A program made the position numbers and the translations under genes. A DNA stretch of 56,888 nt from positions 1 to 56,888 of the forward strand of contig NZ_OPYI01000014.1 of NCBI RefSeq assembly GCF_900343085.1. The letters are read 5' to 3'. Origin of the DNA: Aedoeadaptatus coli. GTDB lineage: Bacteria; Bacillota; Clostridia; Tissierellales; Peptoniphilaceae. Numbering within the stretch: the stretch's first letter is position 1; each line of letters starts with the position of its first letter. The notes under the pieces are model-generated. The model saw only the letters and a program-made list of their open reading frames with translations. It was not told where the DNA came from and did not search any database. Positions 1 to 56,888 of this stretch are shown here, one piece after another.

Positions 1-523
1 TGTCGATAATCCGATGGGCCTCCCCATCGGCTAAGGTGGTCTGGTACTTGCTTCCGCCGCTGTCGCCCTTAAACTCGTCGATACAAAAGACGCGAGGCAG
101 CCGTTGACGGGGCACAAACAAACAAGCGACGATACGGAAAATACTCGTCGTTGAAATGCCTACTTCTCGCGCCAGCTCCGACACGGAACGGATATCTCGA
201 AAAGCATCCACCACATAGGCAATTAAGCGCTTTGTCATCTGCTTGCCCTTGGCGGCAAAGGAGAGAGGTGCTTCAAAGCGCGTGCCGCAATCCTTGCAAT
301 CATAGCGTGTCTTTTTGACGCGAAGAAACACGTGCTTGCGCCGCATCGGTGCGTCCCGAAGGACTTGCTCCCGGTGATCGTGGACCCAGGCGTGGGACGA
401 GCCACAGTGTGGACACACCCGATCGTGAACGGGCTTGCAATCAATGGTAATGTGGCTTCTTTCTTCTGAAACACCGGTGACCTCAACATCTTGGATTCCT
501 AAAAGTAATGTGGTAATATTGTT
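1..523 (-). CDS. ISL3-family transposase, N-terminal part (cut by window edge)
   Basis: Reading the minus strand in the frame whose codons fall on plus positions 2-4, 5-7 and so on gives a continuous protein running off the left edge. It starts near NNITTLLLGIQDVEV, continues with a zinc-ribbon (VCPHCG ... YDCKDCG), an HTH-like stretch (SVSELAREVGISTTSIFRIV) and the beginning of the catalytic domain (FCIDEFKGDSGGSKY). Zinc ribbon, HTH and a DEFxxxxG start of the DDE domain is the ISL3 layout. No ATG, GTG or TTG is obvious at the natural N-terminus, so the start (about 517-541) is uncertain and may be damaged. A 84-codon ORF in another frame (235-489) is a shadow of this gene. The catalytic end lies outside the window, so activity cannot be judged. 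Confidence 0.85.
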
Positions 524-602
524 TGCACTTGTTTGACCCCCTTTATTATGTTGTGGTGATTTAATTTTAGGTGATAGGGAAAACAAGTGCTATCATTTTG
601 CA

Positions 603-642
603 CAAAAATATCCATTGAGGAGCTTACTCCCCAATGGATATT
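603..642 (-). terminator. Rho-independent terminator of htrA
   Basis: On the minus strand a long inverted repeat (AATATCCATTG ... CAATGGATATT) with a short TAAG loop is followed by a T run. It sits directly downstream of the htrA stop codon and separates it from the ISL3 element. Confidence 0.8.
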
Positions 643-650
643 ATAGAGCC

Positions 651-1862
651 TTAATTATTTAAGCCCGGAATCAGACGGCGCAGGCCTTCTTCTTGGCCCA
701 CCGCGGGCACTTGATAATCCGTGAAGGTGAGCTTTAAGGTTTCTTTCTTGCCGTTTCTCGACACGACGACATCCACGGTGTCGCCGGCCTTGTACTTGTA
801 GAGCTCGCGCCTCAGTTGGCTCATGCTTTGGATTTCCGTATCGCCCATTTTCAGAATAATGTCGTTGACCTTCAGGCCCGATGCGGCGGCCGGGGACTCG
901 GCTTCCACGCCGCCGACGATGACGCCTTTGCCGCCGGTGCCCAAATCGTAGCCGCTGCGTTCCACGGCGCTCACGGTGTAGCCGCTCATCCCCAGGGCCA
1001 CGGATTTAAAGTCGCCGGTCTTCATGACCTGTTCCACAATGGGTTTCGCCGTGTTAATGGGAATGGAAAAGCCCAGGCCTTCCGCCGAGGAAATCTTCAC
1101 GGTGTTAATGCCGATGACTTGGCCTTCGCTGTTTAAGAGGGGCCCGCCGGAGTTGCCGGCGTTAATGGAGGCGTCGGTTTGGATCAGGCCGTCCATGTAA
1201 TTGCCCTGCACTTCGCCGATGTTTCGGTTCAGTCCGGAGATGACCCCACTGGTGACGGAGCGCTGAAAGTCGAGGCCCAGGGGATTGCCGATGGCCACGG
1301 CGGTCTCGCCGATGTTGATGCTGTCGCTGTCGCCCATGGGCAGGGGCGTAAGGCCCTTCTTTTCGATCTTCACCAGGCCCAAGTCCATGGTCTCGTCGGA
1401 CCATACGACCTTGCCCTCGGCTTCCGATTGGTCGTTTAAAAGCACCTTGACTTTGTTGCCCTTGGCGCCGACCACGTGGGCGTTTGAGAGGATAAAGCCG
1501 TCTTCCGAAAGAATAAAGCCGCTGCCGCTTCCCTGTACGGCCATGGGGCCCATTAAGGTGTTTTTCGTCGTGGAGGTGGTGATCCCCACGACAGAAGGCA
1601 TGGCGTATTGAGCCACGCTTTCAACGACGCCGGCTTCGTGCTTTCTCGTCTTGTCCGCCGGAGGCTGAACTTGCGGCTTCAGGCCTTCCGACACGGCGGG
1701 CTTCGGCATGTATTTGTAGGTGATGACGCTTCCCACTGCGCCGCCGATCAAAGAAAAGATCAGAGCCCAGAGGATGAGAAAGCCGCCTCGCCTCTTCTTT
1801 TTTCCGCCGTAGTGATAGCTTGTGGTGCGGTTTTCACCGCCATAATCTCTGTTTGGTTCCAT
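651..1862 (-). CDS. htrA: HtrA/DegP-family membrane-anchored serine protease
   Basis: Envelope quality-control protease that degrades misfolded exported proteins. The 403-residue product has a short polar N-terminus (MEPNRDYGGE), a KKKRR basic patch and one membrane segment at about residues 35-58 (LILWALIFSLIGGAVGSVI). A trypsin-like domain follows with the triad His (SNAHVV), Asp (MDLGLVKIE) and Ser (GNSGGPL), then a C-terminal PDZ domain (VNDIILKMGD). The ORF can be extended upstream to 2081, but that would overlap the start of the divergent nitroreductase. The ATG at 1862 has AAAGGA just upstream and opens a typical HtrA N-terminus, so it was chosen. All key residues are present. In Bacillus, htrA genes answer to the CssRS secretion-stress system; no such site was identified here. 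Confidence 0.93.
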   Translation of the reverse strand: MEPNRDYGGENRTTSYHYGGKKKRRGGFLILWALIFSLIGGAVGSVITYKYMPKPAVSEGLKPQVQPPADKTRKHEAGVVESVAQYAMPSVVGITTSTTKNTLMGPMAVQGSGSGFILSEDGFILSNAHVVGAKGNKVKVLLNDQSEAEGKVVWSDETMDLGLVKIEKKGLTPLPMGDSDSINIGETAVAIGNPLGLDFQRSVTSGVISGLNRNIGEVQGNYMDGLIQTDASINAGNSGGPLLNSEGQVIGINTVKISSAEGLGFSIPINTAKPIVEQVMKTGDFKSVALGMSGYTVSAVERSGYDLGTGGKGVIVGGVEAESPAAASGLKVNDIILKMGDTEIQSMSQLRRELYKYKAGDTVDVVVSRNGKKETLKLTFTDYQVPAVGQEEGLRRLIPGLNN

Positions 1863-2031
1863 GGGATTCCTTTCTATTTTTATCTGCTGAGTTTCACATC
1901 GTTTATTTACTATGACTATACCCATCGAAGTTGAACTTCTTGTGAAACCTTTACAAAGATATTTATTGGGTATAAGTAAGAAAGATACGAAACGATTCCC
2001 GCGAGCTTTTCGCGACTGAAGGAGGTTATTT
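1863..2031. promoter_or_regulatory. Divergent htrA/nitroreductase promoter region
   Basis: The 169-base divergent spacer holds a perfect dyad GAAGTT-G-AACTTC (1927-1939) and facing TATACCC/GGGTATA boxes about 50 bases apart. The minus-strand TATAGT next to the dyad could be the htrA -10 box, and TTTACA ... TATAAG (spacer only 15) the plus-strand promoter. Operator function is inference. Confidence 0.4.
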
Positions 2032-2556
2032 ATGGATTTTAAACAAATGGTAAAGAAAAGACGCTCCATGCGCAAGTACAAACAAGATCAAAAAATGGAC
2101 GACGAGGCCTTATTGGAACTGTTTACCTACGCGTCCATGGGCCCGAGTAAATCCAACGCCCACCCGGTAGAATTTCTCGTGGTGGAAGATCCCGAAAAGA
2201 AAAAGGCTCTGGCCGAATTAAAGCGTTTCGGCACGAAGTATTTGGCCGATGCGCCGCAAATCATCGTGGTCATGGGCAACGACACCTCGGAACCCACCTG
2301 GATCGAAGAAGCCACCATTACATCGGCTTATCTGGGCCTCTTGCTCCACGCCGAAGGCTACGCATCCAGCTGGATCAATATTCGCGAACAAACCAATTCG
2401 GCAGGGGAAAGCTCCGAAGAAATCGTGAAAAAGCTCTTTAATATTCCCGAAAACTACGGCATTTTGTGTCTGATCCCCTTCGGAATCCCCGACGAATGGA
2501 TCCAAAGCAGAAAATACTTCGACATTTCCTCCAAGGTACACAAAGATACCTTCTAA
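2032..2556 (+). CDS. Nitroreductase family protein (FMN-dependent)
   Basis: A 174-residue NADPH/FMN oxidoreductase of the nitroreductase fold. The N-terminal VKKRRSMRKYKQD is the typical phosphate/FMN-binding RRSxRxY motif, ASMGPSKSNAHPVEF is the second FMN contact, and the C-terminus carries the dimer-forming helices. Such proteins reduce nitro compounds, quinones or flavins in the cytoplasm; the substrate cannot be read from sequence. The ATG follows a strong GAAGGAGG site. It is a single-gene unit, diverging from htrA and ended by a terminator shared with xpt. The length is at the short end of the family (170-220 residues), consistent with the small subgroup common in anaerobes. Confidence 0.88.
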   Translation: MDFKQMVKKRRSMRKYKQDQKMDDEALLELFTYASMGPSKSNAHPVEFLVVEDPEKKKALAELKRFGTKYLADAPQIIVVMGNDTSEPTWIEEATITSAYLGLLLHAEGYASSWINIREQTNSAGESSEEIVKKLFNIPENYGILCLIPFGIPDEWIQSRKYFDISSKVHKDTF

Positions 2557-2561
2557 AAGAA

Positions 2562-2600
2562 AAAGCGGCCACGAAGCCTTTCGCTTCCGGCCGCTATTTT
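2562..2600. terminator. Bidirectional terminator between nitroreductase and xpt
   Basis: A stem AGCGGCC..GAAGC / GCTTC.GGCCGCT is flanked by A-rich sequence on the left and ATTTT on the right. It can therefore end both the plus-strand nitroreductase transcript and the minus-strand xpt transcript. Confidence 0.82.
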
Positions 2601-3186
2601 AATGCCCTTCTTTAAAAGTGATCCGTTGATTTTCCGAGTCGATGGCCTCGATGCGCACGATGGAATACACGTCGAGCCCCGCCTCCTCCAGGCGCCCGCG
2701 GCCCGGCTGAAAGGATTTTTCCACGCAAATCCCCACGCCGGCCACCTTGGCCCCGGCCTGTCTCACGATGTCCACCAGGCCCAGGGACGCTTCCCCGTTG
2801 GCGAGAAAGTCGTCGATGATCAGGACGGAATCCTCCGCCGTCAAATAGGCCTTGTTCACCATGACCTTGGAGGTGATTTTTTTCGTGTAGGAATACACGT
2901 CGGTGACAAAGGCATCTTCCGCTTTTAATGTGGCGGGGCGCGCCTTTTTGGCGAAGAGCATGGGCACGTCGAAATGAGCCGCCACCATAATGGCCGGCGC
3001 AATGCCCGAGGCCTCCACGGTGAGCACCTTCGTCACCTTTCGGTCCTTGAAATAGTCGTAAAACTCCGCCTCGATCTCCTTCATCACCTTGGGATCGATT
3101 TGATGATTGAGAAAAGAATCGATCTTCAACACATTTCCCGGGTAGATGACCCCGTCCGCTTCGATTCGTTTTTGTAAATAACCCAT
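2599..3186 (-). CDS. xpt: Xanthine phosphoribosyltransferase
   Basis: Salvages xanthine (and more weakly guanine) to XMP using PRPP. The 195-residue protein matches the Bacillus Xpt type throughout: LKIDSFLNHQIDP near the N-terminus, VEASGIAPA for the purine pocket, and the PRPP loop VLIIDDFLANGEASLGL. It ends with the VEKSFQPGR segment. The ATG at 3186 lies behind GAGGAGG; an upstream in-frame extension to 3243 has no family support. It lies 64 bases downstream of pdxR on the same strand. That gap is too short for a purine riboswitch, which often controls xpt elsewhere, so control here is likely by read-through or a simple promoter. Confidence 0.95.
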   Translation of the reverse strand: MGYLQKRIEADGVIYPGNVLKIDSFLNHQIDPKVMKEIEAEFYDYFKDRKVTKVLTVEASGIAPAIMVAAHFDVPMLFAKKARPATLKAEDAFVTDVYSYTKKITSKVMVNKAYLTAEDSVLIIDDFLANGEASLGLVDIVRQAGAKVAGVGICVEKSFQPGRGRLEEAGLDVYSIVRIEAIDSENQRITFKEGH

Positions 3187-3250
3187 GGTTCCTCCTCGCT
3201 GGTATTTATTAAACAGTGTAACACAAGCACGTCCATCCTCCACGAAAAAA

Positions 3251-4630
3251 TCAGCTTGCGGCGGAAAATTTTTTTATGAGGGATTTTAATTCGTCGAGGC
3301 CCTCTTTTAATTTATCCACGCTCATGTTGCCGTAGCCCACGATGAGGCGGGGATAGCCCTCCTGCCCTTGCCCTTGGGAGAAATCCGAGAGCCCCTTCAT
3401 GTGGATGCGGTGTTTCTTCAAATAGGCCAAGAGCTCCGCCTCGCTCCCATCCACCTTGCAGGTCAAAATAAAGTGCATCCCGGCCCGCTTGTCGTCCACG
3501 GAAAAGAGATCGTCGCCTAAAAAAGCCTCCGCGGCGATTTTTCTCCGCTCGTCGTAAATCTTCCGCTGGCGATTGAGCCGCCGCTCGAAGTGGCCCTCTC
3601 GCATGTACCGAGCCAGGGCCAGCTGCACGAGATTGGGGATGGGGCAGTTCATCACCGGGCTCAAGTGGCGGTAGCGGGCCATAAGGGGCCTCGGCAGCAC
3701 CATAAAGGAGATGCGCAAGGTGGGCGAGAGGGATTTTGAAAAGTTGGACATATAGATCACCCGGTCCACGCCATCCAGGCTCTTTAGGGCGGGAATGGGC
3801 CTGCCGTAGTACTTGTATTCGCTGTCGTAATCGTCTTCGATAATGTAGCTTCCCGTAGCCTTGACGTGGTTTAAAAGCTTGATGCGCCGGTCCACCCGCA
3901 GAATGCTCCCCGTGGGAAACTGATGGGAGGGCGTCACGAGATAAATGCTCTTTTCATCTGTGAGGGTGTCGGGATCCACGCCGGCCTCGTCCACGGCCAT
4001 GAAATCGTAGGGGACGCGGTTTTGCTCGAAAATCTTCTTCAGCCGGATGTAACCCGGGTTTTCCAGGCGAAAGGGCGCGTCTTTCGGCAAAAGCGCGATG
4101 AGGATCAAAAGCAGATACTCCATGCCCGCGCTTAAAAGAATGTCTTCCGCAGAAACGTCCACGCCACGGGAGGCCTTCAGGTAATCGGCCACGGCGGCCC
4201 TGAGCTCCGCGAGCCCTTCTTTTTCCCTGCGGTTTAAAGGCTCCTCCTGCTCCGCCGCCCACTGGAGGCATTTTTTGAAGTGATTGTCCGGAAAGCGGTA
4301 GTCGGCATTTTTGTTTAAGTCGAAATCGTAATCGTAGGCCGGCAACTCGCGCACGGGCGCCGCCGAAGCCGGGGCGATTTTTTTGTGGAGATTTTCGATG
4401 GCCGCCACGAAATAGCCCACCCGCTCCCTGGCGATGAGGTAGCCTTCGTCCACCAATTGATCGTAGGCGGCGGTGACCGTGTTCACGGACAGGCCCAAGT
4501 GGCGGGCCAAGTCCCGCTTCGATGGAAGCTTCTCCCCTTCCTTCATGGCGCCCGTGGCCACGGCGTCTTTTATGTGTTCGTACAGGGCCTCATAGAGCGG
4601 CTCGTCCCCGTTAAAGTGCATGGTAAACAA
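3251..4630 (-). CDS. pdxR: MocR/GntR-family regulator with aminotransferase-like domain (PdxR)
   Basis: A 459-residue fusion of a GntR winged-helix domain (about 1-75, [26 protein letters not shown]) and a fold-type I aminotransferase domain (about 110-455) with the PLP-lysine region [15 protein letters not shown]. PdxR-type MocR proteins bind PLP and control vitamin B6 synthesis, and this gene diverges directly from pdxS, which supports that role. The start is probably the TTG at 4630: GGAGGG lies 6 bases upstream, whereas the in-frame ATG three codons later is too far from it. Direct AATCTGG repeats at 4629-4635 and 4677-4683 bracket the intergenic region. Whether it activates or represses pdxS is not visible. 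Confidence 0.9.
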
Positions 4631-4663
4631 TCTGGTCCCTCCAAATTTTATTTATTTGATCCT

Positions 4664-4691
4664 TTTGATGGTACCAAATCTGGCCTACAAT
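4664..4691 (+). promoter_or_regulatory. Candidate pdxS promoter
   Basis: TTTGAT/TTGATG (4664-4670) and TACAAT (4686-4691) are spaced 15-16 bases. The second AATCTGG repeat lies between the boxes, where a bound PdxR could contact polymerase. Confidence 0.45.
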
Positions 4692-4729
4692 GTCACTGTA
4701 AAGATTACATAAATCACAAGGAGGAACAC

Positions 4730-5587
4730 ATGAACGAAGCATTTATCAAACTCACCGATTCCCTGAAAGGCGGCGTCATTATGGACGTCACCAGCCCCGA
4801 ACAAGCGAAGATCGCCGAAGAAGCCGGCGCCGTGGCCGTCATGGCATTGGAAAGAATTCCCGCCGACATTCGCGCCGCCGGCGGCGTGAGCCGCATGAGC
4901 GATCCCAAGATGATCAAAGAAATTCAAAAGACGGTAAAAATCCCCGTCATGGCCAAAGTGCGCATCGGCCACTTTGTGGAAGCATCCGTGCTCCAAGCCA
5001 TCGGCATCGACTACATCGACGAGTCGGAAGTCCTCACCCCGGCGGACACCACCTTCCACATCGAAAAGAAGAAATTCGACACGCCCTTCGTCTGCGGCGC
5101 GCGTAACTTATCCGAATCCCTTCGCCGCATCGAAGAAGGGGCGGCCATGATCCGCACCAAGGGCGAAGCCGGCACCGGCGACGTTTCCCAAGCCGTGGAT
5201 CACATGCGCTCCATTATGGGCGAAATCGCCTACGTGAAAAGCGCCAAATCCGACGAACTCTACGCCCTGGCCAAGGAAATGGGCGTGAGCTACGATCTTT
5301 TGGTTTACGTCCACGAAAACGGCAAGCTCCCCGTGGCCAACTTCTCCGCCGGCGGCGTCGCCACCCCCGCCGATGCCGCCCTTATGCGCCGCCTCGGTGC
5401 CGAAGGCGTCTTTGTGGGAAGCGGGATCTTTAAATCCGACAACCCCGAAAAACGCGCCAAGGCTATCGTGAGAGCCGTAGAAAACTACATGGACGACAGC
5501 GTCATCGCCGAAGTGAGCGAAGACATCGGCGAAGCCATGGTGGGCATCAATCCCGACGAAATCGAAACCATTATGGCGGAACGGTAA
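4730..5587 (+). CDS. pdxS: Pyridoxal 5'-phosphate synthase, synthase subunit
   Basis: Makes PLP from ribose 5-phosphate, glyceraldehyde 3-phosphate and ammonia, normally with ammonia from the PdxT glutaminase. The 285-residue product is near-canonical: [39 protein letters not shown] compressed at the N-terminus, the Schiff-base lysine in VMAKVRIGH, the second lysine region [10 protein letters not shown], and [15 protein letters not shown]. The ATG at 4730 follows AAGGAGG. No pdxT lies downstream: a terminator follows 30 bases after the stop. The enzyme must rely on an unlinked pdxT or on free ammonia. The gene diverges from pdxR. Confidence 0.96.
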
Positions 5588-5614
5588 GTTAAACAGTCTC
5601 TCTCTTCAGAACGC

Positions 5615-5655
5615 AAAAAGCGGATCTCCTTTCTCGGAAATCCGCTTTTCTTTGT
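5615..5655. terminator. Terminator after pdxS, usable on both strands
   Basis: Stem AAAAGCGGAT / ATCCGCTTTT followed by TTCTTTG; the minus-strand copy also ends in T5. It separates pdxS from the convergent activase gene. Confidence 0.82.
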
Positions 5656-5656
5656 T

Positions 5657-8600
5657 TTACCGCCCGGCGGCGATTTTTTTGTGTTTCTTCGCCAGGTCGT
5701 CGTTTATGAATTTATTTTTCTCCGCCTGAGACATCATAAGCTTGATGCGATTGGTTTGGTTCACCGCCGAGGCGGAGGCGTCGTAGTCGATGGGAATGAT
5801 GTTGGCCGTGGGATAGGCTTCCCGCACGGATTTAATCACGCCTTTGCCCGTAATGTGGTTGGGCAAACAGCCGAAGGGCTGCACGCAGACGATGTTGCCG
5901 GCGCCGGAGCGAATGAGTTCCACCATTTCCGCCGTGAGCAGCCAGCCTTCGCCGTATTGATTCCCGAGATCCACAAATTCTTCGGCATAGGCCATGAGGG
6001 TCTGTACGGTTTCGGGGCCGTCGTAGGCGGAATCCGCCAGGGCTTCGCGAATGGTGCGGCGGTAGCTTTCCACGTAGCGGATCATGATTTCCGCAAAGAA
6101 GCTGCCCATTTTCGACGTGCCGTAGCGATGTTCTTTGATCTTCGCATTTTTAAAGGAGTAGATCATAAAGTCCGTGAGGTCCGGCACCACCACTTCCGCG
6201 CCCTCTTCTTCTAATTGGCGCTGCACGTGATTGTTGGCCTCGGGCAGATACTTCACGAGGATTTCTCCGACGACGCCCACTTTCGGTCGCACTTCCTCCC
6301 GCCTTTCGACGGCGGAGTAATCGGCAATCATGGCGTCGATGTTTTTCTTAAATTCCGCCCGGGAGTAGCGGCGATTTTTCGCATTTAATTGATCGAGCCA
6401 CTTTTCCGTCACGGCCTTCGTGGCCCCGGCTTCCACTTCGTAGGGCCGGGTGGCGTTTGAAAGGCGCATGATCAGATCGCCGTAAAGCAGATTCTGCACG
6501 GCTTTTTTCCCGAGGCGTACCATCTGACTCTTGCTCAGTTGAAAGCCCGGGTGCCGTTCGATTCCCTGGAAGGAGGCGCCCAAGACAGGAATGTGGCCGT
6601 AGCCTGCATCCTTCAGGGCCTTTCTGATAAAGCCCACGTAGTTGCTGGCCCGGCAGGCGCCGCCGGTTTGGCTCATAAGCAGGGTTAAGTTGTCCGTGTC
6701 GTAGCGGCCGCTTTTTACCGCTTCCATAAATTGGCCCACGACAAAGATGGAGGGGTAGCAGGCGTCGTTGTTGACGTACTTGAGCCCTTCGTCTACCACG
6801 TGATTGGAAAGATCCGGCAGCACTTCCACATTGAAGCCCTCGCTCTTTAGCATGGGGGCGAGGAGGCTGAAGTGGATCGGCGCCATTTGCGGAATGAGGA
6901 TGGTGTGGGTCTTACGCATTTCTTCCGTAAAGAGCACGGGATCTTTGTACATGGACTCGGCTTCTTTATCCAAGGTGCGGTTTTGTACGGCTTGAATCAA
7001 AGAGCGCAGGCGAATTTTCGCCGCCCCCAGATTGTTTACCTCGTCGATTTTTAAGACGGTGTAGATTTTGTGGTAAGACTCCAGAATTTCGTTAACCTGA
7101 TCCGTGGTGACGGCGTCCAGGCCGCAGCCGAAGGAGTTCAGCTGCACCATTTCCAAGTGCTCGCTTTCCCCGACGATTTTCGCCGCCCGATACAGGCGGG
7201 AGTGGTAATTCCACTGGTCCAGGACGCGGAGCTTGCCGTCGATGTTTTCCTCATCCACAATGCTGTCTTCCGACAAGACGGGAAGGCCCAGGCCGGTGAT
7301 CATTTCCGCCATGCCGTGGTTGATCTCGGGATCCACGTGGTAGGGCCTGCCGGCGAGGACGATGCCCACGCTGTCCGTTTCCTCGAGAAAATCCATCGCC
7401 CGCTTGCCTGCGGCGCGCACGTCGGCGCGGTAGCGGTCTTCTTCGTCGTAGGCGGCGGCCACGGCTTCTTTCACGGCCTTTTTGTCGTGCTCGGGGAATA
7501 CTTCCGAAAGGCGCTCGGCGAGCTTTTCCCGATTGTCGAAGGAGAGGAAGGGATTCAGGTAGCGGATCCCGCTTTTCTCGATGCTCTCCACATTGTTTTT
7601 AATGACTTCGCTGTAGCCCGCTACCACCGGGCAGTTTAAGGTGTTGTCCGCCCGGGCCATTTTCTGTTCTTCGTAGAAGATGGCCGGATAGAAGATCCCG
7701 TCCACCTTTTTTTCCACGAGGTTTTCGATGTGGCCGTGGGTGATCTTCGCCGGATAACAGGCCGTCTCCGAGGTAATGGACTCCAGACCCTTTTCGTAGA
7801 GGTCTCTGGAAGACATGTCGGAGAGGACGACGCGGTAGCCCAGCTTCGTAAAGAAGGTGTGCCAGAACGGGTAGTTTTCGTACATGTTCAGCACCCGGGG
7901 AATGCCCACGGTGGGCGCGCCCTCGGGAAGGCTTTCGTAGTCGAAGACCCGCTTTAATTTATAGGCGTAGAGATTGGGCAGGGCTTCGTCTTCCCCCCGC
8001 ACGATGCCCGCGCCCCGCTCGCAGCGGTTGCCGGTAATGTAGCGGCTGCCGTCTTTAAAGATATTCACGGCGAGGGCGCAGTTGTTGGCGCATTGGCCGC
8101 AGCGGGCGTGTTTCGTGGTGTAGGTAAATTCGTCCAGTTCCTCCCGGGAGAGAAGGGTGCTCGCATCGCCGCCTTCTTCCATGGCGATGAGGGCCATGCC
8201 GATGGCGCCCATGGTGCCGCTCATTTTCGGGCGCACCACGTCTCTGCCCGTGATTTTTTCGAAGGCGCGGAGCACGGCGTCGCTGTAAAAGGTACCCCCC
8301 TGAACCACGATGTGCTCGCCCAATTTTTTCGGATCGCGAATTTTAATGACTTTTTGAATGGCGTTTCGAATGACGGAATAGGCGAGGCCCGCGGAAATAT
8401 CCGCCACGCTCGCCCCTTCTTTTTGGGCCTGCTTCACCTTGGAGTTCATAAACACGGTGCAGCGGCTCCCGAGATCCACCGGCGCGTCGCTTTTTAGGGC
8501 CACGGCGGCGAAATCCTGCACGCTTAAGTCCACGCCGCCGGCAAAGGTTTGAAGGAAGGAGCCGCAGCCCGAGGAGCAGGCTTCGTTTAAGAGAATGGAC

Positions 8601-9904
8601 TCGATGACATCGCCCTTCACCTTCATGGCCTTCATGTCCTGGCCGCCGATGTCTAAAATAAAGTCCACCTCGGGCTCAAAGTAGCGGGCGGCGCGGAAGT
8701 GGGCGATGGTTTCCACTTCCCCCCGATCCACCTTGAGAGCCGCCTTAATAAAGTCCTCGCCGTAGCCCGTGACGCCGGATGAGGCCACGTAGGCGTCGGC
8801 TGCCATGCGGTCGTAGAGATCCATGAGATAGACCTTCACCCGATCCAGGGGCGAGCCGTTGTTGGGGCCGTAGGCTTCGTACAAAACCTCGCCCTCATCG
8901 GAAAGGGCCACCATTTTCGTCGTGGTGCTCCCGGCGTCGATCCCCACGTAAAGGGGGCCGGCGTAGGAGGCCAGATCCCGCCTCGGCAAATCGCAGCCAG
9001 CGTGGCGGGCGCGGAATGCCGCAAGGGCCGCCTCGTCTTCAAAAAGAGGCTCCAGAAGGGCGTCGGCATCCACGTGGACGTCCTCTTCCTGTCCCAGCCG
9101 TTCGTAGAGATCTTTTACCTTCACGGGGGCGTGATCCACGCTCTTTAAGGCGGCGCCCAGAGCCACGAAGATCTGGCCGTTTTCCGGCGCCAAAATCTCG
9201 TCGTCTGCGAGATTCAGGGTTTCGATAAAGCGCTTTTTCAATTCGTCCAGGAACGTGAGGGGGCCGCCTAAAAAAGCGACCTTCCCCCGAATGGGACGGC
9301 CGCAGGCCAAATTGGAGATGGTTTGATTGACCACGGATTGAAAAACCGACACGGCGATGTCGGCTTTCGTCGCTCCCTGATTTAGAAGGGCCTGCACGTC
9401 GGTTTTGGCAAAGACCCCGCAGCGGGATGCGATGGGATAAATTTTCGTGTGTTCTTTGGCCAGTTCATTGAGGCCTGCGGCGTCGGTTTTCAGGAGGGAG
9501 GCCATTTGGTCGATAAAGGCCCCGGTGCCCCCGGCGCAAATGCTGTTCATGCGCTGTTCCAAACTGCCGCGCAGGTAGGTGATTTTCGAATCCTCCCCGC
9601 CCAGCTCGATGGCCACGTCCGTTTCGGGCAAATAGGCCTCGATGGCGGCGGTGCCGGCCACCACTTCCTGAATAAAGGGAACATTCAGAAATTCCGCCAC
9701 GGCGATTCCGCCGGAGCCGGTGACACTGATGGTGGTTTCGTCGTCGGGAAATTTATTTGAAACCGTCGTCAGAATATCGGCGACGGTTTTTTTCATATCG
9801 GAAAAATGTCGTTGATAAGTAGAATATAAGACCTCCGACTTATCGTTTAATGCCACAAGTTTTACCGTGGTGGAACCCACGTCCAAGCCCATGTGCAGCA
9901 ACAT
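5657..9904 (-). CDS. Giant 2-hydroxyacyl-CoA dehydratase activase-type protein (tandem BadF/BadG ATPases, DUF2229)
   Basis: A 1415-residue protein with two complete ASKHA ATPase domains. The first (about 1-265) has [23 protein letters not shown] and [15 protein letters not shown]; the second (about 315-590) has [28 protein letters not shown] and [10 protein letters not shown]. Each domain carries the glycine-flanked Cys and the SRC Cys that in HgdC-type activases hold a shared [4Fe-4S] cluster. A DUF2229-type domain follows ([20 protein letters not shown]), then a long region with scattered Cys ([26 protein letters not shown]) resembling HgdB/double-cubane proteins. Family knowledge suggests ATP-driven delivery of low-potential electrons; the acceptor is unknown. 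ATG at 9904 follows AGAAGG. No HgdA/B partners lie nearby, so the acceptor may be encoded within this chain or elsewhere. Confidence 0.88.
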   Translation of the reverse strand: [1415 protein letters not shown]

Positions 9905-9954
9905 TTCACTACCTTCTTTCTTATATATACTGTTCGCTTTTGCCGTTGGACTAG

Positions 9955-9963
9955 ATTATAACA
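9955..9963 (-). promoter_or_regulatory. Extended -10 promoter of the activase gene
   Basis: Minus-strand TGTTATAAT is an extended -10 element about 50 bases upstream of the start codon. No convincing -35 box is seen. Confidence 0.5.
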
Positions 9964-10032
9964 TCTTTTTTATGAAAAGGCAGTATTGTTTTGCTCTTAC
10001 TCCACATTATTTTTTCACGGACTTTGTCTGAA

Positions 10033-10779
10033 TCAGTCTTCCGATTTTCCGTCGCTTTTCCCCTTATTCAAGAAGTACACGGCAGCGATGGCGGCGGCTG
10101 AAATGGCGATTTTTATGAGCATGAGGAGAATGAATGGCTTGGACAGGGGATTTAAAATCACATCACCCAAGAGGGTGTTGGTCACCACGCCGATGCTGCA
10201 CCCGATCAGTGACGCCGTGAGGTAGGTGATGTAGGGCGTCTTGGAGGCGCCGAAGTAGAAGCTTAAAATGTCACAGGGAAACCAGCCGATGAGCCTGACG
10301 ATAAAATTGGCGAAAAACTCGTTTTTCTTTTGAAACTCAAGGACTTTTTCTATTTTCGGGTAATTGGCCGTAATGTAGTCGATTCCTTCGCCGCCGGCCC
10401 AGCGCCCGAGGATGTAGGGGATGGTCAGGGTAATGGCCAGCCCCACGTAGCTGATACACACCGCCTTTACGGGCTGAAAGAGAAGGCCGCTCGCCAAGTA
10501 CAGCGACGGCAGGGGAATGACCACGGAAAGGCTTTTAATGGCGAAAAGAAGCCACAAAAACCCCGCCGCCCGCGCGGAGTTTCCTTCCACGCCGGCGGTG
10601 AGGCTTTCGATGGTTACATGTTCTTTTACGCTGAGAAAAATGGCGATCAGGGCGATGGCGAATGAAATCACGGCGACGATTTGTACTTTTCTGAACTGCT
10701 CCTTCATAGCCGATGTGTCGGCCTCGTTATTGTCCGCTCCCTTTTGCGTCTTCTTTTCGAATTTCTTAAACAGTGCCAC
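10033..10779 (-). CDS. TVP38/TMEM64 (VTT-domain) membrane protein
   Basis: A 248-residue integral membrane protein with a charged 30-residue N-terminus and about six hydrophobic segments. The central block has the VTT/SNARE-associated hallmarks: PSLYLASGLLF, the re-entrant IGWFPCDILSFYFGAS and a following helix. DedA/VTT relatives are thought to scramble or recycle lipids such as undecaprenyl phosphate; the substrate here is unknown. The GTG at 10779 is preceded by AAGGAGG at a 7-base spacing, better than the longer in-frame extension, which would run into relP. It lies 14 bases downstream of relP and probably shares its transcript. Confidence 0.85.
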   Translation of the reverse strand: MALFKKFEKKTQKGADNNEADTSAMKEQFRKVQIVAVISFAIALIAIFLSVKEHVTIESLTAGVEGNSARAAGFLWLLFAIKSLSVVIPLPSLYLASGLLFQPVKAVCISYVGLAITLTIPYILGRWAGGEGIDYITANYPKIEKVLEFQKKNEFFANFIVRLIGWFPCDILSFYFGASKTPYITYLTASLIGCSIGVVTNTLLGDVILNPLSKPFILLMLIKIAISAAAIAAVYFLNKGKSDGKSED

Positions 10780-10793
10780 GCCCCGTCCTCCTT

Positions 10794-11492
10794 TTACAAA
10801 TCGCGATTTCCTTCCCACACCATACCGTACAAGCGCTCCATCCGCGCGTCCATGGCCGCTCCCATTTCCGCGCATTCATTGAGCTCTTTTTCGATAAAGT
10901 CCGAATCGGGCAAGTCTTTTTTGTAGCGAATCGTGTGTTCCAAACTGGCCCACCAGTCCATGGAAATGGTTCTGAGCTGCACCTCCACCTTCATGGTCTT
11001 TTTGTGGTCGTGGAGAAAAATGGGGATCTCCACGATTAAGTGGAGGCTCCGGTAGCCGTTGGCCTTCGGGTGTTTGATATAATCTTTTTTCTCGATCAGG
11101 CGCACGTCGTCTTGCTTTAATAGGGCGTCGGCCAAGGTGTAAATGTCCGAGGGGAAGGAACAGATCACCCGCACACCGGCGATGTCGTGGAGATTTTCCT
11201 CGATGCTCTCCACGGTGAGGGGACAGCCCTTGCGCACCATCTTCTCCCGAATGCTCTCCGGCGTCTTCAGCCGGGTGCGAATGGATTCGATGGGATTGCG
11301 GTCGTCGCGCATGGAGAGCTCCTCGCTCAAGACCTTAAATTTCATCTCCACTTCCATCATGGCGCAGCTGTAATAGCTCATGAGTTCCTTGTAGGGCTGA
11401 ATGGATTTTCGCACCATGGAGGAGATCTTTTGATTCTGGAGTTGTTCAAGAAAGTGTACGGTGAGTCGATTGTATAGGTATTCCGGTTCCAT
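10794..11492 (-). CDS. relP: Small alarmone synthetase, RelP/YwaC type
   Basis: Makes (p)ppGpp by pyrophosphate transfer from ATP to GDP/GTP. The 232-residue protein has only the synthetase domain: HDIAGVRVICSF, KDYIKHPKANGYRSLHLIVE (the G-loop with the guanine-stacking Tyr) and VEVQLRTISMDWWASLEH. No HD hydrolase, TGS or ACT domain is present. The order MRKGCPLT then HDIAGVRVICSF and HPKANGYRSLHL resembles Bacillus YwaC (RelP) more than YjbM (RelQ). Small synthetases of this kind often respond to cell-wall stress. ATG at 11492 follows a weak GGAGA site. It is clustered with two membrane proteins and a radical SAM enzyme on the same strand. Confidence 0.9.
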   Translation of the reverse strand: MEPEYLYNRLTVHFLEQLQNQKISSMVRKSIQPYKELMSYYSCAMMEVEMKFKVLSEELSMRDDRNPIESIRTRLKTPESIREKMVRKGCPLTVESIEENLHDIAGVRVICSFPSDIYTLADALLKQDDVRLIEKKDYIKHPKANGYRSLHLIVEIPIFLHDHKKTMKVEVQLRTISMDWWASLEHTIRYKKDLPDSDFIEKELNECAEMGAAMDARMERLYGMVWEGNRDL

Positions 11493-11527
11493 TCCGTCTC
11501 CTTTTTTATCGGCGCCCTACCCGCGGC

Positions 11528-12907
11528 TTATTTTCCTTCCGCCTGCTTTTCTTCCTGCCACAGGCGATCGGCTACGGGCTTCCAGCTGCTTGCGTAGCCT
11601 TCGCATTTGCCGCAAAGGTGTTCTGCCGATTCCGGCGACTGCAGATCCGTGGACACGGCGCCGGTTTCTTTTACCAGGCGCTGAAGAATTTCCGGATTTT
11701 CCAGCATGGGGCAGGGCCGCAAGTGATTGTCGTTAAAGGGTTGATTGTCGTGGTAAGCCATAAACAGCGGGCTCTTCAAGATTTCCAAGAGGGAGGAGTC
11801 GTGGATATTGGCATTGGAGTAGTGAATAAACACGCAGGGCTCCGCGTCGCCGTTGGCGTTGATGTGGAAGTAGTTTCGTCCGCCGGCGATGCAGCCGTCC
11901 ATGTATTCCCCGTCGTTTTGGAAGTCCATGGTAAAGAGGCCTTCCCCGTGGGTCAGATTGCGGATGGCCCGAATGCGATTTTTCGTGGCCACCCGTTGTT
12001 CGGGAGAGGGCAGAAGTTCCACCGACGCGTCGTTGCCTACGGGCATGTAGTGGAAATACAGGGCGTAGCGGCAGCCTTTGTCCACCATGAGCTGAATAAA
12101 CTCTTTATCCGTGACGGACTCGCAGTTTTTCGAGGTGTAGCAAATGGAGGTGCCGAAGATCAGGCCGTTTTTCTTCAGGCGATCCATGGCGGCCATGACT
12201 TTTTCGTAGACCCCCTCGCCTCGGCGCAGGTCGTTGACTTCCGGCGAGCCTTCCAAGCTGATGGCCAGCATTAAATTGCCTACCCGCTTCATTTCTTCGC
12301 AGAAGGCATCGTCCACCAAGGTGCCGTTGGTAAAGGCCAGGAATTGACAGTCGCGGTGCTCCTCGCAAAGCTTAATAATATCACCTTTTCGCACCAAGGG
12401 TTCGCCGCCGGTAAACATGTAGAAATGAATCCCCAGCTCCTTGCCTTCTCTCACCACTTTGGTCAAGTCGTCGTAGCTCAGATTTAATTTGTTGCCGTAT
12501 TCCGCCGCCCAGCAGCCGGTGCAGTGGAGATTGCAGGCGCTGGTCGGGTCCATTAAGATAAGCCAGGGAATATTGCATCCGTGCTCTTTTCGCATGGCGT
12601 GCATGGTCTTCGTGCCGGAAAGCATGGCTTCAAACCCCAGGTTTAACACCGTGGTCTTGACCACATTGGGATCCAATTCGTCGAAGGCGCGGTTTAAGTA
12701 GCCGTTCAAGGCTGTGTTTTCGTCGCCGACGAGCCCGCGAATCCAATCGTAATCCAGGGCGAGCTCGTCGCCTTCCATGAATTTTTCCATGAGGTCCACG
12801 AGCTTCAGCATTTCCTCGTTTCGATCCTTTTTATTGACTTTCTTTAAAATAACATCGACGCCGAGTCCGGCTGCTTTTCGTGCCGATGCGTGTGTTAATT
12901 TACCCAT
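11528..12907 (-). CDS. Radical SAM/SPASM-type protein of unknown substrate
   Basis: A 459-residue protein. An N-terminal 100-residue helical part precedes the radical SAM core with CNLHCTGC (the CxxxCxxC cluster motif in MDPTSACNLHCTGCW) and the SAM-binding FTGGEPLVRKGD. The C-terminus has extra cysteines (GCIAGG, CVFIHY, CPMLENPE, CGKCEG), like SPASM/twitch auxiliary cluster domains. Related proteins act on peptides, sugars or lipids; nothing here identifies the target. Only 2 bases separate it from the upstream DUF308 membrane gene, so the pair is translationally linked. ATG at 12907 follows a good GGAGG site. Confidence 0.85.
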   Translation of the reverse strand: MGKLTHASARKAAGLGVDVILKKVNKKDRNEEMLKLVDLMEKFMEGDELALDYDWIRGLVGDENTALNGYLNRAFDELDPNVVKTTVLNLGFEAMLSGTKTMHAMRKEHGCNIPWLILMDPTSACNLHCTGCWAAEYGNKLNLSYDDLTKVVREGKELGIHFYMFTGGEPLVRKGDIIKLCEEHRDCQFLAFTNGTLVDDAFCEEMKRVGNLMLAISLEGSPEVNDLRRGEGVYEKVMAAMDRLKKNGLIFGTSICYTSKNCESVTDKEFIQLMVDKGCRYALYFHYMPVGNDASVELLPSPEQRVATKNRIRAIRNLTHGEGLFTMDFQNDGEYMDGCIAGGRNYFHINANGDAEPCVFIHYSNANIHDSSLLEILKSPLFMAYHDNQPFNDNHLRPCPMLENPEILQRLVKETGAVSTDLQSPESAEHLCGKCEGYASSWKPVADRLWQEEKQAEGK

Positions 12908-12909
12908 AT

Positions 12910-13449
12910 TTACCTCCTAAAGGTGGAAACGGTGCACTGCACAACGAAGAGATTGAGCAGACCATCGATCATTAAGTTCAGCCCCACCAACATGACCAGG
13001 GCTCCCGTGGCTTGGGTCGGCTTCATAAAGAGCAAGACCCCGCAGGCGGCGGTCAACAAAGCCATAATCAACAGCATGCGCCAGCGCCTGATGCCCATGC
13101 GCCGCGCATCCAACGCCGTTTGCACCCTGAGCAGGGCATCCAGAATCATAAACAGGCCGATTGCGATGACGACGATGTCCAGAAGCTGATTCGTCCGAAA
13201 CAGCATAACCAGTCCCAAGAGGGCCGAGGCGATGCCCATGGCGAAGTCGAACTGAAAGGCAAGCTCCATGGAATCCGGCGAGAAATAGCCCACGAGCTTG
13301 ACGATGCCGAAGAGCACGAGCAAGACGCCGATGATCTTGAAAAAGACGTCGGCGGCCATGTTCGGCCATATTAAGAGCATGGCACCTAATAAGATCAGCC
13401 CGACGGAAAACAGGGTGTACATTTGCCTAACTTTTTTTAATCGTTTCAT
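12910..13449 (-). CDS. DUF308/HdeD-family membrane protein
   Basis: A 179-residue protein made of six hydrophobic helices in three hairpins, each with the small-residue-rich pattern LLGAMLLIWPNMAADVFFKIIGVLLVLFG typical of DUF308. HdeD in Escherichia helps acid resistance, but most family members are uncharacterised. It begins at ATG 13449 after GGAGGTGAG and leads a transcription unit through the radical SAM protein and probably relP and the VTT protein, which suggests a joint membrane or envelope-stress role. That functional reading is inference. Confidence 0.82.
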   Translation of the reverse strand: MKRLKKVRQMYTLFSVGLILLGAMLLIWPNMAADVFFKIIGVLLVLFGIVKLVGYFSPDSMELAFQFDFAMGIASALLGLVMLFRTNQLLDIVVIAIGLFMILDALLRVQTALDARRMGIRRWRMLLIMALLTAACGVLLFMKPTQATGALVMLVGLNLMIDGLLNLFVVQCTVSTFRR

Positions 13450-13500
13450 TGACTCACCTCCACCTTTATCCTATCTGTAAAAGTCCCGTTTTCGTACATG

Positions 13501-13538
13501 CAAAAAAGGCAAAGTGTTCGAAATCTAAACACTTTGCC
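13501..13538 (-). terminator. Terminator of the pyrophosphatase gene
   Basis: Minus-strand GGCAAAGTGTT / AACACTTTGCC hairpin followed by TTTTTTG, about 75 bases past the stop codon. Confidence 0.85.
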
Positions 13539-13612
13539 CTAATTGTCTTATAAATTTAGTAATTTACACCCTTTTTTCATTGGGCACGGACGAAAAATCC
13601 GCCCCGCTTCCC

Positions 13613-15244
13613 TTAACGACTTTCACTCACGGCGGCGCCGAGCTTGGGCACCATTTGCTTCTTTCGAGACAGAAGCCCCTTTGCCGTAAATTTGTCGCCT
13701 TCGAGGGCCGCGCCGAATTGGCGGGCCAGGGCTTCTTTATAGTCCCCCACGACGATGACCTCGGAAAGTTCGCTGAAAATGTCGGTAATCATTAAGACGT
13801 AAGACGACGCATCTTCTTTTTGAATGGTCGCCTCCATGGCCGCCTTCAGATCCGCTTCCACCGAGGCGATGCTCTCTAAATCCATGGTAAAGATTTGGCT
13901 TATGCGCACCACGGATCCGTCGAAGGTAAAGTTTTTTACGTCGGTGTTTAAAAGCTCTTCCGGCTTTCTCCCTTCCAGACCGGTGCCCGCCTTGAACATT
14001 TTCATGGCAAAATCCTCCACGTCCAAAGCGGCTATTTTGCTCATTTTATCTAAAATGTAGCGGTCCGTCGCAGTGGACGTGGGGGAGCGGAACAGAAGCG
14101 TGTCGGAAATAATGGCGGCACACAACAGCCCGGCCACGCGCTTCGACGGCACGATGCCGTTTTCGAAATACATTTTCGAGACGATGGTGGCCGTGGAACC
14201 CACGGGTTCGTTCCTGAAGTAAATAGGCGATGCCGTAGCCACATTGGCCACTCGGTGATGGTCCACGATCTGCAAAATTTCCGCGCTGTCCAAGTCGTCG
14301 ATGGATTGATTACGCTCGTTGTGATCCACGAGAATAATCTTCTTCTTTAAATCCGTAATCAAATGGTAGCGGGAAATGCTCCCCACCACGCGATGTTTGT
14401 CGTCTAAGACGGGATAGGAGCGGAAGCGGGACTCCGCCATTTTCTCCCGCACCTCGTCGATTAAGTCGTCTTTATGAAAGACCACCAAATTTTCTTTCGT
14501 CATGACGTGGCCGACGGGGACGGCCTGAGGCAAAATCCGCGCCACCATAAAGGTGGAAAGGCCCGTAGAAATCACGGCCACATTTCGCTCTTTCGCCAGG
14601 GCCAACAGGTTCTCGTCCAATTCAGTGGAGATGGTAAGGATCAAAAGGGAGACATTTTTCTCAATGGATGCCTTTTGATCGTCCACGTCGTCGCCGACGA
14701 TGACCACATCTCCTTCCTCGATAAGGTTTTGATTCTTAATGGCTTTAATGGCCATCTTCCCGGTCAAAGGCCGCGGCACCTCCGGCAAATGGAGCCACCG
14801 GCCCTTTAAAACGTCCTTGATGTTTTCCAGGCCCGTGTCCGAGCGGCCCATGATGCGATCGTCCCAAATTTCCATGTAGGAGGCGGCGATATTCGAAAGG
14901 CTCACGATGCCGACTAAATTTTCCTCCCCGTCCACCACGGGCAGAGAAGACATATTGTTTTTCTGCATAATTTCCATGGCGCCGGCCATGGAAAGTTCGG
15001 GATTTACACAGTAGGCCCCGTCCATATCCAGGTCGCGAATTTGCGGCGTAATGGACGTCTTGAGCCTCGGCGCCTCTACGCCGAAGTAATTCAAGACGAA
15101 GGCCGTTTCCCGACTGATTTCCCCTAAGCGAATGGGCTCCGCCTGATGGCCCGTTTTGTTTTTCAATTCCGCCAGAGCGATGGCCGATGCGATGCTGTCC
15201 GTGTCCGGATTCTTGTGTCCGGTAATGTAAATTTTATTCTTCAT
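13613..15244 (-). CDS. Manganese-dependent inorganic pyrophosphatase with CBS and DRTGG regulatory domains
   Basis: Hydrolyses PPi to phosphate in the cytoplasm. The 543-residue product has the DHH-family catalytic domain split by regulation: GHKNPDTDSIASAIA at residues 8-22; CBS1 (AYCVNPELSMAGAMEIMQKNN) at about 75-130; a DRTGG domain; CBS2 (ENLVVFHKDDLIDEV) at about 245-300; then LVDHNE, the signature VDHHRV and the DHHA2 domain to the end. The insertion of CBS-DRTGG-CBS defines CBS-PPases, which are regulated by adenine nucleotides and diadenosine polyphosphates. The ATG at 15244 opens the conserved N-terminus behind GGAGGG; the long upstream extension is not real. It is a single-gene unit with an extended -10 promoter (TGGTATAAT). 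Confidence 0.93.
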   Translation of the reverse strand: MKNKIYITGHKNPDTDSIASAIALAELKNKTGHQAEPIRLGEISRETAFVLNYFGVEAPRLKTSITPQIRDLDMDGAYCVNPELSMAGAMEIMQKNNMSSLPVVDGEENLVGIVSLSNIAASYMEIWDDRIMGRSDTGLENIKDVLKGRWLHLPEVPRPLTGKMAIKAIKNQNLIEEGDVVIVGDDVDDQKASIEKNVSLLILTISTELDENLLALAKERNVAVISTGLSTFMVARILPQAVPVGHVMTKENLVVFHKDDLIDEVREKMAESRFRSYPVLDDKHRVVGSISRYHLITDLKKKIILVDHNERNQSIDDLDSAEILQIVDHHRVANVATASPIYFRNEPVGSTATIVSKMYFENGIVPSKRVAGLLCAAIISDTLLFRSPTSTATDRYILDKMSKIAALDVEDFAMKMFKAGTGLEGRKPEELLNTDVKNFTFDGSVVRISQIFTMDLESIASVEADLKAAMEATIQKEDASSYVLMITDIFSELSEVIVVGDYKEALARQFGAALEGDKFTAKGLLSRKKQMVPKLGAAVSESR

Positions 15245-15263
15245 AAACCCTCCAAGTTCGGCT

Positions 15264-15272
15264 ATTATACCA
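15264..15272 (-). promoter_or_regulatory. Extended -10 promoter of the pyrophosphatase gene
   Basis: Minus-strand TGGTATAAT lies 20 bases upstream of the start codon; no clear -35 box is present. Confidence 0.5.
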
Positions 15273-15392
15273 CGATTTTTTCTCCCTTCGCCGCGAAAAA
15301 ATCCCCTTGGCGGGAAAAATTTCCACAACAAAAAAGCCCGATCCGCCACCGGGGGCGCGTGATCGATAAAGCCATCATTCACTAATATATAG

Positions 15393-15398
15393 TATAAT
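15393..15398 (+). promoter_or_regulatory. Candidate -10 box for the small envelope protein gene
   Basis: A perfect TATAAT in AT-rich DNA, 75 bases before the start codon at 15473. No good -35 box was found. Confidence 0.35.
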
Positions 15399-15472
15399 TG
15401 AAAAATAAAGATGTGCATCGCCCTTTAACATTTCGTCCCGTCAACTTTTCATGGAACATTCGGAGGTTTTCG

Positions 15473-15961
15473 ATGAAAAAAAAGTTTTTTCTTGCCGGCA
15501 TCATTCTTTCCGCCCTTTTACTAATCCTCGTGGAATGTAATCCGGATAAAAGAGTGCACATGAAAGAGGTCAGGCAATTTACAGAAACCATGTGCCGGTC
15601 CGACGAACATATAAAAGATTTAAAGTTCTACTTTCGAAGGCCCACTTTGAGAGCGGAGATGGTCTATGAGGGTCCCTTGGAAAAAGAAAAACTGATATCC
15701 ATTATGAAGGATTTTAAGGACTTAGTCGATGTGGCATTCATGCAGAAAATCGGCGATAAATATTGGGGCGGCGCTCGACCCTCCGATTTTGAGTTGTACA
15801 TTTATTCCGACAAAGATAAAGAGGGAAATGATTACGATTACTTGATTTACAGTCAATACAATAAGACGTACAGATCCGATGAAAACCCCGACAATATTGA
15901 CGGCTATAAGACTTGGACGATCTCCGGCGCAGAAAATGAAGGGGTACTCTATAAGGATTAA
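15473..15961 (+). CDS. Small secreted or lipid-anchored protein of unknown function
   Basis: A 162-residue protein with a KKK N-terminus and one hydrophobic segment (FFLAGIILSALLLILVEC) ending in a cysteine. This looks like a lipobox, although Glu at -1 is atypical, so a plain signal anchor is also possible. The mature part is charged with an alternating pattern (DFELYIYSDKDKEGNDYDYLIYSQY) that suggests a beta-sheet domain. I do not recognise a family. CGGAGG precedes the ATG at 15473; the ORF can be extended upstream, but that part lacks a ribosome site. The gene has its own terminator and is not part of an operon. Confidence 0.7.
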   Translation: MKKKFFLAGIILSALLLILVECNPDKRVHMKEVRQFTETMCRSDEHIKDLKFYFRRPTLRAEMVYEGPLEKEKLISIMKDFKDLVDVAFMQKIGDKYWGGARPSDFELYIYSDKDKEGNDYDYLIYSQYNKTYRSDENPDNIDGYKTWTISGAENEGVLYKD

Positions 15962-15969
15962 ATCAATCA

Positions 15970-15996
15970 AAACCACCGCCATCCGGTGGTTTTTTT
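15970..15996 (+). terminator. Terminator of the small envelope protein gene
   Basis: AACCACCG-CCAT-CGGTGGTT hairpin followed by seven T residues. Confidence 0.88.
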
Positions 15997-16011
15997 CATG
16001 GAAAAGCACAT

Positions 16012-16044
16012 AAAAAAGCCCGACCCCGTAGGATCGGACTTTTT
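16012..16044 (-). terminator. Terminator of the acd-fprA operon
   Basis: Minus-strand stem AGTCCGATCC / GGGTCGGGCT (two G-T pairs) followed by TTTTTTA, just after the fprA stop codon. Confidence 0.78.
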
Positions 16045-16053
16045 GATCTAAGC

Positions 16054-17289
16054 TTATGCTTGTGCTTTTTCTTTTTCTTCCTTGATTTTTTCGAAGGATT
16101 CGATAATGGAGTCGGCCAAGGCATCTAATTCTTTTTCCGTGGAGTCGTTCAGGGAAGAAGTTACGGTGACTTCGCCGCCCAGGACGTCCATGAGTTTCAT
16201 GTTTTTGTCCAGGAATTCTTCCATGAGGGTACCGGCTTGGGGTGTCCATGTGCCGTTTTCGATAATGCCGACGGTACGGTTTTGCAGGTTCAGCATACGA
16301 ATTTCTTCCAAGAATTGGTGCATCACGGGATAGATTTCCAGGTTATAGGTTACCGATGCCAAGACGATGTGGCTTAAGCGGAAAGCTTCCGATACCAGGT
16401 AGCTGACGTGGGTTTTGGACACGTCGTACATGTGGATGTTGGTCATGCCACGTTCGCAAAGCTTGGTAGCCAAGCATTGTGCGGCGTATTCCGTGTTGCC
16501 GTACATGGAGGCGTAAACCAAGAGCACGCCGTCTTCTTCCGGTTCGTAGCGAGACCATTTGTCGTATTTTTCGATAAAGTAGCCCAGATCTTCTCTCCAG
16601 ACCGGTCCGTGCAAGGGGCAGATCATCTTAATGTCGATGGTGCCGGCTTTTTTCAGAAGGTCTTGAACGTGGGGGCCGTACTTGCCGACGATGTTGGTCA
16701 GGTAGCGGCGGGCGTCGTCGATCCAATCGCGATCGAAGTTCACTTCATCGGCAAAGAGCTTGCCGTCCAATGCGCCGAAGGATCCGAAGGCGTCGGCGGA
16801 GAAGAGGACGCCGTTGGTGGTGTCGAAGCTGACCATGGCTTCAGGCCAGTGTACCATTGGTGCTGCGACCCAGGTGATTTCGTGTTGACCGAAGCTCATG
16901 GCGTCGCCTTCGGCTACTTCGATTTCCTTGCCGTCGATGTCGAAGCCGAATTGGCGCATCATCATGAAGGCCCGTTCGTTGGAAATGACTTTGGCATTGG
17001 GGTAGCGAATCAACACTTCGTCCAGGGATGCGGCGTGGTCCGGTTCCAAGTGGTTAATAATCACGTAGTCCAGATCTCTGCCGTCCAAGACGTGTTCGAT
17101 ATTGTTTAAGAATTCCCGGCATACAGCCCAGTCTACCGTGTCGAAGAGGACGGTTTTTTCGTCCATAAGCAGGTAGGAGTTGTAGCTGACGCCACGGGGA
17201 ATCGGGTGAATATTTTCAAACAGGTGCAGGCGGTGTTCGTTGGCGCCTACCCAGTATAAATCTTCGGTTACTTTTCTTACGGTATACAT
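16054..17289 (-). CDS. fprA: FprA-type flavodiiron protein (A-type flavoprotein)
   Basis: Reduces O2 to water or NO to N2O in the cytoplasm and so protects anaerobes. The 411-residue protein has an N-terminal metallo-beta-lactamase-like diiron domain with the iron ligands NHLEPDHAASL (HxExDH), the MVHWPEAM region and CPLHGPVW, followed from about residue 255 by a flavodoxin domain (LLVYASMYGNTEYAA, SVTYNLEIYPVMH, ENGTWTP). It has no rubredoxin domain of its own. It begins 17 bases after the acyl-CoA dehydrogenase fusion, whose C-terminus is a rubredoxin, the usual electron donor of flavodiiron proteins; the two genes almost certainly work together. ATG at 17289 follows GGAGG. Confidence 0.95.
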   Translation of the reverse strand: MYTVRKVTEDLYWVGANEHRLHLFENIHPIPRGVSYNSYLLMDEKTVLFDTVDWAVCREFLNNIEHVLDGRDLDYVIINHLEPDHAASLDEVLIRYPNAKVISNERAFMMMRQFGFDIDGKEIEVAEGDAMSFGQHEITWVAAPMVHWPEAMVSFDTTNGVLFSADAFGSFGALDGKLFADEVNFDRDWIDDARRYLTNIVGKYGPHVQDLLKKAGTIDIKMICPLHGPVWREDLGYFIEKYDKWSRYEPEEDGVLLVYASMYGNTEYAAQCLATKLCERGMTNIHMYDVSKTHVSYLVSEAFRLSHIVLASVTYNLEIYPVMHQFLEEIRMLNLQNRTVGIIENGTWTPQAGTLMEEFLDKNMKLMDVLGGEVTVTSSLNDSTEKELDALADSIIESFEKIKEEKEKAQA

Positions 17290-17306
17290 TACTTACCTCC
17301 TAATGC

Positions 17307-19235
17307 TTATTTAAAGGTACGGTCTTCGGGGAAATCGACCTTGATGAAATTGTCTTTTTCTTCGCCGCATTTCGGGCAGATGTATTCTTCAGGCAATTTG
17401 TCGAAGGGCGTTCCTTCTTCGATTTCGCTTTCTTCGTCGCCGCGTTCGGGATTGTATTCGTAGCCGCAGCCTTGGCAGACGTAGATGTCGTCTTTCGGTG
17501 CGGTCTTTCTCGGTTTGGAGCGTTTCATCTTGACCATTTCAGGTGCTTCGCCCTTGCCTTCCGTACCCAAGGCTTCGATAATCAGAGGTGCAACTTCTTC
17601 GATGTCGCCGACGATACCGTAGTCGCAGCTTTTGAAGATCATGGCGTTGGGGGCATTGTTAATGGCCACGATGGTTGCGGCGTCTTTAATGCCCTTTAAG
17701 TGTTGGCCGGCACCGGAGATACCGCAGGCCACATAGAGGTTGCCGCGGAATTTTTGACCGGACATACCGACGTAGCGTTCGATGGGAAGAACCTTGTCGG
17801 TTTCTGCGACGGGACGGGAAGAACCGATGGCTGCGCCGAATGCGCGTGCCAAATCTTCGGCCAAGTCTCTGTTGCCGTTAAAGCCTTTACCCATGGAGAC
17901 CACACGTTCTGCATCGACGATGGGTGTCATTAAGTCGATGCCGACGCTGAAGTCGTAGCCGTCTTTTTCCAGCGCGGCGATGAGGTTCTTGACATTTTCT
18001 TCTTGATTGTCGCTGTCGAAAATTTCTTTCTTGCGGATGCCGGTGATGGGGCCTTTACCCGCTTTCTTCTTGCCGCCGCCGGAAGAACGAGCGGCCTTGC
18101 CGATAATATTGGCTGCGATGACGACGCGTTGAATTTCGTTGGTGCCTTCGTAGATGGTGGTAATCTTCGCATCTCTGTAAGCGCGTTCCACTTCCATGCC
18201 CTTCATGAAGCCGCTGCCGCCGTAAATTTGCAGAGCGTCGTTGACCACTTCAAGAGCCATATCGGAGGCGAACATCTTCGCTTCAGCTGCTTGGAGGCCG
18301 TAGCGTTCGCCATTGGTCTTCATTTCCGCTGCGCGATAGATTAACAGACGAGCTGCGTCGATCTTCGTGTACATGTCGGCCAGCTTAAAGGAAATACCTT
18401 GATTAGCTGCCAAAGGTTGACCGAATTGAATCCGTTCCTTCGCGTAAGCCAGGGCGTGTTCGTAAGCCCCTTGAGCGATACCCAAAGCTTGTGCGGCGAT
18501 GCCGATGCGGCCGCCGTCCAAGGTGGCCATGGCGATGTTAAAGCCCTTGCCTTCTTTGCCTAAGAGGTTTTCTTTCGGTACGCGGACATTGTTGAAGTGG
18601 AGTTCCGCCGTGGTGGAGGAACGAATGCCTAATTTGTCGTAGTGATCGGAGAAGGTGAAGCCTTCAAAATCTTTTTCTACGATAAAAGCACTGATGCCGT
18701 GGGTGCCGATGTCCGGTGTGGTAACGGCAAAGACGACGTAAGTGTCAGCGGCCGGCGCATTGGTGATGAAGATCTTTTGTCCGTTTAAAATGTAGTGATC
18801 TCCGTCTAAAACAGCGGTGGTTTCCGTTCCGCCGGCGTCGGAACCGGCATTGGTTTCCGTTAAACCGAAGGCGCCGAGCTTTTCGCCCTTTGCCAAGGGA
18901 ACCAGGTATTTTTGCTTTTGTTCTTCCGTACCGAAGTGATCGATGGGATAAGTACCCAAGGAGGTGTGCGCCGATAAAATAACGCCGACGCCGCCGTCCA
19001 CGCGGGCCAACTCTTCTACGGCAATGGCGTAAGAAATGACATCGGCCCCTGCACCGCCGTATTCTTCAGCGGTGGGAAGACCCATAATGCCTAAATCGGC
19101 CATTTGCGCCACGATATCTTCCGGGAATTTGTTTTCGCGGTCAAGCTCAAAAGCGACCGGTGCGACAACGGTTTCCGCGAACTCGCGAACTTTCTTTCTA
19201 AGCGCCTCGTGCGCTTCGTTGGTTTTGAATAACAT
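17307..19235 (-). CDS. Acyl-CoA dehydrogenase - ETF-alpha FAD domain - rubredoxin fusion
   Basis: A 642-residue three-part flavoprotein. Residues 1 to about 385 are a short-chain acyl-CoA dehydrogenase (LTETNAGSDAGGT, the catalytic Glu in TTIYEGTNEIQRV). About 415-575 is the FAD-binding half of ETF-alpha (VVSMGKGF, GSSRPVAETDK, VGMSGQKF, CGISGAGQHLKGI, SCDYGIVGD) without its N-terminal half. Residues 581-642 are a rubredoxin with iron ligands Cys587, Cys590, Cys620 and Cys623. Electrons from acyl-CoA can thus pass through two flavins to rubredoxin in one chain and then to the FprA encoded 17 bases downstream. Similar fusions occur in anaerobic Bacillota; the acyl chain length is unknown. ATG at 19235 has a perfect AAGGAGG. 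A strong promoter lies at 19330-19358. Confidence 0.94.
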   Translation of the reverse strand: MLFKTNEAHEALRKKVREFAETVVAPVAFELDRENKFPEDIVAQMADLGIMGLPTAEEYGGAGADVISYAIAVEELARVDGGVGVILSAHTSLGTYPIDHFGTEEQKQKYLVPLAKGEKLGAFGLTETNAGSDAGGTETTAVLDGDHYILNGQKIFITNAPAADTYVVFAVTTPDIGTHGISAFIVEKDFEGFTFSDHYDKLGIRSSTTAELHFNNVRVPKENLLGKEGKGFNIAMATLDGGRIGIAAQALGIAQGAYEHALAYAKERIQFGQPLAANQGISFKLADMYTKIDAARLLIYRAAEMKTNGERYGLQAAEAKMFASDMALEVVNDALQIYGGSGFMKGMEVERAYRDAKITTIYEGTNEIQRVVIAANIIGKAARSSGGGKKKAGKGPITGIRKKEIFDSDNQEENVKNLIAALEKDGYDFSVGIDLMTPIVDAERVVSMGKGFNGNRDLAEDLARAFGAAIGSSRPVAETDKVLPIERYVGMSGQKFRGNLYVACGISGAGQHLKGIKDAATIVAINNAPNAMIFKSCDYGIVGDIEEVAPLIIEALGTEGKGEAPEMVKMKRSKPRKTAPKDDIYVCQGCGYEYNPERGDEESEIEEGTPFDKLPEEYICPKCGEEKDNFIKVDFPEDRTFK

Positions 19236-19320
19236 ATTTCCTCCTTGCAATCAATGACAGAGACGACAATGCATACGAACGGCCGAGAAAAAGCCGGTAC
19301 AGTAAACTGCACCTCTTACG

Positions 19321-19358
19321 TATAGTTTTACTATAACACAGGCTTTTACCGTTGTAAA
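19321..19358 (-). promoter_or_regulatory. Promoter of the acd-fprA operon with a -10 dyad
   Basis: Minus-strand TTTACA (19353-19358), a 17-base spacer and TATAGT (19330-19335). The -10 box is one arm of a perfect dyad TATAGT-TTT-ACTATA (19321-19335), a likely repressor site by position. Confidence 0.75.
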
Positions 19359-19725
19359 GGCATTCCACCTTTTGTTTTTTCGAAAAAATACAAAATTCCT
19401 CGATTATTTTCGCCCGTTCTCAAATCATGTATTAAGAACTTACCCCACGGCCTTGAATTTAAGCGGTCTTTTTTATAAAATCCGAGGATTCTGCAGGCAA
19501 AAAGAAAACTTTTTCTCGGAGATTTTTAATTCAATCTTACCCTTCTTGCACTTTAAAAATACAAAATCCACCGCTTTTCGGAAATTTTCGGACATTGTGC
19601 TTTGCATTTTTCTCTTAATTTACGTGATTATTACCCATTTTTTATTTATTATTTTGTCGACCTTATTATTTCTCCCAAAAAATAAATTTTCCGTTTTTAC
19701 CCTTCCCTTTTTGCCTTTCGTCGTC
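19359..19725. other. AT-rich spacer without recognised gene
   Basis: About 370 bases between the acd promoter and ldh are markedly more AT-rich than the coding DNA. A TTG-started 122-codon ORF (19372-19740) encodes a Phe/Leu/Ile-rich low-complexity string without a ribosome site and looks spurious. No RNA gene was recognised. Confidence 0.5.
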
Positions 19726-19731
19726 TATAAT
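19726..19731 (+). promoter_or_regulatory. Candidate -10 box of ldh
   Basis: TATAAT located 45 bases before the ldh start; the -35 region is poor. Confidence 0.4.
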
Positions 19732-19775
19732 GAAAATTAATTGAAAAGATAATAACGATTCAGGAGGTTCTTCAC

Positions 19776-20744
19776 ATGAGCAATATGATTCAAAACCCGA
19801 ACGCAAAAGTAATTCTCGTCGGCGACGGTTCCGTCGGCTCTTCCTTCGCATTCGCCATGACCTTAAAGGGCCTGGGCCGCGAACTGGGCATCATCGACGT
19901 GAACACGAGAAAGGCCCAAGGCGACGCCATGGACTTAACCGCCGCGTTGACCTACAACTCCGCAAAGACCATTTACGCCGCCGAATACAGCGACTGCGCC
20001 GATGCCGACATCGTCGTACTTACCGCAGGCGCACCCCAAAAACCCGGCGAAACCCGCTTGGACCTGGTTCACAAAAACCTGGCCATCGTCAAAGACGTCG
20101 TGGAACAAATCATGGAATCCGGCTTCAACGGCATCTTCCTCGTCGCCGCCAACCCGGTGGACATCTTGACCTACGCCGTGCTTAAAATCTCCGGCTTCCC
20201 GAAAGAACGGGTCATCTCTTCCGGCACGTCCTTAGACTCTGCCCGCTTCTGCGACGAAATCGCCCGCTACCTGGAGCTTGATCCCCGCGACGTTTCCGCC
20301 AGCATCATGGGCGAACACGGCGACACCTCCTTCCCCTTATGGAGCCAAGCTTCCATCGGCGGTCGCCACTTAGACGAATGGCTCGCCGACAAAACCGACG
20401 ACATCGAAGGGGCCAAGAAAAAAATCTACACCGACGTTCGCGACAAGGCCTACCACATTATCGACGCCAAGGGCGCAACCTACTACGGCGTGGCCACCGT
20501 CCTCGCAAAGATCTGCCGCATCATCATCGAAGACTCCCACTCCATTATTACCGTAGGCGCTTACCTTGAAGGCGAATACGGCTGCGAAGACATCTACATG
20601 GGCACCCCCGTGGTCTTGAGCCGAAGCGGCATCCAAAAAGTCATCGAAGTGCCCTTGAACGAAAAAGAACAAGAACAAATGCAAATTTCCTACAAGGCAT
20701 TGAAAGAAGTTCAAGACCAAGGCATGGCAAAGCTCGGTTTCTAA
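19776..20744 (+). CDS. ldh: L-lactate dehydrogenase
   Basis: Interconverts pyruvate and L-lactate with NADH, a fermentation end step. The 322-residue protein has the Rossmann motif VILVGDGSVGSSFAF, the NAD-selecting Asp in IIDVNTRKAQGDAMDL, the substrate Arg loop APQKPGETRLDL, AANPVDILTY and the catalytic His in IMGEHGDTSFPLWS. Gln in the loop APQKPGE favours lactate over malate dehydrogenase. ATG at 19776 follows CAGGAGG. It is monocistronic with its own terminator. Codon use is typical of the window. Confidence 0.95.
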   Translation: MSNMIQNPNAKVILVGDGSVGSSFAFAMTLKGLGRELGIIDVNTRKAQGDAMDLTAALTYNSAKTIYAAEYSDCADADIVVLTAGAPQKPGETRLDLVHKNLAIVKDVVEQIMESGFNGIFLVAANPVDILTYAVLKISGFPKERVISSGTSLDSARFCDEIARYLELDPRDVSASIMGEHGDTSFPLWSQASIGGRHLDEWLADKTDDIEGAKKKIYTDVRDKAYHIIDAKGATYYGVATVLAKICRIIIEDSHSIITVGAYLEGEYGCEDIYMGTPVVLSRSGIQKVIEVPLNEKEQEQMQISYKALKEVQDQGMAKLGF

Positions 20745-20773
20745 TCGAGCCACATACGACTTCTTAGAAAATG

Positions 20774-20801
20774 AAAAAGCGTCCCGCGGGGCGCTTTTTT
20801 T
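20774..20801 (+). terminator. Terminator of ldh
   Basis: Stem AAAAAGCG.CCC / GGG.CGCTTTTT followed by T residues. Confidence 0.85.
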
Positions 20802-20827
20802 CTGGGATAAAATAGGGTGAAGGCAAT

Positions 20828-20856
20828 AAAAAACGAGCACCGAATGATGCCCGTTT
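20828..20856 (-). terminator. Terminator at the end of the glycogen operon
   Basis: Minus-strand stem AACGGGCA / TGCTCGTT with a TCATTCGG loop, followed by TTTTTTATT, 10 bases after the pulA stop codon. Confidence 0.78.
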
Positions 20857-20865
20857 GTTTGACTG

Positions 20866-22989
20866 TTATTCTATTACAATGAAGCTTTTCGGCGGGACGA
20901 GGGGTTCTCGAAGTGCCTCGTCGGTCTTTCCCTTTTCGTCGAAGATGATTTTGTATTCTCTTTCTTCCAAGCCTTTTATTTCCTTCGCCTCGTCGGTGCC
21001 GTTGACGGCAAAGATTCGGCCTTCATTTTTTATAAGGAGAAGGCCCGGCTCATCCCCTGAAATTTCATGTCGAGAAAGATCCGTCCCTTTTCGCAGCTCG
21101 ATCAGGTCTTTCACGTAGTTCGACAGGCTTTTTTTCGCAAGAAGTTCTTCCCAGTGCAGGGCCACGGCGGAGGCGGGGCCGTCGTAGGGATTTTCTTTGT
21201 AGCGGCGGCGCAGGTATTCGTCGCCTTCGCCGAAGAGCACGGGACCCGGGGTCAGGAGGAGCACGGCGAAGGCCAACTTGGCGGCACGCTCTTTCTCTTC
21301 TTCCGGTGCGTCCATGGCCTCGTCCAGAAAGTCTCCGAGGACGAGGTCGTCGTGGCAGGAGAAGTAGGCCAGATTGTTTGCGTGCTTGCCGCCCCCCGAA
21401 AGGGCGCTGACGAGGTGGTCTTGGGCGGAAAAATCGCCGCCGATCCAGCCCATGGTCTTCGAAAAGCTGTCGCCTCTCAAGCCGTTTCGGTAGTCGTCGT
21501 CGAAAAAGGCCGTGGCCCGCGCCTCGGTCTTCAGGCGCAGGGATTCGTCCAAGGCGCTTTCATCGGCCATCCATGGCTCGCCGTAGAGAAGGGCCGCAGG
21601 GTTTCTTTCGTAGACGGCGGCCTCGATTTCGGCCATGGTCTCATCGTCCATCAGGCCGCAAAGATCGAAGCGAAAGCCGTCCACGCCGAGTTTTTGAAAG
21701 TACTCGATGCTGTCTAAAATCAGTTTTCTCGTGTGTGGCTCTTCCGTGGCCACTTCCGTGCCGGTGCCGCTGCCGTTTGACAGTGTGCCGTCTTCGAAGC
21801 GGCGCACGGCCCGAGGATTCAATCGGACCACAGAGGATTTTTCCCCGAGGTACAAATGATTGTACACCACGTCCATAATAACGCCGATGCCCGCGGCGTG
21901 GGCGGCGCGAATCAGCGCCGCAAAGCCCGCGAGGGCCGATGTGGGATCGGCGGGATCCACGGCGTAGCTGTTTTCAAGGGCGAAGTAGTGGTCTGGATCG
22001 TAGCCCCAATTGTAATTTTCATCATCTCGCTTCGATTCGGCCTCTTCGAAGACCGTGAGGTAATTGTGCACGGGCATGAGGTGGATGTAGTCCACGCCGA
22101 GATTTTTCAGGTGATCGAAGCCTGCAGCCTCGCCGCCTGCTGAGGCGGATTCAACCAAGGCGGAGAAGGTGCCGGGATTTTTTACATCGAGCTCGTAGGT
22201 GAAGTCCTTGACGTGGAGCTCGTAGATCACGGGATGCTCTTTTTTCTCCACGTAGTCCCCGGAGAAATAACTTTCGATGCCGTCGAAGGCGTAGCCCCGC
22301 CTGCCGTTCAGGGAAAGGGCCTTGGCGTAGGGATCCACGAATTCTTCTTCGCCGTCGCCGAAATTGTAGTAGACGGGGAGGCGCTCCATGGGAATCTGGG
22401 CGTAAAAGGTGTCTTCCCGCTTTTCCATAGGGATGCGGGTGCGTTCCACGGTAAATTCGTCGTCGTAAAGGTAGAGGGCCATGGCTTCTTTTTCCGGTGC
22501 GTAGACGTGAAATTCGTAGCCCACGCCGGGGGCAGCCTCTTCTTCTTTTCTGAAGCGCCGCAGATCGCGGAGAAGGTCCACATCTTTTACTACATCCGCA
22601 TCCATGGCCGCCATAAGGGCCGCCCGGTAGGGATCGTCCGTAAGGTAAATGTCCGGCAGCACATCTTCCGGCACGACTTTTATTTTGTGCCCCGTGGTAA
22701 GATCAAGATTGATCGCTTTATCTTCCGCCCCTTCCGCCGCCACGACCACGTCGGACACATCCAGAGTGGGGCAATTTTTCAGGGCATCGTAGAGGGCGCG
22801 GGCGCTTTCTTTCAGGCCCTCGATTTTTTCCTCATCGCCGCCGACGACGACGGCCTCGGGATTGGGATAACCCCATTCTTTTTTTCGAATCCCTTGCCGC
22901 TTTTCGGCGAGATAGGCCTTTAACTCCTCCACATCGCCTTTTATGGCTTCTTCCATTTTCCGCGCCAGGTCCTCTTCCCTCGCGCTCAT
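20866..22989 (-). CDS. pulA: Type I pullulanase / glycogen debranching enzyme
   Basis: Cleaves alpha-1,6 branches in glycogen or related glucans. The 707-residue protein has an N-terminal unit of about 150 residues, a CBM48-like beta domain (YEFHVYAPEKEAMALYLY), and a GH13 barrel with the type I pullulanase signature YNWGYDP, MDVVYNHLYLG, the nucleophile Asp in GFRFDLCGLMD, the acid Glu in LLYGEPWM and SCHDDLVL. No signal peptide is visible, so it acts inside the cell. It is the last gene of the operon and overlaps glgA by 4 bases. No glgP (glycogen phosphorylase) is present in the window, so breakdown must be completed elsewhere. Confidence 0.93.
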   Translation of the reverse strand: MSAREEDLARKMEEAIKGDVEELKAYLAEKRQGIRKKEWGYPNPEAVVVGGDEEKIEGLKESARALYDALKNCPTLDVSDVVVAAEGAEDKAINLDLTTGHKIKVVPEDVLPDIYLTDDPYRAALMAAMDADVVKDVDLLRDLRRFRKEEEAAPGVGYEFHVYAPEKEAMALYLYDDEFTVERTRIPMEKREDTFYAQIPMERLPVYYNFGDGEEEFVDPYAKALSLNGRRGYAFDGIESYFSGDYVEKKEHPVIYELHVKDFTYELDVKNPGTFSALVESASAGGEAAGFDHLKNLGVDYIHLMPVHNYLTVFEEAESKRDDENYNWGYDPDHYFALENSYAVDPADPTSALAGFAALIRAAHAAGIGVIMDVVYNHLYLGEKSSVVRLNPRAVRRFEDGTLSNGSGTGTEVATEEPHTRKLILDSIEYFQKLGVDGFRFDLCGLMDDETMAEIEAAVYERNPAALLYGEPWMADESALDESLRLKTEARATAFFDDDYRNGLRGDSFSKTMGWIGGDFSAQDHLVSALSGGGKHANNLAYFSCHDDLVLGDFLDEAMDAPEEEKERAAKLAFAVLLLTPGPVLFGEGDEYLRRRYKENPYDGPASAVALHWEELLAKKSLSNYVKDLIELRKGTDLSRHEISGDEPGLLLIKNEGRIFAVNGTDEAKEIKGLEEREYKIIFDEKGKTDEALREPLVPPKSFIVIE

Positions 22990-24407
22990 CGCTTGCTCCT
23001 CGCCGATTGATAGAGTTCGCGATAGGCCGCCGCGGATCTCTTCCAGCTGAAATCTTGGGCCATGGCGCTTTTTCGGTGGATGCTATCGGCAGGCGAATGG
23101 TAGTCGGCCAATGCCCGGTCCACGGCATCCAAAAGATCCCAGGACTCGGCTCGCTTAAAGGTGTAGCCGCCGCCACGTCCCTCTTCGTCGAAGGGAATCA
23201 CCGTGTCCGCCAAACCGCCGGTTTCCCGCACGATGGGGAGATTGCCGTAGGTCATGGCGATCATTTGGGCCAGACCGCAGGGCTCCGTCAAGGAAGGCAT
23301 GAGGAAGAAATCCCCGCCGGCGTAAATGCGGTGGCTCGCCGCGGAATCGAAGGCGATGCGCACGGCACAGTTATCGTGGGCCCGGGCCAGGGCGCGGAAG
23401 GCCTCTTCGATGCGCCCATCCCCCGTGCCCACCACGAGAATGTCCAGATCTTTTTTCAGGAGCGCTTCCGCCGCATCCAGAACCAGCTCCATGCCCTTAA
23501 TGTCCACGAGGCGGCTCACGATGGTAAAGAGGGGACGATCCCCGGGCGCCAATCCGTATTCCTCCTTCAGGGCCTTTTTATTTTCTTCCTTCGCCTTCAA
23601 ATTCTTTGCGTCGTAATTTTTTACGATCAAAGGATCCTTCTTCGGGTCGTATTCCTCGGTGTCGATGCCGTTTTGTATCCCCGTCATTTTATCTTTGTGG
23701 CGGCGAATAAGCCCGGCCATGTCCAATCCGTAGGCGGGATCTTCCAGCTCACAGGCGTAGGTTTTCGACACGGTGGTCACCACGTCTGCAAATTGAATCC
23801 CCGCCTTCATGAAGTTCACTCCGTCGTAATACTTCACGCCCTCTTCCGTAAAGTAGTCCCGGCTTAAATCGGCGTAGGAAAAGACGGCCTCGTCGAAGAT
23901 GCCTTGGTAGTTAATGTTGTGAATGGTGAAAATCGTGGCGGTCTTCGAAAAGCGCGGATCCCCCTTGGCGAAATCCCTCACGTAGAGGGGCACCAGGCCC
24001 GTGTGCCAGTCGTTGGCGTGAACCACATCGGGCACCATGTCCAAATAGGCCATGAGCCGCACGCAGGCCTTGGAGAAAAAGGCGAAGCGATAGCCGTCGT
24101 CGTCTTCCCCGTAGACTCTGTCGCGGAAAAACATATCCCGATCGTCGATGAAGTAGTAGTCAACGCCCTTTTCTTTGAGGTGCATGACGCCCATGTACAT
24201 GTCCGCGCCACCCATGTGGATGTAGTCGTAGCCGATGTAGTCCATGGCAGCCTTGTAGGTCTCGGGAATCTGTCCGTAGAGGGGCATGATCACGGACACG
24301 GTATCCTCAGGCCCTTTCACGGCCCCCGGAAGGGCTCCCATGACGTCGGCCAGGCCCCCGGTTTTTAAATAGGGGTGCACTTCCCCCGCACAGTAGACGA
24401 TGTTCAT
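22986..24407 (-). CDS. glgA: Glycogen synthase (ADP-glucose)
   Basis: Adds glucose from ADP-glucose to the growing glucan chain. The 473-residue GT5 enzyme shows the N-terminal KTGGLADVMGALP motif (ADP-glucose binding), HANDWHTGLVPLY, ATIFTIHNINYQG and the C-terminal ESWDLLDAV; the PSLTEPCGLAQMIAMTYG box with the catalytic Glu is complete. The start ATG overlaps the glgD stop by 4 bases and the stop overlaps the pulA start, pointing to coupled translation. Length matches the bacterial family. Confidence 0.95.
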   Translation of the reverse strand: MNIVYCAGEVHPYLKTGGLADVMGALPGAVKGPEDTVSVIMPLYGQIPETYKAAMDYIGYDYIHMGGADMYMGVMHLKEKGVDYYFIDDRDMFFRDRVYGEDDDGYRFAFFSKACVRLMAYLDMVPDVVHANDWHTGLVPLYVRDFAKGDPRFSKTATIFTIHNINYQGIFDEAVFSYADLSRDYFTEEGVKYYDGVNFMKAGIQFADVVTTVSKTYACELEDPAYGLDMAGLIRRHKDKMTGIQNGIDTEEYDPKKDPLIVKNYDAKNLKAKEENKKALKEEYGLAPGDRPLFTIVSRLVDIKGMELVLDAAEALLKKDLDILVVGTGDGRIEEAFRALARAHDNCAVRIAFDSAASHRIYAGGDFFLMPSLTEPCGLAQMIAMTYGNLPIVRETGGLADTVIPFDEEGRGGGYTFKRAESWDLLDAVDRALADYHSPADSIHRKSAMAQDFSWKRSAAAYRELYQSARSKR

Positions 24408-25531
24408 CGGCTTTCACCGATTTCCAGGTTCTTTTCCAGCACGTAGGGGGATTGGGCGGAGCCGATAAGGTGTTCCCCTTCGCCGACGACGACGTTTTTG
24501 TCCAATATGGCGTTGACTACCACGGCGTCTTTTTCGATGCGGCACTTCTGCATAATAATGGAATTTTTTACCACGGCCCCTTCTTCGACGACCACGCCGC
24601 GGAAGATGAGGGAGTTGGTGACGGAGCCGTCGATGTAGGCGCCGTTAGCGGAAAGAGAGTTGACGGACTCGCCGGTTTTCGTATAGAAGGTGGAAGGTTC
24701 GTCCTTGGTCTTGGTGTAGACCCGGCCGCCTTTGTAAAAGACGTCGTCGAAGTAATCGGGATCCAAGAGCCGCATATTGGCGTCGTAGTAGGATTTCACG
24801 CTGTCGATTTTTTCGAAGAAGCCCTCGTATTCGTAGCCGATAATGCGGAGTTTCTTTTTGTAGTTAAAGAGCACATCTTCCATGGTGGAAATGTCGCCGC
24901 GCTCCAGCGCCTTTCGCACCAAAAGAGTGAAGATGTCTTTTTTCAGAAGAATCATATTCATGTAGAGGCTCACGGTTTTGTCGCTGCCGAAGTGGTAGCC
25001 CAAATTTTCCAAACCGCCTTCTTCGTTGAAGAACAGGCTCTGCGCCCCGGCGTAGGCCATGGCCTCGTCTTCCACCTGCTTGTAAACCACGGCGGCGTCG
25101 GCCTCTTCGGCGAGAAGTTTTTCCTGAAGGGCCGTGAGGTCTACTTTCGTTAAAATCCCCGGGCGCATGTAGAGGACATATTCCTCCTTGGCTCGCTCGA
25201 AAAACTCCGCAGTGGCTTGAAACTCCGCCATTTCTCCGTACTTATTCAGCTCGTCTTCGCTGACTGTCGGCGGAAAGAGAAACAGGCCGTTGAAGCGGCG
25301 ATTTAAATTCCACGGTGCTCCCATGCTCAAATGGTCCATGTAGGAGCGAATCTTTTTTCCCGTGTAGACGGCCACGGAGCGAATGCCGTGGGCGGTCATA
25401 TTGGAAAGGGGCAAATCGATGAGCCGGTAGCGGCATCCATAGGGCAACATGGATAGATTTCTCGAACGGGTCAAGCTGTCGAAGGCCGAATCGTCGTAGG
25501 TCGGCGCAATAATTCCCAATGTCGAATACAT
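24404..25531 (-). CDS. glgD: Glucose-1-phosphate adenylyltransferase, GlgD regulatory-type subunit
   Basis: A 375-residue paralogue of GlgC that in Bacillota forms a hetero-tetramer with it. It keeps the nucleotidyltransferase fold (SRNLSMLPYGCRYRLIDLPLSNM) and the C-terminal left-handed beta-helix (GSVTNSLIFRGVVVEEGAVVKNSIIMQ), but the GGxGxRL nucleotide loop is replaced by GIIAPTYDDSAFDSL. Alone it should therefore be catalytically weak or inactive, which is the GlgD pattern. It starts 9 bases after glgC, and its stop overlaps glgA. Confidence 0.93.
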   Translation of the reverse strand: MYSTLGIIAPTYDDSAFDSLTRSRNLSMLPYGCRYRLIDLPLSNMTAHGIRSVAVYTGKKIRSYMDHLSMGAPWNLNRRFNGLFLFPPTVSEDELNKYGEMAEFQATAEFFERAKEEYVLYMRPGILTKVDLTALQEKLLAEEADAAVVYKQVEDEAMAYAGAQSLFFNEEGGLENLGYHFGSDKTVSLYMNMILLKKDIFTLLVRKALERGDISTMEDVLFNYKKKLRIIGYEYEGFFEKIDSVKSYYDANMRLLDPDYFDDVFYKGGRVYTKTKDEPSTFYTKTGESVNSLSANGAYIDGSVTNSLIFRGVVVEEGAVVKNSIIMQKCRIEKDAVVVNAILDKNVVVGEGEHLIGSAQSPYVLEKNLEIGESR

Positions 25532-25540
25532 AACTCACTC

Positions 25541-26674
25541 CTATTCCACTCGTATGCCGTCTTCGGAAACCAAGCTCACCGTGGCGCTGTCGCCGATGAC
25601 CTGATCGCCTCCGACGGTGATATTTTCCATGACGATGGCATTTTCCACCCGTGCGCCTGATTTCACCACCACATTGGATTGAAGCACGGAATTAATCACC
25701 GTGGCCCCTTCCTCGATGCGGACGCCGGAAAAAAGGACGCATTTCGTCACATCGCCGTAGATTTCGCAGGCTTCGTTAATGAGCGCCTCGGAAATCTTGG
25801 CTTCTTTGCCGATGCGATGAGGCGGCAAGTTGGCGTTGTTGGTGTAGATGCGCCAGTCGCCGTCCAAGAGGCGCAAACTGTTTTTGCGGTTCAAAAGATC
25901 CAAATTGCTTTCCCAATAACTGCGCACGGTGCCCACGTCTTTCCAGTAGCCGTCGAAGCGGTAGGCGTAGAGCCTGCGCCCCTCGCTTAACATGGTGGGC
26001 AAAATGTTTTTGCCGAAATCGTGATCGCTCTCGCCTTTCTCTTCGTCGGCGATTAAGTATTCCCGGAGCACCTTCCAGGTAAAGACGTAGATGCCCATGG
26101 AGGCCATGTTGTTTTTCGGATGCTCGGGCTTTTCGTCAAATTCCTCGATGCGACCCCCTTCGTCGATGTTGACGATGCCGAAGCGAGGCGCCTCTTCCCA
26201 AGGCACTTCGATGACGGAAATGGTGCCGTCGGCGCCTTTGGCCACGTGTTCCTTCACCATGGCCATGTAGTCCATTTTATAAATGTGGTCGCCCGATAAA
26301 ATCACCACGTAGCGGGGATTCACCGAGTCGATGTAGTCGAGATTTTCGTAAATAGCATTGGCCGTTCCCGTAAACCAGCGGCCCCCTTCCTCCGAAGCGT
26401 AGGGAGAGAGGATTTTCATCCCCGCCGGGGCGTGGTTGTAGTCCCAGGGCTCGCCGACGCCCAAGTGCTCGTTGAGCTGCAGGGGTTTGTACTGGGTCAA
26501 AATGGCGATGGTGGGAATGCCTGAGTTGGCGGCGTTGGATAGGGCGAAGTCGATAATGCGGTACTTGCCGCCGTAGGGCACCGCCGGTTTCGCCGTGTGC
26601 TTGGTCAGCTCTTTCAGGCGAGAACCTTGTCCTCCTGCCAACAAAAGGGCCAATACTTCGTTTTGAATGTCCAT
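25541..26674 (-). CDS. glgC: Glucose-1-phosphate adenylyltransferase, catalytic subunit
   Basis: Makes ADP-glucose from ATP and glucose 1-phosphate, the committed step of glycogen synthesis. The 377-residue protein has the pyrophosphorylase loop LLLAGGQGSRLKELT, PAVPYGGKYRIIDFALSN, the metal-binding ILSGDHIYKMDY, the substrate Lys in RIEEFDEKPE and GYWKDVGTVRSYW, and ends in a beta-helix (EICEIYG-like repeats). All catalytic residues are present, in contrast to the neighbouring GlgD. It sits between glgB (9-base gap) and glgD (9-base gap). Confidence 0.96.
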   Translation of the reverse strand: MDIQNEVLALLLAGGQGSRLKELTKHTAKPAVPYGGKYRIIDFALSNAANSGIPTIAILTQYKPLQLNEHLGVGEPWDYNHAPAGMKILSPYASEEGGRWFTGTANAIYENLDYIDSVNPRYVVILSGDHIYKMDYMAMVKEHVAKGADGTISVIEVPWEEAPRFGIVNIDEGGRIEEFDEKPEHPKNNMASMGIYVFTWKVLREYLIADEEKGESDHDFGKNILPTMLSEGRRLYAYRFDGYWKDVGTVRSYWESNLDLLNRKNSLRLLDGDWRIYTNNANLPPHRIGKEAKISEALINEACEIYGDVTKCVLFSGVRIEEGATVINSVLQSNVVVKSGARVENAIVMENITVGGDQVIGDSATVSLVSEDGIRVE

Positions 26675-26683
26675 AATGCCTCC

Positions 26684-28450
26684 TTACTCTTTTATAAAAT
26701 AACTGCCCTCGTAAGGCGATAGCTTAATGGATAAATACCCATCTTCAGGCGTGGGGCTTTCTTTTTTCATGTGGGTGTCGAAGAGGCGCAGGTATGTCCC
26801 CTCGAGGGGCAGGCGGAGGGTGGTCTCCGTCGGCGTAAAATTACAGGCCACGAGAATCTCCTCCTCTTCGGCGATGCGGGAAAAGGCGATGGATGAGGCC
26901 TCTTTTTCGTCCACGGCCTGCCACTTGAATCCCTCGTAGGCGGGAAGGGGACACGAGAGGGCCGCATGGTCTCTGTGAATTTTAAGAAGTGCTTGAACAA
27001 ATTCCTTGAGACTTTTGTGGCTGTCGTAGTCCAACAAAAACCATTCCAATTCCTCGTGATCCACCCATTCCTTAAACTGGCCGAATTCCTGGCCCATAAA
27101 GAGCAGCTTCTCCCCGGGCTGGGCCACCATGTAAAGGTAGAGGAGCCGCAACTGGGCAAATTTTTCCTCGTAGCCGCCGTACATCTTATTCAACATGCTC
27201 TTTTTTCCGTGGACCACTTCGTCGTGGGAGAAGGGCAGGATGTATCTTTCGTTAAAGGCGTAGACCATGGGGAAGGTGAGGGCGTCGTGGTGGTATTTTC
27301 TGTAAATGGGATCCATCTCCATGTACTTTAATGTGTCGTGCATCCAGCCCATGTTCCACTTTCGGTCGAAGCCCACGCCGCCGGATGCCTGGGGCGCCGT
27401 AAGGCCCGGGAAATCTTCCGATTCCTCGGCGATCATTAAGAGCTTCGGGTGGCGGGCCTTGATGCGGCCCACGAGCTCTTTCAAAAAGTAGAGGCTCTCT
27501 TCCCGCACATTGGCGGGATCCTTCGTGTCCGTGGCCTCTTCGCCGAAGCCTTTGTAGAGCATGTAGCTCACGGCGTCCACGCGAATGCCGTCGATGCCCA
27601 GACGGGCGAAGTAATCGGCGGAGGAGTAGAGAAAGCTCCGCACGTGGGGCTTGGTAAAGTCGAAGGCCATGGTGTCCCAAATGCGGTTTTCCGCAAAATA
27701 GGGGGCGTCGGATTCGTAGGTGGGCGTGGAATCGAAATAGCGCAGGCCCTGTTCGTCTTTACAGAAGTGGGCGCAGGGCCAATCCAGGATCACGCCGATG
27801 CCCTTCTCGTGGGCGTAGCGAATAAAGTAGGCGAAGTCTTGGGGGCTGCCGTAGCGGCCCGTGGCGGAGAAAAATCCCGTGGCCTGATAGCCCCAGCTGC
27901 CGTCGTAGGGATGTTCCATAATGGGCAAGAGCTCCACGTGGGAAAAATTCATTTCCTTCACGTAGTCGATGAGCTTGTGGGCGAGCTCGCGGTAGTTTAA
28001 AAAATCGTCGTCTTCCGAGCGCATCCAACTGCCCAAATGGCATTCGTAAATGGAGTAAAGGGGCGGCGCCAAAATCTCGCCTTCGGGAATGGCTTCCAGG
28101 GGCACGGCCACGGAGGCGGTACCGGGAATTTTTTCCGAGCTGAAGGCGAAGGGATCCGCCTTCCATGTCCAGCCGCCCTCGCCCAAGATTTTAAATTTGT
28201 AGCTGTCCCCTTCCGGCACATCCGCCGTAATTTGAAAGAGGCCCGTGGCCGTATCCCGCTTCATGGGAAGGCCCTGCCAATCATTGGATGCGGCGGCGAA
28301 TTCCACTTTCTCCGCACGAGGGGCGTAGAGGGTAAATGAAATCCCCCCGTCTCTTCGGTGGGGGCCGAAAAGCCCGTAGCTCTCGGCGTTTTCTCCGCGG
28401 TGAAACAGATAGGCCGCCACGCCGTCCACGTCGTCGTAGGTGTACTTCAT
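26684..28450 (-). CDS. glgB: 1,4-alpha-glucan branching enzyme
   Basis: Introduces alpha-1,6 branches into glycogen. The 588-residue GH13 enzyme has a CBM48 domain (about 20-105; ISFTLYAPRAEKVEFAAASNDW) and a catalytic barrel with ELLPIMEHPYDGSWGYQ, the nucleophile Asp in GIRVDAVSYMLY, the acid Glu in LLMIAEESEDFP and PFSHDEVVHGKKSM, plus a C-terminal beta domain. It is shorter than the usual 630-740 residues because the extra N-terminal domain is absent. Its ATG overlaps the herA stop codon by 4 bases, tying the glycogen genes to the DNA-processing genes upstream. Confidence 0.94.
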   Translation of the reverse strand: MKYTYDDVDGVAAYLFHRGENAESYGLFGPHRRDGGISFTLYAPRAEKVEFAAASNDWQGLPMKRDTATGLFQITADVPEGDSYKFKILGEGGWTWKADPFAFSSEKIPGTASVAVPLEAIPEGEILAPPLYSIYECHLGSWMRSEDDDFLNYRELAHKLIDYVKEMNFSHVELLPIMEHPYDGSWGYQATGFFSATGRYGSPQDFAYFIRYAHEKGIGVILDWPCAHFCKDEQGLRYFDSTPTYESDAPYFAENRIWDTMAFDFTKPHVRSFLYSSADYFARLGIDGIRVDAVSYMLYKGFGEEATDTKDPANVREESLYFLKELVGRIKARHPKLLMIAEESEDFPGLTAPQASGGVGFDRKWNMGWMHDTLKYMEMDPIYRKYHHDALTFPMVYAFNERYILPFSHDEVVHGKKSMLNKMYGGYEEKFAQLRLLYLYMVAQPGEKLLFMGQEFGQFKEWVDHEELEWFLLDYDSHKSLKEFVQALLKIHRDHAALSCPLPAYEGFKWQAVDEKEASSIAFSRIAEEEEILVACNFTPTETTLRLPLEGTYLRLFDTHMKKESPTPEDGYLSIKLSPYEGSYFIKE

Positions 28451-30282
28451 CGAATCGCCTCGTATCTGCTGTTTCCTAAAAAGTCCACGCTGCGCTTAAT
28501 CTTTCCCTCCTCCGCCAATTGATCCAAGGCACTGATAAGCCCTTCCCGCGTAAAGGACAGGCCCCGCTTCTCCAGCTCCGGCAAGACAGAGAGAATATTG
28601 CTCGCCGCGGAAATGGGGAAGAAATCCGCCGCCGCCTTTAAGAGCCGGTCTTGGGAGGCGGTCTTCACCTTTTTCAATTCGTCGAAGGGATTTTCCGTGT
28701 GGGGCGAGGTGGTTCTCGCCATGCGAATGCGGGCGAAGGTGGTGCGGCCGAGATGAGACGAGGAAATAAACACGTCGCCGGTTTGCAAATAGGGCAGGCG
28801 ACGGGATTCCTCCACGCTAATGTCCGTCTCGCCCTGAATGGTGTCGATGTCCTGGGCCCGCACGGTGCGGTAGATCATCTTGCAGTTGAGCTGAGCGGTG
28901 ATGGTGTCGTCCAGCAAGGTGGGCCGCTGGGTGGCCAGGATCAAAAACACGCCGTACTTCCGCCCTTCTTGGGCGATTTCACGAAGCACGCTCTTCGACG
29001 GGGCCGGGATGCCCTTGGGGGCGAAGGTGTGGCTTTCGTCGGTGACCACGAAAAAGGGCGGGAAGTAATCGCCGCCTGCGGGCTGCACGAACTGGGCGTC
29101 CTTATAGTCCCGGCGCTTTTTGTAGAGATTGCGAATGAGATAGGTGGCATACATTTGGATAAGCTTCACCGAGCCTTGAATCACGGCGAGCTTCCCGTCG
29201 AAGATCGCCTCCTCCACGGGCCTCGAGTCGCCGGAAAAAAGGCCGTCTCGCTCCACGCTTTTGAGCCGCCACAAAATCCCCCTAAGGGAGGAAATGTTGG
29301 TGGCTTTGCCGAAGCGCTCGTAGCGGCTTTGAATCCGCTGCCATTTCTTTTGATCCGGCGAGGGCACCATGGTCATCTCGCGAATCTTGTCCACGGATCC
29401 GGCTTCGTGGCCCTCGATTAAATCCTCGAGCACCGTCGTAAAACCCGTGAGGCCCGTGTCGATTTTAAACAAGAGATCCACCGTGCTCTTCATGGCCTCG
29501 GAAAGTTCCGACACGGCGTTTAAGATGGTCTTTAAATCGCCGCCGTTTAAGGAGTTGAAGTCGATGCCGATGTCCACGCCGATTTGAAAGCGCCGGTGGC
29601 TCTTTTCGTAGCTCTTTCCCCCTTCCGCTGCATTGGAAAAATCCATTTCGTAGTGGGGATCGAGGACCACGCCGGGCACGTTTTTTTCCATAAGCTCTTC
29701 CAAAAGCACCCGCATGCCGAAAGATTTCCCGCTGCCGCTGCCGCCGAAAATCCCCATGTGGGGGTACTGGTGCATGGCCCGAAGGTCCAGTACATAGGGC
29801 ACGTCCTTTTGAGGAAGCTGCGTGCCGTCTTCGTAGAGGGCAAAAAGGCCCTTGAGATTGTCTTCCATGGCATCGTAAAGGTAATCTGTATGGCGAATCG
29901 CCCCGAGTATCAAGCCTTCATCCGGGGATGTAGGCACGAGAAGGCTCTTGATTTCTGAAAATTCCGGCGGTCTTGCGTCGGAGCCCGTCAGGGGCGGGTA
30001 GGGGGTCTCGTGCAAAAAGCGCACCTTGGCCACGTAAATGGTTTCGTTGTGAATGTCGTAGCCCAATTGCCGCAAAGAGGCAAGCACCCCGTCGTCGACG
30101 AAATCGCCGCCCACGTCCATGGGAATAAAGCGGTTGTAGGTCTCGGCTTCCACTACTTCCCCGAGGATCGCCCCCTGCACCGGATCTTCGATCATTAAAA
30201 ATTCCGCCACCCGGAAATTATGATCCCGACTCCCTACGGTCACTTCTCTGGGATTGGTCAGTCCCACTACTTTTATTTGCAT
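28447..30282 (-). CDS. herA: HerA-like hexameric ATPase/DNA translocase (DUF87)
   Basis: A 611-residue FtsK/HerA-superfamily ATPase. It begins with the HerA barrel-like domain (VVGLTNPREVTVGS, EDPVQGAILGEVVEAET), then Walker A GIFGGSGSGKSFGMR, VPGVVLDPHYEMDF, Walker B FFVVTDESHTFAPKG and the sensor LATQRPTLLDD; the C-terminal 100 residues look like a winged helix. Family knowledge: HerA pumps DNA for the nuclease NurA during end resection, or works in phage-defence pairs. A NurA homologue lies two genes upstream on the same strand, supporting the pair. ATG 30282 is preferred; an ATG five codons upstream is also possible. The stop overlaps glgB. Confidence 0.88.
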   Translation of the reverse strand: MQIKVVGLTNPREVTVGSRDHNFRVAEFLMIEDPVQGAILGEVVEAETYNRFIPMDVGGDFVDDGVLASLRQLGYDIHNETIYVAKVRFLHETPYPPLTGSDARPPEFSEIKSLLVPTSPDEGLILGAIRHTDYLYDAMEDNLKGLFALYEDGTQLPQKDVPYVLDLRAMHQYPHMGIFGGSGSGKSFGMRVLLEELMEKNVPGVVLDPHYEMDFSNAAEGGKSYEKSHRRFQIGVDIGIDFNSLNGGDLKTILNAVSELSEAMKSTVDLLFKIDTGLTGFTTVLEDLIEGHEAGSVDKIREMTMVPSPDQKKWQRIQSRYERFGKATNISSLRGILWRLKSVERDGLFSGDSRPVEEAIFDGKLAVIQGSVKLIQMYATYLIRNLYKKRRDYKDAQFVQPAGGDYFPPFFVVTDESHTFAPKGIPAPSKSVLREIAQEGRKYGVFLILATQRPTLLDDTITAQLNCKMIYRTVRAQDIDTIQGETDISVEESRRLPYLQTGDVFISSSHLGRTTFARIRMARTTSPHTENPFDELKKVKTASQDRLLKAAADFFPISAASNILSVLPELEKRGLSFTREGLISALDQLAEEGKIKRSVDFLGNSRYEAIR

Positions 30283-30307
30283 CACACTCGCTCCCATCTA
30301 TTTGCAT

Positions 30308-33247
30308 TTAACGGAAGATTTTCTCTCCGTTTTTTAAGATTTGCGCCATTTCCGCCCGCTTCATGGGACTTCTCGGATTTAAACGCTTATGATTGTCGCC
30401 GTTAATAATGCCTTTTTCCACAGCCCAAGCCATGGGTTTTTCGGCGTAACTCGCCACTTTGTCCCGATCTTTAAATCCATCGAACTTCTCTCTTGAAACC
30501 GCCTCACCCGCATTTTTCATCTTGTAGCGGTACATAATGGCCACCGCATCTTGGCGGGCAATGGGGGCGTCGGGTTTAAAACTGCCGTCTCCGTAGCCCT
30601 CGACGATATTCATATCCTTCGCCCAACTTACCGCCTCATAGCTCCAGTGGCTTTTCGGGACGTCTTTAAATGACGAGGGGCCCGTCGCCTGTTTGCCGCC
30701 TTCCATGTTGTAAATAATCTGCGCCATTTGTGCCCGGGTAATGGACGTTTCAGGGCTGAAACTATCCGCGCGGATCCCCGTCATAAGCCCCTTTTCGTAG
30801 ACGTAGCCCACGGCGGGATAATACCAGCTTTCTTCCGCCACGTCCGTAAAGGGAAAGCCCCTGTTATTTCCTCCGGCGAAGTAGCCGCCGTCAAAGCGAT
30901 CGATCCGCTTCGTCGCCTCTCGGTTTTTTCCGTCGCCGTAGCGCAGCTGAACATTCTCCAGGTTTCCTTCGCCCTTTAAGCCGTCCTTTGTTTGATAAAA
31001 GGCGACGGTGCCTTTCGCCCTTCCCTTCACGGCGTAGTAATTCTTTTCATTGCCCTTCGGGTTGTTGCGGACAAACTCCGCTTCCACGGATCCTTTTGCG
31101 CTATCCAGAACCACGCTTCCGCCGGGTTTAAAGCCCAATCCTTTCGTCCCCTCCGCCTTGGCGACCAGAAGCTGATCCTTGTAGGAAACCATGGCGTCCA
31201 CGGGAACGGTCCCTTCTTCGGGAAGCAAGGCGTAGCCGGCGTCCTTCTCCGGAAGGACGACGATATAATAGCTTTCCCCTTTGCCCCCTGAAAGAACGCT
31301 CCAGGGAAGATTCGTATTTTCCATGTTCCGCGTATCGATGGCCCAGCGTCTCTTGCTTTCGAAGGATTCCAATTGAAAGACGGTTCCCGGCTTAATAAAG
31401 AGCACGCTGTCTTCATCGGCCACTTCCTTTAAATTGAAGGGATCCAGGGAATCGATGCGAGGCGCAATGGCGCTGATCCGCACCACATTCGAAGAGATCG
31501 AGGGGGAGGTGAAGCTTCCGGTTTTCGAATTAACGTAAAGCTTCGTGTTGCCCAAGGCGCCGGGTTCGTTGGAATCGTAATAGTCGATGACGTAATCGTA
31601 GCCCGCCTTGTCGCTGGATGTCATGCGATACATGACGAGGCTGTGGCCCCAATACTTTCCATCCGTCCCCTTATAGGTGTAGGAAAAGAGCACCGGCGGC
31701 GCAGCTTTATTTTCCACATCCTTCATGGATCGCACGAGCTTTTGGATTCCTTCCTTATTGCTCTTTACACGAAAAGCCTTTTTCCGAGGCGCGGCCCAGC
31801 CTTGGGACGATTGGTAAAAGTGGATAATGTCCTTCGCGCTCTCCTTGTTCACTTTGGCGATGGGGTCGCTATTTTTTACGGGACGATTATCGAAATCTCT
31901 CAGCTCAAACTTTACCTTATCCAGCTTGTTCTCATTGGCCAAAATCGACGTAAAGGCCATGCCGTAGCAATTGCCGCCGACATTTTCTCTCATGCCCTTG
32001 TCCATAAGCTTGCGGTCTTTCGGCGGCAAGCTGTCGTACAAGGATTGAACATAACCATTCGAAAAACGGTGGTTTTCAAGATGGCCGAAATTCGGAAAAC
32101 TCCAGTAATTTTCCCGAAGCACCATGGGCCGAATGTCCAATTGTTTTACTACCCGCTCCGGCAGGTAATCGTCGTTTGTGTAAGTAAGGGTGATTTTATC
32201 TCCGGCCTTGGGCGTTCTTCCACTGAAGCGAATTTTCCACTGAATGTCCGCGTACTTCCCGCTTATGTCGTCGAGTTTTACCTCACTTGTCGTGCTGTAG
32301 CCGGCTTCTATATTGTCTTTTACGATTTCATAGCCGGTGGGGAGGGCCAGCTGAAAGCGCAGATTTCGCACATTTCGCGCTTCGGGCTTTTTCTCCACGG
32401 TCACGGACACATCGTAGGTGCGGTCGTTATCGCCGCCGGCGATGATGCGCTCGGTGATCGTGTAGGGAGCCGGCACGCGCTTTTTGGAGCCCTCAAGTAT
32501 TTTCTTTCCATATTGACGCAACACCCTGTCCAGTTCGGCGGGATCCGAGTCTCTCATTTCGTAATAGCCTTGATTTTGGAGACTGTGAAGAATCAGCGTA
32601 CCCATTCGTCTTTTCAGATCGAAGGTTTTTGAAGTATAAGCCGCATAATCCTGCGGTCCGCCGTCACCGGTATAGATGGGAAAGCGAACGGAATAGACCT
32701 CCTGATTTTTGCAAAAGGGCTCCGCCACTTTCATCGTATCCATAAAACCTCTGGTCGCGAGATTTTCATATCGCGCATAGTCCGAATCATTGGTTACAAA
32801 CATAAAGGCGCCATCGGCAGCCTTGAATACATCGCATTCGTTGTCGATCATAAGGAGCACCTTTCGGTAACTCGGGTCGTCCTTTTTTTGAAGCTCCTTC
32901 ACGCGAGCAACACCATCTTTAAAAGTATACTCGCCGTTTCCGTAAATGAGGTTGACGCGGTGGTGAAGTCCGCTGTAATTTCCGAAGAAATCCCCGTAGG
33001 TATCATTCGACATGACGTCGCCTTTCACTACGACGGACACGCGGTTTTTCGGGTTTTGCTTTTTAATTCTTTCGGCAAAATCTGTAATCGTGCCGGCAAA
33101 GCGGGTTTCCTCGGGGAACATCGCTTGGGCGTCCATTAAAATATAGACGTGCACCGGCTCATTTCCCTGCGCCCGAATCGGGGCCGATGAAAACAAAAGG
33201 GCAATTGCGAGTACCATAAGTAATGCTGCTCGTTCAAAACGCTTCAT
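30308..33247 (-). CDS. SLH-domain surface protein with VWA-like and putative papain-like peptidase domains
   Basis: A 979-residue exported protein. Residues 1-28 are a signal peptide (ALLMVLAIALLFSSAPIRA). About 30-250 resembles a VWA domain (VHVYILMDAQAMF, VSVVVKGDV, KVLLMIDNECD), but the metal-site DxSxS is DAQAM, so MIDAS is degenerate. Around 330 a beta domain follows, then a region with Cys427 in GGNCYGMAFTSI, His535 in YWGHSLVMYRM and Asp558 in YYDSNEPG; this order and spacing suggest a papain-like or C39-like peptidase, although no family is recognised. About 795-979 are three SLH repeats (FPFTDVAEESWYYPAV) for binding pyruvylated wall polymer. It sits between nurA (23-base gap) and herA (25-base gap). 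ATG 33247 follows AAAGGA. Confidence 0.8.
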   Translation of the reverse strand: MKRFERAALLMVLAIALLFSSAPIRAQGNEPVHVYILMDAQAMFPEETRFAGTITDFAERIKKQNPKNRVSVVVKGDVMSNDTYGDFFGNYSGLHHRVNLIYGNGEYTFKDGVARVKELQKKDDPSYRKVLLMIDNECDVFKAADGAFMFVTNDSDYARYENLATRGFMDTMKVAEPFCKNQEVYSVRFPIYTGDGGPQDYAAYTSKTFDLKRRMGTLILHSLQNQGYYEMRDSDPAELDRVLRQYGKKILEGSKKRVPAPYTITERIIAGGDNDRTYDVSVTVEKKPEARNVRNLRFQLALPTGYEIVKDNIEAGYSTTSEVKLDDISGKYADIQWKIRFSGRTPKAGDKITLTYTNDDYLPERVVKQLDIRPMVLRENYWSFPNFGHLENHRFSNGYVQSLYDSLPPKDRKLMDKGMRENVGGNCYGMAFTSILANENKLDKVKFELRDFDNRPVKNSDPIAKVNKESAKDIIHFYQSSQGWAAPRKKAFRVKSNKEGIQKLVRSMKDVENKAAPPVLFSYTYKGTDGKYWGHSLVMYRMTSSDKAGYDYVIDYYDSNEPGALGNTKLYVNSKTGSFTSPSISSNVVRISAIAPRIDSLDPFNLKEVADEDSVLFIKPGTVFQLESFESKRRWAIDTRNMENTNLPWSVLSGGKGESYYIVVLPEKDAGYALLPEEGTVPVDAMVSYKDQLLVAKAEGTKGLGFKPGGSVVLDSAKGSVEAEFVRNNPKGNEKNYYAVKGRAKGTVAFYQTKDGLKGEGNLENVQLRYGDGKNREATKRIDRFDGGYFAGGNNRGFPFTDVAEESWYYPAVGYVYEKGLMTGIRADSFSPETSITRAQMAQIIYNMEGGKQATGPSSFKDVPKSHWSYEAVSWAKDMNIVEGYGDGSFKPDAPIARQDAVAIMYRYKMKNAGEAVSREKFDGFKDRDKVASYAEKPMAWAVEKGIINGDNHKRLNPRSPMKRAEMAQILKNGEKIFR

Positions 33248-33270
33248 GTCATTTTCCTTTCATCACATTT

Positions 33271-34221
33271 TTACACTCTTCGATCTCTTTCCGACACGAA
33301 AAATCGCTCCATCATCTCGCGGTCCATGGCCTCTTCCAAAATCAGGCGCACTTCCTTCTGCTTGACCTTCACTTCCCTGTCCACGATGTCGATCCAAAAG
33401 GGCACGCCGCGGCCGTTTTTCGGCGTCAGGGTGTAGAGGAGGCGGGCGAGGAAATTCAGCGCCTCTTTTTGTTCAGAGAGCACGTCCATCCCCACCACTT
33501 CCCAGTGGCGGGTGGGGCGGTAGAAGGCCCCCACGAGGCCCGCGGCGGTCTTGCCCTTTTCCTCCTCGTCTCCATCCTCCGCGAGTATTAAGAGCTCGCC
33601 CACGTCCAGCTTTCCGGCCAGGTATTCCCGGTCGTAAAAATCGTGCCCCCGGCCCATGCGCCGGGCGATGTCCCTTGTCTTTATGTCTTTTATGGCGCCG
33701 ACGAGGAGGGTATTTTCAGCGAGGCAAAGGCCCCGCAGCTCTTCCCATTTGGCGGGAGAGTTGATGGCGTAGCGCAACAGGCCACCGTCCATAATGAGGA
33801 CAGCCACGTCCTCCTCTTCCACCAAGGCCATGGCCGCCTCCAGCTCCACCTCGGCCAGGTAGCGGTCGTGGAGCTTTTCCGCGCTCGCGGCGTCGTCTCC
33901 GGCGAGAAGGGGCGTGTAGATGCGGCGAATGCGCCGCTCCTTCTTCTGCATGCTCAGGGCCAGGCCCTGATAAAATTCCACATAGTGAGGATAGGCGCCG
34001 CCCTGGCGAATCACCGAGCCGTCCACCCCGGCCACGGGGCCCACCTTTTGAAGCTCATCCTCGCTTAAGGGATTCAGTGCGTGGATCGTGCCCACGTCTT
34101 TCGTGAGATCCTTTTTAAATTCCGCCCCGGACTTTTGAAACAGGGGATCGTACTTCGTCTTTAATGCCTCGTTCAGCGCGTCGATTTCCCGACGAAAGGC
34201 CAGCAGATCTTCTTGATTCAA
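33271..34221 (-). CDS. nurA: NurA-domain nuclease
   Basis: A 316-residue protein of the NurA family, RNase H-like 5'-3' nucleases that resect DNA ends together with HerA. The active-site region is seen in VAGVDGSVIRQGG (Asp67) and, later, AVLIMDGGLLRYA, with LLVGAIKDIKTRDIAR and a C-terminal PFWIDIVDREV matching the family layout. The start is a TTG overlapping the rsmI stop (TTGA) behind GGAGAG. The partner herA lies on the same strand, but a surface-protein gene intervenes. In archaea the two are usually adjacent. Confidence 0.82.
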   Translation of the reverse strand: MNQEDLLAFRREIDALNEALKTKYDPLFQKSGAEFKKDLTKDVGTIHALNPLSEDELQKVGPVAGVDGSVIRQGGAYPHYVEFYQGLALSMQKKERRIRRIYTPLLAGDDAASAEKLHDRYLAEVELEAAMALVEEEDVAVLIMDGGLLRYAINSPAKWEELRGLCLAENTLLVGAIKDIKTRDIARRMGRGHDFYDREYLAGKLDVGELLILAEDGDEEEKGKTAAGLVGAFYRPTRHWEVVGMDVLSEQKEALNFLARLLYTLTPKNGRGVPFWIDIVDREVKVKQKEVRLILEEAMDREMMERFFVSERDRRV

Positions 34222-35030
34222 AGCTTCAAACTCTCCTTATACACCACATTCTTCGGCAGATTCCACTCCTTGGCCACCACCTTCGCCGCCTTGGAAGGGC
34301 TCATGCCTTCGTCGATCTTTTCCTTCAGAGCCGAGAGAATGTCCACGGTCTCTTCCTCCCGCCGAGGCATGAGCACCACGGCAAATTCCCCCTTGATCGT
34401 GTAGTCGTCGATATTGGTGAGAAAATCCTCCACGGTGGTTTCGATGCGCTCCTCGTACATCTTCGAAATCTCCCGCACAAAAATCAGCACCCGATTGCCC
34501 ATGGACTCCATGACATCTTGGGCGAATTTCTCGATGCGGTGGGGCGCCTCGTAGAAAATCACGGGGACGGGCAGATCCTTCAACTCCTTCAGGGTCTTCA
34601 CCCGGGCGCCGTGCTTTTGCGGCAAAAAGCCCCAGAAAAGATAGCGGCCCTCTTCTAAATTGGCGATGACCGACGCGCTCACGTGGGCGCAGGCCCCGGG
34701 GAGCACCTCGTAGGGACGGCCCTCTTTTAAAAGGGCCGTCATGAGCACGGCACCGGGATCGGACACCCCTGGCATGCCGGCGTCGGATATGACCGCCACA
34801 TCTTCCCCGTTATCCAGCCGCGCCAAAATGGCGGCGATTTTTTCCGCCTCGTTAAACTTGTGGTAGCTTTCCATGGGCGTGGCAATGGCGTAGTGATTCA
34901 AAAGAGGCCGGGAGTGCCGCGTGTCTTCCGCGAAAATCACGTCCGCTTCCTTCAGCACCCTGAGGGTCCTCAATGTAATATCTTCCAAATTGCCGATGGG
35001 CGTGGGACAAAAATACACCTTACCTGCCAT
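34218..35030 (-). CDS. rsmI: 16S rRNA (cytidine(1402)-2'-O)-methyltransferase
   Basis: Methylates C1402 in the decoding centre of 16S rRNA using SAM. The 270-residue protein has the tetrapyrrole-methylase-like fold: YFCPTPIGNLEDITLRTLRVL, FAEDTRHSRPLL, VISDAGMPGVSDPG and YEAPHRI. The start at ATG 35030 gives the family N-terminus; longer extensions run into the methyltransferase gene. It overlaps the upstream gene by 11 bases and nurA by 4. The order methyltransferase-rsmI mirrors yabB-yabC of Bacillus, with the small GIY-YIG gene between them missing here. Confidence 0.95.
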   Translation of the reverse strand: MAGKVYFCPTPIGNLEDITLRTLRVLKEADVIFAEDTRHSRPLLNHYAIATPMESYHKFNEAEKIAAILARLDNGEDVAVISDAGMPGVSDPGAVLMTALLKEGRPYEVLPGACAHVSASVIANLEEGRYLFWGFLPQKHGARVKTLKELKDLPVPVIFYEAPHRIEKFAQDVMESMGNRVLIFVREISKMYEERIETTVEDFLTNIDDYTIKGEFAVVLMPRREEETVDILSALKEKIDEGMSPSKAAKVVAKEWNLPKNVVYKESLKL

Positions 35031-35688
35031 AATAACCTGCGACCTCCTCGCTGTACGCGCCCTTCTCGTAAACGTAAAGGGCGGGCTCCAGAACCATAAA
35101 ACAACCGCCGCCCGAGACCCCTTCAAAAAGAATGCGCCGGGCCGACTCGCCCTTCTTCCAATACACGGGCCGCATGCGCTTCACCGCCACCTTGGCCGCG
35201 GTGAGATCCGCCATCACTTCCTGAAAGCGCGCCACGTCCACGATGCCGTAGATCCTTCCCCCGGGCTTTAAAAAGCGGGCGGCTTCGTAAAACCAGCGCA
35301 TGTCCGGATCCAAATGCTTCGCCGCGGAAATAGACGGGTCGTCGTTTTTCACGCTGTCTCTGTAAAATGGCGGATTCGTAAAGATCACATCAAAGGGCGC
35401 GAGATCCAAGTCTCTGAAATCTCCCACCGCCGTGTGAATGGTAACGCCGTTTGCCGCGGCGCTTTTTTCCACCAGCTCCACAGCCTCCTTCGATCGATCC
35501 ACCGCCACCACCTCGTCGGCATCCTTCGTAGCCATTAAAGCCAAATAGCCGCTGCCGCAGCCCAGATCCAGCACCCGGCCTTTACTCTCGCCGTAGGCTG
35601 CGAGAAGCACGGAATCCATGCTGAAGGAAAAGACGCCCTTCTTCTGAAAAATACGCATCCCGTTTGCGGGAATATAATCACTGCCCAT
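35020..35688 (-). CDS. TrmN6/YabB-type SAM-dependent methyltransferase
   Basis: A 222-residue class I methyltransferase with the SAM motif VLDLGCGSGYLALMA, the acidic VVAVDRSKEAV and the adenine-N6 catalytic motif IFTNPPFY. This matches the family of tRNA1(Val) A37 N6-methyltransferase TrmN6 and Bacillus YabB; a tRNA target is likely but not proven. The N-terminal half FQKKGVFSFSMDSVLLAAY is typical of the group. It is the first gene of the long minus-strand operon, with TATAAT 18 bases upstream of the start and AAGGAGGG before the ATG. Confidence 0.87.
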   Translation of the reverse strand: MGSDYIPANGMRIFQKKGVFSFSMDSVLLAAYGESKGRVLDLGCGSGYLALMATKDADEVVAVDRSKEAVELVEKSAAANGVTIHTAVGDFRDLDLAPFDVIFTNPPFYRDSVKNDDPSISAAKHLDPDMRWFYEAARFLKPGGRIYGIVDVARFQEVMADLTAAKVAVKRMRPVYWKKGESARRILFEGVSGGGCFMVLEPALYVYEKGAYSEEVAGYYGR

Positions 35689-35705
35689 AAGCCCTCCTTA
35701 CTTGT

Positions 35706-35711
35706 ATTATA
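35706..35711 (-). promoter_or_regulatory. Candidate -10 box of the trmN6-rsmI-nurA-herA-glg operon
   Basis: Minus-strand GGGTATAATAC, with a weak TTAGTA 18 bases upstream. The implied leader is only about 10-12 bases, just enough for the ribosome site. Confidence 0.5.
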
Positions 35712-35990
35712 CCCGAAGGACGATCCCGGTACTAAAAAAGCGGCGCCCTTTCCCTAAAGCCATGGTTTTACCAAAACCGGAAATTTAAATCTAAGCCTGC
35801 AGAACAACCGAGAGCGCAAAAAACAATCTGTTTACTTCCCGACTGCATAATGCTTGAACTCTTTTTATCTAAATAGTGGTAAAATAAAGGTAGCAGAAAC
35901 GGTTCCTTTATCGACCTCTGCCAATAAAGATCGGCCCTGCAAACCCGTCCGTTTTTACTTATTCAAAAAAAGAAAGGAAGTATTGAAACG
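35712..35990 (+). promoter_or_regulatory. Upstream region of the repeat-containing SLH protein
   Basis: An approximately 280-base AT-rich region. It contains a GGTTTT-ACC-AAAACC dyad near 35765 and TAAAAT in GTGGTAAAATAAAGG near 35880, a possible -10 box with TTGAAC 20 bases upstream (long spacing). This would give a leader of about 100 bases ending in AAAGGAAG. I recognise no riboswitch in it. Confidence 0.35.
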
Positions 35991-38768
35991 ATGAAAAGAA
36001 AATTCTTATCCCTCATCGTCGCCATGGTGATGGTATTCGGTATCATTACCCCCCCCCGAGGCAATTTAGCCTATGCTGCAGGTGAAACCCCGCAATTAGC
36101 CATTGGCGACTACGTTAAAACCAACGGAAACTTAGATTCGTCCACAGGAAACTATCAGGGAACATGGACTGCCAGTATCCCCCTAGCTACGGTTATGAGT
36201 CCTATCATGCCGAAAATTCCCGATCGCGGTTATCCCCACGGAAAAGAGGGCAAAAATACGATTGCCTATATCGAATACCGCGTGCAATTTCCGGAAAATG
36301 TATCCATCGGAGAAGGCATCACCACAGCGAACACCTCCAATATTATTTATGGAGACGGCATTAAGGCCACGACAAGCGGAAATGTCGTTACCTTTAAAAT
36401 CCCATTGCAAGACGTCGATAATCCCAGTTTGAAGAAGAATTACGAAAAGGACGTACAAAACGATCCTTCGACGAAAACAGTCGATCTTTCCATTCCTTAC
36501 AGCTTTAATACGAAAGACGTCCCCGGTGCAGGAAACAAATCCATAACCTCCGATGGTGAAATCGAAATCCATCCAAGTGGTAGACTCTGGAGCTTAAGAA
36601 AAATAATATTTGCGTCAGATAAAGCAACGAAACCTTTGGCAACCGGTCTTCCCGCCGCACCCGACCCGTCCAAACCGATCGATCCCGACCAGAATGGTAC
36701 GCCAAAAATTCCACTGGAAGGCGACATTTTAATCGGCGGCGAAACGGAGCACGACAAGGTTTACACGACTCACAAGGATGCGACTCTAAGCTTTACCGGC
36801 GCATTAGATGTAAGGCCCATTAAACAGCAACTGGCGAATACCGAAACCAGCCATCCCGGGGCATCCGGCCAAGAAGAGGCAATTGCCATCTCGGGTCTGA
36901 ACTTCTCGATGACCGCCACCTTTACACTTCCGAAGGAAATGGATTTTGACCCGGCTGACGTCAAAGCGACGCTTACCGATGCCAACGACAAGTTCGAAAT
37001 TACGGACACGAAGACCGAGGGCCAAAAGGTTTCCGTTACCATGAAGCTCAAGGACCAAGACAAAGAAGGTAAGTACAAAACCTTTAAGGACATTAAAGAG
37101 GCCGTTAACGGCACAGGCGACGTCCTTAAGGTCACCTTGAGCGGCGCGAAATTTAACGAATCTTCGAAACCGAACACCGACTATACCGTTAAGGGAACCA
37201 TCGGCGGAAACTTCAAAGCAACCGCCACTATGAACGGCAATGCCATGCCCTTTAATTTCGACTTTGTAGGCCGACAAAGCGCAGAGGGGCGTGATGCCAT
37301 CATTAAAGATGCTAGCGATACCTCCATTCAGTTTACGCTGAATTATATACCGGAAATCAAAGCTACGCTCCCCCTGGAAGGCGACATTTTGATCGGCGAC
37401 GAAACGGAACACACGAAGGTCTATGAAACCGGCAAGAATGTGGTTCAAAAGTTTAGCGGCACATTAAATGTAGTGCCCATTAAAAAGCAACTAGCGGATA
37501 TCGAAAAGAAATATTCTAATGCCGCCGTTCAGGGCAGCAAGATTGCCATCTCGAACCTGGACTTCTCGATGGTCGCCACCTTTGAACTGCCGAAGGAAAT
37601 GGATTTTGATCCGGCTACGGTCACCGCAACGCTTGACGGCGCCAAGGACAAGTTCGAAATTACGGACACGAAGACCGTCGGCCGAAAGGTTACTGTGACC
37701 ATGAAGCTCAAGGATCAAGACCAAGAAGGAAAGTACACAACCTTTGAGGATATTAAAACTGCCGTCAACGGCGCCGGCGACGTCCTTAAGGTCACCTTGA
37801 GCGGCGCGAAATTTAACAAGGATTCGAAGCCGAACACCAACTATACCGTTAAGGGAACCGTCGGCGGGAACTTCAAGGCGACGGCTACCTTCAATGACAA
37901 TTCCATCGATTTCAACTTTATTTTTAAAGGTCTGCAAAGTAAAGACGGAAAAGACTTTGTCATCGTCGATGAAGCTAATAACACGGCGATTCAGTTTACG
38001 CTGAAATACAAAGAAGAAAAAACTCCCTCGACCCCCGGTTGGACCGTGACGCCGATTAACCCGGCAGACAGCAAGCTGAATCTTGTCGATCACTTGGCCT
38101 ATATGAAGGGCTATCCCGACTTGACCTTCGGGCCGAACCGCAACATGACTCGGGCGGAAGTCACCATGATGTTTGCCCGCCTCTTAAAGGATCGTCCGGA
38201 AGCGAACAAGGTTTACACCATGCCCTACGCCGATGTGACGAAGGATGACTGGTATGCCTTTGCCGTCTCTTATATGACGGAAAACAAGCTGATTACAGGT
38301 TATCCCGACGGTACCTTTAAACCGAACAACCCCATCAGCCGGGCGGAATTTGCCGCCATCGCATCGCGCTTCGATCAATTGAAGATCGGTTTGAGCCTGC
38401 CCTTTAACGATGTGGGAGCAGGTCACTGGGCCTATGACGTTATCGCCTCGGCGGCCGATAAGGGCTGGGTCAACGGCTATCCCGACGGAAGCTTTAAGCC
38501 GGAAAACAAGATTACCCGTGCCGAAGTGGTCTCCACCACCAATCGCATGTTAAACCGCTACGCCGATCTCGCTTTTGCTAAGGCACACAAAACCGAACTC
38601 GCGCCGATGCGGGATATGGACGAAAGCCACTGGGCATACGGGGCCGCGGTAGAAGCCATGAACGGTCACGATTACCATAGACAGGCAGACGGAAAGAACG
38701 AAACGTGGATCCTGTTAAACGGCAAGCGCTTCACTTTCCCCATGGCTCCTACGGGCATCCCTAATTAA
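35991..38768 (+). CDS. SLH-anchored surface protein with two 220-residue repeats
   Basis: A 925-residue exported protein: signal peptide (MKRKFLSLIVAMVMVFGIIT ... AYA), an N-terminal domain to about 235, then two tandem repeats starting LEGDILIGG at about 241 and LEGDILIGD at about 461. Both contain FTLPKEMDFDPA-like, KFEITDTKT and GDVLKVTLSGAKFN blocks. From about 695 come three SLH repeats (YADVTKDDWYAFAV, FNDVGAGHWAYDV, MRDMDESHWAYGA) for wall anchoring. The repeats do not match a family I recognise; they may be adhesin-like beta domains. Nine C residues in a row (36049-36057) lie in the signal-peptide codons, a possible phase-variation tract. Divergent from the trmN6 operon. Confidence 0.88.
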   Translation: MKRKFLSLIVAMVMVFGIITPPRGNLAYAAGETPQLAIGDYVKTNGNLDSSTGNYQGTWTASIPLATVMSPIMPKIPDRGYPHGKEGKNTIAYIEYRVQFPENVSIGEGITTANTSNIIYGDGIKATTSGNVVTFKIPLQDVDNPSLKKNYEKDVQNDPSTKTVDLSIPYSFNTKDVPGAGNKSITSDGEIEIHPSGRLWSLRKIIFASDKATKPLATGLPAAPDPSKPIDPDQNGTPKIPLEGDILIGGETEHDKVYTTHKDATLSFTGALDVRPIKQQLANTETSHPGASGQEEAIAISGLNFSMTATFTLPKEMDFDPADVKATLTDANDKFEITDTKTEGQKVSVTMKLKDQDKEGKYKTFKDIKEAVNGTGDVLKVTLSGAKFNESSKPNTDYTVKGTIGGNFKATATMNGNAMPFNFDFVGRQSAEGRDAIIKDASDTSIQFTLNYIPEIKATLPLEGDILIGDETEHTKVYETGKNVVQKFSGTLNVVPIKKQLADIEKKYSNAAVQGSKIAISNLDFSMVATFELPKEMDFDPATVTATLDGAKDKFEITDTKTVGRKVTVTMKLKDQDQEGKYTTFEDIKTAVNGAGDVLKVTLSGAKFNKDSKPNTNYTVKGTVGGNFKATATFNDNSIDFNFIFKGLQSKDGKDFVIVDEANNTAIQFTLKYKEEKTPSTPGWTVTPINPADSKLNLVDHLAYMKGYPDLTFGPNRNMTRAEVTMMFARLLKDRPEANKVYTMPYADVTKDDWYAFAVSYMTENKLITGYPDGTFKPNNPISRAEFAAIASRFDQLKIGLSLPFNDVGAGHWAYDVIASAADKGWVNGYPDGSFKPENKITRAEVVSTTNRMLNRYADLAFAKAHKTELAPMRDMDESHWAYGAAVEAMNGHDYHRQADGKNETWILLNGKRFTFPMAPTGIPN
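36711..38015 (+). repeat. Two tandem ~660-bp repeats within the SLH protein gene
   Basis: Copy 1 starts at about 36711 and copy 2 at about 37371 (660-base offset at the start, 663 near the end). Long stretches are near-identical, for example around GATTTTGA and GACCAAGACAAAGAAGG/GACCAAGAAGG blocks, suggesting a fairly recent duplication or gene conversion. Confidence 0.9.
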
Positions 38769-38800
38769 GAAGAACGACAAACTCTATCTCATAAAAACGA

Positions 38801-38833
38801 AAAGAAGGCTGAAGATTCGGCCTTCTTTTTTTG
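38801..38833 (+). terminator. Terminator of the SLH protein gene
   Basis: AAGAAGGC / GCCTTCTT hairpin followed by T residues. Confidence 0.88.
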
Positions 38834-38863
38834 TTCAATCTTTATTGATGACTCGAGGGCAAG

Positions 38864-38883
38864 AAAAAAAGCCGCGAGCGGCC
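38864..38883 (-). terminator. Terminator of the cls-DUF4153-GDT1 unit
   Basis: Minus-strand short stem GCCG-CTCG-CGGC followed by TTTTTTTC, 9 bases after the stop codon. Confidence 0.6.
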
Positions 38884-38891
38884 CTTACCGA

Positions 38892-39764
38892 TCACAGCTT
38901 TTTGATGTCGTCGTATATTTCCGGGTCCACGCCGTGGATGCGCTCCACGTGGCCCAGCACGTCGCCGATAAAGGGAATATCTTCGCCGAAGTATTTCCCC
39001 GTAATGGCTTCGATTTCTTTTGCAATGGCGGCCTCTTCTTCCGGGGTCTTTGCCGCACGCACCCGCTTGTAGGCTTCGTAAAGGTAGCGGGAGTCCCGTT
39101 TTTTCCGCGCCTTTTGATTCAGAATCAAGATGTACACTACGGCGATGGCGAGGATGAGGGCGTAGAGGATGATCCAGAAGGGCGTCTTAAAGCCCGCGTC
39201 CACGGCGCCGTAGAGTTTCAGTGTGCCGAAGAGGAGAAAGAGAAAGGCCGCAAAGTAATTGAGCGTCACTTGGGGAATTTTCTTTCCCACGTATTTGCCC
39301 ACGAGGATGCCGAAGAGGGAGACGAGGATCATGGAAGAGACGGTGGCGAGAAAAATCACTGCCGGCCGCTCGCTGTTCATGGCCAGGGTCATGGCCATGA
39401 GCTGGGTCTTGTCGCCCAGTTCGCCGACGAAAAAGGCGGAGGCCACGGTGAGTACCGGCCCCATGGAGGAGGCCTTCACCGCTTCTTCTTCCTCTTCGTC
39501 GTAATCCATCTTCAGAGCCGAGAGGCCGAAGAATAAAAACAGAATGCCGGCGATGATCTGTAAAAAGGTGAGGTTGTTGAAGACGCCGGCGATTAAGACG
39601 GCGGCCAAAATGGCCAGGCCGTGGTTTAATCCGATCCCCAAACTCACCCCGCCGAGCACCGTCCGCGTCGGGTAGGTGGTGGCGAAGGCCAAGGCCAAGA
39701 ATTGCGACTTGTCTCCCATTTCGCCGATAAATACCATGACAAAGGCTTCGATGAATTCACGCAA
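38892..39764 (-). CDS. GDT1/TMEM165 (UPF0016) family cation transporter
   Basis: A 290-residue membrane protein with the two signature motifs of the family, FIGEMGDKSQFLAL in helix 1 and FFVGELGDKTQLMAM in helix 4, within a 3+3 helix inverted repeat. Relatives export manganese or exchange Ca2+/Mn2+ for protons. About 80 extra residues at the C-terminus are cytoplasmic and charged (KARKKRDSRYLYEAYKRVRAAKTPEEEAAIAKEIEAITG when read in parts). The start is probably the TTG at 39764, as the protein aligns from there. Last gene of a three-gene unit; the manganese link to the Mn-dependent pyrophosphatase is only thematic. Confidence 0.88.
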   Translation of the reverse strand: MREFIEAFVMVFIGEMGDKSQFLALAFATTYPTRTVLGGVSLGIGLNHGLAILAAVLIAGVFNNLTFLQIIAGILFLFFGLSALKMDYDEEEEEAVKASSMGPVLTVASAFFVGELGDKTQLMAMTLAMNSERPAVIFLATVSSMILVSLFGILVGKYVGKKIPQVTLNYFAAFLFLLFGTLKLYGAVDAGFKTPFWIILYALILAIAVVYILILNQKARKKRDSRYLYEAYKRVRAAKTPEEEAAIAKEIEAITGKYFGEDIPFIGDVLGHVERIHGVDPEIYDDIKKL

Positions 39765-39794
39765 AATAATGCTTCCCTTTCCTGTTTCTGATGC

Positions 39795-41540
39795 TTACTT
39801 TCCTTCCTTCTCCCGAACCAATACACAAAGGGAGATTCCCGCGTCGGGATCCACTTCCCCTTGGGCGGAGAAAAATACCGTGCCCGTGACGTAAATCTTG
39901 TAGGCGCAGCGGTTTCTTTCCCCTTCCATGGTCAGGTCCTCGGGCTCGATCTCGCCTTTGGTTTGGCGCAAGATGCGGATCTTCTCGCGCACAGCTTTCA
40001 GATCCACGTTCACGGAATCCTCGTCGTTTAAATGCACGGTGACGCTGCCGCGGATTCGCTCGGTCTTCAGACCCGAGGCGGCTTCCGGTTCCCCGACGCC
40101 GTAGGTGTCGATAAAGTAGGCCTTGTCGTAGCCCGAAACGTCCACGCCTTCTGCCATATCCATGGCGTAATTTAAATCCGTCACCGGCCCGGCGTTATCC
40201 GGCGTAAAGCCGTAGATGCGTTCCATGGCCTCGGAGGAATTGGCGTCCCGCAAATAGGCCACGTGGGACACGTCGTGGTGCTGTATCAGGTAATCGACGA
40301 TTTCCTGAATCTCCCGCTTTTCTTTCACGGAGAGATTCCCGGAAGGCACCACTTCGCCGCCCTTTAACATGTGATTGGCGACGAGGATGCGGTCCAGGCG
40401 CTTTTTCTGGGAGCGAAAAGCCACGCTGTCGGCGCTGATGGGCCCGCCGAAGACGGAAACCAAGAGCACCGCCACCAAGGTCATGGGGAGGATCATGTGC
40501 AGCTCCCGCTTCTGAACGATGAAGTGGACCATGGCGAAGGCCACCCACAGGCCAAGGGCGAAGATCATGTAGCGATTTTCCGTGAGGCCGTATTGATGCA
40601 CCCGCAAAAACCAGGCGTAGTACATGAGGCCCAAGAGGGGCAGGGCCGCCGGGGGCATGGCTTTTCTGAAGTAGTAGGCGCCGGTGCGGTCCCGGTTGTG
40701 GTCCACCATAAAGAGCACGAAGACGGCAAGGGCCATGGGCCAAAGGATGAGGTTCACGACGCTGGTGGTGGGCAGCTCGTGCAAAAAGAGAATCTTCGCC
40801 ATGTACAGGTACAGGAGCAGGACGTAAAGGCCCAGAACCGGCGCGAGAATATTGTTAAACAAATTGTTGATCACGTGGATGCCCGCGCCGTAGGGGCTGC
40901 GGCCCCCTTCCACGGCGCTTAGGCGTGAGAGAAAGATAGCCGCCATAAAGGGCATAAAGCAAATCGTGGCCAAATACATAACCGCCGTGGAAAAATCCAC
41001 CACGCCGAATAAAACATCGGCCCCGACGAGCAAGAGGCACATGGCCGCGAAGAGGACGAAGGCGTAGAGATAGGCCACGGCGATTTCGATGGTGAGGATC
41101 AGCACATAGGCGGGGAACCTGCGCTCGTCGTGGATCTTTCCGCCGCAAAAGACCATGATCCCCGAGGCGGCGAAGAGGGCCCAGGTGGGCATGGCGAAGT
41201 AAATGTCCACCCCTTCTTTTCCCATGGAGGCCAGGCGAAAGCCGCTGATCACGAGAAAAAGCAGCACGCCCAACCAGGTGCCCAAAAGCAGGGCGTGGAA
41301 ATTTTCCTTTTCCCGCACGCTTTCAAGATACAAATAGGCCGCCGCGGTAACGAAAAAACCGATGACGGCGACGGCGGAAAAGAGAAGGGGCGAGGCGTTA
41401 AACACCGTGGCTTCGTTTCGTTGAAGCCAGATGCACTGAAAGATCGCCGCCAAGACGGCAAAAGCCATGGACAGGGGAAAGCGGCGAAAGGCCTCCTTCC
41501 CCTGCTTAAGCTCCTGAGCAATAAGGCGTAAAAGTTTCAT
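39795..41540 (-). CDS. DUF4153-type polytopic membrane protein
   Basis: A 581-residue protein with about eleven hydrophobic helices in the first 400 residues (IWLQRNEATVF, LYLESVREKENFHALLLG, NNLFNNILAPVLGLYVLLLYLYM, LTENRYMIFALGLW), matching DUF4153/DUF4173-like proteins by layout. A soluble C-terminal part of about 180 residues looks extracytoplasmic. Function is not known for the family. The ATG at 41540 follows GGAGGTATCT and lies 9 bases after cls; it is followed by the GDT1 gene. Confidence 0.78.
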   Translation of the reverse strand: MKLLRLIAQELKQGKEAFRRFPLSMAFAVLAAIFQCIWLQRNEATVFNASPLLFSAVAVIGFFVTAAAYLYLESVREKENFHALLLGTWLGVLLFLVISGFRLASMGKEGVDIYFAMPTWALFAASGIMVFCGGKIHDERRFPAYVLILTIEIAVAYLYAFVLFAAMCLLLVGADVLFGVVDFSTAVMYLATICFMPFMAAIFLSRLSAVEGGRSPYGAGIHVINNLFNNILAPVLGLYVLLLYLYMAKILFLHELPTTSVVNLILWPMALAVFVLFMVDHNRDRTGAYYFRKAMPPAALPLLGLMYYAWFLRVHQYGLTENRYMIFALGLWVAFAMVHFIVQKRELHMILPMTLVAVLLVSVFGGPISADSVAFRSQKKRLDRILVANHMLKGGEVVPSGNLSVKEKREIQEIVDYLIQHHDVSHVAYLRDANSSEAMERIYGFTPDNAGPVTDLNYAMDMAEGVDVSGYDKAYFIDTYGVGEPEAASGLKTERIRGSVTVHLNDEDSVNVDLKAVREKIRILRQTKGEIEPEDLTMEGERNRCAYKIYVTGTVFFSAQGEVDPDAGISLCVLVREKEGK

Positions 41541-41549
41541 AGATACCTC

Positions 41550-43124
41550 CTACATAATGGGGGCGAAGATGCGAAGCACGCGGCCCGCCGCCCGTTGGAA
41601 GTAGTTGAATTCCATGCACATGTCCATGGTAAAGGGCGTGCATTCCTTGAGCGTCTCCTGAAAATCCGCTTCCACTTTGCGGGCCATGGCCTCGTCGTAA
41701 AAATAGGCGGCGCATTCGAAGTGGAGAAACAGGGAGCGGTAGTCACAGTTAATGGTGCCCACCACGGCCTTTCGGTCGTCGGAGACGAAGCTCTTGGCGT
41801 GGACAAAGCCCGGCGTGTATTCGTAGATCTCCACGCCGTTTCGAATGAGCTCCTTGTAGTAGCTGCGGGTCACCCGAAAGACGATTTTCTTGTCGGGGAT
41901 GTGGGGCGTAATGATCTTCACATCCGTTCCCGTGTGGGCCAGGTGGATTAAATCGCTCTTGGTCTCGTCGTCGAGAATCAAGTAAGGCGTCATAATGTGC
42001 AGATAGTTTACCGCCTGATTCACCATGTCGTTGTAGACTTCTTTGCCCACGCGGTTCTTGCCGTAAGGGTCGTCGCCGAAGGGAATCACATAGCCCGACT
42101 TCTTGCCTTTGTATTCTTCTTCCGGCGGCATAATGTAGGGCCTAAAGCTTTCCGGATCGTCGGCGTTCACATCCCACATGGCCAAAAACATATTGGTGAA
42201 GCTGCGCACCGCCGCCCCGTAGATGGTGACGCCCGTGTCCTTCCAGTGGCCGAAGGGAGCCGTCAGGTTCACGTACTCGTCGGCTAAATTGATCCCGCCG
42301 GTAAAGGCCACCTTGTTGTCGATGACCAAAATCTTTCGGTGGTCCCGGTGGTTTTGATACAGACTCAATACGGGCACGATGGGCTTAAAGACCTTGGTCT
42401 TAATGCCCAATTCTTCCATGGCGCGGCGGTATTTAATTGGGAGCTTTGTGAGCACCGCCGTGCCATCGTACATCAGGCGCACTTCCACGCCCTCTTGGAC
42501 TTTGCGCTTCAGTATATCTAAAATGCTGTCCCACATTTCCCCCTGTTGGACGATGAAGTATTCCATAAAGATGAATTTTTCCGCCTTTTCAAGCTCCTCA
42601 AGCATGCGGCGCCAGTAGTCTTCGCCAATGGGATAATAGTCGCATTCCCCGTTTCGGTAAATGGGGAAATCTTCCTGATTCCACAAAAAACGCGCCGTGT
42701 TGTAGAAGAGGGGATCTTCCATGCGGGTCTCTTCCATAATTTCCGGATCCTGGCGGTAGTAGGTGAAGTTCTTCTTCTTGGATGTTTCGAATTTTTCCGA
42801 AAACCAGCGGCGCATAATGTCCCATTTGCTCAAGATGTAGAGAAAGGCGCCGAACATGGGCAAAATGATCATGGTAAAGAGAAAGGCCACCTTGTACACC
42901 GGGTCGTTTCGTTTGTCGTTGACGATGTGCAGGCCGACGCCTAAGTCCACGACAAAGAAGAGCCCTTGAAGCAGGTCTTCGTGCTCTTTCAGAAAAAGCC
43001 CCACGGCATAGATTAAGGCGAACTGCAGCAAAAACAGAACGCCGTAGAGAATCAAGGTGGTCAACACTCCGGGAAGGGAGTTTTTTATTCTGAAACGATT
43101 GGTAAAATCCGCGAAGTCACTCAT
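41550..43124 (-). CDS. cls: Cardiolipin synthase (phospholipase D family)
   Basis: Joins two phosphatidylglycerol molecules to cardiolipin at the membrane. The 524-residue protein has two N-terminal membrane helices (LTTLILYGVLFLLQFALIYAVG; VAFLFTMIILPMFGAFLYIL), then two PLD catalytic HKD motifs: HRDHRKILVIDNKVAFTGGINLAD and FVHAKSFVSDDRKAVVGTINCD. GAGG lies just upstream of a double ATG, so the start is 43124 or 43127; a longer form to 43148 lacks a ribosome site. First gene of the unit with DUF4153 and GDT1. Confidence 0.94.
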   Translation of the reverse strand: MSDFADFTNRFRIKNSLPGVLTTLILYGVLFLLQFALIYAVGLFLKEHEDLLQGLFFVVDLGVGLHIVNDKRNDPVYKVAFLFTMIILPMFGAFLYILSKWDIMRRWFSEKFETSKKKNFTYYRQDPEIMEETRMEDPLFYNTARFLWNQEDFPIYRNGECDYYPIGEDYWRRMLEELEKAEKFIFMEYFIVQQGEMWDSILDILKRKVQEGVEVRLMYDGTAVLTKLPIKYRRAMEELGIKTKVFKPIVPVLSLYQNHRDHRKILVIDNKVAFTGGINLADEYVNLTAPFGHWKDTGVTIYGAAVRSFTNMFLAMWDVNADDPESFRPYIMPPEEEYKGKKSGYVIPFGDDPYGKNRVGKEVYNDMVNQAVNYLHIMTPYLILDDETKSDLIHLAHTGTDVKIITPHIPDKKIVFRVTRSYYKELIRNGVEIYEYTPGFVHAKSFVSDDRKAVVGTINCDYRSLFLHFECAAYFYDEAMARKVEADFQETLKECTPFTMDMCMEFNYFQRAAGRVLRIFAPIM

Positions 43125-43292
43125 CATGTCCTCTTCTCTAAATCCCATATTGAAAGCGAGCCGTTTACGAATTTATTATAGCACGCCTCAATTGTGCATA
43201 CCAGAAGCGCGGCGGCGGGGATTTCTCAGAAAGTATCTGTGAATTTTCCCGTTTTCGGCAAACCCGCCTTTTCCCTCACCTTCTTCTCCCAC

Positions 43293-43327
43293 AAAAACAG
43301 CCGCCGGAGATCTCCGACGGCTCGCTT
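43293..43327 (-). terminator. Terminator of the ATP synthase operon
   Basis: Minus-strand stem AGCCGTCGGAGA / TCTCCGGCGGCT followed by GTTTTTG, right after the atpC stop codon. Confidence 0.88.
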
Positions 43328-43328
43328 T

Positions 43329-46065
<2,737 letters not shown>

Positions 46066-46074
46066 AAAAACCTC

Positions 46075-47574
46075 CTATCGCGTCTGTTTAAACTCGACGA
46101 GGCTTGCTTTTATCGCGTCTTCGATGGCATCGGTCATGGTCTTTTGCTCGCGCAAGTCTTTAATGAGTTCGGGATGGTGATTTTCCACATAGAGCAGGTA
46201 CTCTTCTTCGAAATTCAACACATCGTCCACATCCACATCCAAGAGATAACCCTTGGTGACGGCGTAGAGGATCAAGACTTGATGCTCCAGCTTCATGGGG
46301 CGGTATTGGGGTTGACGCAAAATGCGCATCATCCGCTCCCCTTGGGCCAGTGTCCGTTGGGTTTCCTTGTCCAGTTCGCTGCCGAATTGGGCGAAGGAGG
46401 CCAGGTCTCTGTATTGGGCCAGATCCAATTTCATGGTGGAAGACACGTTTTTAATGGCCTTCGTTTGGGCGGCGCCCCCGACCCGAGAGACGGAAAGGCC
46501 CGTGTTAATGGCCGGCCGTTGCCCGGCGAAGAACAGGTCCGTTTCCAAGAAGATTTGGCCGTCGGTAATGGAGATGACATTGGTGGGAATGTAGGCGGAA
46601 ATGTCTCCGGCTTGGGTTTCGATAATGGGCAGAGCCGTAATGGATCCGCCGCCGTACTCGTCGCTCATGCGGGCCGCCCGCTCCAATAATCTGGAGTGCA
46701 GGTAGAAGACGTCGCCGGGGAATGCTTCACGTCCCGGCGGACGACGCAAAAGAAGACTCATGGTCCGGTAGGCGACGGCGTGTTTCGACAGGTCGTCGTA
46801 GACGATGAGCACGTCTTTTCCCTGAGCCATAAATTCTTCCGCCATGGTGACCCCGGCGTAGGGGGCGATGTATTGGATCGGCGAAAGTTCCGCCGCCGTG
46901 GCCGCCACGACGATGGTGTGATCCATGGCTCCGTGTTGTTCCAATGTGTCGACGATTTGTGCCACGGTGGAGGTCTTTTGACCGATGGCCACATAGATAC
47001 AAATGACGTCGGTGTCTTTTTGATTAATGATGGCGTCGATGGCAATGGCGGTTTTGCCCGTTTGCCTATCGCCGATGATCAGTTCCCGTTGGCCGCGGCC
47101 GATGGGGAACAGGGCGTCGATGGCCTTGGTGCCCGTTTGCAGGGGCTCGGTGACGGATTGTCTCGTAATGACCCCGGGGGCGATTTTTTCGATGGGCATG
47201 GTTTTTTCGTAGGGGTAGTCGCCTTTGCCGTCGATGGGCGCGCCCAGGGCGTTGACGACGCGGCCCAGAAGGCCTTCGCCGACGGGAACCTGCACGACTT
47301 TGCCCGTGGCCTTGACTTCGTCCCCTTCTTTAATGTCGCCGTCGCCGAGTAAGACGACGCCCACATTGTTAACTTCCAGGTTTTGGACCATGCCGTAAAT
47401 GCCGCCGGGAAATTCGATTAATTCGCCGGCCTTGGCGTCTTCCAGGCCCCAGATGCGGGCGATTCCGTCGCCGACCTCGATGACGGTGCCCACATCTTCC
47501 ATGACCAAGTCGACATTATAGTTTTTGATCTGCTCCCGTATGACGGCGCCGATCTCTTTTGATCTTAGATTCAT
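46075..47574 (-). CDS. atpA: F1Fo ATP synthase alpha subunit
   Basis: Non-catalytic nucleotide-binding F1 subunit. The 499-residue protein has Walker [35 protein letters not shown], the arginine-finger region [15 protein letters not shown] and [14 protein letters not shown] near the N-terminus. Starts with [19 protein letters not shown], the part that binds delta. It lies 11 bases downstream of atpH and 9 upstream of atpG. Confidence 0.97.
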
Positions 47575-47585
47575 GTCTCACCTCT

Positions 47586-48116
47586 CTATGCGTTTCTTCT
47601 CAAGCTGCGCCCTAAATCCTCAAGCTGCCTCGACAGGCTGCGGTCGATGACGCCATCTTCGGTGATGATTTTCACGCCGCCGATTAAGCTCGGATCGATT
47701 TCGACCTTTACCTCCACTTGGCCCGGACGGTTTTTTCCGTAGGCGGTTCGGATGGCTTCAACTTTTTCGTCGGACAGGGGCATGGGCGCGACGACGACGA
47801 TCCGCTCGATGTTTTTGGCCTCGTAGCACATGTCTTCGTAGGCGTCTAAAATGCGCACCAGGCGATTCGAGCGGCCGTGATCGGCCACGACGTAGAGCAA
47901 ATTAAACAAGGGCTCGGGCAATGTGTCGCCAAACACTTTTTTAATTAGCGCGTGTTTTTGTTCCGGGCGAAGCTTCGGATGGGACAGGGCGGTGAGAAAG
48001 GCTTTGTCTTTGTATGCCTCCCGCACATCGTCCAGATAATCCAACAGATCGTCGCCGGATGCTTTCTGCACTTCATAGAGAGCGATGCTGTATTTGCTCA
48101 GGCCTTCATCATACAT
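47586..48116 (-). CDS. atpH: F1Fo ATP synthase delta subunit
   Basis: Holds F1 to the peripheral stalk. The 176-residue protein has the N-terminal helical bundle (YSIALYEVQKASGDDLLDYL) and the C-terminal OSCP-like end with IDPSLIGGVKIITEDGVIDRSLSRQLEDLG (in parts). Overlaps the atpF stop by 8 bases. Confidence 0.93.
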   Translation of the reverse strand: MYDEGLSKYSIALYEVQKASGDDLLDYLDDVREAYKDKAFLTALSHPKLRPEQKHALIKKVFGDTLPEPLFNLLYVVADHGRSNRLVRILDAYEDMCYEAKNIERIVVVAPMPLSDEKVEAIRTAYGKNRPGQVEVKVEIDPSLIGGVKIITEDGVIDRSLSRQLEDLGRSLRRNA

Positions 48117-48609
48117 GGTTCTTCTCCAAGTCTTTGATGAGGCCGTCTACCAATGCGTCTTGATTTTTTGCGTCAATATTGTCTTGTAGCAGTTTTTCCG
48201 CGATCATCACGGCGAGATCGGCGGTTTCTTCGCGCACGTCTTTTAAGGCTTGGGCCTTTTCCAGGGCGATGTCTTTTTCCGCCTTGTCGATGATCTTTGC
48301 CGCGTGGGCCTTGGCTTCTTCCTCGGCGGATTTTTCCAGATCGCGGCCCCGTTCTCTGGAGGCTTCGATGATTTCAGCCCCCTCTTTGCGGGCCTGCTGT
48401 AATTTATCCTTGTATTTGTCGCGAAGCGCTTCCGCTTCATGCAACAGTTCCTCCGCCTCTTCAATTTCGGAGACGACACTGTTTTGCCTTTTTGTCAAAA
48501 ATTCGTTCATCGGCTTATAGACAAAGTGGCGAATGACGAGAAACAGGATAAGTGTGGCGCCCCATTGTGCCAACACATTCCACATGTCCGGCACGACAAA
48601 AATTTCCAT
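48109..48609 (-). CDS. atpF: F1Fo ATP synthase b subunit
   Basis: Peripheral stalk. The 166-residue protein has one N-terminal membrane helix (MWNVLAQWGATLILFLVIRHFVY in parts) and a long charged coiled coil (EEAEELLHEAEALRDKYKDKL) typical of the family. Preceded by atpE (34-base gap, with AAAGGAG). Confidence 0.94.
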   Translation of the reverse strand: MEIFVVPDMWNVLAQWGATLILFLVIRHFVYKPMNEFLTKRQNSVVSEIEEAEELLHEAEALRDKYKDKLQQARKEGAEIIEASRERGRDLEKSAEEEAKAHAAKIIDKAEKDIALEKAQALKDVREETADLAVMIAEKLLQDNIDAKNQDALVDGLIKDLEKNHV

Positions 48610-48643
48610 AGGGACAACTCCTTTCGGTTCTCTGCGCCTTTAA

Positions 48644-48925
<282 letters not shown>

Positions 48926-48931
48926 CTATGA

Positions 48932-49657
48932 TTACGACTGCTTTTTTGCTTTTCTCTCTGCGATTTCTTCCGGAGACGCCATGTCCGAGTTAATGTAGGT
49001 CATGGACAGCATGAGGAAGATAAAGGTTTGCAACACGCCGCTGAATACGTCGAAATAGCCGTGTAAGGGCCACGCGACGAGGGGAATGATGAATTTTGAG
49101 ATCAAACCTAATCCCTGATAGACCAGACTCATAATTAACATGCCGCTTAATATGTTGCCGAACAAACGGAAACTGAGAGAGACGGGATTGGCCAGCTCTC
49201 CTAAAATATTAATGGGCGTTAAGATGGCGATGGGCTCGGCGTATTGCTTTAAGTAGCCTCCGATCCCCTTGGTCTTGACGGAGAAGAAGTGGATCATGGC
49301 AAAGGTAATTAAAGCGAGTGCCAGGGTGACATTGTAGTCGCTTGTCGGCGGTACAAAGCCCAAAAGCCCGGACAGATTGGCGCATACTAAAAACGCGCCC
49401 AAGGAGAGCATGTAGGGCGCAAACCCCATGTTGTGCTCGCCCATGGTCTGCACGGTCAGATTGTTGATCGCCTCGACAGCGATCTCGACGATGTGCAGAA
49501 GTCCCGTGGGCTTTTCCTTGAAATCGGCTTTTTTGATTTTCGAGTGAATATACAAGCTGAGAATCCCGAGCACGATCACGATGACGAAGGTCGTGAACAG
49601 GGATTCGTGGAGCCATATGGTCTTATCACCTGCGTGAAAGACGATGCCTCGTTTCAA
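48932..49657 (-). CDS. atpB: F1Fo ATP synthase a subunit
   Basis: Stator channel of Fo. The 241-residue protein has about five membrane helices and the conserved stator arginine in the SLSFRLFGNILSGMLI helix, plus LVAWPLHGYFDVFSGVLQTFIFLMLSMTYI (in parts) at the C-terminus. It overlaps the atpI stop by 4 bases and precedes atpE by 30 bases. Confidence 0.95.
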   Translation of the reverse strand: MKRGIVFHAGDKTIWLHESLFTTFVIVIVLGILSLYIHSKIKKADFKEKPTGLLHIVEIAVEAINNLTVQTMGEHNMGFAPYMLSLGAFLVCANLSGLLGFVPPTSDYNVTLALALITFAMIHFFSVKTKGIGGYLKQYAEPIAILTPINILGELANPVSLSFRLFGNILSGMLIMSLVYQGLGLISKFIIPLVAWPLHGYFDVFSGVLQTFIFLMLSMTYINSDMASPEEIAERKAKKQS

Positions 49658-50040
49658 AAGCCCCCTCCTTTCTTACTGCGAAGATAGTCGAACATGTTTC
49701 TAAAGAGTATCACGTACTTGACGGATAATAGACCGAAAAACGTCCCCACAAGGCTCAAATACTCCGCCTTGGCCGCCACCACCAATGCCGCGGCGTACAG
49801 GGCGAAGCGAAACAGGTAGTGCATACCCGCGTAGCGCGACGCCTGCGCCTCGGTTTTGTCCACGGCGCGGAGCAAGGTAAGGTACATGAGCTTAAACATG
49901 GCCATGGCAATCAGCGAGCCGAAGATCCAGCCCAACACAGCGGGCTTCGGGTCTTTTAAGGCCATAAGAAGCACCCCCGAGACCACGAGCGTAAGCCCGG
50001 CGGTGAGGGCGATGTATTCGTTGGTGAAACGATCTTTCAT
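49654..50040 (-). CDS. atpI: ATP synthase subunit I-like protein
   Basis: A 128-residue membrane protein with four helices (IALTAGLTLVVSGVLLMAL, AVLGWIFGSLIAMAMFKLMYL) at the position of atpI, which helps c-ring assembly or Mg2+ supply. The ATG at 50040 overlaps the atpZ stop (ATGA); a longer ORF to 50163 would run through atpZ and is rejected. The sequence is weakly conserved, as usual for this subunit. Confidence 0.82.
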   Translation of the reverse strand: MKDRFTNEYIALTAGLTLVVSGVLLMALKDPKPAVLGWIFGSLIAMAMFKLMYLTLLRAVDKTEAQASRYAGMHYLFRFALYAAALVVAAKAEYLSLVGTFFGLLSVKYVILFRNMFDYLRSKKGGGF

Positions 50041-50237
50041 AGCTTCTTGCCCAAGCGAAGGATGTTCATGACGCCGGCGGCGATGCCCAGAAGGGTGAGA
50101 ATCAGAAGAAACAATCCGCTTCCGTCCGTTTTCTTGTCTAACCACGCACCGAGCAGCATGCACCCCAATATGGGCAGAAGGATATTCAGTCCCACCTGCG
50201 TAATTAAGGCCAAGCCGGTGTAAGGCGACTTTTTCAC
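50037..50237 (-). CDS. atpZ: AtpZ/AtpI-family small membrane protein
   Basis: A 66-residue two-helix protein (LALITQVGLNILLPILGCMLLGAWLDKK; LFLLILTLLGIAAGVMNILRLGKK) matching the AtpZ family, with the GAWLDKKTDGSG loop. AtpZ and AtpI form a Mg2+/Ca2+ channel that is thought to serve ATP synthase. The GTG at 50237 has GGGAGGTG eight bases upstream. It is the first gene of the operon, behind a strong promoter. Confidence 0.82.
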   Translation of the reverse strand: MKKSPYTGLALITQVGLNILLPILGCMLLGAWLDKKTDGSGLFLLILTLLGIAAGVMNILRLGKKL

Positions 50238-50268
50238 GGACACCACCTCCCTTTTCTGTCTATCCCCT

Positions 50269-50297
50269 ATTTTATCGGATCCCCATGTTCTATTCAA
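50269..50297 (-). promoter_or_regulatory. Promoter of the ATP synthase operon
   Basis: Minus-strand TTGAAT (50292-50297), a 17-base spacer and TAAAAT (50269-50274), ending about 32 bases before the atpZ start codon. Confidence 0.75.
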
Positions 50298-50331
50298 TCT
50301 ATTTACCCCGTTTTCAGGGGTTTTTAAACGA

Positions 50332-51570
50332 TTATCGAAAGACGGGATGGGGCAAAGTGATCACATCATTGGTACGAATGGGCATTTTCGTATCGTTCAG
50401 GAGCCCTAAAAAAGTTATGGCCTCTTCCCCGTAGCGCCGACGAATTGTATAAATGGCCCGGTCCAAATCCTCTTCTTTTTTCTTTTTTTCGTAATCTGAG
50501 AAAAAATCCGTCTGCACCGCCGCCTTGCTCGGCACGAGATTCGTGGCCCGAAGGGTCACGGCGCGAATGGGGCGAGCGGGATCCACCTTCTCCGTGTAAA
50601 GATCGAAGGCGCTGTCACGGAGCAAAAAAGAGGAGGCGCCGTCGGTGGGGAGCATGCGCTGAAAGGTCATGCTTCTTAAATCTTTATCCCGCAAATGAAT
50701 CTCGATGCCCCGGGCCATGAGCTCCCCTTCCCTGAGCCTGCGCGCCACGTTCAGGGCGAGAATCTGAAAGATCCGCCGCACCTCCACGGGGTTCTTTAAA
50801 TCTTCCCGAAGGGTGATGCCGTTGCCCACGCTTTTCACGGGCAGAAGGTCGTCTCGGTCCCGCACCGGATCTTCCTCCATGCCCCGAGCCTTTTTCCAAA
50901 GCTTTTCGCCGTTGATCCCGAGGCGGCTTTTCAAAAGAGATGGATCCGCCTGAGCCAAATCCCCCAAGGTGTGGATCCCCACGGCCCGCAGCTTTTCCTT
51001 CGTCTTGCTGCCGATGCCGATCATGGCGTCGGTGGGAAGGGGATAGACCTTCCTCGCCACGTCTTCCTCGGCGATGACCGTCACGGCATCGGGCTTTTTC
51101 ATGTCGCTTCCCAGCTTCGCGAAGGTCTTTGTAAAGCTCACGCCCACGGAAACCGTAATGCCCAGTTCTTCTTTCATGCGCCGGCGAATGGCGTGGGCCA
51201 TGGCCTCGCCTGTGCCGAAGAGATGCACACTCCCCGTCACATCCAGCCAACACTCGTCGAGACCGAAGGGCTCCACCTGATTGGTGTAGTCGTAGTAGAT
51301 GGCCCGGGCCCTTCTGGAAAAATCCAAATACACCTCGTAGTGGGGCGCCACCACGATAAGGTTCGGGCATTTATTTTTCGCCTGCCACAGGGCCTCACCG
51401 GTTTTGATCCCCATGGCCTTGGCCTCCACGGACTTGGCCAGGACGATGCCGTGGCGATCTTCCACAGAGCCCCCCACCACCAGGGCCTTGCCCCGGAGGG
51501 CCGGGTTTCTCTGAATTTCGATGGAGGCGTAGCAATTGTTCATATCCGAATGTAAAATAACCCGTTTCAC
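50332..51570 (-). CDS. dinB: DNA polymerase IV (Y-family)
   Basis: Error-prone translesion polymerase. The 412-residue protein has the palm metal ligands in HSDMNNCYASIE (Asp8) and PFGLDECWLDVTG, the finger DPFGLDE region, a thumb with two HhH-like segments (MIGIGSKTKEKLRAVGIHTLGDLA) and the little-finger domain (SVGNGITLREDLKN). The GTG at 51570 follows AAAGGATCGCC; longer versions up to 51732 would cover the operators. It diverges from an XRE-ImmA/IrrE pair with dyad sites between, suggesting that this pair controls it. Ends in DTKMPIRTNDVITLPHPVFR without a clear beta-clamp motif. Confidence 0.93.
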   Translation of the reverse strand: MKRVILHSDMNNCYASIEIQRNPALRGKALVVGGSVEDRHGIVLAKSVEAKAMGIKTGEALWQAKNKCPNLIVVAPHYEVYLDFSRRARAIYYDYTNQVEPFGLDECWLDVTGSVHLFGTGEAMAHAIRRRMKEELGITVSVGVSFTKTFAKLGSDMKKPDAVTVIAEEDVARKVYPLPTDAMIGIGSKTKEKLRAVGIHTLGDLAQADPSLLKSRLGINGEKLWKKARGMEEDPVRDRDDLLPVKSVGNGITLREDLKNPVEVRRIFQILALNVARRLREGELMARGIEIHLRDKDLRSMTFQRMLPTDGASSFLLRDSAFDLYTEKVDPARPIRAVTLRATNLVPSKAAVQTDFFSDYEKKKKEEDLDRAIYTIRRRYGEEAITFLGLLNDTKMPIRTNDVITLPHPVFR

Positions 51571-51591
51571 GGCGATCCTTTCTTGACAAAA

Positions 51592-51620
51592 GACGCAATT
51601 CATTTTATGATTTACGCAAC
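51592..51620. promoter_or_regulatory. Possible third operator next to dinB start
   Basis: Two ACGCAA units 21 bases apart (51593-51598 and 51614-51619), the first followed by TTCATTT and the second preceded by TGATTT. They resemble half-sites of the two clearer dyads at 51644 and 51686. Confidence 0.4.
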
Positions 51621-51643
51621 TCGATTTCCTATTTGTTTCCATG

Positions 51644-51664
51644 ATACGAAATTTGATTGCATAT
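51644..51664. promoter_or_regulatory. Operator-like dyad 1 between dinB and the XRE gene
   Basis: ATACGAAATTTGATTGCATAT, 21 bases, an imperfect inverted repeat sharing most positions with the site at 51686; quoted in two parts it is ATACGAAATT and TGATTGCATAT. Confidence 0.55.
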
Positions 51665-51685
51665 TTCAAGGCTGTTTTTCCATAG

Positions 51686-51706
51686 ACGCGCAATTTAATT
51701 GCGTAT
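51686..51706. promoter_or_regulatory. Operator-like dyad 2 between dinB and the XRE gene
   Basis: Contains CGCAATT-T-AATTGCG (51689-51703), a perfect 7-bp inverted repeat around one base. It lies 42 bases (four helical turns) from dyad 1, immediately upstream of the XRE start codon, a position suited to autorepression. Confidence 0.6.
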
Positions 51707-51725
51707 AAACCATTCGAGGTGACCC

Positions 51726-52139
51726 ATGACATTCGGAGAAAAAATAAAAAACCTGCGCAAGGAGCGGGGCATGACGCAAAAGGATTTGGCCGAGGCCCTG
51801 GGCCTTTCTTTGCGCACCATATCCAATTACGAAACCGGCGGCCTGCGCCCCCGCCACGACGCCACCTACGACGCCCTGGCCGCGCTCTTCCACGTGCCCA
51901 AAACCTATTTCTTTACGGAAGAAGACGCCTTTATCTCAGCGGCCGAGGCCCGCTGGGGAAAAAGCGGCGGTGCCGACGCCCGGGAATTGGTGGACGGGGG
52001 CATCGGGCTCTTTGCCGGCGGCCGCTTGGACGAGGAAGACAAGCAGGCGGTGTTTGAGGCCATACAGGAAGCCTATTTCCGCGCGAAGCTGGAGAACGAA
52101 TCGAAGAAGGCGGGCGATCCTTATGAACAAGACGAGTAA
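51726..52139 (+). CDS. XRE-family repressor of ImmR/DdrO type
   Basis: A 137-residue regulator. Residues 1-65 form a Cro/cI helix-turn-helix (MTQKDLAEALGLSLRTISNYETGGLRP). The C-terminal part holds GIGLFAGGRLDEEDKQAVFEAIQEAYFRAK, the segment typical of XRE proteins partnered with ImmA/IrrE proteases, where cleavage by the protease relieves repression. The ATG at 51726 follows GAGGTG. The stop overlaps the protease start by 17 bases, so they are co-translated. It diverges from dinB, and dyads in the spacer are its likely sites. Function in a damage response is inference from DdrO/IrrE and ImmR/ImmA systems. Confidence 0.88.
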   Translation: MTFGEKIKNLRKERGMTQKDLAEALGLSLRTISNYETGGLRPRHDATYDALAALFHVPKTYFFTEEDAFISAAEARWGKSGGADARELVDGGIGLFAGGRLDEEDKQAVFEAIQEAYFRAKLENESKKAGDPYEQDE

Positions 52140-52677
52140 TCGCTACCGCCACCTTTACGACGACGCCAATCGCCTGCGGGCCCGCTACGGCGCAGATCCC
52201 AAGGCGGTGCTGGAGGCCCTGGGCGTAGGCCTCGTGGCCATGGCCACCTCCACGAAGCTCCTCGGGATGTACAAAACGGTGTTGAACAAGCCCTTCGTCT
52301 TTTACAACGACCGCATGCCGGCGCCGATTCAGCGCATGGTCCTGGCCCACGAGCTGGGCCACCACCTCTACCACAGAAACCACGCCGAGGCCGATGCCCT
52401 CATCGAATACACCCTCTTCCATTTAACCGATGCCATGGAGCTTGAGGCCAATATTTTCTCCGCCCACTTCCTTTTGGAAGACGAGGCGGTTTACGCCATG
52501 GCGCGATCGGGCTACTCCTACATGGACATGGCCCGGGCCTTTTCCGTGGACGTGAACCTCATGATCTTTAAGCTCAACGAAATGCAGCGCATGGGCTACG
52601 ATCTGCCGCCCCTGGATCCGGCAGACAATCAGTTTTACAGAAAAATCGACGGACGCAAGCTTCCCGAGGATTTGTAA
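52123..52677 (+). CDS. ImmA/IrrE-family metallopeptidase
   Basis: A 184-residue zinc protease of the ImmA/IrrE (DUF955) family, with VLAHELGHHLYHR (HExxH) and the third ligand in ELEANIFSAHFLL. Relatives cut a partner XRE repressor after DNA damage. The ATG at 52123 lies inside the end of the XRE gene (17-base overlap); an in-frame extension upstream to 51970 is not real. No DNA-binding or sensor GAF domain follows, unlike Deinococcus IrrE, so sensing would rely on another trigger. Confidence 0.9.
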   Translation: MNKTSNRYRHLYDDANRLRARYGADPKAVLEALGVGLVAMATSTKLLGMYKTVLNKPFVFYNDRMPAPIQRMVLAHELGHHLYHRNHAEADALIEYTLFHLTDAMELEANIFSAHFLLEDEAVYAMARSGYSYMDMARAFSVDVNLMIFKLNEMQRMGYDLPPLDPADNQFYRKIDGRKLPEDL

Positions 52678-52741
52678 CGGGATTAACACCCACAGAAAAT
52701 CCCTTTTCCAGTACAATGGAAGAAAGAAAGAGGTGTTTCCT

Positions 52742-54847
52742 TTGAACGTATTTAAAAGGCAATTTGTATTTTTATGGGTCTTGGCCCTCGTGCTTCTCGT
52801 GCCCAAAGGCGCCGAGGCCGTCTCCCTAAAAGAAAACGGCCGCACCACCGTCTCCCCCGGCGTGGTGCGCCGCGAGCTTTCCGCAAAAATCGGCGGAAGA
52901 AACCACATCGTCGATGTGATCCAAGTGGATCTGAACAATCCCGGGGCGGATCTCGAGGTCATGGCCGGAGCGGGCAACTACACCCGCAAAGACACGGTGA
53001 GCCACATGGCCAATCGCACCGACGCCTACGCCGGCATTAACGGCGACTTCTTCAATATGTCCAAGCAAGGCGCCCCCTTCGGCCCCTCTGTCGTGGACGG
53101 CAAGCTTCAGTCCTCTCCCCTGGAATCCGTGGGCCTTTTCGCCTTCGGCATCGACAGCGGGAAAAACGCCTACATCGAAAGCTTTACCTTCAACGGCCGC
53201 GCCACCGCCCAAGACGGTGCCCACTACAAGATCAGCGGCCTGAACAAAACCGACTACATCATCAACCACACCCAAGTCCCCTCCCACAAAGACAGCATCC
53301 AATTGTACAACGACTTTTGGACCGCTCCCTCCCGCGGACTCAAAGGAAGCGGCGAAGTCTTGGTCGACGGCAATTTCGTCGTGGAACGGATTTCACTCGA
53401 CAAGCCTATTCCCATGGTCACCCCCAAGGGCAAATACATTTTGCAGGTCAACGGACGGGCCAAAGACTTTATTCGAAACCACGTGAAGCCCGGGCAAAAA
53501 CTGCGCCTGGACTACCGCGTGAGCCCGGACAGAAACTGGCGCTTTTTAATCGGCGGCCACGCCCTCTTGGTCAACGGCGGCAGGCCCCAGCCCTACATTA
53601 TGGACGCGGTAGCCATCGACGGCTACCGGGCCCGAAGCGCCGCGGCCATTTCCAAAGACCGCAAAACCGTCTACCTCGTGGCCACGGAAGGCCGCACGAA
53701 AAAAAGCCGCGGCATGAAGCTGGACGAATGGGCAGCCACCGTGGCCGCCCTGGGCGTGGAAAAAGCCATTAACTTAGACGGCGGCGGCTCCACCACCTTG
53801 GTGGCCCGAGGCCACGGCGATTTCAAAAACACGAAAATCACCCGTCCCGAGAAAAACGGCGCCGAGCGGCGCATCGTCAACGGCATCGGCGTCATGAACA
53901 ACGCACCCAGAACCGCCCTGGCAGGCGGCGAAATCGCAGGCCCCCGCCACGTCGTGTTGGGCGAAGTGGCCACCTACAAGCTGAACAAGGCCTGGGACAG
54001 CAACTACCATCCCATTAAAGCCGAAAACGTGGGCTACAGCTTAACGGACAGCACCTTCGGCAAAGACGCCTGGATCTACAGCCGCTTCCTCTCGCCGAAG
54101 GTGGGCAAGACCAACATCGTCCTGACCACCTCAGGCGGCGTCACCATCACCCTGCCCGTGGACATTCAAAGCCCCGCCGCATTAAAAAGCTTCACCCTCG
54201 CTGCAAAAGAGAGCGGCAACACCATTAGCCTGGCCCCGAAAGGCGTCACCAAAGCCGGCAGAAGCATCGCCATCGACCCGGCCCAAATCGCCTGGACCGT
54301 AGAAAACGGCGCGGCGAAATCGGACACAAGCAGCTGGAAAGCTCCCGGCGCCGGCGTGAAAGAGCCCGCCGCCATCTTCCGCCAAGAAAAAGCACAAGGC
54401 GCCTACGTGGCCTACAAGGCAAACTTCGGCGGACACGAGGCCAGCTATGTGAAGGAATCGCCGGGCTATGCGAAAGTGCGCATGACCGTGGGCAAGAAAA
54501 ACTTTACCTTCGCCGGCGAAAACCGCACCATGGACACGACGCCGGTGATTCGAAACAACCGCACCCTCGTGCCCCTGCGCTTCTTAATGGAAGCCTACGG
54601 CGCCGAAGTCACCTGGGACAATGAGAGCCGCACGGCCATGGTAAACTACAAGGGCCACACCATTGCCCTTCCCGCGAACAAAAACGAAGCCACAATCGAC
54701 GGCAACACCGTCGCCCTCGATGTGGGCGCCACGATCCAAAACAACCGCACCATGGTGCCCCTGCGCTTTATCGTGGAAAATATGGGCATGGAAGTGTACT
54801 ACGAAAATTCCGATCGCTCCATCTCCATCTTCCAAAAAATCAATTAA
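52742..54847 (+). CDS. Secreted phosphodiester glycosidase (NAGPA domain) with copper-amine-oxidase-like repeats
   Basis: A 701-residue exported protein. Signal peptide at 1-27 (FVFLWVLALVLLVPKGAEA); then a NAGPA/phosphodiester glycosidase domain (about 40-390) with YAGINGDFFNMS, AAAISKDRKTVYLVATEG and INLDGGGSTTLVARG, and an Ig-like region around 400-580. Residues about 590-701 are two copper-amine-oxidase N1-like units (VIRNNRTLVPLRFLMEAYGAEV; IQNNRTMVPLRFIVENMGMEV), common on clostridial surface proteins. The family removes GlcNAc-1-phosphate caps in eukaryotes; in bacteria the targets are thought to be wall or exopolysaccharide phosphodiesters. The TTG at 52742 is preferred: AAAGAGG is 8 bases upstream. 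GTG 52733 overlaps that site. Confidence 0.88.
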   Translation: MNVFKRQFVFLWVLALVLLVPKGAEAVSLKENGRTTVSPGVVRRELSAKIGGRNHIVDVIQVDLNNPGADLEVMAGAGNYTRKDTVSHMANRTDAYAGINGDFFNMSKQGAPFGPSVVDGKLQSSPLESVGLFAFGIDSGKNAYIESFTFNGRATAQDGAHYKISGLNKTDYIINHTQVPSHKDSIQLYNDFWTAPSRGLKGSGEVLVDGNFVVERISLDKPIPMVTPKGKYILQVNGRAKDFIRNHVKPGQKLRLDYRVSPDRNWRFLIGGHALLVNGGRPQPYIMDAVAIDGYRARSAAAISKDRKTVYLVATEGRTKKSRGMKLDEWAATVAALGVEKAINLDGGGSTTLVARGHGDFKNTKITRPEKNGAERRIVNGIGVMNNAPRTALAGGEIAGPRHVVLGEVATYKLNKAWDSNYHPIKAENVGYSLTDSTFGKDAWIYSRFLSPKVGKTNIVLTTSGGVTITLPVDIQSPAALKSFTLAAKESGNTISLAPKGVTKAGRSIAIDPAQIAWTVENGAAKSDTSSWKAPGAGVKEPAAIFRQEKAQGAYVAYKANFGGHEASYVKESPGYAKVRMTVGKKNFTFAGENRTMDTTPVIRNNRTLVPLRFLMEAYGAEVTWDNESRTAMVNYKGHTIALPANKNEATIDGNTVALDVGATIQNNRTMVPLRFIVENMGMEVYYENSDRSISIFQKIN

Positions 54848-54859
54848 AGCCTTTTAGGG

Positions 54860-54889
54860 CAAAAGGAAAGCACCCGAAAAAACGGGTGC
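54860..54889 (-). terminator. Hairpin, possible minus-strand terminator
   Basis: GCACCCG / CGGGTGC stem with an A6 loop (T6 on the minus strand), followed on the minus strand by TTTCCTTTT. It may have ended the aminotransferase transcript before the IS remnant came between them. Confidence 0.5.
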
Positions 54890-54906
54890 CCCATACAGTC
54901 GGACTT

Positions 54907-54942
54907 AATCGAGTAAGCATTTCGCTTGCTCGATTTTGTTTT
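54907..54942 (+). terminator. Terminator downstream of the phosphodiester glycosidase gene
   Basis: AATCGAGTAAGC / GCTTGCTCGATT stem (one mismatch) with a 5-base loop, followed by TTGTTTT. It lies inside the IS3 remnant, so the glycosidase transcript may now end in transposon DNA. Confidence 0.75.
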
Positions 54943-54956
54943 ACATAACTTATTTT

Positions 54957-55088
54957 CTATGCGGATATCATGCGTTCAAGGCATTGCTTTGGGCTCAGGC
55001 CTCCTAAATTTTCTTTGATTCGATCGTTATTGTCGTCGCCGTTGCCTTTTTCGACGATTTTTTTCAATTCGTCACTGTATTTTGCCAT
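54957..55088 (-). pseudogene. Fused OrfA-start/OrfB-end fragment of an IS3 transposase
   Basis: A 43-codon ORF: MAKYSDELKKIVEKGNG matches the first helix of IS3 OrfA proteins, and NNDRIKENLGGLSPKQCLERM matches the C-terminal end of OrfB (RIxxxLGGLSPxQY). The whole catalytic DDE domain between them is gone, in frame. Met55088 has AGGGG upstream. It cannot be an active transposase; a residual DNA-binding role is speculative. Confidence 0.75.
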
Positions 55089-55166
55089 TAAAAGACCCCT
55101 AAAGGTCGGATTTCTCGGTCCGACTTTTGGGGGTCCGTGCATTTACCTAAGGTTTTTATTCTTCTC

Positions 55167-56357
55167 TTATCTTGCTTTGTATGCTTTCAGGCCTTCGTCG
55201 AGGATGTGCATTGCTTTTCTCAATGCGTCGACGTTGAGTACGTAGGCCAAACGAACTTGGCTCAGGTAGTCTTCGCTGTGTTCGTAGAAGCCTGCGGCGG
55301 GAGCCATCATGAGGGTTTCGCCGTCGACATCGAATTCTTCAAGCAACCAGCGGCAGAAGTCTTCGGCATCGTCGACGGGCAGGTCGGCTACGGTGTAGAA
55401 AGCGCCGCCGGCCATGTTGCATTTCACGCCGTCGATCTTGTTTAATTCTTCGACGATGACGTCGCGACGTTCTTGATAGATTTCGGAGATTTGATCCAAG
55501 TAGGAATCGTCGATTTCATAGAGGGCTGCGGCACCGATCATGTCCACGGTGGGGCAAGCCAAGCGGCCGGTCGCCAGTTTGTTGGCGGCGGCGATGAAGT
55601 CTTTGTTCATGCAGGCCAGGTTACCGATACGGGCGCCGCAACCGCTGAAGCGTTTGGAGATGGAGTCTTGAAGGATCAGGCGATCTTGGATGCGTTCGAT
55701 GGTACCGAAGCTGTGGAATTTTTGGCCGTCGAAGATAAATTCGCGGTAGAGTTCTTCAGCAATGATCCAAAGATCGTGTTCGATGGCGATGTCTGCGATC
55801 AATTCGATTTCTTCTTGGGTGTAAACGGCACCGGTGGGGTTGCCGGGGTTGGCCAAGAGGATGGCTTTGGTTTTGTCGGTGATCTTGGATTCGATGACTT
55901 CTCTCGAGGGGAGGTGGAAGTCGTCTTCGACGACGGTGGGGAAAGTGGTTACCGTGGTCGAGGTTTCGATGAAGTAGGAGTAGTAGTTGGTGTAGTAGGG
56001 TTCGCAGGTGAGGATTTCATCGCCTACATCGGTAATTGCGAGCAGGGTGAAAAGAAGGGCTTCGGAGCCGCCTGCGGTAACGACGATGTCGTCAGCGGTC
56101 ATGGGGATGTCTCTGCGTTGGTAGTATTTTGCCATGCCTTCGCGAAGTTCGGGAAGACCCGGAGAGGGTGCATAGCTTAATACTTTCATGTCGATGTTTT
56201 TAATGGCATCGAAGAATTCTTGCGGGGTTTCGACGTCCGGTGCACCAATGTTTAAGTGGTAAACCTTTTTCCCTGCTTCTTTCGCTTTGTTTGCGTAGGG
56301 GGTGAGTTTACGGATGGCACTGTAAGGCATGGACTCGATACGATTGGATAGTTTCAT
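55167..56357 (-). CDS. Pyridoxal-phosphate-dependent aminotransferase (class I/II)
   Basis: A 396-residue fold-type I aminotransferase, probably acting on aspartate or related amino acids. Recognisable are YHLNIGAPDVETPQEFF near the N-terminus, VTAGGSEALLFTL, LLANPGNPTGAVYTQEE, AEELYREFIFDG with the cofactor Asp/Glu position, the PLP lysine in LQDSISKRFSGCGARIG and the carboxylate Arg in QVRLAYVLN. The ATG at 56357 follows GAGGAG; the longer ORF to 56498 lacks support. It is single-gene, ending just before the IS3 remnant. Substrate is not certain from sequence. Confidence 0.9.
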   Translation of the reverse strand: MKLSNRIESMPYSAIRKLTPYANKAKEAGKKVYHLNIGAPDVETPQEFFDAIKNIDMKVLSYAPSPGLPELREGMAKYYQRRDIPMTADDIVVTAGGSEALLFTLLAITDVGDEILTCEPYYTNYYSYFIETSTTVTTFPTVVEDDFHLPSREVIESKITDKTKAILLANPGNPTGAVYTQEEIELIADIAIEHDLWIIAEELYREFIFDGQKFHSFGTIERIQDRLILQDSISKRFSGCGARIGNLACMNKDFIAAANKLATGRLACPTVDMIGAAALYEIDDSYLDQISEIYQERRDVIVEELNKIDGVKCNMAGGAFYTVADLPVDDAEDFCRWLLEEFDVDGETLMMAPAAGFYEHSEDYLSQVRLAYVLNVDALRKAMHILDEGLKAYKAR

Positions 56358-56365
56358 AATAGTCT

Positions 56366-56830
56366 CCTCTCTTTCTCTATGACTATCTTCATTATAGTGG
56401 ATATAAAACGATTTCTCAAGGGAAGAACGAGGGTATATTGTCGGCAAAAGCGGGGATTTTGGTTTTTTCTTTTGTTTTGATGGGAAAGTGGGCTTCATGA
56501 TGTTGAAGGAAGGAGGAGACGCCCCCGAGCCCCCAGGAGATTGCTTACGCTGCGGACTTTTTTAAATTATGTCGCTTCTTCAATTATGTTTGTTCTTGAT
56601 TTCTGATTCCAATTGAGTCCTGCCCGCCGAGGGATCCTGCGGATGGCAAATAGTTGATATGCGTAGCCAACTGAAAGACGTGTTGATTTATTTTTCGCTT
56701 AAAAACCATTCCCGCACGGTTCTGAAACCCGGGGAAGGGGCCAGGGCGTTGCGATTCGCCCTGGATAGGTTACAATAATTAGGACAGTTTCCTTAAGGTG
56801 TGGTATCTTATGATCAACAAGGAGGATCAC
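56366..56830. other. Intergenic region with IS3 left end
   Basis: No gene is supported over about 465 bases. A hairpin CCAGGGCG-TTGCGATT-CGCCCTGG lies around 56740-56763, and the following TTACAATAATTAGGACAG (from about 56770) looks like the outer end of the IS3 element whose OrfA starts at 56831. A 61-codon minus-strand ORF there (56699-56884) is a shadow. Confidence 0.5.
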
Positions 56831-56888
56831 ATGGATAAAGCACCTAGAAAAAGAAGAAACTTTACGGATGAATTTAAGCAGCACGTGG
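56831..56888 (+). CDS. IS3-family transposase OrfA, N-terminal fragment (cut by window edge)
   Basis: Nineteen codons starting MDKAPRKRRNFTDEFKQHV after an AAGGAGG site. The RRNFTDEFKQHV motif opens the helix-turn-helix of IS3 OrfA. The rest lies outside the window, so whether the element is intact is unknown. Its sequence differs from the remnant at 54957-55088 (MAKYSDELKK), so they come from different IS3 subgroups. Confidence 0.82.
   Translation, partial: MDKAPRKRRNFTDEFKQHV

Follow-up and report, generated by a model that had tools for sequence, protein, structure and literature searches.

The window, i.e. the whole stretch of 56,888 nucleotides analysed here, carries a three-gene module between an ATP synthase cluster and an NAGPA (phosphodiester glycosidase) gene (Table 1). 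The XRE-family repressor gene xre overlaps the ImmA/IrrE-type metallopeptidase gene immA by 17 bases, and across a spacer of 155 bases the pair diverges from a dinB-like gene for a Y-family translesion polymerase, which starts with a GTG codon and has a ribosome-binding site. This arrangement, already described in the first-pass annotation, was confirmed by coordinates and by Pfam, with E-values of 5.2e-12 (HTH_3) for the xre product, 3.5e-18 (Peptidase_M78) for the immA product and 4.6e-42 (IMS) for the polymerase; HTH_3 and Peptidase_M78 both scored above the curated cut-offs. Judged by gene order and domains, xre-immA belongs to the XRE-COG2856 (ImmR/ImmA-like) pairs.

Table 1. Genes, predicted promoters and operator-like sites of the locus (positions in the window)
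Feature	Position	Strand	Remarks
atpI-like gene, ATP synthase cluster	50037..50297	-	Pfam ATPase_gene1; left edge of module
dinB-like gene, Y-family translesion polymerase	50332..51570	-	Pfam IMS/IMS_C; GTG start codon at 51570
P_xre (predicted)	51583..51611	+	TTGACA (51583-51588), 17 bp, TATGAT (51606-51611); predicted start ~51618
Operator-like O1	51592..51610		over P_xre spacer and -10; 12/18 matches to consensus TACGCAATTNAATTGCGTA
Operator-like O2	51613..51631		between both -10 elements, over P_xre start; 14/18 matches to consensus TACGCAATTNAATTGCGTA
P_dinB (predicted)	51641..51669	-	TTGAAA (51669-51664), 17 bp, TATCAT (51646-51641); predicted start ~51634
Operator-like O3	51645..51663		inside P_dinB spacer; 15/18 matches to consensus TACGCAATTNAATTGCGTA
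Operator-like O4	51687..51705		xre leader; perfect CGCAATTTAATTGCG core, unique in genome
xre, XRE-family repressor	51726..52139	+	137 aa; Pfam HTH_3, alignments
immA, ImmA/IrrE-type metallopeptidase	52123..52677	+	184 aa; Peptidase_M78
NAGPA (phosphodiester glycosidase) gene	52733..54847	+	right edge of module

In an alignment of 24 polymerases, the catalytic residues D9, D105 and E106 were conserved. The label DNA polymerase IV, given to the enzyme in the first-pass annotation, agrees with the name carried by its best PDB phmmer matches, but the C-terminus shows, by reading, clamp-binding-like and RecA-NT-like motifs, and the polymerase may, judged by this C-terminal motif, resemble the Pol V/YqjW type more closely than Pol IV. 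XRE consists of an N-terminal HTH domain and a conserved C-terminal segment, GLFAGGxLxEEDKxAVxxAIQEAY. Its predicted HTH fold matched CapH, ImmR and DdrO among many HTH proteins, in searches that barely covered the C-terminal half. ImmA has the zinc site of XRE-COG2856 pairs, a HEXXH motif (HELGH, residues 76-80) with a downstream glutamate; two alignments, of 14 and 22 sequences, showed no variation at H76, E77, H80 and E106. CapP works with a cysteine switch; the 184 residues of ImmA include no cysteine, and a switch of that type is therefore excluded. The predicted fold of ImmA resembles CapP and IrrE, and the model aligns to IrrE up to IrrE residue 212, where ImmA ends. Pfam returned Peptidase_M78 alone, i.e. 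neither a sensor domain nor the C-terminal GAF-like domain of IrrE, a domain that IrrE-like proteins generally lack according to PMC8072749.

The flanks that were read hold ATP synthase and NAGPA genes, and no integrase, relaxase or other mobility gene was recognised among them; the plasmid collection gave no near DNA match. A prophage or ICE immunity locus was rejected on these grounds and because the chromosomal flanks are conserved in the genus. CBASS genes were not found adjoining xre-immA, whose neighbours are the ATP synthase, polymerase and NAGPA genes; the PADLOC matches to capH and capP were weak (35.6 and 33.1 bits).

Operator-like sites and facing promoters

Two related dyads 42 bases apart (51644-51664 and 51686-51706) and ACGCAA half-sites next to dinB had been reported in the spacer by the first-pass annotation. 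Both dyads were found at these positions, but the total is four, since each of the two ACGCAA sequences forms the left half of an additional copy of the 19-bp site, and these additional copies are less perfect. The distances between O1, O2, O3 and O4 are 21, 32 and 42 bp here and 21, 31-32 and 41-42 bp across the genus. In the six other genus loci the sites are found at the same positions, with a single exception: one locus (L095) lacks O1.

The perfect 15-mer CGCAATTTAATTGCG occurred once in the 1.99-Mb genome, at the spacer. A 17-mer with up to three mismatches matched seven places, two of them 42 bp apart in the spacer, versus two places for the reversed control. The five outside places each had three mismatches; four lay inside long ORFs and one between two ORFs. 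Separately, we observed that this intergenic place sits upstream of an ORF that reads as mraZ-like. A wider regulon was considered and rejected, with this intergenic place left as a candidate site. Over eight genus genomes, six of six places with no or one mismatch fell at this locus, as did three of six with two mismatches. The operator-like site is thus nearly specific to the dinB/xre-immA locus and does not look like a product of chance. A dyad peak at the O3 place emerged over 17 spacers. On the other side, de novo dyad finding with a generic tool performed weakly when applied to spacers one at a time: one of 40 shuffles reached the score of the window's spacer, and seven of 22 spacers had at most one such shuffle in 40, the others up to 27.

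P_xre and P_dinB, both predicted and near-consensus, face each other, and each is overlapped by a dyad. The first-pass annotation did not mention them. Their elements are conserved in the genus alignment, and so are the dyads over P_xre, candidate operators for autoregulation at the pair's own promoter. Facing promoters were found in 35 of 39 spacers and missed in four, by a criterion set after the spacers had been viewed and reached by 0-12 of 300 shuffles per spacer. The near-consensus elements of P_dinB and a dyad signal at one place were kept across genera with different operator letters. From genus to genus the operator letters differ, while the facing promoters are retained.

Conservation of the gene order

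The divergent layout was present in seven of eight Aedoeadaptatus/Peptoniphilus genomes, that is, in all seven genus loci having the genes. From the eighth genome (G003), all three genes are missing at the same atpI/NAGPA junction; it gave no ImmA match and has one IMS gene instead of two. At 43 of 62 fetched family dinB loci, xre-immA was likewise divergent from dinB, and the order is thus not unique to this strain.

Among 80 loci of ImmA relatives, xre lay upstream of immA in every case (one cut by the contig end), and a Y-polymerase gene was found within 650 bp in 51, in three main layouts. The other 29 comprised 13 near-identical copies of one pair, four loci truncated within 250 bp by the end of a contig, and various other settings, from which we deduce that the repressor-protease pair serves other targets too. 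The 13 near-identical copies, found in other genomes, are relatives of a paralogous pair that in this genome (L046) adjoins serine recombinases. Layout was clustered by relatedness (12 changes versus a shuffled mean of 36), and many of the loci therefore cannot count as independent. The starred branches by themselves require no fewer than five changes for the divergent-dinB state and three for the downstream-umuC state.

LexA boxes and xre-immA

LexA is present in the genome, with boxes at the lexA promoter. With a matrix built mainly on lexA sites themselves, the best site at each lexA scored 13-19 bits, and the top score anywhere in the window was 10.4. The seven genus dinB-xre spacers gave 1.6 bits at best and thus no LexA box. 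Upstream regions of recA were mostly without a clear box (best score above 10 bits in two of eight), and the LexA-box model therefore rests on the lexA sites. LexA appears not to control this polymerase.

Promoter LexA boxes occurred at eight of 19 dinB genes without adjacent xre-immA and at none of 43 with it, the promoter class (-30 to -61) having been split off after the positions were seen. Three boxes fell outside this class: two were inside the gene at +7, and the third, at -89, had a solitary XRE gene next to it. Unsplit, the counts are 11/19 versus 1/43. In the dinB tree, which is N-terminal (110 columns) and poorly resolved, the eight genes fall into two clades: one, with four of them, belongs to a distant subfamily, and the other four are nested among xre-linked genes. 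The counts therefore overstate how independent the contrast is; restricted to the gene type proper, it amounts to 4/15 versus 0/43, perhaps a single event. One genome (G103) combines a LexA-box dinB with an ImmA gene elsewhere, and another (G023) has neither. Independence of LexA would not mean independence of RecA, because induction of ICEBs1 by DNA damage is RecA-dependent (PMC10233336).

An unlinked dinB sharing a site with xre

In one genus dinB has moved away from xre-immA, and both promoters share a site. A search for stretches shared between xre and the unlinked dinB succeeded in G021 and G083 (0/60 shuffles each), and in both genomes the two copies of the shared site ranked first among all matches in the genome. 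G082 gave a different stretch as its best (1/60 shuffles), and there the xre copy of the site had two mismatches, as did two other places in the genome. For G063, G088 and G080 the sharing did not reach significance (4, 13 and 17 of 60 shuffles). The pattern was written from those very promoters, so that the perfect dinB match arises by construction, and totals with up to three mismatches do not in general exceed the reversed control.

Discussion

In many bacteria LexA keeps an error-prone polymerase off until DNA is damaged. Here it is probable that a dedicated chromosomal XRE-ImmA switch, triggered by damage, controls one translesion polymerase in LexA's place. In undamaged cells, an XRE dimer would occupy O1-O4 and keep both facing promoters shut: O3 would block P_dinB, while O1 and O2 would block P_xre, a negative autoregulation that would also keep immA low. 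Upon stalled replication, a damage signal, most likely ssDNA or a RecA filament, would activate ImmA, which would cut XRE within its C-terminal segment; the operators would then be vacated and dinB transcribed. Since xre-immA would be derepressed as well, repression would return once the signal has passed. With facing promoters whose predicted starts lie 16 bp apart, simultaneous opening by two polymerases is not expected, and the output should on account of this exclusion be switch-like. We infer the damage response from relatives and from the polymerase target. ssDNA activates CapP, and it activates PprI/IrrE (PMC10904395).

A switch independent of LexA had been suggested in the first-pass annotation. 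Conserved gene order, the missing LexA box, the near-specific operator and the fact that promoter LexA boxes and adjacent xre-immA were not found together at dinB in the family lend it comparative support, with repressor binding, ImmA cleavage and damage triggering as its presumed steps. The trigger might instead be a signal other than DNA damage, for example zinc stress, redox stress or a peptide, with XRE still repressing dinB, ImmA still cutting XRE, and the polymerase belonging to a general stress-mutagenesis response. Deinococcus IrrE has also been proposed to be activated by zinc and redox signals (PMC8072749), ICEBs1 ImmA also answers to cell-cell signalling (PMC10233336), and Pfam gave no sensor domain in ImmA. 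Yet the studied relatives DdrO/PprI, CapH/CapP and ImmR/ImmA answer to DNA damage, and promoter LexA boxes in four relatives nested in the same dinB clade and four in the distant one indicate that this gene has control by damage as one of its alternative states. We regard a non-damage trigger as unlikely.

That xre-immA is a selfish or addiction module, or a mobile-element relic, standing beside dinB by chance and controlling only itself, would suit the paralogue beside serine recombinases with its near-identical relatives, and COG2856-Xre pairs have been discussed as toxin-antitoxin-like (PMC2701414). It is very improbable in view of the conserved dyad inside P_dinB, the association with Y-polymerases in several layouts, the site that xre shares in one genus with a dinB no longer linked to it, the lack of any case with both a promoter LexA box and adjacent xre-immA, and neighbours in which no integrase or relaxase was recognised; the TnSmu1 data did not support the pair as a toxin-antitoxin (PMC10233336). 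Slighter still is the chance that dinB is constitutive or set by its neighbourhood, with the dyads regulating only xre-immA and the proximity inherited among related genera. The clustering of layouts by relatedness and the two clades behind the LexA contrast agree with such inheritance, but the repeated changes forced by the starred branches, together with the near-consensus P_dinB and the fixed dyad place across genera with different operator letters, argue against it.

The damage-triggered XRE-ImmA switch is best read as a repressor-protease switch of a known kind, working like ImmR/ImmA, DdrO/IrrE and CapH/CapP. In the literature searched, neither a dedicated polymerase target nor a facing-promoter layout was found for such a switch. 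ICEBs1 of Bacillus subtilis and TnSmu1 of Streptococcus mutans carry the same xre-immA pair with a HEXXH protease, and the XRE HTH domain is similar to ImmR in sequence and fold (7t8i). Their pairs, however, control a mobile element. The present pair probably acts on a single chromosomal polymerase, has facing promoters and lies beside no recognised mobility gene. Derepression by cleavage has been shown for ICEBs1 and proposed for TnSmu1 (PMC10233336). DdrO/IrrE (PprI) governs a multi-gene repair regulon in Deinococcus, in contrast to the single likely target here, and IrrE has a C-terminal GAF-like domain before which ImmA ends. The 'DinB family protein' of the IrrE regulon is no precedent, because we take it to be of the YfiT type and not a polymerase. 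In Deinococcus it is the error-prone cassette that falls under LexA/RecA (PMC8072749), so the wiring proposed here would be reversed. The target of CapH/CapP is an anti-phage CBASS operon and not a translesion polymerase. The Gram-positive Y-polymerases YqjW and UvrX are damage-inducible, as proposed for this dinB, some relatives of which carry LexA boxes; they are controlled by LexA and differ in repressor, operator and protease, and the LexA box is absent here. The pR-pL promoters of phage 186 also face each other between divergent genes, as do those of scbA-scbR in Streptomyces, where transcriptional interference gives a switch-like output in a model (PMC3134472). The proteins of both systems are unrelated to those found here, where removal of the repressor is proposed to be the work of a protease.

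Mutagenesis after DNA damage is commonly regarded as one arm of the LexA-controlled SOS response. In this human-associated anaerobe lineage, a translesion polymerase appears to have a repressor and protease of its own, with LexA still present. A wider proposal is tentative and rather doubtful: in Peptoniphilaceae and neighbouring Clostridia, a one-target bistable switch might stand in LexA's place, its operators rebuilt per genus and its facing promoters kept, and might confine mutagenic synthesis to part of a damaged population at a threshold separate from SOS. If the switch is real, mutagenesis and repair can have different damage thresholds, and searches for LexA boxes would miss the mutagenic part of the damage response. 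What has been described in mobile elements, Deinococcus and CBASS would then be available as a compact set of three genes, suited to direct study of ssDNA-triggered proteolysis and of promoter collision.

Three-gene Locus and Its Conservation

The genes for the Y-family polymerase (dinB), the XRE candidate repressor (xre), and the ImmA/IrrE-type metallopeptidase (immA) fit in 2.3 kb and are flanked by an ATP synthase cluster and a phosphodiester glycosidase gene. As the first-pass annotation had it, xre and immA overlap, by 17 bases according to their coordinates, and diverge from dinB; Pfam backs all three genes. The nearest named genomes were Aedoeadaptatus and Peptoniphilus.

Features of the dinB-xre-immA locus and its spacer
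Feature	Position	Strand	Remarks
Y-family polymerase gene (dinB)	50332-51570	-	GTG start, good ribosome-binding site; Pfam IMS, E 4.6e-42
XRE gene (xre)	51726-52139	+	Pfam HTH_3, E 5.2e-12
Metallopeptidase gene (immA)	52123-52677	+	Pfam Peptidase_M78, E 3.5e-18
P_xre (predicted)	51583-51611	+	TTGACA-17-TATGAT; reads toward xre; predicted start 51618
P_dinB (predicted)	51669-51641	-	TTGAAA-17-TATCAT; reads toward dinB; predicted start 51634

ImmA was found in seven of the eight Aedoeadaptatus/Peptoniphilus genomes searched (termed the genus here), the exception being G003, and in all seven the polymerase diverged from xre-immA. IMS-domain genes numbered two in each of these seven and one in G003, where no dinB of the window's type was found at E 1e-60. 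In G003, atpI adjoins NAGPA, the two matches lying about 0.5 kb apart, and this 5-kb locus gave no match to xre, immA, or dinB. At the atpI/NAGPA junction, then, the three genes occur either together or not at all.

Across the family Peptoniphilaceae, a dinB-type polymerase (E 1e-60 or better) was present in 64 of 130 genomes. The gene order proved to be conserved in relatives: the divergent layout occurred in seven of eight genus genomes and at 43 of the 62 fetched dinB loci, the remainder having a divergent XRE gene alone (two) or neither (17). The other three of the 65 dinB places listed (G009 twice, G012) also had divergent xre-immA. In L207 (G056) and L239 (G054), the dinB copy adjoining the pair has an internal stop codon.

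Operator-like Sites and Facing Promoters in the Spacer

The first-pass annotation had described two dyads and two half-sites; the dyads stood, and the count was replaced by four sites (O1-O4) matching the consensus TACGCAATTNAATTGCGTA, centered at 51601, 51622, 51654, and 51696, with 12, 14, 15, and 16 of 18 positions, respectively. Their spacings of 21, 32, and 42 bp are near two, three, and four helical turns and recurred at six other genus loci (21, 31-32, and 41-42). O1 fell under the chosen cut in one of these (L095), and weak additional matches (10-11 of 18) occurred in four. Two predicted promoters absent from the earlier reading, P_xre and P_dinB, face each other. Two of the sites, O1 and O2, overlap P_xre; O3 falls within P_dinB, and O4 within the leader of xre.

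The genome-wide dyad search that had been suggested showed the site to be nearly specific to the dinB-xre locus. The perfect 15-mer occurred once in the 1.99-Mb genome. The 17-mer at up to three mismatches occurred at seven places (two for the reversed control): two in the spacer, four within long ORFs, and one between ORFs. In the eight genus genomes, all six places with 0-1 mismatch and three of six with two mismatches were at the dinB-xre locus; the remaining three overlapped ORFs. A generic dyad finder gave a weaker result: 1 of 40 shuffles reached the best dyad family of the window's spacer, and just 7 of 22 spacers were at ≤1/40 shuffles. The place between ORFs, a 3-mismatch operator-like site that is possibly due to chance, precedes an mraZ-like ORF (L085 1899-1915, G000:C21:40398-40414), and similar strings occur in G004 and G006.

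Near-consensus facing promoters, one on each strand, were seen in 35 of 39 divergent spacers, seven of which are from the genus, and not in L134, L137, L139, or L140. Out of 300 shuffles per spacer, 0-12 satisfied this criterion, which was chosen after the spacers were viewed. The -10 centers lay 27-36 bp apart (54 in L115). The dyad letters changed by genus in our reading: ACGCAATTNAATTGCGT in Aedoeadaptatus/Peptoniphilus, AAGAC-N7-GTCTT in Anaerococcus, GTG...CAC in Helcococcus and Andreesenia, and GAAG...CTTC in Kallipyga and Murdochiella. In a chosen set of 17 spacers, including three from Aedoeadaptatus/Peptoniphilus, the mean dyad signal peaked 10.5 bp upstream of the -10 element of P_dinB (z 5.8, many positions tested).

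In one genus (G021, G082, and G083), xre-immA lies far from dinB, and their promoters have TCTTNGTCATTCAAGTA in common, a pattern written from those same sites. The sole two perfect places in G083 are the xre and dinB promoters. These are also the best two in G021, at 0 and 1 mismatch, ahead of others at 2. In G082, the dinB copy is perfect, and the xre copy, with two mismatches, is tied with two other places. No significant xre/dinB promoter sharing was found in three further genomes with unlinked genes.

LexA Boxes and xre-immA at dinB

The first-pass annotation had proposed a switch independent of LexA. One lexA gene is present in the window's genome, and lexA was found in all eight genus genomes, each time with upstream Bacillus subtilis-type boxes; the best site per lexA reached 13.0-19.0 bits with a matrix built mainly on these sites. 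With the same matrix, no LexA box was found in the dinB-xre spacers of seven genus loci (≤1.6 bits), in agreement with that proposal; the highest score anywhere in the window was 10.4. In L001 (1270-1500), which has seven genus counterparts, several LexA boxes lie between lexA and a divergent gene; this short, LysM-like gene is yneA-like in our reading and a possible SOS division inhibitor. Upstream of recA (L171-L178, eight genus genomes), a site above 10 bits occurred in just two; recA may not belong to the LexA regulon; alternatively, its promoter may lie further upstream.

Family-wide, the 220 bp upstream of dinB contained GAAC-N4-GTTC (≤1 mismatch) at 11 of 19 dinB loci lacking adjacent xre-immA, against 0.96 expected from shuffles, and at 1 of the 43 that have it, against an expected 3.25. 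Eight of the eleven boxes, from eight genera, were at -30 to -61, two were inside the gene, and one was beside a lone XRE gene. Seven of the eight genomes with promoter boxes had no ImmA match at E 1e-10. Among 11 other genomes whose dinB had neither adjacent xre-immA nor a promoter box, ImmA was found in all except G023: just downstream of dinB in G081 and elsewhere in nine, some of which may hold paralogues with other targets.

Fisher's p values (1.3e-7 by locus, 3.5e-4 by genus) both overstate independence, because the eight LexA-box genes form only two clades in a tree of dinB N termini, built from 62 rows and 110 columns and with few of its forks resolved. L235-L238, 35-39% identical to the window's dinB, share a long branch that falls outside the rest of the tree and may represent a separate subfamily. 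The other four, L218, L220, L226, and L227 (44-50% identical), fall within the xre-linked genes. Within the dinB type proper, the contrast is therefore 4/15 versus 0/43, with the four in one clade of four genera. This pattern is consistent with a regulator swap in either direction.

Layouts beyond the Genus

From 171 relatives of ImmA found in a contig scan, the 80 most similar were retained; this sample is biased and includes six genus loci again. In all 80, xre was upstream of immA, and in 51 a Y-family polymerase lay within 650 bp of the pair: divergent dinB (36), codirectional downstream umuC-like (11), divergent umuC-like (3), or codirectional upstream dinB (1). No such polymerase was seen near the pair in the other 29, comprising 13 near-identical copies of one pair whose counterpart in the window's genome adjoins serine recombinases, 12 other settings, and four with a contig end within 250 bp. 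Layouts were clustered on a tree of 81 rows (12 changes versus a shuffled mean of 36); starred branches force at least five changes for the divergent-dinB state and at least three for downstream umuC.

A second pair in the window's genome (L046, G000:C26:16000-26500; xre 4439-4810, immA 4861-5349) adjoins a serine recombinase (Pfam) and a second recombinase-like ORF. Because the 13 near-identical pairs (L153, L154, L158, L160, L161, and L163-L170) occur across Anaerococcus, Peptoniphilus, Ezakiella, Neofamilia, Erysipelotrichaceae, and Streptococcus, and given these neighbors, it is probably a recently spread mobile element. In Ezakiella coagulans (L131), xre (5614-5976) and immA (5995-6507) are directly upstream of Cas3 and Cse1 genes (6614-11141, Pfam) on the same strand, an arrangement that may put a CRISPR-Cas operon under a switch of this kind. 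Helcococcus massiliensis (L042/L115) has two tandem dinB-type genes divergent from a single pair. In a Tissierellia MAG (L107, probably the same genome as G081), dinB, xre, and immA share one orientation, with another xre-like ORF after them. Six gut phage records, two of them named for Evtepia, also encode relatives of ImmA (PV036429, PV036448, and four others); these share 39.6-42% identity with the window's ImmA, more than many bacterial copies among the relatives listed.

Proposed Mechanism and Precedents

The most likely course of events is that XRE would repress both P_xre and P_dinB, that ImmA would cleave XRE upon a damage signal, and that dinB would then be expressed. Published relatives behave in this way. 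In the available extracts, PprI cuts DdrO and CapP cuts CapH, both cleavages being stimulated by ssDNA (PMC10904395), and mitomycin C activates TnSmu1, an element with an ImmR/ImmA-like pair (PMC10233336). In the scbA-scbR model, as excerpted, facing promoters with short overlap give strong interference and bistability (PMC3134472); for P_xre/P_dinB, such behavior is a prediction only.

No report of XRE-ImmA control of a Y-family polymerase was found among the full-text literature matches listed. In the accessible parts of two Y-family surveys (PMC6511836 and PMC12926913), word searches found neither XRE nor IrrE, nor, in the latter, ImmA. Deinococcus, according to the portion available of PMC8072749, has an error-prone cassette under LexA/RecA and a repair regulon under IrrE/DdrO, the opposite of the assignment proposed for the window's polymerase. 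We file the locus under a known kind of switch, repressor plus protease, of which XRE-ImmA control of a Y-family polymerase would be a new variation.
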